This document shows positions 1 through 40,170 of a stretch of 40,170 nucleotides of DNA, one piece after another. Origin of the DNA: Solimonas soli DSM 21787 (GTDB lineage: Bacteria > Pseudomonadota > Gammaproteobacteria > Nevskiales > Nevskiaceae); assembly GCF_000474945.1 (NCBI RefSeq), contig NZ_AXDW01000024.1:1-40170 (forward strand). The letters are read 5' to 3'. A program made the translations under genes and the position numbers. The notes under the pieces were generated by a model. The model was not told where the DNA came from and did no database searches. It saw only the letters and a program-made list of their open reading frames with translations. Each line of letters starts with the position of its first letter. The first letter of the stretch is position 1.

Positions 1-45
1 GGGAGGAGAGGGCTCGAAGCCGTGCGCCGCACTTTCATCACCGTT

Positions 46-72
46 CCCCTCCGCCCGCCTGCGGGGGAGGGG
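46..72. repeat. GC-rich REP-like hairpin
   Basis: CCCCTCC (46-52) and CCCGC (54-58) face GCGGG (61-65) and GGAGGGG (66-72) across a CT loop. That is a 12-bp stem with one bulged G. It looks like the interspersed palindromes common in high-GC gammaproteobacterial genomes. No gene was recognised in 1-161. Confidence 0.55.
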
Positions 73-161
73 CCAGGGGAGGGGGGTGCCGGATCGGGCA
101 CCGCGGCGAGCGATGCCCAACTCTCGCCGCTGCATGAAGTCCCTCTAGCCGAGCCCGCCCG

Positions 162-1592
162 ATGAGCACCGCACTGCCCGATTTCACCGCCGCCCGCGTC
201 CTCGTCGCCGGTGACGTGATGCTCGACCGCTACTGGATCGGCCCGACCTCGCGCATCTCGCCGGAGGCGCCGGTGCCGGTCGTGCGCATCCGCCGCGACG
301 AGACGCGGCCCGGCGGCGCGGCGAACGTCGCGCTCAACATCGCCAGCCTAGGCGCGCAGGCGCATCTGCTCGGCGTGGTCGGTGACGACGAGGCGGCGCG
401 GCTGCTCGGCGATGAAACGAAGGCGCGCGGCATCGACACGCGCTTCGTGACGACGGCGCAGGCGCCGACCATCACCAAGCTGCGCGTGCTGTCGCGCAAT
501 CAGCAGCTGATCCGCCTGGATTTCGAGGAGGAACTGGCCGGCGTCGGCGCGTTCGACGGCGCGTTGCTCGCGGCGCGCTACGCCGAGGCGCTGGCCTCGT
601 GCAGCGTCGTCGTGCTGTCGGACTACGGCAAGGGCACGCTGCGCGACGTCGCCGCGCTGATCGCGGCGGCGCGCGCACAGGGCAAGGCGGTGCTGGTCGA
701 TCCGAAAGGCAGCGACTGGCAGCGCTACCGCGGCGCCACGCTGCTGACGCCCAATCTCGGCGAGTTCGAGGCGGTCGCCGGCCGCTGCCGCGACGAGGCC
801 GAGCTGGTGGCCAGGGCCGAGCGGCTGCGCGGTGAGCTGCAGCTCGACGCGCTGCTGATCACGCGCAGCGAGCACGGCATGACGCTGATCGAGCCGGGCC
901 GGCCGGCGCTGCATATTGCCACCGAGGCGCGCGAGGTGTTCGACGTCACCGGCGCCGGCGACACGGTGATCGCCACGCTCGCCGCCGCGCTCGCCGCCGG
1001 CAGCCCGCTGGCGAGCGCCTGCCGGCTCGCCAACAGCGCCGCCGGCATCGTCGTCGGCAAGCTCGGCACGGCGAGCGTCACGCGCGACGAACTGCATGCG
1101 GCGCTCAGCGGCCGCGACGACGGCGCCGCCGGCGTGGTCGACGAAGAGACGCTGTTGCGCGCCGTGGCGCGCGCGCGCGCGGCCGGCAAGCGCATCGTCA
1201 TGACCAACGGCGTGTTCGACGTGCTGCACGTCGGCCACGCGCGTTATCTGGAGGATGCGCGGCGGCTCGGCGATCTGCTGATCGTCGCTGTCAACGACGA
1301 TGCCTCGGTGAAGCGTCTCAAGGGTCCGACCCGGCCGCTCAACACGACGGCCGATCGCATGGCCCTGCTGGCGTCGCTGCGCTGCGTCGACCTGGTCGTG
1401 CCGTTCGGCGAGGACACGCCGGCGCGCCTCATCGGCCGCGTGCTGCCGGACCTGCTGGTCAAGGGCGGCGACTATCAGCCCGGGCAGATCGCCGGCTATG
1501 ACGCCGTCACCGCCAATGGCGGCCGCGTGCTGGTGCTGCCGTTCCACGACGGCTATTCGACGACGAAGCTGATCGGCAAGGCGCGCCAATAG
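162..1592 (+). CDS. hldE: Bifunctional heptose-7-phosphate kinase / heptose-1-phosphate adenylyltransferase
   Basis: A cytosolic enzyme of ADP-heptose synthesis for the lipopolysaccharide inner core. It phosphorylates heptose 7-phosphate at C1 and, after a separate phosphatase step, adenylates heptose 1-phosphate. The 476 residues match the usual fused length. The N-terminal ribokinase-like (PfkB) domain covers about residues 10-320 and has the GAGD motif with catalytic Asp267. The C-terminal nucleotidyltransferase domain covers about 345-476 and opens with [10 protein letters not shown], the HxGH motif (His356, His359). The start is the first ATG of the conserved frame, with no strong Shine-Dalgarno. 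It stands alone and converges on the next gene. Identification is secure. Confidence 0.96.
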
Positions 1593-1637
1593 CGCGCGAC
1601 TTCGGTGTGGCGCGGCTCATGGCGGCACCGCCCGCCC

Positions 1638-2183
1638 TCACATCGTGAAGCGCGGCGCGCCGTGTTCGAGCGGCAGGCGCAGGCCAAGACACAGAAACGA
1701 CACCGCGTGGTAAAGGCCGCTCAGCATGATCAGCTCGATCAACTGCTCATCGGCATAGCAGGCGGCGAGCGCGGCCCACAGCGCATCGTCAATGTCGTTC
1801 GCGTCATGCAAAGCGTCGACGAGCGCGATCGCGAGTCTTTCCTCACGGGTCCAGGCCGGCGAGCGTACAGGCACTTCCAAGGTTGCCGCGCGTTCCGCCG
1901 CCGTCCATCCGGACGCCTCGCCGTATGCCGCCACGTGCACACCCCATTCGTATTCGGCACCGCAGCGCGCCGTCGTGCGCAGGATGACGAGTTCGCGCAG
2001 GCGCAGCGGAATGCTGCCGCGATCGAGCAGACCGCCCGCCATCATGCGTTCCAGTACGCGCGGATTGCGACCGACGCAGCGGAACAGCAGCAGCGGCGGG
2101 GCGCCGCGCATGACGCGGTCGAAGGCGGCCTGGACCGCCGGTGTGTACGGCGCTTCGAGCGGCGCGATGCGCGGCGCGGACAT
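1638..2183 (-). CDS. Carboxymuconolactone decarboxylase / AhpD-like family protein
   Basis: 181 residues of the all-helical AhpD-like fold. The core segment with RCGAEYEWGVH, then an alanine- and glycine-containing helix, is typical of the carboxymuconolactone decarboxylase family. The single Cys in that segment replaces the CxxC of true AhpD peroxidase partners, so a classical AhpD redox role is doubtful. The substrate cannot be told from sequence. The gene is divergent from an HxlR-type regulator 56 bp away with a palindromic operator between, so it is very probably that regulator's target. HxlR regulators often control detoxification genes against aldehydes, quinones or oxidants, which is inference here. 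Confidence 0.8.
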   Translation of the reverse strand: MSAPRIAPLEAPYTPAVQAAFDRVMRGAPPLLLFRCVGRNPRVLERMMAGGLLDRGSIPLRLRELVILRTTARCGAEYEWGVHVAAYGEASGWTAAERAATLEVPVRSPAWTREERLAIALVDALHDANDIDDALWAALAACYADEQLIELIMLSGLYHAVSFLCLGLRLPLEHGAPRFTM

Positions 2184-2197
2184 GGCGAATCTCCGGT

Positions 2198-2236
2198 GCT
2201 ACGATATTCGTAGCTTACTGCTTCGGAATTCGTAGC
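2198..2236. promoter_or_regulatory. Probable HxlR operator: perfect palindrome plus an in-phase half-site
   Basis: GCTACGA-TAT-TCGTAGC (2198-2214) is a perfect 7-bp inverted repeat. Its right half, ATTCGTAGC (2206-2214), recurs as a direct repeat at 2228-2236, exactly 22 bp or two helical turns away. The site fills the 56-bp gap between the divergent AhpD-like gene and the HxlR gene and would overlap both promoters. Binding by the adjacent regulator is inferred. Confidence 0.75.
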
Positions 2237-2239
2237 GCA

Positions 2240-2572
2240 ATGATCAGTCCTGTCGACAAGCCGGTGCGCGGGTCCCGCTCGGGGCGGCCGATCATGGCCC
2301 TGCTCGATCTGCTCGGCCGGCGCTGGACGATGCGTGTGATCTGGGAATTGCGCGAGGCGCCCCTGTCGTTTCGCGCCCTGCAGGCGGCCTGCGCCGGCAT
2401 GTCGCCCTCGGTGCTCAATCAGCGCCTGGCCGAACTGCGCGAGGCACTGCTCGTCGAGCAGGGCGACGCCGGCTATCAGTTGTCGGCGCTCGGCCGCTCG
2501 CTGCTCGAGCAGTTCGCACCTCTCGAACGCTGGGCGCAGGACTGGGCGGCCGCGCGTCGGCGCGGCAGCTGA
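2240..2572 (+). CDS. HxlR-family winged-helix transcriptional regulator
   Basis: 110 residues from the ATG at 2240. Earlier in-frame codons run back through the operator and the neighbouring gene, so this start is preferred. The HxlR/DUF24 winged-helix domain covers about residues 17-100. The GRPIMALLDLLGRRWTMRVIWEL segment is read as the first helices, followed by recognition-helix region MSPSVLNQRLAELRE and the wing. There is no cysteine in the DNA-binding core, so a HypR- or YodB-type thiol switch is unlikely. It probably represses itself and the divergent AhpD-like gene through the palindrome between them. Confidence 0.88.
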   Translation: MISPVDKPVRGSRSGRPIMALLDLLGRRWTMRVIWELREAPLSFRALQAACAGMSPSVLNQRLAELREALLVEQGDAGYQLSALGRSLLEQFAPLERWAQDWAAARRRGS

Positions 2573-2655
2573 CGGGCGACGCCGAGAACTCCATCACCAT
2601 CGGTGCGCCGCCGCCGTAGCATGCTCGCCGGCACGCGAACAGAAAGGAGAGCGTC

Positions 2656-4905
2656 ATGGCCAAGCCGCGCGCGAAGCGGAAGATCCACGAGCCCGCGGCA
2701 GCGGTCAGCCCGGAAACCGTGCAGGCGCAGCGCGCGGCGCGCGCGCCGACCGCGCTGAACACGCGGCTGTTCGATGCGCGCCCGGACCGTCTCGATTTCC
2801 GCGATCTCCCGTACCGGCCGCCGCTGCGTTCGCTGCCGCCTTCGTTTCCGGACGACGGCACGGTCGCCAAGCTGCTGCCCGGCTATGTGCGCGCCGGCCT
2901 GGTGCTCAACCAGGGCAACGAGGGCGCCTGCACCGGCTTCGGCCTCGCCTGCGTCGCCAACTATCTGCTGTGGCGGCGTCATGTCATGCAGGCGCGGCGC
3001 ATCCGCTTCCTGCCGGTCAGCCCGCGCATGTTCTACGAGCTGGCGCGCCGCTACGACGAGTGGCCGGGCGAGCGCTACGACGGCTCCAGCTGTCGCGGTG
3101 CGCTGAAGGGCTGGCACAAGCACGGCGTCTGCGCCGAGGCACTGTGGCCCTATGCCTTCGGCGATGACGGCAAGCCGGTGTTCGTGCCGCCGGAGAAGGG
3201 CTGGGAGCTCGACGCGGCGACGCGCACGCTCGGCGTCTATTACCGCGTCGACAAGGCCTCGGTCGTCGATCTGCAGGCGGCGATCGCCGAGATCGGCGCG
3301 GTGTACGTCTCGTGCCAGGTGCACGACGGCTGGGACACGCTGGCCAAGGCGCGCGCGCAGCCGGCGCCGCGCAGCCATCGCGATCTGCTGCGCGCCGAAA
3401 TCCCGCCGCCGAAGAATCCGGGCAAGCTCGGCGGGCACGCCTTCGCGCTGGTCGGCTACAACGAACGCGGCTTCGTCGTGCAGAACTCCTGGGGCGCCGG
3501 CTGGGGCGCCGGCGGCTTCGCCCTGCTGCCGTACGAAGACTGGATCGCGCATGCCACCGATGCCTGGGCCTGTGCGCTCGGTGTGCCGGTGCTGCCGTCG
3601 AAAGCGCGTCTGGCCGGCCTGCGCTGGCCGGTGCCGGGCGGGCAGTCGCTCGGCGTGCTCGATCCGGCGACGCGCACGCCGGACAATCCGGCCGACGATC
3701 CCTGGCCGGTCGATCATGCCTATGCGTTCAAGGCCTACGAGCCGTGGAGCACGGCGCAGGCCTACGCCCACACACTGGTCAGCGGCAACGACGGTCGCGT
3801 CGTGGTGCGCGATTTCGAACAGGGCGTCGACGCCGATGCCGGCCGCTACGTGAGCGAAATCGCCTGCGAGGCGCCGTGGCGTGCGTTCCGCGCCGGGCGC
3901 GGCACGCCGCCGACGCTGGTGATCTACGCGCACGGCGGTCTCAACGGCGAGGAGGCGTCGATCCGCCGCATCCGCGCCATGGCGCCGCACTTCGCGGCGA
4001 ACGGCATCTATCCGCTGTTCCTGACCTGGCGCACCGGCGCCGGCGAGACGCTCTACGACATCGTCGAGGACTGGGCGCGCAAGGCGGTCGGCAGCGATGC
4101 CGAACGCGCCGCCGGCGTGCTCGCGGCGATCGGCGACGTGCGCGATCGTGCGGTCGAGGTCTTCGCGCGCCTGTTCGGGCGCGGCGTGTGGGGCGAGATG
4201 CGCGAGAACGCGGCGCTCGGCATGGCGCCGGGCCACGGCCTCGATCTGCTCGCGCAGCGCCTGCTCGAACTCGCGCGGCGCTGCCGCAAGGCCGGCACGC
4301 CGCTGCGCCTGCATCTGGTCGGCCATTCCGCCGGGTCGATCCTGCTCGGGCATCTGCTCCAGCGGCTCAACGGACTCGACGCGGCCGGCGGCGGCCTCGC
4401 CGTGCGCAGCTGCAGCCTGTACGCGGCGGCCTGTTCGGTGCGCTTCGCCGTGCAGCGCTATCTCGCCGCCGACGACAGCGGCCTGCTGCCGCTGCGCAAT
4501 CTGTTCCTCTACCACCTGTCGGATCGCAACGAGAAAGCCGACGCGCTGCCCTCGCCGAAAGCGCCGGCTTACGGCAAGTCGCTGCTCTATCTCGTGTCGC
4601 GCGCGCTCGACGACGTGCGCAAGATGCCGCTGCTCGGCATGGAGCGCGCGCTCGATCCCGCCTACGCGCACAGCGTCGACCATTGGGCCGAGGAGGAACT
4701 GCCGTTCGTCCAGCAATGGCAGGCGCGCTGGCCGGCGGCGCAGGGGCAGATCATCACGGATCCGACCGTGCGCACCACGGCGCACGACAACCGCATCCAG
4801 GCGACGCACGGCTCCTTCGACAACAATCTCGAGGTGATCGGCGAAACGATCCGTCGCATCCGCGGCGCGCCGCTGGTGGCGCCGCTGGAATGGCTGGATT
4901 ACTGA
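2656..4905 (+). CDS. Papain-like cysteine protease fused to an alpha/beta-hydrolase domain
   Basis: A 749-residue cytosolic protein (no signal peptide, lysine/arginine-rich N-terminus) with two apparent catalytic domains. The peptidase C1 domain covers about residues 50-310. Gln86 lies in LNQGNEGAC with nucleophile Cys92, then come His261 in GGHAFALVGY and Asn277 in VQNSWGAGWG. After a linker, a second domain of about 415-749 begins LVIYAHGG, which resembles an oxyanion-hole strand. It carries the nucleophile elbow GHSAGS with Ser558, and a late His718 in ATHGSFDNN is a candidate third residue. A strong Shine-Dalgarno (AAAGGAGAG) precedes the ATG. I do not recognise a named family with this order. 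A protease-esterase effector or self-processing enzyme is possible, but the function is unknown. Confidence 0.75.
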   Translation: MAKPRAKRKIHEPAAAVSPETVQAQRAARAPTALNTRLFDARPDRLDFRDLPYRPPLRSLPPSFPDDGTVAKLLPGYVRAGLVLNQGNEGACTGFGLACVANYLLWRRHVMQARRIRFLPVSPRMFYELARRYDEWPGERYDGSSCRGALKGWHKHGVCAEALWPYAFGDDGKPVFVPPEKGWELDAATRTLGVYYRVDKASVVDLQAAIAEIGAVYVSCQVHDGWDTLAKARAQPAPRSHRDLLRAEIPPPKNPGKLGGHAFALVGYNERGFVVQNSWGAGWGAGGFALLPYEDWIAHATDAWACALGVPVLPSKARLAGLRWPVPGGQSLGVLDPATRTPDNPADDPWPVDHAYAFKAYEPWSTAQAYAHTLVSGNDGRVVVRDFEQGVDADAGRYVSEIACEAPWRAFRAGRGTPPTLVIYAHGGLNGEEASIRRIRAMAPHFAANGIYPLFLTWRTGAGETLYDIVEDWARKAVGSDAERAAGVLAAIGDVRDRAVEVFARLFGRGVWGEMRENAALGMAPGHGLDLLAQRLLELARRCRKAGTPLRLHLVGHSAGSILLGHLLQRLNGLDAAGGGLAVRSCSLYAAACSVRFAVQRYLAADDSGLLPLRNLFLYHLSDRNEKADALPSPKAPAYGKSLLYLVSRALDDVRKMPLLGMERALDPAYAHSVDHWAEEELPFVQQWQARWPAAQGQIITDPTVRTTAHDNRIQATHGSFDNNLEVIGETIRRIRGAPLVAPLEWLDY

Positions 4906-4917
4906 ACGGGCCGGCGG

Positions 4918-4941
4918 CTCAAGTTCCGCCTCAAGTTCCGC
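4918..4941. repeat. Tandem 12-bp duplication
   Basis: CTCAAGTTCCGC occurs twice back to back in the 77-bp gap between the protease-hydrolase gene and the HDOD gene. If the HDOD protein used an upstream ATG at 4890, the repeat would encode four duplicated residues. It is probably a replication-slippage product. Confidence 0.6.
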
Positions 4942-4982
4942 GCCGGCCGGCCGCTAGCGGAGAGGCCCGCCCGGAATCGCTC

Positions 4983-5819
4983 ATGGTCCTGCAGGAACGC
5001 TTTCACCGCATCGTCGTCGACGCGCTGGCGCATGATCGCCTCGTGCTGCCGACGCTGCCCGAGGTCGCCATGCACGTGCGCCAGCTGGTGCAGCGCGAGG
5101 ACGTCTCGGCGGCGACGCTGGCCGGCGTGATCGAGAAGGATCCGGCGCTCGCCGTGCGCCTGATCCGCGTCGCCAACAGCGCCGCGCAGCGCGGCGGACG
5201 CCGCGTCGAGAACGTGCGCCAGGCGGTGACGCGCCTCGGCTTCGACTACACGCGCCTGCTGGTGTCGGGGCTGGCCATCGAGCAGATGTTCGCGCGCGGC
5301 GCGCCCTGGCTCGAGGCGCGCCTGCGGCGCTCGTGGCGGCGCAGCGTCGACGTCGCGGCCGCGGCGCAGGTGCTGGCCGCCGAATGCACGCTGCTCCATC
5401 CGGAGATGGCGATGCTCGCCGGCCTGATCCACGACATCGGCGTGCTGCCGATCCTGCGGCTCGCCGAAACCCATCAGGCAGCGATCGACGACGAGCGCGA
5501 ACTGGACGACGTGCTCGACGTGCTGGCGCCGCGCATCGGCCGCCTGGTGCTGCAGGCCTGGCATTTCCCCGAGGAACTGTGCGGCGTACCGGAGCAGTGG
5601 CGCGACTTCGGCCACGCCCACGACGGCGCGCCGCTGTACGCCGACGTGGTGCGCATCGCCGTGCTGCAGAGCGATGTCGGCCGCGAAAAACCCTACGCGG
5701 CGATCGACCGCGCCGCCGTGCCGGCCTATCGCAAGCTCGATGTGAATCCGCAGGTCGAGGTGCTCAAGATGAAGGGCTACGCGGCGCTGCTCGAGAGCGG
5801 GCAGCCGGCCGCCGCGTAG
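4983..5819 (+). CDS. HDOD-domain signalling protein
   Basis: 278 residues, almost all one HDOD domain (about 10-215). HDOD is a degenerate HD-type domain often lacking phosphohydrolase activity. It is used in regulatory or cyclic-di-GMP-linked proteins. The LPTLPEVAMHVRQLV opening, EKDPALAVRLIRVANSA and AGLIHDIGVLPIL segments are typical. HDIG remains, but the full metal-ligand set of an HD phosphodiesterase is not evident. No output domain is attached. ATG 4983 puts the start at the conserved HDOD opening. An in-frame ATG at 4890, overlapping the previous gene, would add 31 low-complexity residues. The partner is unknown. Confidence 0.82.
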   Translation: MVLQERFHRIVVDALAHDRLVLPTLPEVAMHVRQLVQREDVSAATLAGVIEKDPALAVRLIRVANSAAQRGGRRVENVRQAVTRLGFDYTRLLVSGLAIEQMFARGAPWLEARLRRSWRRSVDVAAAAQVLAAECTLLHPEMAMLAGLIHDIGVLPILRLAETHQAAIDDERELDDVLDVLAPRIGRLVLQAWHFPEELCGVPEQWRDFGHAHDGAPLYADVVRIAVLQSDVGREKPYAAIDRAAVPAYRKLDVNPQVEVLKMKGYAALLESGQPAAA

Positions 5820-5832
5820 GGCGCCGCGCGGC

Positions 5833-5860
5833 AAAAAAGCCGGCGGCATCGCCACCGGGC
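5833..5860 (-). terminator. Intrinsic terminator between convergent genes
   Basis: Read on the minus strand, a 9-bp stem with one bulge and a GAT loop is followed by six T (5838-5833), which suits the end of the M28 peptidase transcript. On the plus strand the same stem is followed by CTTTCTT, so it may also stop HDOD transcription. It fills the 60-bp convergent gap. Confidence 0.6.
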
Positions 5861-5879
5861 CTTTCTTGCGGCCGCGCGC

Positions 5880-7595
5880 TCAGGGCGCGGCTTTCAGCTG
5901 CGCCTCGCGGATGCTCTTGAACTCCGAGCCGCCCTTCCACGTCGGCCATTCGCTGCCGTTGGCGACGGCGTAGCCGGTCTCGAACAGCAGCTGCATGTCC
6001 TGCGCGCCGCCGGACAGATCCCAGTCCGCTTTCACCTCGTCCGAGGGCTTGTGGTAGTCGTTCGCGGTGTAGGCGTCGCGCTTGGCGCGGCCGTAGCCGT
6101 CCGGCTTGCCGATGACCTCGGTGCCGCGCTCGACGTACAGCGCCGGCACGCCCTGCTTGGCGAACTCGAACTGGTCGGAGCGGTAGTAATGGCCTTTCTC
6201 CGGCTCGGTGTCGGCGACCACCACGCGGCCCTGCCGGGCGGCATACCCGGCGAACACATCCTCCAGCGTGTTCTGCCCGTAGCCGATCACGTTGATGTCG
6301 CGCGTCCTGCCCCAGGTGTTGAGCACGTCGGTGTTGAAATTGGCGAGCGTCCGGGTCAGCGGGTAGAGCGGATGCGTGGCGTAGTGCTGCGAGCCGAGCA
6401 GGCCCTGCTCCTCGGCGGTGACCGAAAGGAACAGCACCGAACGCTTCGGCGGCGCCGGCAGCGCCTTGTAGGCCTTGGCGATGGCGATCAGGCCGGCGGT
6501 GCCGGAGGCGTTGTCGGCGGCGCCGTTGAAGATCGGGTCGGGCAGGCCGTCCTGGCGGCCGAGGTGATCCCAGTGCGCGGTGTAGACGATGTATTCGTTT
6601 TTCAGCGCCGGGTCGCTGCCTTCGAGCCTGGCGATGACGTTGTGCGACTGCACTTCGCGGATCTTGTTGTCGATCGTGCAGCTGGCCCTGGCCCTGAGCG
6701 GGATCGGCTTGAAGTCCTTCGACAACGCCGCTTTCTTCAGATGATCGAAGTCATAGCCGGCGGCGGCGAACAATTCCTTGGCGCGGTCGAGCGTGATCCA
6801 CGACTGCACCGGCACGCGGCCCATGTTGCGGTCGTCGGACTTCAGGCTGAACTGCTCGCCGCCCCAGCTGTTCTGCACCACTTCCCAGGGATACGCGGCG
6901 GGCCTGGTCTCATGGACGATGATCGCCGCCGCGGCGCCGAGCCTGGAGGCGATCTCGTACTTGTAGGTCCAGCGGCCGTAGTAGGTCATCGCCTCGCCCT
7001 TGAACATGCCGGGGTCGAGGCGCGCCGGATCGTTCGGGTCCGGGATCGCCGGATCGTTGATGAGCATGACCAGGGTCTTGCCCTTCACGCTGAGGCCCTT
7101 GTAATCGTCCCAGCCGTACTCCGGCGCCTGCACGCCGTAACCGACGAAGACGATGTCGGAGTCGCGGACCTTCACCTGCGGCACGACGCGCTGCGTGGCG
7201 GCGACGAAATCGCTGCCCGGCTTCAGCTTCAGCGTCTTGCCGCCGACCTTGAGCGTCATCGTCGGCGTGCCGGTGATGCCGACCAGCGGCACGTTCTGCA
7301 CGAACGTGCCGTCCGGATTGCCGGGCGCGAGACCGAGCGCCTGGAACTGCTCCGTCAGGTAGGCGACGGTCTTGTCCTCGCCCGGCGTGCCGGGCAGGCG
7401 GCCTTCGAAGGCGTCCGAGGCCAGCACCTTGGTGTGCTGCAGGATCAGCTCGGGCGCGATGGCCTGCGCGGCCGCGATCTCGGGCGCCGGGAGCGCCGCG
7501 ACCGGCGCCGCGGCGCTCGGCGCTGGCGGCGGTGCGGCGCAGGCGGCGAGGGCGCCGAGCGCCGCGAGGCATAGGGTGAGCGGGAAGGTCTTCAT
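5880..7595 (-). CDS. M28-family zinc aminopeptidase, predicted lipoprotein
   Basis: 571 residues. A signal peptide ends in the lipobox LAAC with Cys19, predicting an envelope-anchored lipoprotein, followed by an Ala/Pro-rich spacer. A protease-associated (PA) insert lies at about 140-260. The M28 catalytic core covers about 315-550, with His341 and Asp343 in AHWDHLG, Asp361 in AADNASG, Glu395-Glu396 in AEEQG, Asp423 in NTDVLN, and a late His in the DYHKPSDEV segment. This is the complete co-catalytic two-zinc set. It should release N-terminal residues from peptides. It lies 24 bp downstream of the S9 peptidase on the same strand and is probably its operon partner in breaking down peptides outside the inner membrane. 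Confidence 0.92.
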
Positions 7596-7619
7596 GTCAG
7601 CTCCGTTGCCGTCGAGTTC

Positions 7620-9683
7620 TCAGTCGCCGATCCAGCGCTGCAGCCATGCCTGCACGGTGTCGTGCCACTGCACGCTGTTCTGCGGCTTGAGCACCCAGTG
7701 ATTCTCGTCCGGGAACACCAGCAGCTGCGAGGGAATGCCGCGGCGCTGCAGGGCGGTGAAGGCGGCGATGCCCTGCTCGACCGGGATGCGATAGTCCTTC
7801 TCGCTGTGCACGATCAGCATCGGCGTCTTCCAGTTCTGCACGAAGTTCACCGGATTGCTCTGCTCGTAGGCCTGCGGATTCACGAAGTACGGCGCGCCGT
7901 GCTCCCACTCGTCGAACCACAGCTCCTCGGTCGAGTAGTACATGGTGCGCGCGTCGAACACGCCGTCGTGGTTGACGATGCACTTGAAGGCATCCGGCCA
8001 GTTGCCGGCGATCCAGTTCATCATGTAGCCGCCGTAGCTGGCGCCGAGCGCCGCGGCCTTGGTGCCGTCGAGGAAATCGTAGGTCTTCAGCGCGTAGGCC
8101 CAGCCTTTCTGCAGGTCCTCGAGCGGCTTGCCGCCCCAGTCCCTGGAGATCGCGTCGGTGAAGGCCTGGCCGTAGCCGGTCGAGCCATGGAAGTCGATGA
8201 AGACGACGGCATAGCCCATGCCGGCGAACACCGCCGGATTCCAGCGGTAGTGCCAGTCGTTCGCCATGCTGCCCTGCGGGCCGCCGTGCACGATGAAGGC
8301 GACCGGGTACTTCCTGCCGGCCTTGTAATTCCACGGCTTCATCACATAGCCGTGGACGGTCTCCTGGTTCCAGCCGGCGAACTTGAACTGCTCGTAGGCG
8401 CCGAACTGCACGTTCTTCAGGCGCTCGGCGTTGACCTGCGTGAGCTGCAGCGGCTTGGCGCCATTCGCCGGATCGGCGCGGTAGAAATCGGCCGGCGCGT
8501 TGAGGCTGTCGAGCGCGTAGACCAGGGTGTCGCCGCTGACATCGAAGCCGCTGACGTGGCCGTCACCGCTCAGCGCCCTGACGGCGCCGCCGGCGACGTC
8601 GATCGCGAACAGGCGGTGCTGGCCGAGATCGTCGGCGTGCGTGTAGAGCGTCTTGCCGTCGGCGGAGAAGGCCAGTGCGTCGGCCGAGCGGTCCCAGTTC
8701 GGCGCCACTTCGCGCACGCTGCCGGTCTTCAGGTCGCGCAGCATGATGGCGAGGCGGTCGGCCTCGAAGGTCGGACGCTTCATGGCGCGGTAGGCCAGGT
8801 ACCTGCCGTCCGGCGAGTAGACCGGGCCGATGTCGGTCGCCTCGTTCGAGGCCGTGAGGTTCACCGGCCTGGCGCTGCCGTCGGCCGGCACCTGCCAGAG
8901 ATCGAGATTGGTGCTCCAGGCTTCGCTGCGGCCGGCGATGCGCGCGGTGAACACGACGGTCTTGCCGTCCGGCGAGAAGGTGTACTCGGAATCGTCGCCG
9001 AACGGCTTGCTCGGCACATCGCCGTCGATGTCGCGGCTGAGCAGAGTCGTCGCGCCGAGCGTGCCGTCGGCACCGACCCTGGCGGCGAACAGCTGCGAGC
9101 GGCTGCCGTTCGACCAGGTGTCCCAGTGACGGACGAACAGCTTGTCGAACAGCATGCCGGTGTTCTTCTGCGCGGCGAGCGCGTCGAACTTCTTCTTGCT
9201 GGCCGCGATGTCACCCTTGTCCTCGGTGAAGACGTCGAGCGAGAAGGCGATGCGCTGGCCGTCCGGCGACAGCACGAAGTTGTTGACCTCGAGCGGCAGA
9301 TCGGAAACCTGCCGGGCCTCGCCGCCCTGCATCGGCAGGCGCCAGATCTGCTGGCTGCCGCCGCGCGCCGAGAGGAAGTACAGCGAGCGGCCGTCGGCGG
9401 ACCAGCGCGGCGTGTCGTTCGAGATCCTGCCCGACGTCAGCGCGCGCGCCTGCCGGGTCGCGAGATCCATCAGCCAGATCTGCGTGATGCCCTTGTTGGC
9501 CTCGTAGTCGGTCGTGCGCAAGGTGTAGGCGAGCTGCTTGCCGTCCGGCGACAGGCGCGGGTCGGAAACGCGCTCGAGCATGACGAGATCGCGTGCGGTG
9601 ATCGGCTGGGGCTTCATGGAAGGCGCGGCGACGGTGGAGAGCGACATCGTGGCGAGCAGCGCGCCGGCAAGCAATCGGGACAT
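7620..9683 (-). CDS. Secreted S9-family peptidase (prolyl oligopeptidase / DPP-V type)
   Basis: 687 residues with an N-terminal signal peptide (MSRLLAGALLATMSLSTVAA). The beta-propeller covers about residues 30-420, with repeated SPDGK- and SADGK-type blades that restrict access to short peptides. The alpha/beta-hydrolase catalytic domain covers about 440-687. The triad is Ser549 in GASYGGYM, Asp630 in SEKDYRIP and His662 in DENHW. It cleaves oligopeptides, probably releasing di- or oligopeptides in the periplasm. It is first in a two-gene unit with the M28 aminopeptidase and is divergent from a peptide transporter, so the three fit one peptide-use pathway. Confidence 0.93.
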   Translation of the reverse strand: MSRLLAGALLATMSLSTVAAPSMKPQPITARDLVMLERVSDPRLSPDGKQLAYTLRTTDYEANKGITQIWLMDLATRQARALTSGRISNDTPRWSADGRSLYFLSARGGSQQIWRLPMQGGEARQVSDLPLEVNNFVLSPDGQRIAFSLDVFTEDKGDIAASKKKFDALAAQKNTGMLFDKLFVRHWDTWSNGSRSQLFAARVGADGTLGATTLLSRDIDGDVPSKPFGDDSEYTFSPDGKTVVFTARIAGRSEAWSTNLDLWQVPADGSARPVNLTASNEATDIGPVYSPDGRYLAYRAMKRPTFEADRLAIMLRDLKTGSVREVAPNWDRSADALAFSADGKTLYTHADDLGQHRLFAIDVAGGAVRALSGDGHVSGFDVSGDTLVYALDSLNAPADFYRADPANGAKPLQLTQVNAERLKNVQFGAYEQFKFAGWNQETVHGYVMKPWNYKAGRKYPVAFIVHGGPQGSMANDWHYRWNPAVFAGMGYAVVFIDFHGSTGYGQAFTDAISRDWGGKPLEDLQKGWAYALKTYDFLDGTKAAALGASYGGYMMNWIAGNWPDAFKCIVNHDGVFDARTMYYSTEELWFDEWEHGAPYFVNPQAYEQSNPVNFVQNWKTPMLIVHSEKDYRIPVEQGIAAFTALQRRGIPSQLLVFPDENHWVLKPQNSVQWHDTVQAWLQRWIGD

Positions 9684-9776
9684 GGAAGCTCCGTGAGTCC
9701 GCCGCGTCTGGGGTGCGGCTTGAGGCAGGTGGCGATAGTAAACGCTGGCGTCGCGCCGGCACTGAGGAAAATCCCT

Positions 9777-9859
9777 TAACCACGGCTTCCGCCGATTTCA
9801 CAGAACGGATTCGTATGGAGCTGTGCGAAATCTGTATGAATCCGTGAAATCTGTGGTTA
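9777..9859. repeat. 83-bp imperfect palindrome abutting the peptide transporter start
   Basis: Nested inverted repeats: TAACCAC (9777-9783) with GTGGTTA (9853-9859), GATTTCAC (9794-9801) with GTGAAATC (9844-9851), and GGATTC (9807-9812) with GAATCC (9838-9843). The element ends 9 nt before the transporter ATG, so it covers the ribosome-binding region. It is AT-richer than its surroundings and resembles dispersed palindromic elements seen in many bacterial genomes. A regulatory role is possible but not shown. Confidence 0.65.
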
Positions 9860-9868
9860 GGCTTTTGC

Positions 9869-11461
9869 ATGAACCGACCCGATCCGACTGCCGATTCCGG
9901 CACCTTCCTCGGCCATCCGAAAGGCCTCTACGTCTGTTTCCTGACCGAGATGTGGGAGCGCTTTTCGTTCTACGGCATGAAGGCGCTGCTGCTGCTGTAC
10001 TTCATCAAGTACCACCGCTTCAGCGACGAACTCGGCTACAACCTGATCGGCGCCTACGGCGGGCTCGTCTACGCGGCGCCGGTGTTCGGCGGCATGGTCG
10101 CCGATCGCTGGCTCGGCATGCGCAAGAGCATCCTGCTCGGCGGCGTGCTGCTCTGCCTCGGTCATTTCGCGATGGCGATCGAAGGCCATCCGGCGCGCAT
10201 CGTCGAGGGCCGCATCGTGCGCGACGCGGCGGCGCTGCAGGTCTTCTACTTCGCGCTGGCGCTGATCATCGTCGGCGTCGGCTTTCTCAAGGCCAATGTC
10301 TCGACGCTGGTCGGCCGGCTCTACGACGAACACGATCCGCGCCGCGAAGCCGGCTTCTCGATCTACTACGCCGGCATCAACGTCGGCGGCCTGTTCTCCG
10401 GCGTCGCCTGCGGCTGGCTGGCCGACACCTACGGCTGGAGTTATGGCTTCGGCGCGGCCGGCGTCGGCATGTTGTTCGGCCTGCTCAGTTTCGTGCTCGG
10501 CCAGCGCCATCTGCTCGGCCGCGCCGAGGCGCCGCAGCCGCGGCGCTTGCGCGAGCGATGGTTCGCCGGCATGTCGCGCGAATGGTGGATCTATCTGGCG
10601 ACGCTCGGCGGTGTCGTCGTCGCCTGGCAGCTGATGCAGCGTCACTCGCTGATGCTGCGGATCGCCGGCCTGCCGGAGATGAGCGCGGTGCTGTGGGGCA
10701 TGCATGCCATCGCCGCCGCGCTGCTGGCGTGGATCGCCTGGTTCCTCGTCGCGCGCTGCAAGCGCCGGCAACGGCAGCAGATGCTGGTGCTGCTCGTGCT
10801 CATCGTCTGCTGCCTGATCTTCTTCACGCTCTACGAGCAGACCTACGGCTCCTGGGTGCTGTTCTCCGACCGCGTGATGAACCGCGACACCGACTGGTTC
10901 GGCTGGCATTACCAGTGGACCGCCGAGCAGCTGACCTCGCTCGGCTCGCTGTTCATTCTCGTGCTCGCGCCGCTGTGCGCCTGGCTGTGGCCCTGGCTCG
11001 ACCGCCGCGGGCTCAATCCGGGCAAGCCGATGAAGTCGGCGCTCGGCCTGATCGTCGCCGGCCTGTCGTTCGTGGTGCTGGTGTGGAGCACGCGCCATCC
11101 GCAGGCCAACGGTCTCACGGCGTTCTGGTGGTTCGTGTTCGCCTACTTCGTCCTGGAGGTCGGCGAGATGCTGTTGTCGCCGATCGGCCTCGCCGCGGTG
11201 ACGGAGCTGTCGGTCGCAAGCGTGGTCGGCGTGATGATGGGCGCGTGGTGGCTCGGTACGGCGTACTCCGAGGTGCTCGCCGCCGCGCTCGGCAAGCTGT
11301 CGGCGCTCGACGTGCCGCAAGACGGCGCGATCATCGTCGCCGACGCCCTGGCCCGATACGACGCGCTGTTCGTCTGGTCGGCGAAGATCGGTGTCGGTGC
11401 CGGTCTCGTCATGCTCGCGCTCGTGCCGCTGCTCAAGCGCGGCATGCACGGCGTCCGGTAG
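9869..11461 (+). CDS. POT/PTR-family proton-dependent peptide transporter (Dtp-like)
   Basis: 530 residues, an inner-membrane MFS protein with about 12-14 hydrophobic segments. The POT signature is at the N-terminus: TEMWERFSFYG contains the ExxERF motif (Glu27, Glu30, Arg31) needed for proton coupling and peptide binding. The segment INVGGLFSGVACGWLADTYGW fits the family's second signature. It should import di- and tripeptides with protons. The gene is divergent from the S9/M28 peptidase pair across 185 bp, which suggests that products of those enzymes are its substrates. No strong Shine-Dalgarno is seen, and the 83-bp palindrome lies directly upstream. Confidence 0.93.
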   Translation: MNRPDPTADSGTFLGHPKGLYVCFLTEMWERFSFYGMKALLLLYFIKYHRFSDELGYNLIGAYGGLVYAAPVFGGMVADRWLGMRKSILLGGVLLCLGHFAMAIEGHPARIVEGRIVRDAAALQVFYFALALIIVGVGFLKANVSTLVGRLYDEHDPRREAGFSIYYAGINVGGLFSGVACGWLADTYGWSYGFGAAGVGMLFGLLSFVLGQRHLLGRAEAPQPRRLRERWFAGMSREWWIYLATLGGVVVAWQLMQRHSLMLRIAGLPEMSAVLWGMHAIAAALLAWIAWFLVARCKRRQRQQMLVLLVLIVCCLIFFTLYEQTYGSWVLFSDRVMNRDTDWFGWHYQWTAEQLTSLGSLFILVLAPLCAWLWPWLDRRGLNPGKPMKSALGLIVAGLSFVVLVWSTRHPQANGLTAFWWFVFAYFVLEVGEMLLSPIGLAAVTELSVASVVGVMMGAWWLGTAYSEVLAAALGKLSALDVPQDGAIIVADALARYDALFVWSAKIGVGAGLVMLALVPLLKRGMHGVR

Positions 11462-11483
11462 GGCGCGTCAACGCGATGGCGCT

Positions 11484-12992
11484 TCAGTGCGGCGATTTGC
11501 GGCGCCGCCACAGCGCCGCGATGGCAAGCGGGCTGAGCAGTATGCCGAGTGCGCCGCCACCATCGCTTCCGCCTGAACCCGTCGTGCTGCCGCCCGTGGT
11601 CGATCCGCCGGTTGCCGCACCGTTGCAGTCGACCGCACTCGCCCTGCCGGGGTCCTTGCCGTCGAGACTCGTACAACCGCTGCTGCCGGCGAGTGCGGTC
11701 TGAAGCGTCGTGCCGGTACTGCTGGCTGCCGTCCAGGCACGGTCGAGACGTGCGAAGTAGTCGGGCTCGCCATTGCCCTGAGTCGGCGCGTCAGGATCAC
11801 ATGCCCCGTTGCCGCCGGACAAGGTGCCGACGATGCGCTTGTTCTGGTTCAGCAGTCCGGAGCCCGATGAACCGCCCTCCGTCGTGGCGGTCGACCAGTG
11901 CACCTCCCAGGTGTCGGCTTTGAAGCCTTGTGCGCAGCTCGTATCACTGTCGACGTCGGTGAAGCAGATGTCGTCCGCCGTCGTAGCGGTCTGCGTGTAC
12001 AGGCTGATTTTCTTGTCGTCGCCGGCGGGATGGTGAATGACGGCGCCGGACGTTGGTGCCGTAGGGCTCACTTCCCATCCGTCGTAGTGGACGTTGTAGC
12101 TCGACGGTGGAGCGCTGGCGAGCTCGAACAGCAAAAAGTCCGTGACGCTCTTGCCGCTGGTACCGGAGAGCAAGGTCTTGCCGTGGATATTCTGCGTGAC
12201 CGTTCCTGCCGTGCCGAGCGAGCATGCGGAGCGCTGAACGTTGAAGTAAGCAATCGTCTCCGTGACATTGTCGCCCCGACAGTGGTTCGCGGTGAGAACC
12301 AGTGCGCGGTCATCCTGGGCGGTGTTGTTGACCAGTGATCCCGAACAGAAAAAGCCCTCGCCGTCGATGATGACGGTCAGCAGCACGGTCGAGCGAATCT
12401 CGTCGCGATATGCGTTCCCGGCGGGGCAGGCGACGTTGATCTCGCACGCACCCGATTTGCCGGTGGCGCCTGGATAGCCCTTGGCCGCCGGGGTGCTGAA
12501 GTCACGGAACGCGTGGAATGCGCGCGCGGCGTGCAAAGAGAATGCCGATTTAACGTCGGTCGGCATGCGCGCTTCGAGTACGACTTCGTCACCGCGCGCA
12601 ATCGGCGTGACGAAGCTGCCATTGTCGGCACTCGTGTATGGGCCCTGCACGTCGGCGCCGGCGCTGCCGTACAGGTAGAGTGCGGCGCCGGGCGGCAGCT
12701 GCAGCGAATCGAATGCGAAGCTGAGCGATTTTGCGCCGCTGGAGCCCACGCGCAGGCGCCAGCGCGCGATACCTGCTTCCGGCTGGTCCCAGGTGCCGCG
12801 ACTCGTTCCGATGGCAAGGGGGGTGCCGACCGCGAACTGCAGCGGCCGGTGCTTTGCTTCGATCACGGCTGCCTTTACGGTGACAGGCGACAGCTCGACG
12901 AGCGCGACACCGGCGAGATCGTCGAGCGTCGGCGTGTAGGCATGGGCCAGACCGCAACACAGCAGTGACACGAACGTGATGAGGGCACGCAC
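11484..12992 (-). CDS. Secreted trypsin-like serine protease (lysyl-endopeptidase-like) with GlyGly-CTERM-type tail
   Basis: 502 residues from GTG 12992, chosen because it gives a clean signal peptide (MRALITFVSLLCCGLAHA) and has GGGG 8 nt upstream. An N-terminal beta-rich region of about 20-150 precedes the S1 protease domain of about 165-430, with triad His237 (LTANHC), Asp285 (DFLLFEL) and Ser376 (GGSSGSGLL). Several paired cysteines suggest disulfides. The last 40 residues are a Gly/Ser/Thr linker, a GGG motif, a hydrophobic helix and terminal RRRK. This is the layout of GlyGly-CTERM sorting signals processed by rhombosortase in type II secretion. It converges on the peptide transporter with 22 bp between, extending the protein-degradation theme. 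Confidence 0.88.
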   Translation of the reverse strand: MRALITFVSLLCCGLAHAYTPTLDDLAGVALVELSPVTVKAAVIEAKHRPLQFAVGTPLAIGTSRGTWDQPEAGIARWRLRVGSSGAKSLSFAFDSLQLPPGAALYLYGSAGADVQGPYTSADNGSFVTPIARGDEVVLEARMPTDVKSAFSLHAARAFHAFRDFSTPAAKGYPGATGKSGACEINVACPAGNAYRDEIRSTVLLTVIIDGEGFFCSGSLVNNTAQDDRALVLTANHCRGDNVTETIAYFNVQRSACSLGTAGTVTQNIHGKTLLSGTSGKSVTDFLLFELASAPPSSYNVHYDGWEVSPTAPTSGAVIHHPAGDDKKISLYTQTATTADDICFTDVDSDTSCAQGFKADTWEVHWSTATTEGGSSGSGLLNQNKRIVGTLSGGNGACDPDAPTQGNGEPDYFARLDRAWTAASSTGTTLQTALAGSSGCTSLDGKDPGRASAVDCNGAATGGSTTGGSTTGSGGSDGGGALGILLSPLAIAALWRRRKSPH

Positions 12993-13082
12993 CGATCGAT
13001 CCCCGAAAAGATGGCGAGCAACTGTAGCGGTTCGTCGCGACCGAGTTGTTTCCAATTGTCAGGCCGTGACGGCCGTCGGCGC

Positions 13083-14018
13083 TCAGGCGGTGGGCGGCGG
13101 TGGTTCGGCGGCGTCGATCAGCCGCAGGGCGGTGCCGTCGCCGAGCCGCAGCGCCGCCTCGCGCGCGCCGAGCTGCAGGACCACGCTGGCCAGCGCGCCA
13201 TGGTCGTCGGCGACGGCATCGATGATTTCGCCGACCGCCTGCGTCTCGCCGGCCGCCAGCACGTCGCTGCCCGGCGCCGGCGGCGGGCCGTCGATGCGGG
13301 CGACGAACAGCCGCCGCTTGAGCTGGCCGAGATAATGCAGGCGCGCGACGATTTCCTGGCCGGTGTAGCAGCCCTTGCTGAAACTGATGCCATCCAGCAG
13401 ATCGAGATTGGCCATCTGCGCGACGAAGTGATCGCGTGTTTCGGGCAGCACGAGCGGAATGCCGCCTTCGATGTCGGCGCGGCGCCACTGCGTGCCTTCG
13501 GCTTGCCGCAACGACGCTGGAATCTGCGGGCGCAGCGCGGCGATCGTCTCGCGTGAAGCGACGAGGCTGTAGCGCGGCCGCGCGCCGAGGCGGCGCACGA
13601 CGGCGATGCCGCGCGCGTCGCGCGCGCACTGCAGCGGCGCCTGCGGCGCCGGCAGCCGCAGCGACGCCAGCAGCGCCGCCGCGTCGTCGCCGATCACGGC
13701 GAGCGCGTCGAGATCGTCGGCCCGGGCGAGCGTCACTTTCGAGCGCAGCACGAACAGCTTCAGCCGCGCTAGGGTCGCGTCGGCGATCGCGCGATGCAGC
13801 TCGATCAGGATGTCGTCGCCGGCGCGCAGCAGCGTGAGGACCGCGAGCATGCGGCCCTTCGGGCTGTTGTAGCTCGACAGCTGCGCCTGATGCTCGCTCA
13901 GCCTGCGCACGTCGTTGCTGAGCTGGCCCTGCAGGAAGGCATCGGCGTCGTCGCCGCCGACGCGCAGCCAGACACGTTCGGTGCTGTCGGTGACGAGCAG
14001 TTCGGGGGACAGCGTCAT
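13083..14018 (-). CDS. ygfZ: YgfZ/GcvT-type folate-binding Fe-S maintenance protein
   Basis: 311 residues from ATG 14018. An upstream in-frame ATG at 14075 would add 19 residues without family support. The GcvT-like fold binds tetrahydrofolate, and YgfZ proteins help keep certain Fe-S enzymes active. The hallmark K-G-C-Y-x-G-Q-E appears as FSKGCYTGQEIVARLHYLG, with the essential Cys, and the early SPKGRMLA segment also fits. It is divergent from the sdh cluster, which encodes an Fe-S enzyme, across 144 bp. That placement suits the role but does not prove shared control. Confidence 0.9.
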   Translation of the reverse strand: MTLSPELLVTDSTERVWLRVGGDDADAFLQGQLSNDVRRLSEHQAQLSSYNSPKGRMLAVLTLLRAGDDILIELHRAIADATLARLKLFVLRSKVTLARADDLDALAVIGDDAAALLASLRLPAPQAPLQCARDARGIAVVRRLGARPRYSLVASRETIAALRPQIPASLRQAEGTQWRRADIEGGIPLVLPETRDHFVAQMANLDLLDGISFSKGCYTGQEIVARLHYLGQLKRRLFVARIDGPPPAPGSDVLAAGETQAVGEIIDAVADDHGALASVVLQLGAREAALRLGDGTALRLIDAAEPPPPTA

Positions 14019-14162
14019 GGTCAAAAATGCTCCGCCTGCCGCGGTTTCCGGCATCGCGGCATGTCCGGACGACATACCTTCGTTGCGGGACCAGCGGGAA
14101 ATTTGTCACACTATTATGGATGCATTGCTCGCATCCCCGGATGCACACCACGCATTTACGCG

Positions 14163-14369
14163 ATGTCCCTCATGCCCGAAGATCCGCCAGCCGAGCCCGT
14201 GAAGTCCACGGAGACCGTTGCGCTCGCTGAGCTCTTGCGGCAGAACCCGCCGGAAACGGCGGTGCCCCCGGCAACGGCGCCGGTCCGGGAGATCGGCGGT
14301 CGCCGCGACGGCCCCGAGCCGACGCGCTACGGCGATTGGGAAAAGAACGGGCGTTGCATCGATTTCTGA
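14163..14369 (+). CDS. SDHAF4-type (DUF1674) succinate dehydrogenase assembly factor
   Basis: 68 residues. The first 40 are low-complexity, rich in proline, glutamate and alanine. The C-terminus is the DUF1674 signature, EIGG and then GPEPTRYGDWEKNGRCIDF, matching mitochondrial SDHAF4/Sdh8. In mitochondria that factor binds the flavinylated SdhA subunit before it joins SdhB and limits oxidant production. It lies 50 bp upstream of sdhC on the same strand, so a role in SDH assembly is well supported. The ATG at 14172 is an alternative start. It is easily missed because of its size. Confidence 0.88.
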   Translation: MSLMPEDPPAEPVKSTETVALAELLRQNPPETAVPPATAPVREIGGRRDGPEPTRYGDWEKNGRCIDF

Positions 14370-14419
14370 TCGTCTCGCGCCGCACACACGTCGCACCTCA
14401 CGTCCCGAAGGGAGCCGGA

Positions 14420-14821
14420 ATGACTACGAAAACACCCGCGCAAAGTCGCCCCTTGTCGCCGTTCATGCTGGGGCAGTACTACCGCTTCCAGTGGACCTCG
14501 CTGCTCAGCTTCGGCCACCGCATCACCGGCATCGGCCTGACCTTCGGCACCGCGCTGGTCGCGCTGTGGCTGATCGCGCTGGCCAGCGGCGTCGACACCT
14601 ATGGCGCCGTCGCGCCGCATCTCAAGGCCTGGTACGGCCAGGCGCTGATGTTCGCCTGGACCTGGGCGTTGATGTACCACCTGTGCAACGGCATCCGTCA
14701 CCTGTTCTGGGACATCGGCGTGGGCTTCGAGCTGAAGACCGCGCAGCGTTCGGGCACCTTCGTCGTGCTCGGCTCCATCGTTCTGACCGTGGCCGCCTGG
14801 GCGGTTGCGTACATCGCCTGA
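14420..14821 (+). CDS. sdhC: Succinate dehydrogenase cytochrome b556 subunit
   Basis: 133 residues, an inner-membrane anchor of complex II with three predicted membrane helices. SFGHRITGIGL carries the Ser/Arg quinone-site region, and HLCNGIRHLFWDIG contains the heme b ligand region. With SdhD it holds heme b and ubiquinone. AGGGAG precedes the ATG at good spacing. The stop is 10 nt from the sdhD start. Confidence 0.95.
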   Translation: MTTKTPAQSRPLSPFMLGQYYRFQWTSLLSFGHRITGIGLTFGTALVALWLIALASGVDTYGAVAPHLKAWYGQALMFAWTWALMYHLCNGIRHLFWDIGVGFELKTAQRSGTFVVLGSIVLTVAAWAVAYIA

Positions 14822-14831
14822 GGATCGCGTC

Positions 14832-15227
14832 ATGGCCAAGACTTCCAAGGATCTCAAGTCGCCCCTGTCGCGCGCGCGCGGCCTCGGCTCGGCGAAGGAC
14901 GGCGTCCATCATTTCTGGGTGCTGCGCATTTCGGCGCTCGCGCTGATCCCGCTGTCGCTGTGGTTCGTGTTCTCGCTGGCGCGGCTGGCGACCGGCCCGG
15001 CCGATTTCTACTCGGTGCAGCACTGGGTGTCGGCACCGTCGGTCGCCGTGACGCTGGTGCTGTTCCTCGCCACCGCGCTCTACCACTCGGTCCTCGGCGT
15101 GCAGGAAGTGATCCTCGATTACGCCGTCGGCTCGCTGCGCCTGACGTTGCTGCTCGCCTCCCAGTTCCTCCACGCGATCGTCGCCGCCGCCGGCATCTTC
15201 GCCGTGCTCAAGGTCGCGCTCGGTTAA
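14832..15227 (+). CDS. sdhD: Succinate dehydrogenase hydrophobic membrane anchor subunit
   Basis: 131 residues with three membrane helices. [14 protein letters not shown] holds the second heme b ligand (His) and the conserved Asp-Tyr near the quinone pocket. A basic N-terminus ([16 protein letters not shown]) precedes the first helix, consistent with a cytosolic N-terminus. ATG 14832 is preferred because nothing upstream is conserved. It lies between sdhC (10 nt) and sdhA (17 nt), so it is part of one transcript. Confidence 0.95.
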
Positions 15228-15244
15228 CGCAAGGATCATCACGA

Positions 15245-17038
15245 ATGTCCGCTTACGAAATCGTTCACCACGAATACGACGCGATCGTCGTCGGCGCCGG
15301 CGGCGCCGGCCTGCGCGCGACGCTCGGCCTGGCCGAGGCCGGCCTGAAGACGGCCAACATCACCAAGCTGTTCCCGACGCGCTCGCACACCGTGGCGGCG
15401 CAGGGTGGCATCTCGGCGGCGCTCGCCAACATGGGCCGCGACGACTGGCGCTGGCACTTCTACGACACCGTGAAGGGCTCCGACTGGCTCGGCGACCAGG
15501 ACGCCATCCAGTACATGACGCGCGAGGCGATTCCCGCGATCATCGAGCTCGAACACTACGGCGTGCCGTTCTCGCGCACGCCGGAAGGCAAGATCTACCA
15601 GCGTCCGTTCGGCGGCATGACCACCGAATTCGGCAAGGGCCCGCCGGCACAGCGCACCTGCGCCGCCGCCGACCGCACCGGCCACGCCATGCTGCACACG
15701 CTTTACCAGCAGTCGCTGAAGTGCAAGGCGCAGTTCTACATCGAGTACTTCGCGCTCGACCTGCTGATGGACGACGACGGTTCGTGCAAGGGCGTGCTCG
15801 CCTGGGACATGGCGACCGGCCAGCTGCATCGCTTCCGCGCGCATCTGGTGATCCTCGCGACCGGCGGTTACGGCCGTGCGTATTTCTCGGCGACCTCGGC
15901 CCATACCTGCACCGGCGACGGTGGCGGCATGGTGCTGCGCGCCGGCCTGCCGCTGCAGGATCTGGAGTTCGTCCAGTTCCACCCGACCGGCATCTACGGT
16001 TCGGGCTGCCTGATCACCGAAGGCGCGCGCGGCGAGGGTGGTTACCTCACCAACAAGTCGGGCGAGCGCTTCATGGAACGCTACGCACCGAGCGTCAAGG
16101 ATCTCGCGCCGCGTGACATGGTCAGCCGCGCGATGGCGACCGAGATTCGCGAAGGCCGCGGCGTCGGCGAGGAAGGCGACCACATCCATCTGCATCTCGA
16201 GCACCTCGGGCCGGAAGTACTGCATCAGCGCCTGCCGGGCATCTCGGAATCGGCGAAGATCTTCGCCGGAGTCGACGTCACCAAGGAGCCGATCCCGGTG
16301 GTGCCGACCGTGCACTACAATATGGGCGGCATCCCGACGCTGTGGACCGGCGAAGTCGTCACCAAGCGCGACGGCAATCCGGACAGCATCGTGCAGGGCC
16401 TGATGGCGGTCGGCGAAGCGGCCTGCGTGTCGGTGCACGGCGCCAACCGCCTCGGCTCGAATTCCTTGCTCGACCTCGTCGTGTTCGGCCGCGCCGCGGC
16501 GATCCGTGCCGCCGAGCTGGTGAAGCCGGACACGCCGCACAAGAAGATTTCGAGTGCTTCGGAAGACAAGGCGCTGACGCGTCTCGACCGCTTCCGCAAT
16601 GCCAGGGGCGGTACGCCGACGGCGAAGATCCGCCTCGACATGCAGAAGACCATGCAGAAGCACTGCGCGGTGTTCCGCGACGGTCCGACCATGCAGGAAG
16701 GCATCATCAAGCTGAAGTCGGTGATCGACAACTACGTGCAGGACGTCGGCGTTTCCGATCGCGGCATGATCTGGAACTCGGATCTGGTCGAAACGCTGGA
16801 GCTCGACAACCTGCTCGGCCAGGCGCTGTTGACCATCGTCGGCGCCGAGAACCGCAAGGAATCGCGCGGCGCGCACGCCCGCGACGACATCAAGGATCGC
16901 GACGACAAGGAATGGATCAAGCACACCATCGCATGGCGCACCGGCGACACGGACGTGCAGATCGACTACCGCCCGGTCCACATGCAACCGCTCGACAACG
17001 AGGTGGAACACATTCCGCCCGTTGCCCGCAAGTACTGA
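15245..17038 (+). CDS. sdhA: Succinate dehydrogenase flavoprotein subunit
   Basis: 597 residues, the catalytic subunit oxidising succinate to fumarate. The FAD-binding Rossmann motif is [11 protein letters not shown] near residue 15. [10 protein letters not shown] contains His48, the residue expected to carry covalent [22 protein letters not shown] is the conserved flavoprotein-family signature, and the C-terminal helical and Arg-rich regions are complete. Covalent FAD attachment is helped by SdhE, encoded downstream. Length is standard. The four structural genes form a tight operon. Confidence 0.97.
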
Positions 17039-17062
17039 TCCTCTAGCCAGGAAGAACCAGCC

Positions 17063-17848
17063 ATGGCTCAGTTTTCTCTGCCGCAGAATTCGAAGATCGA
17101 CAAGAAGGCCGGCAAGGTCTTCAAGGCGCCGGCCGGCGCCAGGAAGGTCAAGACCTTCAAGATCTACCGCTACGATCCGGAAACCAACGCGAACCCGCGC
17201 GTCGACACCTATGAAGTCGACATGGGCAGCTGCGGTCCGATGGTTCTCGACGCGCTGATCAAGATCAAGAACGAAGTCGACGCCACGCTCACGTTCCGCC
17301 GCTCCTGCCGCGAAGGCATCTGCGGTTCGTGCGCGATGAACATCGACGGCACCAACACGCTCGCTTGCATCAAGCCCTGCGACGAGATCAAGGGCGACGC
17401 CAAGGTCTACCCGCTGCCGCACATGCCGGTGGTCAAGGACCTGGTGCCGGATCTCACGCACTTCTACGCGCAGCTCGCCTCGATCGAGCCGTGGCTGAAG
17501 ACCGACACGCCGGCGCCGACGCGCGAGCGTCTGCAGTCCGAAGAGGACCGCGCCAAGCTCGACGGCCTCTACGAGTGCATCCTCTGCGCCTGCTGCTCGA
17601 CCTCGTGCCCGAGCTACTGGTGGAACGGCGACCGCTACCTGGGCCCTGCGATCCTCCTGCAGGCCTATCGCTGGCTGGTCGACTCGCGCGACGAAGCGAC
17701 CGGCGAGCGTCTCGACGCGCTCGAGGATCCGTTCAAGCTGTACCGCTGCCACACGATCATGAACTGCTCGAAGACCTGCCCGAAGGGACTCAATCCCGCC
17801 AAGGCGATCGCCGAGACCAAGAAGATGCTGGTCGAGCGCAAGCTCTGA
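17063..17848 (+). CDS. sdhB: Succinate dehydrogenase iron-sulfur subunit
   Basis: 261 residues that pass electrons from SdhA FAD to the quinone site. The N-terminal ferredoxin domain binds [2Fe-2S] through CREGICGSC and a later Cys. The C-terminal domain binds [4Fe-4S] ([12 protein letters not shown]) and [3Fe-4S] ([17 protein letters not shown]). The N-terminus has about 30 extra basic residues ([20 protein letters not shown]) before the ferredoxin fold. It follows sdhA by 24 nt and is itself followed by a hairpin terminator. Confidence 0.97.
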
Positions 17849-17870
17849 TCGCAGCGGGACTCAAAGACCG

Positions 17871-17897
17871 GGGCGGCTCTGCCGCCCTTGTCGTTTG
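17871..17897 (+). terminator. Hairpin terminator/attenuator between sdhB and sdhE
   Basis: GGGCGGC (17871-17877), loop TCT, GCCGCCC (17881-17887), then TTGTCGTTTG. A 7-bp GC stem with a T-rich run fits a moderate Rho-independent terminator. It would make sdhCDAB more abundant than sdhE-ygfX. Confidence 0.6.
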
Positions 17898-17908
17898 TGG
17901 AGAGATGA

Positions 17909-17983
17909 ATGAGCAAGGTCCTCACCCCGCCGTCCGCGCCGCGGCCGGTCCGCCGCCGCGGTCGCGCCGCCTCGCGACCATGA
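17909..17983 (+). CDS. Possible 24-codon leader ORF coupled to sdhE
   Basis: ATG 17909 follows GGAGAG (17899-17904) at good spacing. It encodes 24 residues that are Arg/Pro-rich toward the end. Its TGA (17981-17983) overlaps the sdhE ATG (17980) as ATGA. The sdhE start has no Shine-Dalgarno of its own, so re-initiation from this leader would explain its translation. The alternative is a longer SdhE from ATG 17905 in the sdhE frame, but there the Shine-Dalgarno touches the start codon. I see no homology for the peptide. Confidence 0.4.
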   Translation: MSKVLTPPSAPRPVRRRGRAASRP

Positions 17984-18216
17984 GTACGGAAGGCCGTCTG
18001 CGCTGGCTCTTGCGGCGCGGCATGAAGGAACTCGACGTGCTGATGGAGCGTTACTACGCGCAGCGCTGGCCGAGCGCGCCGCCGGACGAGAAGGCCGAAT
18101 TCCTGCGCCTCGTCACGCTCGCCGAGGACCCGGACATCTGGGCCTGGACGATGGGCTATGCCGACGTACCCGCCGAATATGCCCTCATCATCGAACAGCT
18201 TCGCGTCTACCGTTGA
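17980..18216 (+). CDS. sdhE: SdhE FAD assembly factor
   Basis: 78 residues of the SdhE/YgfY (DUF339) fold, which promotes covalent FAD attachment to SdhA. The family core is clear: RLRWLLRRGMKELDVLMERYY includes the RGMKELD (RGxxE) motif, followed by AEDPDIWAWTMGY. ATG 17980 gives the usual family length. An in-frame ATG at 17905 would add 25 low-complexity residues. It is downstream of sdhB beyond a hairpin terminator, and its end overlaps ygfX, reproducing the known ygfY-ygfX pair. Confidence 0.9.
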   Translation: MSTEGRLRWLLRRGMKELDVLMERYYAQRWPSAPPDEKAEFLRLVTLAEDPDIWAWTMGYADVPAEYALIIEQLRVYR

Positions 18217-18619
18217 CCTGCGCCTGCGCCCTTCGCTGCGGGCGCTGCGCGTCATCTTCATCGTGCACGTGCTCTGCATCGGCCTGTTGCCGCTGGCCAT
18301 GCAGCCGGGCATCGCCATGCTCGCGCTGGCCGGCGGTTTCGCCGCGTCGTGGTTCTGGCTGCGTCGCCATCCGGCGCTCGGCTTCGGCCCGCGCGCCATC
18401 ACGCGCCTCGTCTGGCATGCCGACGGCAGCTGGAATCTGTTCTTCGGCGACAAGACCGGCAAGGCCGAGTTGCTGCCGCACAGCCTTGTCCATGCCTGGC
18501 TGCTGGTCCTCGACTTCCGCGCCGACAACGGCCGGCGCTATACACGGGTGATCGCCGGCGGCGAGGCCGACGCCGAGCCGCTGCGCCGCCTGCGGGCGCG
18601 TTTGCGCATGCCGGCCTGA
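18179..18619 (+). CDS. YgfX (CptA)-family membrane protein
   Basis: About 146 residues. Two adjacent membrane helices (about residues 18-58) are followed by a soluble domain (HADGSWNLFFGDKTGKAELLP, RRYTRVIAGG) with the layout of E. coli YgfX, which is paired with SdhE there. It overlaps the last 38 nt of sdhE in another frame. The start is uncertain: ATG 18158 and 18179 are both in frame, without strong Shine-Dalgarno. In E. coli YgfX has been linked to toxicity and to SdhE. Whether that holds here is unknown. Confidence 0.75.
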   Translation: MPSSSNSFASTVDLRLRPSLRALRVIFIVHVLCIGLLPLAMQPGIAMLALAGGFAASWFWLRRHPALGFGPRAITRLVWHADGSWNLFFGDKTGKAELLPHSLVHAWLLVLDFRADNGRRYTRVIAGGEADAEPLRRLRARLRMPA

Positions 18620-18689
18620 AGCGGCCGGTGATCAGGGCGTGCGCGCGCCGGCGCACACCGCCGGCAAGGCGAGGGACGGATACAGCGCC

Positions 18690-19362
18690 ATGAGCGAACA
18701 ATAGCGAGGGAATCTGGAGCTGGACTGGGACGAGATGCTGCAGTTGCAGACCGTCAGCGACGATTGCGACCGCCGGTTCTACGTCAAGACCATCGGCTAT
18801 CTGCGGGCAGCAGCATCATCGTCACGGCGCCGCTCGCCGACGGCAAGCGGGTGCTGGTGCGCGAAGGCCGGGCATTCACGGCGCGTGCCTTCGCCGGCAA
18901 CCGGGCGGTCGCCTTCAGCTGCACGCTGCTGCGCGTCTGCACGCATCCGTGCGCCTATCTGCATCTCGGCTATCCCGAGCAGTTCAGGCGCGTCACCGTG
19001 CGCAAGGCGTACCGCGTGCCGGTCCACCCCGAAGGCACGGTGACGACGGCGACCGCCGGTGGTTCGCCGCGCGTGGCCTCGGTGCGCCTGATCGATCTCA
19101 GCGTCACCGGCGCCCTGCCCGAGGCCGGCGGGCCGTTCGCGCAGCCGGGCGAGCGCGTCGGCCCGAGTGCGCGGCTGCCGCTCGAAAGCATGGAAGCCCT
19201 GCCGGTCGCCGTGTTCGGCACGTGCGCGGCGTCGCCGAGTCAGGCGCCGACGATGGCGGCGGCTGCCGCATCGGTCTGGAGTTCGAGGCGCTCGACACCA
19301 CTTCGCAGCTGGCCTTGCGCGCCTTCGTCTGCGAGCAGAGGTTCAAGCTCGGCACGGCCTGA
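18690..19362 (+). pseudogene. Broken YcgR-type flagellar brake (YcgR + PilZ) gene
   Basis: Three frames are needed to read one protein. From ATG 18690 codon 5 is TAG (18702). The frame then continues LELDWDEMLQLQ and on to IGYLR. Near 18804 one base is missing, and the next frame gives GSSIIVTAPLADGK through the PilZ motifs RKAYR and LIDLSVTG. Near 19220 another base is missing and the third frame ends GLEFEALDTTSQLALRAF. Joined, this is an N-terminal YcgR domain plus a cyclic-di-GMP-binding PilZ domain. All neighbouring genes are intact, which favours real decay over general sequencing error, though assembly error is not excluded. Confidence 0.75.
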
Positions 19363-19371
19363 ACGGGGCCG

Positions 19372-20976
19372 CTATGCGCGGCCGGGCAGGATCGTCGGCC
19401 GGGCTTCCGGCAGCGTGTCGGGATAGTCGAGCGTGTAGTGCAGGCCGCGCGATTCCTGGCGCGCCAGTGCCGAGCGCACGATGAGGTCGGCGCAGCGCAC
19501 CAGATTGCGCAGTTCGAGCAGGTCGGCGTTGATGCGGTAATTGCCGTAGAACTCGTCGATTTCCTGCTTCAACAGCTGCACGCGATGCAGGGCGCGCTGC
19601 AGGCGCTTGCTGGTGCGCACGATGCCGACGTAGTCCCACATGAAGGTGCGCAGCTCCAGCCAGTTGTGGCTGACGACGACGTCCTCGTCGGAATCGGTGA
19701 CGCGGCTTTCGTCCCAAGGCCGCAGCTGCGTCGGCATCTCGCGCTGTGGCAGCCGGGCGATCAGGTCTTCGGCGGCGGCCTTGGCGAACACCAGGCATTC
19801 GAGTAGGGAATTGGAGGCCAGGCGGTTGGCGCCGTGCAGGCCGGTGCAGGCCACTTCGCCGATCGCGTAGAGGCCGTCGACGTCGGTGCGCGCGGCCAGG
19901 TCGGTGACGACGCCGCCGCAGGTGAAGTGCGCCGACGGTACCACCGGGATCGGCTGCCGGCAGATATCGAGGCCGAGCGACAGGCAATGCGCGTGGATGC
20001 TCGGGAAGTGATGCAGGATGAAGTCGGCCGGCTTGTGCGTGATGTCGAGATAGACGTAGCGCAGGCCGAGGCGCTTCATCTCGTGGTCGATGGCGCGCGC
20101 GACGATGTCGCGCGGCGCCAGTTCGCCGCGCGCATCGAAGCGCGGCATGAAACGCTCGCCGGCGCTGCCGTCGGCATTCGGCAGGCGCAGCAGCGCGCCT
20201 TCGCCGCGCAGCGCCTCGGAGATCAGGAAATTGCGCGTGTCGCGATGGTAGAGCGTGGTCGGATGGAACTGCATGAATTCCATGTTGGCGACGCGGCAGC
20301 CGGCGCGCCAGGCCATGGCGATGCCGTCGCCCGAGGCGCCGTGCGGATTGCTCGAATACAGGTAGACCTGGTTGGCGCCGCCGGTCGCCAGCACCACGGC
20401 CTTGGCGCGGTGCGTGCTGACGCGGCCGCTCGGAATGTCGTACAGGTAGGCGCCGAGAACGCGCGGCTGCGGTCGCGACTCGCGGTCGACGATGAGGTCG
20501 ACGGCGCTGCAGAACTCGCGGATGCGGATGTTCGGGTGCGCGGCGGCGAGCGCGGCGAGCGTGGTTTCGACGGCGCGGCCGGTGGCGTCGGCGGCGTGCA
20601 CGACGCGGCGATGGCTGTGGCCGCCCTCGCGCGTCAGGTGCAGGCGCGTGCCGCGTTCCTCGCCGTCCTCCTGCGTGAAGGCGACGCCCTGTTCGAGCAG
20701 CCACGCGATGCCTTCCGGGCCGCCTTCGACGGTGAAGCGCACGGCGGCCTCGTCGCAGAGCCCGGCGCCGGCGATCAGCGTGTCGCGGACGTGATTCTCG
20801 GTGGAGTCGTCGGCATCGAAGACCGCCGAGATGCCGCCCTGCGCCCACAGCGTGCTGCCGGACTGCAGGCTGGTCTTCGACACGACGACCACGCGGTGGC
20901 CGGCCTTGGCGAGGCGCAACGCACACGACAAACCGGCCGCGCCGCTGCCGATCACCAGGACTTCCACTTCATTCAT
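19372..20976 (-). CDS. nadB: L-aspartate oxidase
   Basis: 534 residues, a cytosolic flavoenzyme oxidising L-aspartate to iminoaspartate, the first step of de novo NAD synthesis. The FAD Rossmann motif [11 protein letters not shown] is at the N-terminus, then [33 protein letters not shown] is the conserved signature shared with SdhA. The C-terminal helical domain ([17 protein letters not shown]) is complete. SdhA is a paralogue, but the domain layout and lack of the SdhA FAD-His motif identify NadB. It is divergent from rpoE, as in many gammaproteobacteria. The 421-bp gap holds the structured element at 21124-21395. In 20977-21123 I see only an unpaired TACAAT at 21001. Confidence 0.95.
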
Positions 20977-21123
20977 GGCGCGTTTGGGGGGTCAGGGAGA
21001 TACAATGGCGGACTTTTTGCGCCGTCCGGCCCTGCTGCGGGCCGCCCGCACGACGCGGTTGGCGCGAATCGTTGTTCTGAACGGACGGGAGTTTAACGGT
21101 TTCGCTGTCGTGAAGCCGCAATG

Positions 21124-21395
21124 AAGGGCCTGTTAACGCCAATCGCATCGCTGTGGCCGAGTCCGTTTTGCCGCAGCGCAGGGAATTGAGGAGTGCCGTG
21201 TACTTGACCGTACACAAACGACGAATGACGCCGCGATGCGGCAAAACGGGCCGGTCCCTTCGGGATGCCGTCTGGCAAGCCGCCATGCGGCGTTGCGAGC
21301 CGCTTCTTGGGGATCACCCAAGTGCGCGTCTCGCGCCTTGCTTGGCGGCTTGCCAGACGGCACCACAGCGACGCGATTGGCGTTAACAGGCCCTT
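21124..21395. repeat. Structured inverted-repeat element (three-way-junction fold) directly before rpoE
   Basis: Outer arms of 33 bp (21124-21156 and 21363-21395) pair at 32 of 33 positions. Inside are two separate hairpins. A: 13-bp arms 21163-21175/21237-21249, with GTGTAC/GTACAC (21198-21215) within. B: a perfect 19-bp arm pair 21267-21285/21343-21361, with CTTGGG/CCCAAG (21306-21322) within. The two hairpins sit side by side in the outer stem, a three-way junction. The right arm ends 2 nt before the rpoE ATG. No open reading frame of note and no clear target-site duplication. It may be a MITE-like element or a structured 5' leader. Confidence 0.8.
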
Positions 21396-21397
21396 GC

Positions 21398-21970
21398 ATG
21401 AGCGAAACGAGTACCGACGAACAGCTGGTGGTGCGCGCGCAGGCGGGCGACCAGCGCGCATTCGAGCTGCTCGTGCGCAAGTACCAGCACAAGATCGTCC
21501 AGCTGGTCAGCCGCCTGGTCGGCGACGGCGACGCACCGGACGTCGCCCAGGAAACCTTCATCCGCGCCTGGCGCGCGCTCAACGGCTTCCGCGGGCAGTC
21601 GGCGTTCTACACCTGGCTGTATCGCATCGGCATCAATACCGCGAAGAACTACATCGTCTCGCGCGGCCGCCGGCCGGCCGATCAGGACATCGACGTCGCC
21701 GACGCGGAACTGTATGGCCATACCGAGCATCTAAGTGACGTCGAGACGCCGGAAGCGGCGCTGCTCACCGACGAGATCCGCAAGGCGGTTGCGGAAACGA
21801 TCGCCAGGCTGCCGCCCGATCTGCGCAAGGCCATCACGCTGCGCGAGCTGGAAGGCCTGTCATACGAGGAGATCGCCGAGGTCATGGATTGCCCGATCGG
21901 TACGGTCCGCTCGCGCATCTTCCGCGCCCGCGAGGCGATCGACGTGGTGCTCAAGCCGCTGCTCGGCTGA
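21398..21970 (+). CDS. rpoE: RNA polymerase sigma-E factor (RpoE/AlgU)
   Basis: 190 residues, an ECF sigma factor for the envelope-stress response. Region 2 (about 10-90) has the near-invariant DVAQETFIRAWRALNGFRGQSAFYTWLYRI. Region 4 (about 130-185) has LPPDLRKAITLRELEGLSYEEIAEVM and a helix-turn-helix ending VRSRIFRAREAID. ATG 21398 gives the family N-terminus, but the usual Shine-Dalgarno position is filled by the right arm of the 21124-21395 inverted repeat and no purine-rich site is seen. It is followed by rseA, rseB and mucD, so the whole regulatory circuit is local. Alternate name algU. Confidence 0.96.
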   Translation: MSETSTDEQLVVRAQAGDQRAFELLVRKYQHKIVQLVSRLVGDGDAPDVAQETFIRAWRALNGFRGQSAFYTWLYRIGINTAKNYIVSRGRRPADQDIDVADAELYGHTEHLSDVETPEAALLTDEIRKAVAETIARLPPDLRKAITLRELEGLSYEEIAEVMDCPIGTVRSRIFRAREAIDVVLKPLLG

Positions 21971-22071
21971 GCGACCGTATCGACCGATCGTCTTGCGTAA
22001 CGGAACTTTTTCGGATTTTTGAGGTTAAGGTTATATTCAGGCCGCCCAGGTCCCCGGGCCAGGTGTATCGA

Positions 22072-22671
22072 ATGTCGCAAGAATCGCTGTCCGCTCTGCT
22101 CGATGGTGAGTGTTCCGATCAGGAGCTCGATGCCCTGCTCGAGGCGCTCGATCGCTCGCCCGAACTCATGGGAAGCTGGAGCCGCCTGCATGCCGCCCGC
22201 GAGGCGCGGGCCGGCCTGCGGGTCCGCCGGCTCGACATCACCGCCGCCGTCATGGCGCGGCTCGACGAGGCGCCGGACGCACCGCGTGCCAAGGTCGTCG
22301 AGCTGGCGAGCCGGCGCAAGCCGCTGGCCTGGCGTCCGCTCGCCGGGCTCGCGGCGGCCGCGTCGGTCGCCGCCGTCGCGGTGACGCTCGGCTTCAACTT
22401 CGGCACCGTGCCGGCGGCCGGCAACGGGCCGGTCGAAACGGCCTCGGCGCCGGCGGCGGCCCTGCAGCCGGTCGCGCTGAGCGCCGCCAATGATGCCGGC
22501 GGCAATGCGCAGATCGACGACGACCTGCGCAACTACATGATCGAGCACAGCAACACGCTGGCCGAGCGTGGCGTCGGCGGGGCTCTGTCGTACGCGCGCT
22601 TCGCCGCCCGCACGGCGGACGAGGCCTATGTGCAGCCCGTGTCCATGACGGCGAGCGGCGGGTCGCGCTGA
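22072..22671 (+). CDS. rseA: Anti-sigma-E factor RseA/MucA
   Basis: 199 residues, a single-pass inner-membrane protein. The N-terminal cytosolic anti-sigma domain (MSQESLSALLDGECSDQELDALLEAL) would bind RpoE. The membrane helix is at about 87-107 (PLAGLAAAASVAAVAVTL). The C-terminal part is periplasmic and would meet RseB. Regulated proteolysis releasing RpoE is the family mechanism. The 101-bp gap after rpoE contains GGAACTT at 22002 but no partner -10 at proper spacing. The stop overlaps the rseB start (TGATG), implying coupled translation. Confidence 0.93.
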   Translation: MSQESLSALLDGECSDQELDALLEALDRSPELMGSWSRLHAAREARAGLRVRRLDITAAVMARLDEAPDAPRAKVVELASRRKPLAWRPLAGLAAAASVAAVAVTLGFNFGTVPAAGNGPVETASAPAAALQPVALSAANDAGGNAQIDDDLRNYMIEHSNTLAERGVGGALSYARFAARTADEAYVQPVSMTASGGSR

Positions 22672-23684
22672 TGCGTCAAATCGCGGTCATCGGGCTCGCC
22701 GCCGGCTGGAGCCTCTCCGCCGCTGCGGCCGATCCGGCCGACTGGCTCGCCAAGATGAGCGACGCCGCGCGCACCGCGAATTACCAGGGCGTCATCGTCT
22801 ACCAGACGCAGGATCGTCTCGAGACGATGCGCGTCGTGCACCGCTACAAGAACGGCGACGAGGTCGAGCGCGTGCAGACCCTGACCGGCGCGCCGCGCGA
22901 GATCCTCAAGCAGGGCAACCAGGTCATCTGCCTGCTGCCGAAGGACCGCAAGGTCACCCTGGAACTGCCTACGCCCAAGGCGCTCTTCCCGGGCCTGACG
23001 CCGGAGCGCGTCGCGCAGATCGCCCGCTACTACGATTTCCAGGACGTCGGCCAGGCGCGCATCGCCGGCCGCATGTGCCGCGGCATCACCATCGCGCCGC
23101 GCGACCAGTTCCGCTACGGCTACGAGATCTGGGCCGACGCGGCGTCCGCGGTACCGGTCAAGGTCAACCTCATCGGCCGCGACAGCCGCGTGATGGAGCA
23201 GCTGATGTTTACCGAGATCGAATTCCCGAAGACGATCCCGGACAGCGCGCTGCAGACCGAGCTCGATCCGAAGCAGTTCCAGAAAGTCACGCGCATGGTG
23301 CAGGACCCGCAGCCCTTCGACGACAAGGCGACGGCCGCCGACATGCAGTTCGCCAACCTGCCGCCCGGCTATCACGTGACGATGCGCGACGTGCGGGCGA
23401 CCGCCGACGGGCAGGGCATCGTCGAGCATCTGCTGCTGTCCGACGGCCTGTCGGCGATCTCGGTGTTCAGCGCGCGGCGCAAGGTGCCGGCGCAGGCCTT
23501 CCAGGGCGCCTCGCAGATCGGCGCGCTGCACGCCTACGGCCGCGTGGTCGGCCAGGTCCACATCACCGTCGTCGGCGAGGCGCCGTCGGAGACGGTGCGC
23601 CTGATCGGCGAGAACGTGCAGCCCGCGCCGTCGGCCCCGGTGCCGGCGATCGACGGTGACGGCGGCGACGCGCCGGCGCACTGA
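22671..23684 (+). CDS. rseB: Sigma-E regulatory protein RseB/MucB
   Basis: 337 residues, a periplasmic protein that binds the RseA periplasmic domain and shields it from DegS-type cleavage until lipid or LPS signals release it. A short signal peptide ends near AAAADPADWL. The N-terminal LolA-like domain (about 20-210) includes YQGVIVYQTQDRLETMRVVHRY. The C-terminal domain includes LPPGYHVTMRDVR and HLLLSDGLSAISVF, typical of the family. The start is set by overlap with the rseA stop. Confidence 0.93.
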   Translation: MRQIAVIGLAAGWSLSAAAADPADWLAKMSDAARTANYQGVIVYQTQDRLETMRVVHRYKNGDEVERVQTLTGAPREILKQGNQVICLLPKDRKVTLELPTPKALFPGLTPERVAQIARYYDFQDVGQARIAGRMCRGITIAPRDQFRYGYEIWADAASAVPVKVNLIGRDSRVMEQLMFTEIEFPKTIPDSALQTELDPKQFQKVTRMVQDPQPFDDKATAADMQFANLPPGYHVTMRDVRATADGQGIVEHLLLSDGLSAISVFSARRKVPAQAFQGASQIGALHAYGRVVGQVHITVVGEAPSETVRLIGENVQPAPSAPVPAIDGDGGDAPAH

Positions 23685-23783
23685 CGCATCCGGCGCGCCG
23701 CGCAGCGTTTGATATTCCGCGGCGAATCCTTTGAAATTCGGGGTATTCTGCGCGGCACGCCGCCGTGCACCCGGAGTCTTTCG

Positions 23784-25271
23784 ATGAAGCTTGCCGCCGT
23801 CCTGCGGCTGTCCCTGGTCTGTGCCCTGACGGTGCTCGCCGCGTGCAAGCGCGAGGACGGCGCGGCGCCGATGACCGGCTACCCCGATTTCGCCGATCTC
23901 GTCGAGCGCGTGTCGCCGTCGGTCGTCAACATCAGCACGGTGCCGGCCGACCTGCCGCAGGAGCAGGCGCGCGCCGATACGTCCGCGGACAACGACGACG
24001 CCCTGAAGAGCGCGCCGGAGTGGTTCAAGCGTTTTCTCGAAGAGCACCCGGAAGAAAGCCCCGGCAACGGCGAGGACGGCAGTGACGGCGATGGCCTGCC
24101 GCCGGGCCCGCAGTCACTGGGCTCCGGCTTCATCCTATGGGACGACGGCTATGTGCTCACCAACTTCCACGTCGTGCGCGACGCCAAGGAAGTGATCGTG
24201 CGCCTGCTCGATCGTCGCCAGTACACCGCCCAGGTGGTCGGCAGCGACGAGGCGACCGACGTCGCGCTGCTGAAGATCGAGGCCAAGGATCTGCCGGTCG
24301 TGAAGATCGGCGACGCCTCGAAGCTGCGCCCCGGCCAGTGGGCACTGGCGATCGGCTCGCCGTTCGGCTTCGACTACTCGGTGACCGCCGGCATCATTTC
24401 GGCGAAAGGCCGCGCGCTCATCACCGAGCAGTACGTGCCGTTCATCCAGACCGACGTGGCGATCAACCCGGGCAATTCCGGCGGGCCGCTGTTCAACCTG
24501 GCCGGCGAAGTGATCGGCATGAACTCGCAGATCTACTCGCAGTCCGGCGGCTACCAGGGCCTGTCGTTCTCGATCCCGATCGACGTCGCCGCCAAGGTCG
24601 CGCGGCAGATCAAGGAGCAGGGCAAGGTCACGCGCGGCTGGCTCGGCGTCGTCGTCCAGGAAGTCGACCGCGATCTCGCCCAGCAGGCGCGCATGGACAA
24701 GCCGGAGGGCGCGCTGGTGGCGCGCGTGCTGGCCGACAGCCCGGCCGCCAAGTCCGGCATTCGCGAGGGCGACATCATCCTCAGCTACAACGGCCAGGAG
24801 CTGCCGAGCTCGACGGCGCTGCCGCCGATGGTCGGCATCACCGATCCGGGCCAGATCGCCACGCTGCAGGTCCTGCGCGACGGCAAGTCGTTGACCGTCA
24901 AGGTCGACGTCGGCGCGCTGGCGCCCGGCGGCAGCGGCGACCAGCTCGATCTGCCGGATACGCCGAAGGTGCCGCCCGGGCCGCTCGGCCTCGTGGTGCG
25001 CTCGATGACGCCGGGCGAACGCAGCAAGGCGCAGGTCGTCAGCGGCGGCGTGCTGGTGAGCTCGGTCGGCGAAGGCCCGGCGATGCGCGCCGGCGTGCGC
25101 GCCGGCGACGTGCTGCTGCAGATTTCCGGACAGGAGATCGACACGCCGGATCGCCTGGCGATCGTCGTCGGCCGCCTGACGCCGGGATCGAGCGTGCAGC
25201 TGCTCGTGCAGCGCCGCGGCGCGCCGCTGTTCCTGACGCTCGACGTGCCGGGCGCGGCACCGAATTCGTGA
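23784..25271 (+). CDS. mucD: DegP/MucD-type periplasmic serine protease-chaperone, predicted lipoprotein
   Basis: 495 residues. The signal peptide ends in VLAAC with Cys21 as a lipidation site. Lys at +2 favours the outer membrane. After a protease-proximal acidic insert (EEHPEESPGNGEDGSDGDG) the trypsin-like domain carries His129 (TNFHVV), Asp159 (ATDVALL) and Ser232 (GNSGGP). Two PDZ domains follow, about 290-380 and 400-490. It degrades or refolds damaged envelope proteins and in pseudomonads restrains AlgU. ATG 23784 has GGAG 8 nt upstream. It ends by overlapping the next gene as GTGA. Lipidation is the unusual trait. Confidence 0.93.
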   Translation: MKLAAVLRLSLVCALTVLAACKREDGAAPMTGYPDFADLVERVSPSVVNISTVPADLPQEQARADTSADNDDALKSAPEWFKRFLEEHPEESPGNGEDGSDGDGLPPGPQSLGSGFILWDDGYVLTNFHVVRDAKEVIVRLLDRRQYTAQVVGSDEATDVALLKIEAKDLPVVKIGDASKLRPGQWALAIGSPFGFDYSVTAGIISAKGRALITEQYVPFIQTDVAINPGNSGGPLFNLAGEVIGMNSQIYSQSGGYQGLSFSIPIDVAAKVARQIKEQGKVTRGWLGVVVQEVDRDLAQQARMDKPEGALVARVLADSPAAKSGIREGDIILSYNGQELPSSTALPPMVGITDPGQIATLQVLRDGKSLTVKVDVGALAPGGSGDQLDLPDTPKVPPGPLGLVVRSMTPGERSKAQVVSGGVLVSSVGEGPAMRAGVRAGDVLLQISGQEIDTPDRLAIVVGRLTPGSSVQLLVQRRGAPLFLTLDVPGAAPNS

Positions 25272-25534
25272 CGGCGGACGGCCCGGCGCCACGCTGGCTG
25301 CTGCTTGGCCGGCCGGACTGCCATCTCTGCGAGGAATTCGAGGCCGCGCTGCGCGAACATCTCGGCGCGCGGCCGTTCGTGCTCGAGCAGGCCGGCGTCG
25401 ACGCGCGCGGCGAGTGGCGCATGCGCTACGGGACGCGCATCCCGGTGCTGCTCGACGAAGACGGCCGCGTGCTCGCCGAAGGCATCTTCGACGCCGCCGC
25501 CTTCGATCGGGCCTGCGCAGCGAAAAGCCGTTAA
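25268..25534 (+). CDS. Small thioredoxin-fold protein (glutaredoxin-like, DUF836)
   Basis: 88 residues from GTG 25268, whose GTGA overlaps the mucD stop. The N-terminus WLLLGRPDCHLCEEFEAAL has the CxxC pair, and TRIPVLLDEDG holds the cis-proline of the thioredoxin fold. It is cytosolic, with no signal peptide. Proteins of this type often follow mucD or precede lepA in gammaproteobacteria, but the substrate is not known. TATACT at 25539-25544 just after it could be a -10 for lepA, without a good -35. Confidence 0.82.
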   Translation: MTADGPAPRWLLLGRPDCHLCEEFEAALREHLGARPFVLEQAGVDARGEWRMRYGTRIPVLLDEDGRVLAEGIFDAAAFDRACAAKSR

Positions 25535-25625
25535 ACGCTATACTTGCGGTTTGTTTACGCCCCCTTAGCTGCCGTCGCCATCCCGGGCGGCGACTTTCGA
25601 CTTGCAACCTGGTATCCGCTTCTCC

Positions 25626-27428
25626 GTGCGCCTCGATCACATCCGCAACTTCTGCATCATCGCGCACATCGACCACGGCAAGTCGACGCTCGCGGATCGC
25701 TTCATCCAGCTCACCGGCGGCCTCGAGGCGCGCGAGATGCAGGCGCAGGTGCTCGACAACAATCCGATCGAGCGCGAGCGCGGCATCACCATCAAGGCGC
25801 AGGCGGTGCAGCTGCACTACCGCGCGAAGAACGGCGAGCTCTACCAGTTCAATCTGATCGACACGCCCGGGCACGTCGACTTCAGCTACGAAGTCAGCCG
25901 CTCGCTGGCCGCCTGCGAGGGCGCGCTGCTGGTCGTCGACGCTTCGCAGGGTGTCGAGGCGCAGTCGGTCGCCAACTGCTACACCGCGCTAGAACAGAAC
26001 CTCGAAGTGCTGCCGGTGCTGAACAAGATCGACCTGCAGAACGCCGAGCCCGAACGCGTCTGCGACGAGATCGAGCAGGTCATCGGCATTCCGGCCAGCG
26101 ACGCGCTGCGCATCTCGGCCAAGACCGGCCTCGGCGTGCCGGACGTGCTGGAAGCCGTCGTCGAAAAGCTGCCGCCGCCGAAGGGCGATCCGGACGGCAA
26201 GCTGCAGGCTTCGATCGTCGATTCGTGGTTCGACAACTACCTCGGCGTGGTCTCACTGGTGCGCATCTACAACGGCTCGGTGAAGAAGGGCCAGAAGATC
26301 CGCGTGATGTCGACGGGCAAGGACTACGAGATCACCATGCTCGGCGTCAATTCGCCCAAGCGCGTGTTCAAGGATCAGCTCGGGTGCGGCGAGGTCGGCT
26401 TCATCGTCGCCGGCATCAAGGACATCTTCGGCGCGCCGGTCGGCGACACGCTGACCCTGGCGAGCCAGCCCTGCGAGGAGCTGCTGCCGGGCTTCCGCCA
26501 GGTGCAGCCGCGCGTGTTCGCCGGCATGTTCCCGGTCGACGCCGACGACTTCGAGGACTTCCGCGAGTCGCTGCAGAAGCTGCGCCTCAACGACTCGGCG
26601 CTGCAGTTCGAGCCGGAGAATTCGACGGCGCTCGGCTTCGGCTTCCGCATCGGCTTCCTCGGCATGCTGCACATGGAGATCGTGCAGGAGCGCCTGGAGC
26701 GCGAATACAACCTCAACCTGATCACCACGGCGCCGTCGGTGGTGTACGAGGTCGAAAAGAACGACGGCGAAGTCATCAAGGTCGACAACCCGGCCGAACT
26801 GCCGGAGCCGGGCTTCATCAAGGAACTGCGCGAGCCGATCATCAACGCCCGCATCCTGATGCCGCCGGACTACGTCGGCCCGGTGATGCAGCTGTGCATG
26901 GAAAAGCGCGGCGTGCAGAAGAACCTGCGCTATCTCGGCAGCCAGGTGCAGATGGAAGTCGAGATGCCGATGGCCGAGGTCGTGCTCGATTTCTTCGACC
27001 GCCTGAAGAGCGTGTCGCGCGGCTACGCGTCGTTCGAGTACGAATTCGTGCGCTTCGAGGCCGCCGATCTGGTCAAGCTCGACGTGCTGGTCAACGGTGA
27101 CAAGGTCGACGCGCTGGCCTCGATCGTGCATCGCGACAACGCCTATCCGCGCGGCCGCGATCTGTGCGAGCGCATGCAGGAAGTGATTCACCGGCAGATG
27201 TTCGACATCGCCATCCAGGCGGCGATCGGCGCCAAGATCATCGCGCGCAGCACGGTCAAGGCGCTGCGCAAGGACGTCACCGCCAAGTGCTACGGCGGCG
27301 ACACCTCGCGCAAGAAGAAGCTGCTGGAGAAGCAGAAAGAGGGCAAGAAGCGCATGAAGCAGGTCGGCTCCGTGGAGATTCCGCAGGAAGCCTTCCTGGC
27401 GGTGCTCGGCGTCGACAAAAAGAAGTAG
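25626..27428 (+). CDS. lepA: Elongation factor 4 (back-translocating GTPase LepA)
   Basis: 600 residues from GTG 25626, matching the usual 599-600. A TTG at 25602 would add eight residues not expected in the family. The GTPase motifs are AHIDHGKS (G1), DTPGHVDF (G3) and NKID (G4), all in the first 140 residues. EF-G-like domains II, III and V and the LepA-specific C-terminal domain follow, ending with the lysine-rich [18 protein letters not shown]. It acts on stalled or mis-translocated ribosomes. It precedes lepB by 54 bp, the classical pairing. Confidence 0.96.
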
Positions 27429-27482
27429 GCTGCCGCGCGGACACGCATTCCACAGACTCGCTTATACGGACACGGACAAGCC

Positions 27483-28271
27483 ATGCAGGGCATACACTGG
27501 GATTTCGCCGTCATCCTGACGGTGCTGACGCTGATCACCGGCATCGTCTGGCTGCTCGACAAGCTCTGGCTCGGGCCCCGGCGCCGTGCCCGGCTGGCGG
27601 TCGACGCGGTCGACAAGCCGAGCAGCTTCGTCGACTTCTGCCGCTCGTTCTTCCCGGTGATCTTCGTCGTGCTGATCCTGCGCTCGTTCATCGCCGAGCC
27701 GTTCCGCATTCCCTCCGGCTCGATGATCCCGACCCTGCTGGTCGGCGACTTCATCCTCGTCAACAAGTTCACCTACGGCCTGCGCGACCCGGTCTTCCAT
27801 CACAAGTTCGTGAAGATGGGTGAGCCGCAGCGCGGCGACATCGTGGTGTTCCGCTGGCCGGTCGATCCGAGCAAGGACTTCATCAAGCGCATCATCGGCC
27901 TGCCGGGCGACCACATCGTCTATCGCAACAAGCAGCTGTTCGTGAACGGCGAGGCGGCGCCCCTCGATGCCGACGGCGTGTACCCGGTGCCGGGCTTCCC
28001 GTCGGTGATGTACCGCATGGACGAGCATCTCGGCGACGTCGAGCACAAGATTCTCGTCAACCCGGACCGTCCGGCCGACGACTTCGAGTTCATCGTGCCG
28101 CCGGGCGAGTATTTCGCGATGGGCGACAACCGCGACAACTCCGAGGACAGCCGCCGCTGGGGCACGCTGCCGGAACGCAATCTGGTCGGCAAGGCCTTCT
28201 TCATCTGGATGTCCTGGGATGCCGAGAACACGCGCGTCGATTTCTCGCGCATCGGCAACAGCGTCCGCTAA
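27483..28271 (+). CDS. lepB: Signal peptidase I
   Basis: 262 residues, an inner-membrane protease removing signal peptides from exported proteins. Two N-terminal membrane helices (about 7-28 and 57-72) flank a cytosolic basic loop. Catalytic Ser80 lies in IPSGSMIPTLLVGDF and general base Lys135 in DFIKRIIGLPGD. The downstream MGDNRDNSEDSRRWG box is also complete. It would process the many exported proteins of this window other than lipoproteins. ATG 27483 is the only sensible start. Confidence 0.97.
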   Translation: MQGIHWDFAVILTVLTLITGIVWLLDKLWLGPRRRARLAVDAVDKPSSFVDFCRSFFPVIFVVLILRSFIAEPFRIPSGSMIPTLLVGDFILVNKFTYGLRDPVFHHKFVKMGEPQRGDIVVFRWPVDPSKDFIKRIIGLPGDHIVYRNKQLFVNGEAAPLDADGVYPVPGFPSVMYRMDEHLGDVEHKILVNPDRPADDFEFIVPPGEYFAMGDNRDNSEDSRRWGTLPERNLVGKAFFIWMSWDAENTRVDFSRIGNSVR

Positions 28272-28318
28272 GCTAGGCCGCGCGCCGTTCGCGACGGTTA
28301 TCAAGGGAGGGGGTCGCC

Positions 28319-28699
28319 ATGCCATCTTTGCAGCGCCAACGCGGTCTCGGCCTGTTCGGCCTGGTATTCGTGCTCGCGGTGATCGCGTTCCTGGCGATCG
28401 TCGGCGTGAAGACCGTGCCGATGTACCTGAACCAGATGAAGGTCGCCTCGGCGATGAGCAAGATAGCGGCCGACCCGGAGAACGCCAACGCCGATCCGCT
28501 GACGATCCGCAAGGATCTGCAGAAGTACTGGGACATCGACGACGTCGAGTACCTGTCGGTCAACGACGTCAAGATCAAGCGCACCGATCGCGGCCGTTTC
28601 ATCAGCTACGACTACGAGGCGCGCGAGCGGCTGTTCTACAACATCTACATCGTCATCCACTTCGCGGACGACGTGCCGCTCGCCAACGTGCAGTCTTGA
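28319..28699 (+). CDS. DUF4845-family membrane protein
   Basis: 126 residues. RQRGLGLFGLVFVLAVIAFLAIVGVKTVPMYLNQMKV is a prepilin-like start: short basic lead, then one hydrophobic helix. A soluble domain with YDYEARERLFYNIYIVIHF follows. The family commonly sits between lepB and rnc in gamma- and betaproteobacteria. Its function is unproven. A role in export or envelope biology is a guess from position. A strong AAGGGAGGGGG precedes the ATG. The stop overlaps the rnc start as TTGA. Confidence 0.85.
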   Translation: MPSLQRQRGLGLFGLVFVLAVIAFLAIVGVKTVPMYLNQMKVASAMSKIAADPENANADPLTIRKDLQKYWDIDDVEYLSVNDVKIKRTDRGRFISYDYEARERLFYNIYIVIHFADDVPLANVQS

Positions 28700-29379
28700 C
28701 CGCAGTCGTCCAGAATCTGCAACGCCGGCTCGGCTACCGATTCCAGGATCCGGCGCTGCTGACGCAGGCGCTGACGCATCGCAGCGCCGGCTACGCCAAC
28801 AACGAGCGGCTCGAATTCCTCGGCGACGCGCTGGTCAATTTCGTCATCGCCGAGGCCCTGTACCGGGTCCGCCGCGGCGATGAGGAAGGCGCCCTGTCGC
28901 GCCTGCGCGCGAGCCTCGTGCGCGAGGAGACGCTGGCCGAGCTGGCGCGCGGCCTCGAACTCAGCGATGCCTTGACGCTCGGCGAGAGCGAGCTGAAATC
29001 CGGCGGCTACCGCCGCGCCTCGATCCTCGCCGACGCCTTCGAGGCCGTGCTCGGCGCCGTCTATCTCGACGGCGGGTTCGAGGCGGCGCGGCAGGTCTGC
29101 GAGCGCCTGTTCGCCGCGCTGCTCGGCGACCTGCCGGATGCCGATACGCTCAAGGACGCCAAGACGCGGCTGCAGGAATGGCTGCAGGCGCGCGCCCGTC
29201 CGCTGCCGCTCTACGAGGTGATCGAGGAAAGCGGACCGCCGCACCGCCGGCGTTTCCACGTGCGGGCCAGCCTCACCGACGCCGAACTGGCCGCCGACGC
29301 GCACGGCTCGAGCCGCCGCGCCGCCGAGCAGGACGCCGCGCGGCACTTACTGCAAAGCCTACAATCTGCCCATGCATAG
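28696..29379 (+). CDS. rnc: Ribonuclease III
   Basis: 227 residues from TTG 28696, the only start codon in frame that gives the family N-terminus, and it overlaps the DUF4845 stop. It cuts double-stranded RNA in rRNA and mRNA processing. The catalytic domain (about 1-150) has NERLEFLGDALVNF and the second acidic cluster in ILADAFEAVLGAVYLDGG. The double-stranded-RNA-binding domain (about 155-225) ends HGSSRRAAEQDAARHLLQSL. Its TAG stop lies inside ATGCATAG, which also starts the next reading frame. The hairpin-rich repeats just downstream could be substrates, which is speculation. Confidence 0.95.
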   Translation: MTAVVQNLQRRLGYRFQDPALLTQALTHRSAGYANNERLEFLGDALVNFVIAEALYRVRRGDEEGALSRLRASLVREETLAELARGLELSDALTLGESELKSGGYRRASILADAFEAVLGAVYLDGGFEAARQVCERLFAALLGDLPDADTLKDAKTRLQEWLQARARPLPLYEVIEESGPPHRRRFHVRASLTDAELAADAHGSSRRAAEQDAARHLLQSLQSAHA

Positions 29380-29503
29380 CGGCATCGTTTCCATCGTCGG
29401 TCGGCCCGCCGCGCAGGCGCTGAGCGCCTGCGGGCCATTGGTAATCGGGGCTTTCCTCTACGTTGGGCCGATGCGGGCGGCGCCGAGGATTGATCATGCA
29501 TAG
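29372..29503 (+). CDS. Mini-Era peptide ORF, copy 1
   Basis: A 43-codon ORF from the ancestral era start position. It begins MHSGIVSIVGRP exactly like Era, then AAQALSACG replaces the NVGKS P-loop, and the tail is PLVIGAFLYVGPMRAAPRIDHA. The ATG overlaps the rnc stop in ATGCATAG, and its own TAG (29501-29503) overlaps the next ATG the same way. Ribosomes coupled from rnc would meet this start first. No GTPase activity is possible without the P-loop. It may be a peptide, a translation relay or a by-product of the repeat. Confidence 0.45.
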   Translation: MHSGIVSIVGRPAAQALSACGPLVIGAFLYVGPMRAAPRIDHA

Positions 29504-29619
29504 CGGCATCGTTTCCATCGTCGGTCGGCCCAACGCGCAGGAGCAAAGCAACTGCGGGCCATTGGTAATCGGGGCTTTCCTCTACGTTGGGCCGATGCGG
29601 GCGGCGCCGAGGATTGATC
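29372..29619 (+). repeat. Two tandem 124-bp units that duplicate the era start
   Basis: Units are 29372-29495 and 29496-29619, and the intact era start at 29620 is a partial third copy (40 bp identical to unit 2). Each unit has the first 36 bp of era, a 20-nt variable stretch, a 65-nt or so constant tail with CTACGTTGGGCCGA (29458-29471, 29582-29595), and ends GATTGATC. Units 1 and 2 differ only at 29408, 29409, 29418, 29421, 29422, 29426 and 29427 (second unit at +124), and unit 2 has A each time. Unit 1 contains a 10-bp perfect hairpin (29413-29433) that is interrupted in unit 2. Confidence 0.95.
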
Positions 29620-29627
29620 ATGCATAG
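29496..29627 (+). CDS. Mini-Era peptide ORF, copy 2
   Basis: A 43-codon ORF that is the same as copy 1 except for four residues: the sequence after MHSGIVSIVGRP is NAQEQSNCG rather than AAQALSACG. It keeps the Asn of the Era P-loop but not GKS. The stop TAG (29625-29627) overlaps the true era ATG at 29620 within ATGCATAG, so termination here would deliver ribosomes to era. Frame, length and both overlaps are preserved between the copies. Confidence 0.45.
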   Translation: MHSGIVSIVGRPNAQEQSNCGPLVIGAFLYVGPMRAAPRIDHA

Positions 29628-29662
29628 CGGCATCGTTTCCATCGTCGGTCGGCCCAACGTAG
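29582..29662 (+). promoter_or_regulatory. Possible hairpin enclosing the era start codon
   Basis: CTACGTTGGGCCGA (29582-29595) is the exact reverse complement of 29649-29662, which is era codons 10-15 over the P-loop. In mRNA the 14-bp stem would enclose the era ATG at 29620, with GATGC/GCATC available as an inner stem. Upstream unit 1 can form a shorter 11-bp version with unit 2. A control of era translation is inferred. Confidence 0.45.
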
Positions 29663-30504
29663 GGAAATCCTCCCTGCTCAATGCGCTCGTCGGGCGCAAG
29701 GTCAGCATCGTCTCGCACAAGCCGCAAACCACGCGGCATCGCATCCAGGGCGTCGTCAATCGCGAGGGCGGGCAGATCGTCTTCGTCGACACGCCGGGCC
29801 TGCACCGCCGCGAGACGCGCAAGCTGAATCGCGTGATGAACGAGCAGGCCGCGGCCAGCCTCTACGACATCGATCTGATCGTTTTCGTCGTCGAGGCGAA
29901 CCGCTGGACCGAGGAAGATGCGGCGGTGCTGCAGCGGCTCGAAGGGCTCGGCACGCCGGTCGGCCTCGTCGTCAACAAGATCGACCGCATCGCCGACAAG
30001 GCAGCGCTGCTGCCGGAGTTGCAGAAGCTCACGGCGATGCGCGACTACGCCTTCGTGGTGCCCTTGTCCGCGCTCAAGCGCAACAACGTCGACGCCCTGC
30101 TCGGCGAGCTGTTCCAGCGCCTGCCGGAAGGGCCGCCGCTGTATCCCGAGGACCAGATCGTCGGCTACGACGACGCCTTCCTGGTGGCCGAGCTGGTGCG
30201 CGAGAAGCTCACGCGCAACCTGCACCAGGAGCTGCCGTACTCGCTCACGGTCGGCGTCGAAAGCTACGAGCGCGAAGGCCGGCTCGATCGCGTCGAGGCG
30301 GTGATCTGGGTCGAGCGCGAAGGCCAGAAGAAGATCGTCATCGGCGAAGACGGCGAGACGCTCAAGCAGGTCGGCACCAGCGCGCGCCGCGAGCTCGAAC
30401 GCCTGCTCGGCCGCAAGGTCTTCCTCAAGCTCTGGTGCCGCGTGCGCGAGAACTGGAGCGACGATCTGAAGGCGCTGAAACAGTTCGGCCTGACCGGCGA
30501 ATAG
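29620..30504 (+). CDS. era: GTPase Era (30S ribosome assembly)
   Basis: 294 residues. Era binds GTP and the 3' end of 16S rRNA to assist 30S maturation. The P-loop is GRPNVGKS (residues 10-17), then TTRHRIQG (G2), DTPG (G3) and NKID (G4). The C-terminal KH domain includes KKIVIGEDGETLKQVG. ATG 29620 is the third copy of the repeated start, and the only one leading into the P-loop. An in-frame ATG at 29587 lies in repeat unit 2 and is unlikely. The gene is intact despite the upstream duplication. Confidence 0.95.
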   Translation: MHSGIVSIVGRPNVGKSSLLNALVGRKVSIVSHKPQTTRHRIQGVVNREGGQIVFVDTPGLHRRETRKLNRVMNEQAAASLYDIDLIVFVVEANRWTEEDAAVLQRLEGLGTPVGLVVNKIDRIADKAALLPELQKLTAMRDYAFVVPLSALKRNNVDALLGELFQRLPEGPPLYPEDQIVGYDDAFLVAELVREKLTRNLHQELPYSLTVGVESYEREGRLDRVEAVIWVEREGQKKIVIGEDGETLKQVGTSARRELERLLGRKVFLKLWCRVRENWSDDLKALKQFGLTGE

Positions 30505-30521
30505 CGGACCGGCCTTCGGCG

Positions 30522-31229
30522 ATGCGTGCCCGCGTCACGCTCGAACCTGCGTATCTCCTGAACCGTCGTCCGTACAGCGACAGCAGCCTGCTGCTCGAGG
30601 CGATCACCCGCGGGCACGGACGCATCGGCCTGGTCGCGCGCGGCGCGCGCGGCGCCAAGTCGAAGCTGCGCGGCCTGCTGCAGCCGTTCGCGCCCCTGCT
30701 GCTGAGCTGGAACGCGAGCGGCGAGCTGGCGACGCTGAGCGCCGCCGAAGCGGCGGGACCGCCGCTGCTGCTGGCCGGCGAGCGGGTGTTCTTCGGCTGG
30801 TATCTCAACGAGCTTCTCCTGCGCCTGCTGCAACGCCAGGACGCGCATGCGGCCCTGTTCGACGCCTATGCGCTCGCCGTACAGCAGTTGCCGGGCGCGG
30901 CGACGCAGGCCGAGGACGCCCTGCGCATGTTCGAGAAGACGCTGCTCGCCGAGATCGGCTACGGCCTGCTGCTGCCGGACGATCTCGATGCGGCGCAGCG
31001 CTACCACTACGACGCCGACGCCGGACCGCAGCCGGCGGCGTCCGATGCGCCGCAGGCCTACGCCGGCGCCAGCCTGATCGCCCTGCGCGACGAGCGGCTG
31101 GCGACGGCCGAGGCGCGCCGCGACGCACGCCGCCTGCTGCGCGCCGCGCTCGCCGCGCAGCTCGGCAGCAAGCCCCTGCAGACGCCGCTGCTGATGCGCG
31201 AGATGCGCGAGGCGCAGGACGCGGGCTGA
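30522..31229 (+). CDS. recO: DNA repair protein RecO
   Basis: 235 residues, a RecFOR-pathway mediator that helps load RecA on SSB-coated DNA. The N-terminal OB fold (about 1-80) has YLLNRRPYSDSSLLLEAITR and the ARGARGAKSKLRG basic segment. The helical C-terminal domain (LNELLLRLLQRQDAH, RMFEKTLLAEIGYG) follows. The four-cysteine zinc site of some family members is absent, as is usual in gammaproteobacteria. It is 17 bp after era, the standard era-recO-pdxJ order. Confidence 0.93.
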   Translation: MRARVTLEPAYLLNRRPYSDSSLLLEAITRGHGRIGLVARGARGAKSKLRGLLQPFAPLLLSWNASGELATLSAAEAAGPPLLLAGERVFFGWYLNELLLRLLQRQDAHAALFDAYALAVQQLPGAATQAEDALRMFEKTLLAEIGYGLLLPDDLDAAQRYHYDADAGPQPAASDAPQAYAGASLIALRDERLATAEARRDARRLLRAALAAQLGSKPLQTPLLMREMREAQDAG

Positions 31230-31243
31230 AGGCGCGCATCGCC

Positions 31244-31249
31244 TAAAAT
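31244..31249 (+). promoter_or_regulatory. Possible -10 box for pdxJ
   Basis: TAAAAT, a common -10 form in this part of the gammaproteobacteria, sits 35 bp before the pdxJ start. No TTGACA-like -35 is seen at 16-18 bp, so the case is weak. Confidence 0.3.
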
Positions 31250-31283
31250 GCCCGCGCTCGCCGCCGTCCCGCCAAGGAAGCTC

Positions 31284-32033
31284 ATGCCTGCCCGCCGCGC
31301 TGTCCCCGCCATCCGCCTCGGCGTCAACGTCGACCATGTCGCGACCATCCGCCAGGCGCGCGGCACGCCGTATCCCGATCCGGTCGAGGCCGCCAGACTG
31401 GCGCTCGCCGCCGGCGCGGCGAGCATCACCGTGCATCTGCGCGAGGATCGCCGCCATATCCAGGACCGCGACGTCGCCGCGCTGGTGGCGCACGACCGCG
31501 GCATCGTCAATCTCGAGATGGCGGTCAGTGAGGAGATGCTGCGACTGGCGTCGTCATGGAAGCCGGCCTGCGTGTGCCTGGTACCGGAGAAGCGCGAGGA
31601 GCTGACGACCGAAGGCGGCCTCGACGTCGCCGGCCAGCTCGACGCCGTGCGTGCCGCCTGCGCGCGGCTGGCGCGCGCCGGCAGCCGGGTCGCGCTGTTC
31701 ATCGACGCCGATCCGCGGCAACTGAAGGCGGCGAAGCTGAGCGGGGCGCCGCACCTGGAAATCCACACCGGCCGCTATGCCGAAGCGCGCGGCCGCGCGC
31801 AGGCCGCCGAGCTGAAGCGCATCGCCGCCTTCGCGCGCGCCGCGCGCAAGGCCGGCTTCGAGGTGCATGCCGGGCACGGGCTGACGCTCGACAATGTCGC
31901 TCCGATCGCGCGCATCGCCGACATCGTCGAGCTGAACATCGGCCATGCGATCGTCGCGCGCGCCTTGACCGTCGGTCTGCCGGCCGCCGTCGCCGAGATG
32001 CGGCGGGCGATGCACGAGGCGCGCCGCACGTGA
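31284..32033 (+). CDS. pdxJ: Pyridoxine 5'-phosphate synthase
   Basis: 249 residues, the last condensing enzyme of DXP-dependent vitamin B6 synthesis: 1-deoxyxylulose 5-phosphate plus 3-amino-2-oxopropyl phosphate gives pyridoxine 5'-phosphate. A TIM barrel with [35 protein letters not shown] and [14 protein letters not shown] 31284 has AAGGAAG (31274-31280) at ideal spacing. The in-frame ATG at 31248 is rejected because it overlaps the -10-like box. Its stop overlaps acpS as GTGA. Confidence 0.96.
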
Positions 32034-32479
32034 AGGCCGCCGCCAGAAAGGCCGTCGCGCCGCGCGCGCGGGCGGCGCGTGCGCCGGCCGCCCCGGCCGC
32101 CATCTACGGCATCGGCGTCGACGTGCTGCGCGTCGAACGCATGCAGAAGCTGCTCGACAAGCACGGCAGCAAATTGCTGCTGCGACTCTTGGCGCCGCGC
32201 GAGCTGCGCGAGGTCAAGGCGCGCAGCAATCGCGCGCGGGCGCTGGCCATGTGCTGGGCGGCGAAGGAAGCCTTCCTCAAGGCCCTCGGCACCGGCTTCG
32301 ACGGCATCGGCTGGAAGGAAGTCGGCGTGGTGCGCGAACCGAACGGCCGGCCGGTCCTCATCTTCGACCGCAAGATGAAGGCCCGGCTGCGGCAGCTCGG
32401 CGTCGGCGCCGCGCACCTCTCGCTGAGCGACGACGGTGGCATCGTCTGCGCCTACGTGGTCGTCGAGCGCGGCGCCTAG
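32030..32479 (+). CDS. acpS: Holo-[acyl-carrier-protein] synthase
   Basis: 149 residues from GTG 32030, overlapping the pdxJ stop. It transfers 4'-phosphopantetheine from CoA to acyl carrier protein. The catalytic motifs are [14 protein letters not shown], with the metal-binding Asp, and [14 protein letters not shown]. The protein is longer than the usual 125 or so because of a 24-residue Ala/Arg/Lys/Pro lead ([20 protein letters not shown]) before the enzyme fold. No other start lies between. The TAG stop shares CTAG with the stop of the convergent gene. Confidence 0.92.
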
Positions 32480-32985
32480 CAGGTCCGGCCGCGGCTCCTG
32501 CGCGCCTGCACGTCGAGCATGTCGTGGTCGCCGGGGCTGTAGCGCTCGCCGCTGAGCGCCGCCATCGCCGCGCCGACCGCGGTCGCCACCCAGCCCCGCT
32601 CGTTCGACCAGTACTGCGCGCTCGTCACCCGCACGCGCAGCAGCGCCAGCTGCGGATCATGGCGGCCATGCGGGAACCAGGGCCGGTAGGCCGGCGACCA
32701 CAGCTGGTCGATCCGCGACTCGTCCTGCGTCAGGGTCGCCACGCCGGAAACCGAGACGTAGGTTTGCCGGCGCGGCGAGGCGTAGGCGAGATTGACGTGC
32801 TGCTCGCGCTGGATCTGCGCGACTTTCGGCGAATCCTTGGCGGTGAAGAACCAGAGATCGCCATCGCCGCCGTCGACCTTGATGGTCGCCAGCGGCCGGC
32901 TGACGAGGTGGCCGTCGGCGTCCAGCGTGGTCAGCATGGCGACTTCGACGTCCTCGATCAGATCCCAGAGGCGGGCTTCGCTCAT
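32476..32985 (-). CDS. Pyridoxamine-5'-phosphate-oxidase-like general stress protein
   Basis: 169 residues of the split-barrel flavin-binding fold. AMLTTLDADGHLVSRPLATIKVDGGDGDLWFF is typical of the general-stress-protein 26 group, and a C-terminal WVATAVGAAMAAL helix follows. It probably binds FMN or a related flavin. PdxH-type PNP oxidation is unlikely, as key catalytic segments are missing. It is the last of three same-strand genes (SDR, DUF2383, this one) that look like a stress module. Start ATG 32985 lies 9 nt after the DUF2383 stop. Confidence 0.85.
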   Translation of the reverse strand: MSEARLWDLIEDVEVAMLTTLDADGHLVSRPLATIKVDGGDGDLWFFTAKDSPKVAQIQREQHVNLAYASPRRQTYVSVSGVATLTQDESRIDQLWSPAYRPWFPHGRHDPQLALLRVRVTSAQYWSNERGWVATAVGAAMAALSGERYSPGDHDMLDVQARRSRGRTC

Positions 32986-32994
32986 GGCCGTCGC

Positions 32995-33432
32995 TCAGGC
33001 CGCCAAGCTGTGCTTGAGCTTGCGCATCTGCTCGTGCGACGCCTTTACCTTCGGCCAGTACGCTTCGAGGACGCTGCGCGCCCCGGCGTCCTCGCAGTCG
33101 GCGATCGCCTTGCGGACCTCGGCGATCAGCCGGTCCTCGGTTTCCTCGAGCTGGCCGACGTAGAGCCGTGCCTCGTGCTTCGACAGCTTGGCGGCGACAT
33201 CGGTGTAGGTCTTGCGGATCGCGCCGGCAATGGTGCCATTGCGCGGCGGTTCGGCGCCTTCGGCGCGCAGGCGCGCGGACAGGCCGGCGATCAGCTCGCG
33301 CTTGGCGCTGGCCATCTGCGCGAAGGTCGTGCGCAGGCCGGCATCCTGCACGTGCTGCTGGGCGTCGTCGTAGAACTGCGCGCCGTCGCGTGCGATCTCG
33401 ACGATGTCCTTCAGGTAGTGATTGCGGTTCAT
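32995..33432 (-). CDS. DUF2383 / PA2169-type four-helix-bundle protein
   Basis: 145 residues, nearly all helical. It opens MNRNHYLKDIVEIARDGAQFYDDA and ends with Glu/Lys-rich helices (YVGQLEETEDRLIAEVRKAI, ASHEQMRKLKHSL). The family is ferritin-like in fold and induced by stress in some bacteria. A di-iron centre cannot be shown, since only a few candidate Glu/His ligands are spaced suitably. It sits between an SDR oxidoreductase and a PNPOx-like protein on the same strand. Confidence 0.82.
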   Translation of the reverse strand: MNRNHYLKDIVEIARDGAQFYDDAQQHVQDAGLRTTFAQMASAKRELIAGLSARLRAEGAEPPRNGTIAGAIRKTYTDVAAKLSKHEARLYVGQLEETEDRLIAEVRKAIADCEDAGARSVLEAYWPKVKASHEQMRKLKHSLAA

Positions 33433-33529
33433 ATCGTGCTCCTGGTCGGCGACGGCTTTGGAGAGAAAATGCCAGCGGCGAGCCGTCGGGGCGCCGTCGG
33501 CAGCGGGTGCCGGTTCGCTGTGTCGCCGC

Positions 33530-34390
33530 TCAGGGCGACATCAGCGAACCGCCGTTGATGTGGAGAATCTGGCCGGTGACATACGAGGCGTCGTCGCAGG
33601 CCAGATAGACGTAGGCCGGCGCCACCTCGGCCGGCTGGCCCGGCCGCTTGAGCAGGGTGTCCTGGCCGAACGTCTCGACTTTCTCCGGCGTGAAGGTCGA
33701 GGGAATCAGCGGCGTCCAGATCGGCCCCGGCGCGACGGCGTTGACGCGGATGCCGCGCGGCGCGAGCTGACTCGCCAGCGAGAACGTGAAGGCCTGGATC
33801 GCGCCCTTGGTCGCCGAGTAATCGACGAGCGCAGGGTTGCCGCGCGCGCCGGTCACGGAACCCGTATTGATGATCGCGCCGCCGCGCGGCAGGTGCGGCA
33901 GCGCCGCCTGCGTCAGATACAGCATGGCGAACAGGTTGGTGCGGAAGGTGCGTTCGAGCTGATCCGGCGTGATGTCGGCGAGCGCCGGCTGCGGATGCTG
34001 TTCGCCGGCGTTGTTGACGAGCACGTCGAGCCGGCCGAACTGCCGCACCACGGCGTCGACGACGCGCCGCGCCGCATCCGGCGCGCCGAGATCGGCGGCG
34101 AGCGTCATGCAGCGCCGGCCTTCGGCTTCGACCCGATGCCGCGTGGCGAGCGCATCGTCGATCTCGCTGTCGAGATGCACGATGGCGACGTCCGCGCCCT
34201 CGCGCGCGAAATGCACGGCGACCGCGCGGCCGATGCCACTGTCGCCGCCGCTGATCAAGGCGAGCTTGCCGCGCAACTTGTCGGCGCCGCGATAATCGTC
34301 GCGGATCGTCAGCGGCTCCGGGTGCATCGCGGCCTGTTGTCCCGGCTGCCGTTCCTGATGCTGGCGCGGCATGCGTTTCGGCATGTTCAT
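33530..34390 (-). CDS. SDR-family oxidoreductase (YghA-like stress dehydrogenase)
   Basis: 286 residues. After a 40-residue Gln/Pro/Arg-rich lead typical of YghA or glucose/ribitol-dehydrogenase-like stress proteins, the Rossmann motif SGGDSGIGRAV binds NAD(P). NNAGEQ and the catalytic Tyr-x-x-x-Lys (DYSATK) with its upstream Ser (NTGSVTG) are present. The end, GQILHINGGSL, is standard. The substrate is unknown. It heads the three-gene minus-strand run. 34391-34531 upstream, between it and the kinase gene, has no gene that I can support. Confidence 0.88.
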   Translation of the reverse strand: MNMPKRMPRQHQERQPGQQAAMHPEPLTIRDDYRGADKLRGKLALISGGDSGIGRAVAVHFAREGADVAIVHLDSEIDDALATRHRVEAEGRRCMTLAADLGAPDAARRVVDAVVRQFGRLDVLVNNAGEQHPQPALADITPDQLERTFRTNLFAMLYLTQAALPHLPRGGAIINTGSVTGARGNPALVDYSATKGAIQAFTFSLASQLAPRGIRVNAVAPGPIWTPLIPSTFTPEKVETFGQDTLLKRPGQPAEVAPAYVYLACDDASYVTGQILHINGGSLMSP

Positions 34391-34531
34391 GCGAGCCTCC
34401 TTGGCGATGAAGGGCGTCGCGGTCCTTGCGACGTCTCCTTTTCCGACCGGAGGCGGCGCGCCGAAGTTCAGCGCGCCGGCGCCGCGCGGCGGCGCCGTGA
34501 ATCGGCCCTGAATGCTCGCGAGGCGGCGCGC

Positions 34532-36799
34532 TCAGCCGCGCGGCATCGCCGCCAGCGTTTCGTCGACCGCCTTGCGCACGCGCTCGAGCTCGCGCCGCGC
34601 CGCCGGACCCTTCTTCAGCGATTCGGCGCTGCGCAGCCATTCCTCGACGGCGGCGGTCGTCTGGCGCAGCTGCGCGAGGTGATAGAACGCCGCGGTGCCG
34701 CGCAAGGTGTGCGCGGCGTCGCGCGCCTGGTCGAGCTTGCCGGTGCCGAAGGCGCGCTCCAGCTCGGCGAACTGCAGCGGCAGCTCCTCGCGCAGCAAGG
34801 CCAGCAATTCCGGGTCCTGCGCCAGCTTGGCAGCGGGGTGGCTCGGTTTCTGCAGCAGCGGCGCCAGCGCGGCGAGCAGCTGCGCTTCGTCGAAGGGCTT
34901 GATCAGCACCGCGTCGGCGCCGGCGTCGAGAAAGGCCTGGCGCTCCTCCGGTTCCAGGTGCGCGCTGACGGCGAGGATGCAGCAGCGCTTGCCGTCCGCT
35001 TCGGTGTCGCGGATCGAGCGCGCGCAGTCCGGGCCGTCGAGGCGCGGCATGTGCGCGTCGAGCAGGACGATGTCCGGGCGCGCGGCGTGCCAGCGGTCGA
35101 GCGCTTCGCGGCCGTCGGCCGCCTCGCTGGTCTGCAGGCCGAGATGTGCGCACAGCGCGGCGATGTAGCGCCGGTTGGCGAGATTGTTGTCGGCGATCAG
35201 CGCGCGCCGGCCGGCGAGCGGCAGCGCGGTCGGGCGCTCGGCGCGCAGGCGCTGCGCGAGGTCCTCGTAGAGCTGCTTGCGCGTCACCGACTTCGGGTGC
35301 ACCAGCGCCGCGCCGGCCTGGCGGATGCGCTCGAGCAGCGGCGGCGACACGGAATTGACGAGCACCACGGTCGTCGTCGTGCCGCGGCTGCGCGACAGCA
35401 GGTCGCGGATGACCGGCCGCTCGATGTCCTGCGCCATCAGGCCCAGCACCACCAGCGCGGGCCGGCGCTCGACGGCGGTGTTGAACAGCGCTTCGGCGAG
35501 CGCCTCGGCCGATTCGAAGCCGTCGACCGACAGGCCCCAGAACTCGAACCAGTGCAGCCAGGCGAGACGCGCCGCGGCGTGCGGCTCGTAAAGCCAGACG
35601 CGATGCGTGCCGAGCGGCTCGTCGTCGTGCGGCACCGACTCCTCGGCGGCGATCAGCTTGAACGGCAGCAGGACGCTGAAGGTCGAGCCCTTGCCGACCT
35701 CGCTCTCCAGGCTGATTTCGCCGCCCATCAGTTCGGCGAGCTTGCGCGAGATCGACAGGCCGAGGCCGGAACTGCCGACCTGGCTGCCGCCGATCTGGCG
35801 GAACGGCTGGAACAGGCGCTCGCGCGCTTCCGCGGCGATGCCGATGCCGCTGTCGGTCACCGCGAAGCGCAGCCAGCTGCGGCCGGCCTCGTCGCGTTCG
35901 CCCATCACGCGCAGCACGACGCCGCCGCGGTGGGTGTACTTGATGGCGTTCGACAGCAGGTTGGTGAGGATCTGGCGCAGGCGCTGGCTGTCGCCGCGCA
36001 GCTCGCGCGGCACGTCGTGGTAGATGATGCGCACCAGCTCGAGCTCCTTCTCGTAGGCCAGCGGCGCCAGCAGCGCCGTGGTGCTTTCGACCACGTCGTA
36101 GAGATCGAAGCGCAGCTCGTCGAGCTTGAGGCGGCCGGCCTCGATGCGGCTCCAGTCGAGCAGGTCGTTGATCATCGTCAGCAGCGCGCGCGCCGACTTG
36201 TCGAGCGTGTCGAGGTGCTGGCGCTGCTCGTGGTCGAGGTGCGTGCGGCGCAGGAGATCGGCGTAGCCGAGAATGCCGGTCAGCGGCGTGCGCAGCTCGT
36301 GCGACATGCTGGCCAGGCGCTCGCTCTGCGCGCGCAGCTCGTCCTGTTCGCGGGCCGCGGCGTTGCGCAGCATCTGGCTCTGCGCGGCGTACTGGTCGCG
36401 CTCGCGCTTGAGGCGCTGGGTCTGCTCGGCGAGGCGGGCATCGAAATCCGCGTGCAGCTCGGCGTAGCGCTGCGCGACACGGTTGACGTCGCGCGCCAGC
36501 TCGCCGGCCAGGCCGCCGAGATTCTCGGGCGCGCGCACCTCGAGGCGCCCGCGGCCGATATCCTGCAGGGCGAGGCCGATGAGGCCGAGCGCGCGCCGCA
36601 CCGAGCGGAAACTGACCACGGCGAGGCCGGCGCCGGCGAAGGCGATGCTGAGCCCGAGCATCACGCGCAGCGCGTAGGGAATCTGCATCGGCCCGATCCA
36701 GGTCGTCAGCGCCACGACCAGGACGATGCCGGTCAGGGCGCCGAAGGCCCAGCTGCCCGGCAGCAGGCGGCGGCTATAGCGGCGTCCGGTCTGCGGCAA
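34532..36799 (-). CDS. BarA/GacS-like hybrid sensor histidine kinase
   Basis: 755 residues from TTG 36799, with GAGGGGG 8 nt upstream. Order: two membrane helices (17-37 and 44-64) with only a few residues between, HAMP-like and coiled-coil region 65-165, HisKA with His167 (SMSHELRTP), HATPase (N box near 280, GIGI 318, GLGL 345), a degenerate receiver 398-515 with Gly (VVLGLM) where phospho-Asp is expected, a true receiver with Asp581 (LLDAHMP), and an HPt domain with His697 (AHTLRGTAAF). It would feed a GacA/UvrY-type regulator controlling Csr small RNAs. The large periplasmic sensor of BarA is missing. It is divergent from cysM, as gacS is in pseudomonads. Confidence 0.9.
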   Translation of the reverse strand: MPQTGRRYSRRLLPGSWAFGALTGIVLVVALTTWIGPMQIPYALRVMLGLSIAFAGAGLAVVSFRSVRRALGLIGLALQDIGRGRLEVRAPENLGGLAGELARDVNRVAQRYAELHADFDARLAEQTQRLKRERDQYAAQSQMLRNAAAREQDELRAQSERLASMSHELRTPLTGILGYADLLRRTHLDHEQRQHLDTLDKSARALLTMINDLLDWSRIEAGRLKLDELRFDLYDVVESTTALLAPLAYEKELELVRIIYHDVPRELRGDSQRLRQILTNLLSNAIKYTHRGGVVLRVMGERDEAGRSWLRFAVTDSGIGIAAEARERLFQPFRQIGGSQVGSSGLGLSISRKLAELMGGEISLESEVGKGSTFSVLLPFKLIAAEESVPHDDEPLGTHRVWLYEPHAAARLAWLHWFEFWGLSVDGFESAEALAEALFNTAVERRPALVVLGLMAQDIERPVIRDLLSRSRGTTTTVVLVNSVSPPLLERIRQAGAALVHPKSVTRKQLYEDLAQRLRAERPTALPLAGRRALIADNNLANRRYIAALCAHLGLQTSEAADGREALDRWHAARPDIVLLDAHMPRLDGPDCARSIRDTEADGKRCCILAVSAHLEPEERQAFLDAGADAVLIKPFDEAQLLAALAPLLQKPSHPAAKLAQDPELLALLREELPLQFAELERAFGTGKLDQARDAAHTLRGTAAFYHLAQLRQTTAAVEEWLRSAESLKKGPAARRELERVRKAVDETLAAMPRG

Positions 36800-36817
36800 A
36801 AAGCGGTCCCCCTCGCG

Positions 36818-36823
36818 TAAAAT
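36818..36823 (+). promoter_or_regulatory. Possible -10 box for cysM
   Basis: TAAAAT lies 7 nt before the cysM ATG in a 31-bp divergent gap. A start site 6-8 nt downstream would fall on or next to the ATG, so the mRNA could be leaderless. No -35 match and no Shine-Dalgarno are seen. Confidence 0.35.
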
Positions 36824-36830
36824 TCAACGG

Positions 36831-37721
36831 ATGACCTATCCGACTCTGGCCGATTTTATCGGCAATACGCCGCTTGCCCAGCTCAAGCGCCTGCCCGGCC
36901 TTGGCAACAATACGCTGTTGGTGAAGCTGGAGGGCAACAATCCGGCCGGTTCGGTCAAGGACCGGCCGGCCTACTCGATGATCCGCCGCGCCGAGGAGCG
37001 CGGCGAGATCAAGCCGGGCGACGTGCTGATCGAGGCGACCAGCGGCAATACCGGCATCGCCCTGGCGATGGCGGCGACCGTCAAGGGCTACCGGATGGTG
37101 CTGATCATGCCCGAGCACCTCTCGGTCGAGCGTCGCGCGGTGATGAAGGCCTTCGGCGCCGAGGTGATCCTGGTCAGCAAGGAAGAGGGCATGGAAGGCG
37201 CGCGCGACCTCGCGCTGAAGATGCAGGCCGAGGGGCGCGGCAAGGTGCTCGACCAGTTCGGCAACCCCGACAATCCGCGCGCGCACTACGAGACGACGGC
37301 GCCGGAGATCTGGAAGGCGACGCAGGGCCGCATCACGCATTTCGTCTCCGCCATGGGCACCACCGGCACGATCATGGGCTGCTCGCGCTACTTCAAGGAA
37401 CAGAATCCCGATCTGCAGGTGATCGGCGTGCAGCCGGACGGCGAATCGTCGATTCCCGGCATCCGCAAGTGGCCGGAAGCCTATCTGCCGACGATCTTCG
37501 AGCGCGCGCGCGTCGATCGCGTCATTGAGGTCACGAGCAAGGACGCCGAGGACACCATGCGCCTGGCAGGCACCGTCGAAGGTCTGTTCTGCGGACCTTC
37601 GTCCGGCGGCGCGCTGTGGGCGGCGCTGCAGCTGTGCAAGCAGGTCGAGAACGCGACGATCGTCAGCATCGTCTGCGACCGCGGCGACCGCTACATCTCG
37701 ACCGGCGTGTTTCCCTCGTGA
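36831..37721 (+). CDS. cysM: Cysteine synthase B (O-acetylserine sulfhydrylase)
   Basis: 296 residues, a PLP enzyme making cysteine from O-acetylserine and sulfide or thiosulfate. The PLP lysine is Lys43 in AGSVKDRPA. TSGNTG binds the substrate, GTTGT the PLP phosphate, and GPSSGGALWA is near the C-terminus. MPEHLSVERR and the 296-residue length favour CysM over CysK. Its TGA overlaps the next gene as GTGA. Confidence 0.94.
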   Translation: MTYPTLADFIGNTPLAQLKRLPGLGNNTLLVKLEGNNPAGSVKDRPAYSMIRRAEERGEIKPGDVLIEATSGNTGIALAMAATVKGYRMVLIMPEHLSVERRAVMKAFGAEVILVSKEEGMEGARDLALKMQAEGRGKVLDQFGNPDNPRAHYETTAPEIWKATQGRITHFVSAMGTTGTIMGCSRYFKEQNPDLQVIGVQPDGESSIPGIRKWPEAYLPTIFERARVDRVIEVTSKDAEDTMRLAGTVEGLFCGPSSGGALWAALQLCKQVENATIVSIVCDRGDRYISTGVFPS

Positions 37722-38500
37722 GCTTCCGCGAACCGGTGCTGGTGTTCGACATCGAGACGATTCCCGATCTCGATGGCGGCCGCCGCCTGATGGACCTCGA
37801 AGGCCTCGGCGACACCGAGACCTGGTCGCTGATGCGCAGCCGCCGCCTCGCCGAACGCGGCACCGAGTTCATGCCCGCGCACCTGCAGCGCGTCGTCGCG
37901 ATCTCGGTCGCGCTGCGCAGCGGCGACACCTTCAAGTGCTGGTCGATCGGCGACGAGAGCGCGGAAGAGGGCGAGCTGATCCAGCGCTTCTTCGACGGCG
38001 TCGAGAAATACCGGCCGGTGCTGGTGTCGTGGAACGGCGGCGGCTTCGACCTGCCGGTACTGCAGTACCGCGCGCTGATCCACGGCTGCACCGCGCCGCG
38101 CTACTGGGACACCGGCTATCTCGACCGCGAGGCGAAATGGGACAACTACCTCGCGCGCTACCAGTTCCGCCATACCGATCTGATGGACGTGCTGGCGCTG
38201 TACAGCGGCCGGCAGAACGCGCCGCTGACCGAGATCGCCGTGCTGCTCGGCTTTCCCGGCAAGCTCGGCATGGACGGCTCGAAAGTCTTCGAGGCGCATC
38301 GGAAAGGTGATCTTGCCGGCATTCGCGCCTACTGCGAGACCGACGTGCTCAACACCTGGCTGGTCTACCTGCGCTTCGAGCTGATGCGCGGCCGCCTGTC
38401 ACACGAGGAGCATCAGCAGGAGGAGGAGCGCGTGCGCGCCTTCCTCGACGCCAACCCGGCGCCGCACTGGGCCGAGTTCGCCGAAGCCTGGGTCGGCTGA
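37718..38500 (+). CDS. Predicted 3'-5' exonuclease (PolB-like DEDD superfamily)
   Basis: 260 residues from GTG 37718, coupled to cysM. The exonuclease motifs of the DEDD superfamily are visible: VFDIETIPD (first Asp and Glu), WNGGGFDLPVL (second Asp) and the region GIRAYCETDVLNTWLVYL (last Asp). It is a stand-alone domain of the PF10108 type, so a nuclease on DNA or RNA is likely, but the substrate is not known. It lies between cysM and rlmD, a known arrangement in pseudomonads and relatives. Confidence 0.88.
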   Translation: MSFREPVLVFDIETIPDLDGGRRLMDLEGLGDTETWSLMRSRRLAERGTEFMPAHLQRVVAISVALRSGDTFKCWSIGDESAEEGELIQRFFDGVEKYRPVLVSWNGGGFDLPVLQYRALIHGCTAPRYWDTGYLDREAKWDNYLARYQFRHTDLMDVLALYSGRQNAPLTEIAVLLGFPGKLGMDGSKVFEAHRKGDLAGIRAYCETDVLNTWLVYLRFELMRGRLSHEEHQQEEERVRAFLDANPAPHWAEFAEAWVG

Positions 38501-38525
38501 TCCGGCCGACGCCACTCTCCACGTC

Positions 38526-39851
38526 ATGCGCAAGAAGAAACTGCCGCCGGCCGGCGAATTCACGGCCGACATCATCGACCTCGATCACGAAGGCCGCGGC
38601 TTCGCGCGCATCGACGGCAAGGCCACGTTCATCGCCGACGCGCTGCCGGGCGAGCGCGTGCGCTTCAAATACCTGCGCAGCGCGCGCGACGTCGACGAAG
38701 GGCAGTGCGTCGCGGTGGAGACGCCGTCGCCGCATCGTGTCACGCCGGCCTGCACGCACTTCGGTGTCTGCGGCGGCTGCTCGATGCAGCATCTGGCTGC
38801 GGATCAGCAGATCGTCTTCAAGCAGAAGCAGCTGCTCGATCAGCTCGAACGCAGCGGCAAGGTCGTGCCGGCCGAAGTCGCGGCGCCGATCGTCGGCCCG
38901 GTCTGGGGCTACCGCCGCCGTGCGCGGCTGGGCGTCAAGGACGTGCCGAAGAAGGGCGGCGTGCTGGTCGGCTTCCGCGAGCGCGAGTCGAGCTTTCTCG
39001 CCGCGCTGGACCGCTGCCAGGTCGTCGATCCGCGCGTCGGCCTGAAGCTGCGCGAACTCGGCGCGCTGATCGGCGGCCTGTCGATTCACCGCGCCGTGCC
39101 GCAGATCGAAGTCGCCTGCGCACAGGACGTCGTGGCGCTGGTGTTCCGCGTGCTGCAGGCGCCGAGCGAGGCCGATCGCGACGCGCTGCGCGCCTTCGCG
39201 CTGCGCGAAGGCTTCGACATCTATCTGCAGACCGGCGGTCCGGACAGCATCCGGCCGCTCGACGAGGCGAAGCGGCTGGAATATTCACCGGACGGTTCGC
39301 CGATTGCGCTGCGCTTCGAGCCGACCGATTTCATCCAGGTCAACGGCCACGTCAGCCAGCAGACGGTGAACCAGGCGCTCGACTGGCTCGAGCTGCAAGC
39401 CGGCGAGCGCGTGCTGGAGCTGTTCTGCGGCCTCGGCAATTTCTCGCTGCCGCTGGCGCGGCGCGGCGCGCAGGTGCTGGCCGTCGAAGGCGAGAGCGGC
39501 CTGGTGCAGCGCGCCCGCGAGAACGCGCGGCGCAATGGCCTCGACATCCGCTTCGAGAAGGCCGATCTGTTCCAGTCGACCGGCGACGAGTCCTGGCTGC
39601 AGCCGGCCTTCGACAAGCTGCTGCTCGATCCGCCGCGCGCCGGCGCCAAGGAGATCCTGCCGATCGTCGCCAGGCGCAAGCCGCAACGCATCGTCTACGT
39701 GTCCTGCCATCCGGGCACGCTGGCGCGCGATGCGGGGTTGCTGGTGCACGAGTTCGGCTATCGGCTGGCGCGGGCCGGCGTGATGGACATGTTTCCGCAC
39801 ACATCGCATGTGGAGAGCATGGCGCTGTTCGAGCTGGGGAAGGGGCGGTGA
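38526..39851 (+). CDS. rlmD: 23S rRNA (uracil-1939-C5) methyltransferase RlmD
   Basis: 441 residues. It methylates U1939 of 23S rRNA. The TRAM domain (about 10-65) is followed by a [4Fe-4S] cysteine cluster in CTHFGVCGGCSMQHL plus a later Cys (ALDRCQVV). The Rossmann methyltransferase domain (about 285-441) has LELFCGLGNFSLPLA for AdoMet, LLDPPRAGA, and the nucleophilic Cys in VYVSCHPGTLARD. It is the last gene of the cysM-exonuclease-rlmD run, 25 bp after the exonuclease. In relatives relA often follows, beyond the window here. Confidence 0.96.
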   Translation: MRKKKLPPAGEFTADIIDLDHEGRGFARIDGKATFIADALPGERVRFKYLRSARDVDEGQCVAVETPSPHRVTPACTHFGVCGGCSMQHLAADQQIVFKQKQLLDQLERSGKVVPAEVAAPIVGPVWGYRRRARLGVKDVPKKGGVLVGFRERESSFLAALDRCQVVDPRVGLKLRELGALIGGLSIHRAVPQIEVACAQDVVALVFRVLQAPSEADRDALRAFALREGFDIYLQTGGPDSIRPLDEAKRLEYSPDGSPIALRFEPTDFIQVNGHVSQQTVNQALDWLELQAGERVLELFCGLGNFSLPLARRGAQVLAVEGESGLVQRARENARRNGLDIRFEKADLFQSTGDESWLQPAFDKLLLDPPRAGAKEILPIVARRKPQRIVYVSCHPGTLARDAGLLVHEFGYRLARAGVMDMFPHTSHVESMALFELGKGR

Positions 39852-39897
39852 TGGCGCGCCTTTGTCTTGATCGGGCTTTTGATTTCGCCTTTGGCGA

Positions 39898-39931
39898 CTT
39901 ACTTCTCTTTGCTTGTGCAAAGAGAAGTAAG
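39898..39931 (+). terminator. Long hairpin after rlmD
   Basis: Perfect 15-bp arms 39898-39912 and 39917-39931 with loop TTGT (core ACTTCTCTTTGC / GCAAAGAGAAGT). No T-run follows on the plus strand, so it may be an RNA-end or mRNA-protecting structure rather than a simple intrinsic terminator. I recall similar hairpins recurring in Xanthomonadales-type genomes. Confidence 0.55.
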
Positions 39932-39960
39932 CAAGAGAAAGCACACCCTGAGGGCCGCAT

Positions 39961-40121
39961 CCCCGCTGTCGCGGGGAAGCCTGCGCTGCTCACGTGCTCG
40001 GGGTCGTCACCGACAGGCCATCCATGGCCTGACGGTGACTTGGCGCGCCGTCCTGGCGCGCCATCCGGCCCCGCCCACGGGGCGGGGCGTTCGCCGGGGC
40101 GGATGTCCACCGGACATCCGC
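39961..40121. repeat. String of five hairpins (REP/BIME-like block)
   Basis: CCCCGC/GCGGGG (39961-39976); a 16-bp imperfect palindrome with one A-A mismatch (40006-40039); TGGCGCGCC/GGCGCGCCA (40041-40063); CCCCGCCC/GGGCGGGG (40069-40087); GCGGATGTCC/GGACATCCGC (40099-40121). Loops are 2-5 nt. With the hairpin at 39898 there are six in 224 bp. No gene is supported in 39852-40170. Confidence 0.8.
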
Positions 40122-40170
40122 AAATCCCCGGCTCACCCCCTGCGCGCGCTGCGCTGCTCGGTGCGGCCCT

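What the first reader, a model, noticed from the sequence alone, without database searches (positions are those of the whole stretch)
29372..29627. Two tandem mini-Era reading frames inserted between rnc and era, each keeping the ATGCATAG stop/start overlap
Two exact-period 124-bp units each restart era with its first 12 codons, then run into a non-Era tail of 31 codons and stop. The rnc stop, both mini-ORF stops and all three starts use the same overlapping ATGCATAG. The copies keep frame and length despite seven substitutions. A random tandem duplication would not need to preserve the coupling, so this may be a translation relay, a peptide gene, or a replicating element that uses the era start.
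Basis: partly seen in the sequence, partly recalled or inferred. Interest (0 to 1): 0.78.

Follow-up and report, generated by a model that had tools for sequence, protein, structure and literature searches.

The report
Translation relay between rnc and era
In a group of soil and water bacteria, short copies of the start of an essential ribosome-assembly gene sit in front of that gene so that ribosomes could pass from the previous gene through one or two throw-away mini-genes into it, and the same odd layout seems to have appeared several times.

Summary
Observation confirmed: two 124-bp units (29372-29619), each opening with era's first 12 codons, each an open 43-codon frame, joined by three ATGCATAG stop/start overlaps. 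An assembly artefact is unlikely: 6 of 85 genomes of the order carry such units, in four lineages on a quick tree, with plain-junction relatives. All ten mini-ORFs found at this junction (seven full units, three shorter ones) are 1 mod 3 in length and open to the next overlap. The peptide tails show no protein constraint, no second genomic copy was found, and no reverse transcriptase. Best reading: a local direct-plus-inverted duplication (template-switch type) kept in frame as a translational relay from rnc to era, perhaps a natural hairpin-gated coupling element. The relay is likely; a regulatory role of the stem is unproven, and one folding test went against simple start masking. A neutral relic remains a serious rival. 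In the Solimonas clade a TACAAT just before the first mini-ORF is kept against codon usage. New variant of a known kind.

The parts
28696..29379 (+). rnc (RNase III), TTG start chosen by me, stop TAG inside the first ATGCATAG
   Evidence: Pfam Ribonuclease_3 and dsrm; open frame checked
29360..29365 (+). TACAAT, possible -10 hexamer, its first base 12 nt before the first mini-ORF ATG, inside rnc codons CTA CAA
   Evidence: at the same place in 5 of 5 clade genomes; its two codons are the only ones of 145 same-residue rnc codons with third base A in all five; no sigma-70 type site found by the scan
29372..29495 (+). unit 1, 124 bp
29372..29503 (+). mini-ORF 1, 43 codons, starts in the rnc stop overlap and stops in the next overlap
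29372..29407 (+). direct copy of era codons 1-12 (36 of 36)
29413..29431 (+). hairpin GCAGGCGC-TGA-GCGCCTGC, intact in unit 1
   Evidence: pair counts
29419..29457 (-). possible eroded continuation of the inverted era copy (era codons about 15-29)
   Evidence: anchored extension p=0.003 for unit 1; unanchored test only p=0.088
29458..29471 (-). inverted P-loop copy of unit 1; can pair with the era-like start of unit 2 (11 nt by eye) or with era
   Evidence: model hit 29448-29550, 80.6 bits
29496..29619 (+). unit 2, 124 bp, 7 substitutions (all to A) against unit 1
29496..29627 (+). mini-ORF 2, 43 codons
29496..29535 (+). direct copy of era nt 1-40 (40 of 40)
29537..29555 (+). hairpin site of unit 2, disrupted by 5 of the 7 substitutions
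29582..29595 (-). inverted P-loop copy of unit 2, exact 14-nt complement of era 29649-29662
29609..29619 (+). GAGGATTGATC, Shine-Dalgarno-like stretch before era (its copy at 29485-29495)
   Evidence: sequence; no test made
29649..29662 (+). era P-loop codons complementary to the inverted copy
29620..30504 (+). era
   Evidence: Pfam MMR_HSR1 and KH_2

Best explanation
Each full unit is a remodelled local duplication of the start of era: a direct copy of codons 1-12, an inverted copy of codons from the P-loop onward, and a short stretch with a Shine-Dalgarno-like sequence before the real start. The message reads rnc, mini-ORF 1, mini-ORF 2, era, with each hand-over at an ATGCATAG stop/start overlap. 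Ribosomes finishing rnc reinitiate on the mini-ORF, translate it and reinitiate on the next start, so the mini-ORFs carry ribosomes and their peptides are by-products. The inverted copy lies inside the mini-ORF and can pair with era's P-loop codons, forming a long stem that encloses the era start; a ribosome on the mini-ORF would open it, so the stem would favour relayed over independent initiation. Shown: anatomy, presence in four lineages, frame preservation, pairing potential, lack of peptide constraint. Inferred: template-switch origin, actual translation, reinitiation, and any regulatory role of the stem.
For: Units in 6 of 85 order genomes: the era-start copy scores 34-36 of 36 there and at most 23 in the rest of a 125-locus set, and at most 24 in the 149 loci (22 of these were also in the first set, two are order genomes). 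Four lineages on a quick tree, fewest changes 5 (81 of 85 genomes placed). 10 of 10 mini-ORFs open and 1 mod 3; with shuffled tails each is open with probability 0.37-0.71. Pairing of the inverted copy with era: 92.1% of cells, 5 of 19 pairs with changes on both sides, 0 of 500 shuffles as high, slid controls at most 45.6% (6 sequences only, and the structure was drawn from them). MFE z -1.7 to -5.3 in the 6 unit genomes against -0.44 to +1.53 in the 7 others folded. Peptide tails pN about pS. The inverted copy continues beyond the core in G000 unit 1 (p=0.003) and G008 (p=0.007), uncorrected. rnc-era coupling by overlapping stop/start and reinitiation is described for many gammaproteobacteria (PMC10582724, section 33 read); a designed coupling element with a hairpin around the second RBS and overlapping stop-start works in this way (PMC11602170, passages read).
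Against: No expression data. Holding the inverted strand open lowers the computed cost of opening the era start in only 2 of 6 genomes and raises it in 4, against simple masking. Only 6 of 85 order genomes have it, and two close relatives (G006, G007) keep a coupled mini-ORF without the era copy or this stem, so the stem is dispensable. G001's first mini-ORF (91 bp) resembles the era start only in part, and no inverted copy was tested there. Template switching can itself make and repair stems (PMC8794818, abstract and opening text read), so covariation does not prove selection. The hairpin inside the unit has weak support (2 of 9 pairs with double changes, reached by 144 of 500 shuffles) and is broken in the window's own copy 2. 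G043's stem core has one mismatch and its longest unbroken pairing is only 10. The inverted-copy extension is not significant in G043 and G031 and borderline in G001 and G005; unanchored it is significant in 0 of 7 units, while the opposite-orientation control reaches p=0.043 in G031. Some junctions without units fold as strongly (G002, G023, G061).
Confidence: 0.45

Rival explanations
1. Neutral mutational relic: template switching at era's start keeps creating and homogenising direct and inverted copies; frame is kept only because insertions that break coupling to the essential era gene are purged. The stem does nothing.
For: Template switching is reported to create and maintain stems (PMC8794818, abstract); patchy distribution and varied copy number; each of 7 units' era copies matches its own host's era best, as expected of recent formation or conversion; peptides unconstrained.
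Against: The pairing core is exact or nearly so while the neighbouring inverted copy, where recognisable, has eroded; the layout recurs in four lineages; none of the 149 loci has it.
Confidence: 0.35
2. RNase III target: the long stem across the era start is cut by RNase III, the product of the gene just upstream, giving feedback on era unless ribosomes keep the stem open.
For: E. [quoted passage not shown] PMC8708148 passages); the predicted stems have roughly 18-23 pairs by my count; in the window rnc follows DUF4845 with no room for a leader.
Against: No cleavage evidence and no test of RNase III preference; two close relatives lack the stem; substrate length rule recalled, not looked up.
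Confidence: 0.12
3. A conserved small peptide gene.
For: Open 43-codon frames sharing era's first 12 residues; codons 2-12 differ less (pN 0.04-0.09) than the tails, as a copy of era would.
Against: Tails: pN 0.33-0.38 against pS 0.26-0.55 with even codon positions over three pairs, while era shows pN 0.08-0.11 and pS 0.44-0.51; no Pfam match.
Confidence: 0.03
4. A mobile or retro-element using the era start, or diversity-generating mutagenesis.
For: All 7 differences between the units are A in copy 2; one weak 30-bp match elsewhere in the genome.
Against: No second place in the model search of 85 order genomes; no reverse transcriptase domain in the own genome at E up to 0.001, with 3 of 14 control genomes positive.
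Confidence: 0.03
5. Assembly artefact.
For: A tandem repeat in a 34-contig assembly; no reads could be checked.
Against: The two copies differ, and assemblies of other species hold their own units.
Confidence: 0.02

Closest known systems
rnc-era translational coupling of gammaproteobacteria
   Same: rnc stop overlaps the era start; era translation by reinitiation (PMC10582724, section 33)
   Different: one or two extra open frames are interposed, each with its own overlap, and the full units hold an inverted copy of era codons
Synthetic translational coupling element (synTCE)
   Same: hairpin around the second start with overlapping stop-start, opened by the upstream ribosome (PMC11602170, passages)
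   Different: natural, with a loop of about 60-75 nt by my count and one strand of the stem in era's coding sequence; my opening-energy test did not reproduce gating in 4 of 6 genomes
RNase III autoregulatory stem of the rnc operon leader
   Same: long stem in the same operon message (PMC10582724, section 33)
   Different: lies between rnc and era, not in a 5'-UTR; cleavage untested
Template-switch mutations and tandem inversion duplications
   Same: direct and inverted copies of one short stretch side by side (PMC8794818 abstract; PMC4689423 passages; details of bacterial inversion duplications recalled)
   Different: very short, kept in frame, recurrent at one site, with remodelled ends

Membership tests
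Coupling by termination-reinitiation | stop and start codons overlap or lie close | tested here: met
   mini-ORF ends overlap the next start in 10 of 10 as [AGT]TGC[AG]TAG; their own starts overlap the rnc stop as ATGCATAG, ATGCATAA, ATGCGTAG or ATGAGTAG
Coupling by termination-reinitiation | upstream frame open to the overlap | tested here: met
   10 of 10 mini-ORFs
Coupling by termination-reinitiation | downstream translation depends on upstream translation | not testable with these tools
   needs reporters or profiling
Hairpin-gated coupling element | stable stem encloses the second start, one strand inside the upstream frame | tested here: met
   predicted only; G043 z -1.7 is weak
Hairpin-gated coupling element | removing the upstream strand frees the start | tested here: inconclusive
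   opening cost falls in 2 of 6 and rises in 4 of 6
Template-switch or inversion duplication | inverted copy of nearby sequence | tested here: met
   unbroken pairing of 14-18 nt (G-U allowed) in 5 of 6 genomes; G043 has one mismatch
Template-switch or inversion duplication | inverted copy continues collinearly beyond the core | tested here: inconclusive
   anchored p 0.003, 0.007, 0.040, 0.050, 0.066, 0.27, 0.49 over 7 units, uncorrected; unanchored 0 of 7
Mobile repeat (REP, MITE and the like) | dispersed copies | tested here: not met
   own genome: one weak 30-bp match only; order: no other place above 39 bits against 93-123 for units (strict filters)
Diversity-generating retroelement | reverse transcriptase in the genome | tested here: not met
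   PF00078 no match in the own genome, 3 of 14 controls positive
Small peptide gene | purifying selection on the residues | tested here: not met
   tails of three units and the G006/G007 pair
Known Rfam RNA | match at the gathering score | tested here: not met
   28600-30600: three matches at E up to 1, none at its gathering score
RNase III target | cleavage by RNase III | not testable with these tools
   needs an enzyme assay

The most novel reading that the evidence does not exclude
A self-templated, repeatedly evolving regulatory relay: the start of an essential gene copies itself, directly and inverted, into its own upstream junction, and the copies become a ribosome-gated coupling switch that tunes Era to RNase III. 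In the Solimonas clade the preserved TACAAT just before the first mini-ORF would add a second, leaderless mini-ORF-era message.
Probability: 0.2. Interest if true: 0.75.

Novelty: new variant of a known kind. Interest (0 to 1): 0.5.

Why it matters
If true, it shows how a regulatory RNA stem with its own leader ORF can arise in few mutational steps from the gene it controls, repeatedly and at one site. It would be a natural counterpart to designed hairpin-gated coupling elements, in an operon where RNase III and Era dosage is known to be controlled, and a simple reporter test can separate function from relic.

Tried and rejected
Rejected: dispersed element, diversity-generating retroelement, known Rfam family, peptide gene. 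An origin of the last 25-40 nt of the unit from the rnc 3' end was tested: p=0.005 in G008, not significant in the other 5 of 6 genomes; left open. Rightward extension of the inverted copy: p=0.037 in G043, not significant in the other 6 of 7 units. The promoter scan of 29200-29800 found no sigma-70 site, so the TACAAT reading rests on conservation alone; rare codons pausing ribosomes near the rnc stop would explain it as well. The only genome other than G000 that passed E 1e-7 in the class-wide model search, G295 at 42.7 bits, looked by eye like a plain era start. That search scored 10 candidates per genome and is weak as a negative. The copy-2 segment has no second match within 3 mismatches in the window. 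Literature, listings only, in the held open-access library: Solimonas with translational coupling, 0 papers; minicistron with coupling and reinitiation, 0; rnc-era with translationally coupled, 1, the Era review; rnc-era with intergenic and repeat, 1, on Serratia symbiotica, not read; coupling with RNase III, era and overlapping, 2, by title unrelated, not read. None of these describes the layout as far as I saw; subscription papers are mostly not held.

Full report
What is there. The window holds rnc (28696-29379) and era (29620-30504), identified by Pfam, separated by two 124-bp units. Each unit starts with an exact copy of era codons 1-12, runs on for 31 codons and stops in the next ATGCATAG. 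The two units differ at 7 sites inside 20 nt, and copy 2 has A at all 7. The first two of these A's extend the era match of copy 2 to 40 nt and give the inverted copy of unit 1 an 11-nt partner by eye; the model scores this upstream pairing at 80.6 bits. The other five break the hairpin. I have no explanation for the all-A pattern.

Relatives. The genus is represented by 11 held genomes, the family by 58 and the order by 85. Of 58 family genomes, 35 parsed as the plain 8-nt overlap, 6 have full units (G000, G001, G005, G008, G031, G043), 2 have a coupled mini-ORF without an era copy (G006, G007), 9 have an ordinary gap, and 6 (G019, G023, G051, G055, G056, G057) were not resolved by my parser, though their start-copy scores show no unit. 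In a set of 125 loci (85 order genomes plus 40 of the 80 named loci, some of them the same records; the other 40 named loci failed my first motif) the era-start copy scores 34-36 of 36 in the six genomes and three named duplicates and at most 23 elsewhere. In the 149 loci, of 151 tried, the best is 24; these include the 40 loci missed before, 22 repeated ones, two from order genomes, and 87 others from the class. A quick tree of 81 genomes (G023, G035, G037, G061 dropped for lack of a recognised rnc) needs 5 changes of state and puts units in four lineages; G031 sits on a long branch at an open fork, and one gain with many losses is not excluded.

Frame. The ten lengths 124, 124, 91, 124, 124, 121, 121, 133, 82, 82 are all 1 mod 3 and all frames are open to the next overlap. 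The 91-bp one is an extra mini-ORF in G001 that resembles the era start only in part. With shuffled tails openness is 0.37-0.71, so for one unit in each of four lineages the chance of frame and openness together is about 0.002 by my arithmetic. This is the best evidence that passage of ribosomes matters. The peptide itself seems not to: in three pairs of Solimonas-clade units the tails have pN 0.33-0.38 and pS 0.26-0.55, while era has 0.08-0.11 and 0.44-0.51.

Inverted copy. Each of the seven full units carries an antisense stretch of the P-loop codons: unbroken pairing of 14-18 nt, G-U allowed, in 5 of 6 genomes, with one mismatch in G043. Counted on six sequences, 92.1% of cells pair, 5 of 19 pairs have changes on both sides, and no shuffle of 500 reaches this. 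G000 differs from its clade relatives G001 and G008 on both strands at three pairs, though at one of them G001 does not pair. The 114-126 nt around the start fold with z from -1.7 to -5.3 in the unit genomes and -0.44 to +1.53 in the 7 others folded, but over 85 genomes G002, G023 and G061 fold as strongly without a unit. The hairpin inside the unit is less well supported. Beyond the core, the antisense continues into era codons 15-29 in G000 unit 1 and G008 (p 0.003 and 0.007, anchored), weakly in G000 unit 2, G001 and G005, not in G031 and G043; the unanchored test is significant in none of 7. I read this as an old direct-plus-inverted duplication whose flanks have eroded while the core was kept or re-made; that is inference.

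Does the stem gate era? The cost of opening the era start is higher in the six (11.3-16.6 kcal/mol) than in 79 others (mean 9.9, sd 3.6, range 4.5-20.1; p=0.009, relatedness ignored), but holding the antisense strand open lowers it only in G001 and G005 and raises it in the other four. So the stem encloses the start, but a simple on/off mask is not what the folding model predicts. A ribosome on the mini-ORF and RNase III on the stem are not modelled.

TACAAT. In the five genomes of the Solimonas clade TACAAT begins 12 nt before the first mini-ORF start; of the other order genomes two, G018 and G029, have it within 45 nt, farther from the start. It sits in rnc codons Leu-Gln, and among 145 rnc codons with the same residue in all five these two are the only ones with third base A in all; CTA and TTA make up 3 of 191 Leu codons in six window genes. 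This looks like a constraint other than protein: a -10 element with a start site near the ATG, or rare codons near the stop. The scan found no sigma-70 site.

Known background. rnc-era coupling by overlapping codons and RNase III autoregulation through a 5'-UTR stem are described (PMC10582724, section 33 and passages); era is reported toxic in excess (PMC8708148, passages). A designed element with hairpin and overlapping stop-start shows that the proposed gating is physically possible (PMC11602170, passages). Template switching is reported to make and maintain stems (PMC8794818, abstract and opening text), which is why a neutral relic stays at 0.35.

Verdict. A real, in-frame relay layout at the rnc-era junction, present in four lineages of one family; the function of the stem is open. 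Interest 0.5.

Noticed in passing
29408-29427 against 29532-29551: All seven differences between the two units fall in 20 nt and all are A in copy 2; two of them restore pairing with the inverted copy of unit 1, the other five break the hairpin.
   Followed up: partly
29360-29365 and the same place in G001, G006, G007, G008: TACAAT kept 12 nt before the first mini-ORF start against codon usage; possible internal promoter or rare-codon pause.
   Followed up: partly
L057 and L058, 1453-1566 (G007, G006): Here the Shine-Dalgarno-like GGAGCAGG before era is predicted to pair with era's own CCTGCTC codons, a different stem around the same start; shuffles fold as well.
   Followed up: no
L087 (G029), gap before era: The 204-nt rnc-era gap of this genome (named Hydrocarboniphaga sp.) holds a long inverted repeat of the GTAGGTTGGGGT type and a TACAAT 34 nt before era.
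   Followed up: no
L112 (G014), gap before era: A 162-nt rnc-era gap with hairpin-like repeats, while its close relative G025 has 54 nt.
   Followed up: no
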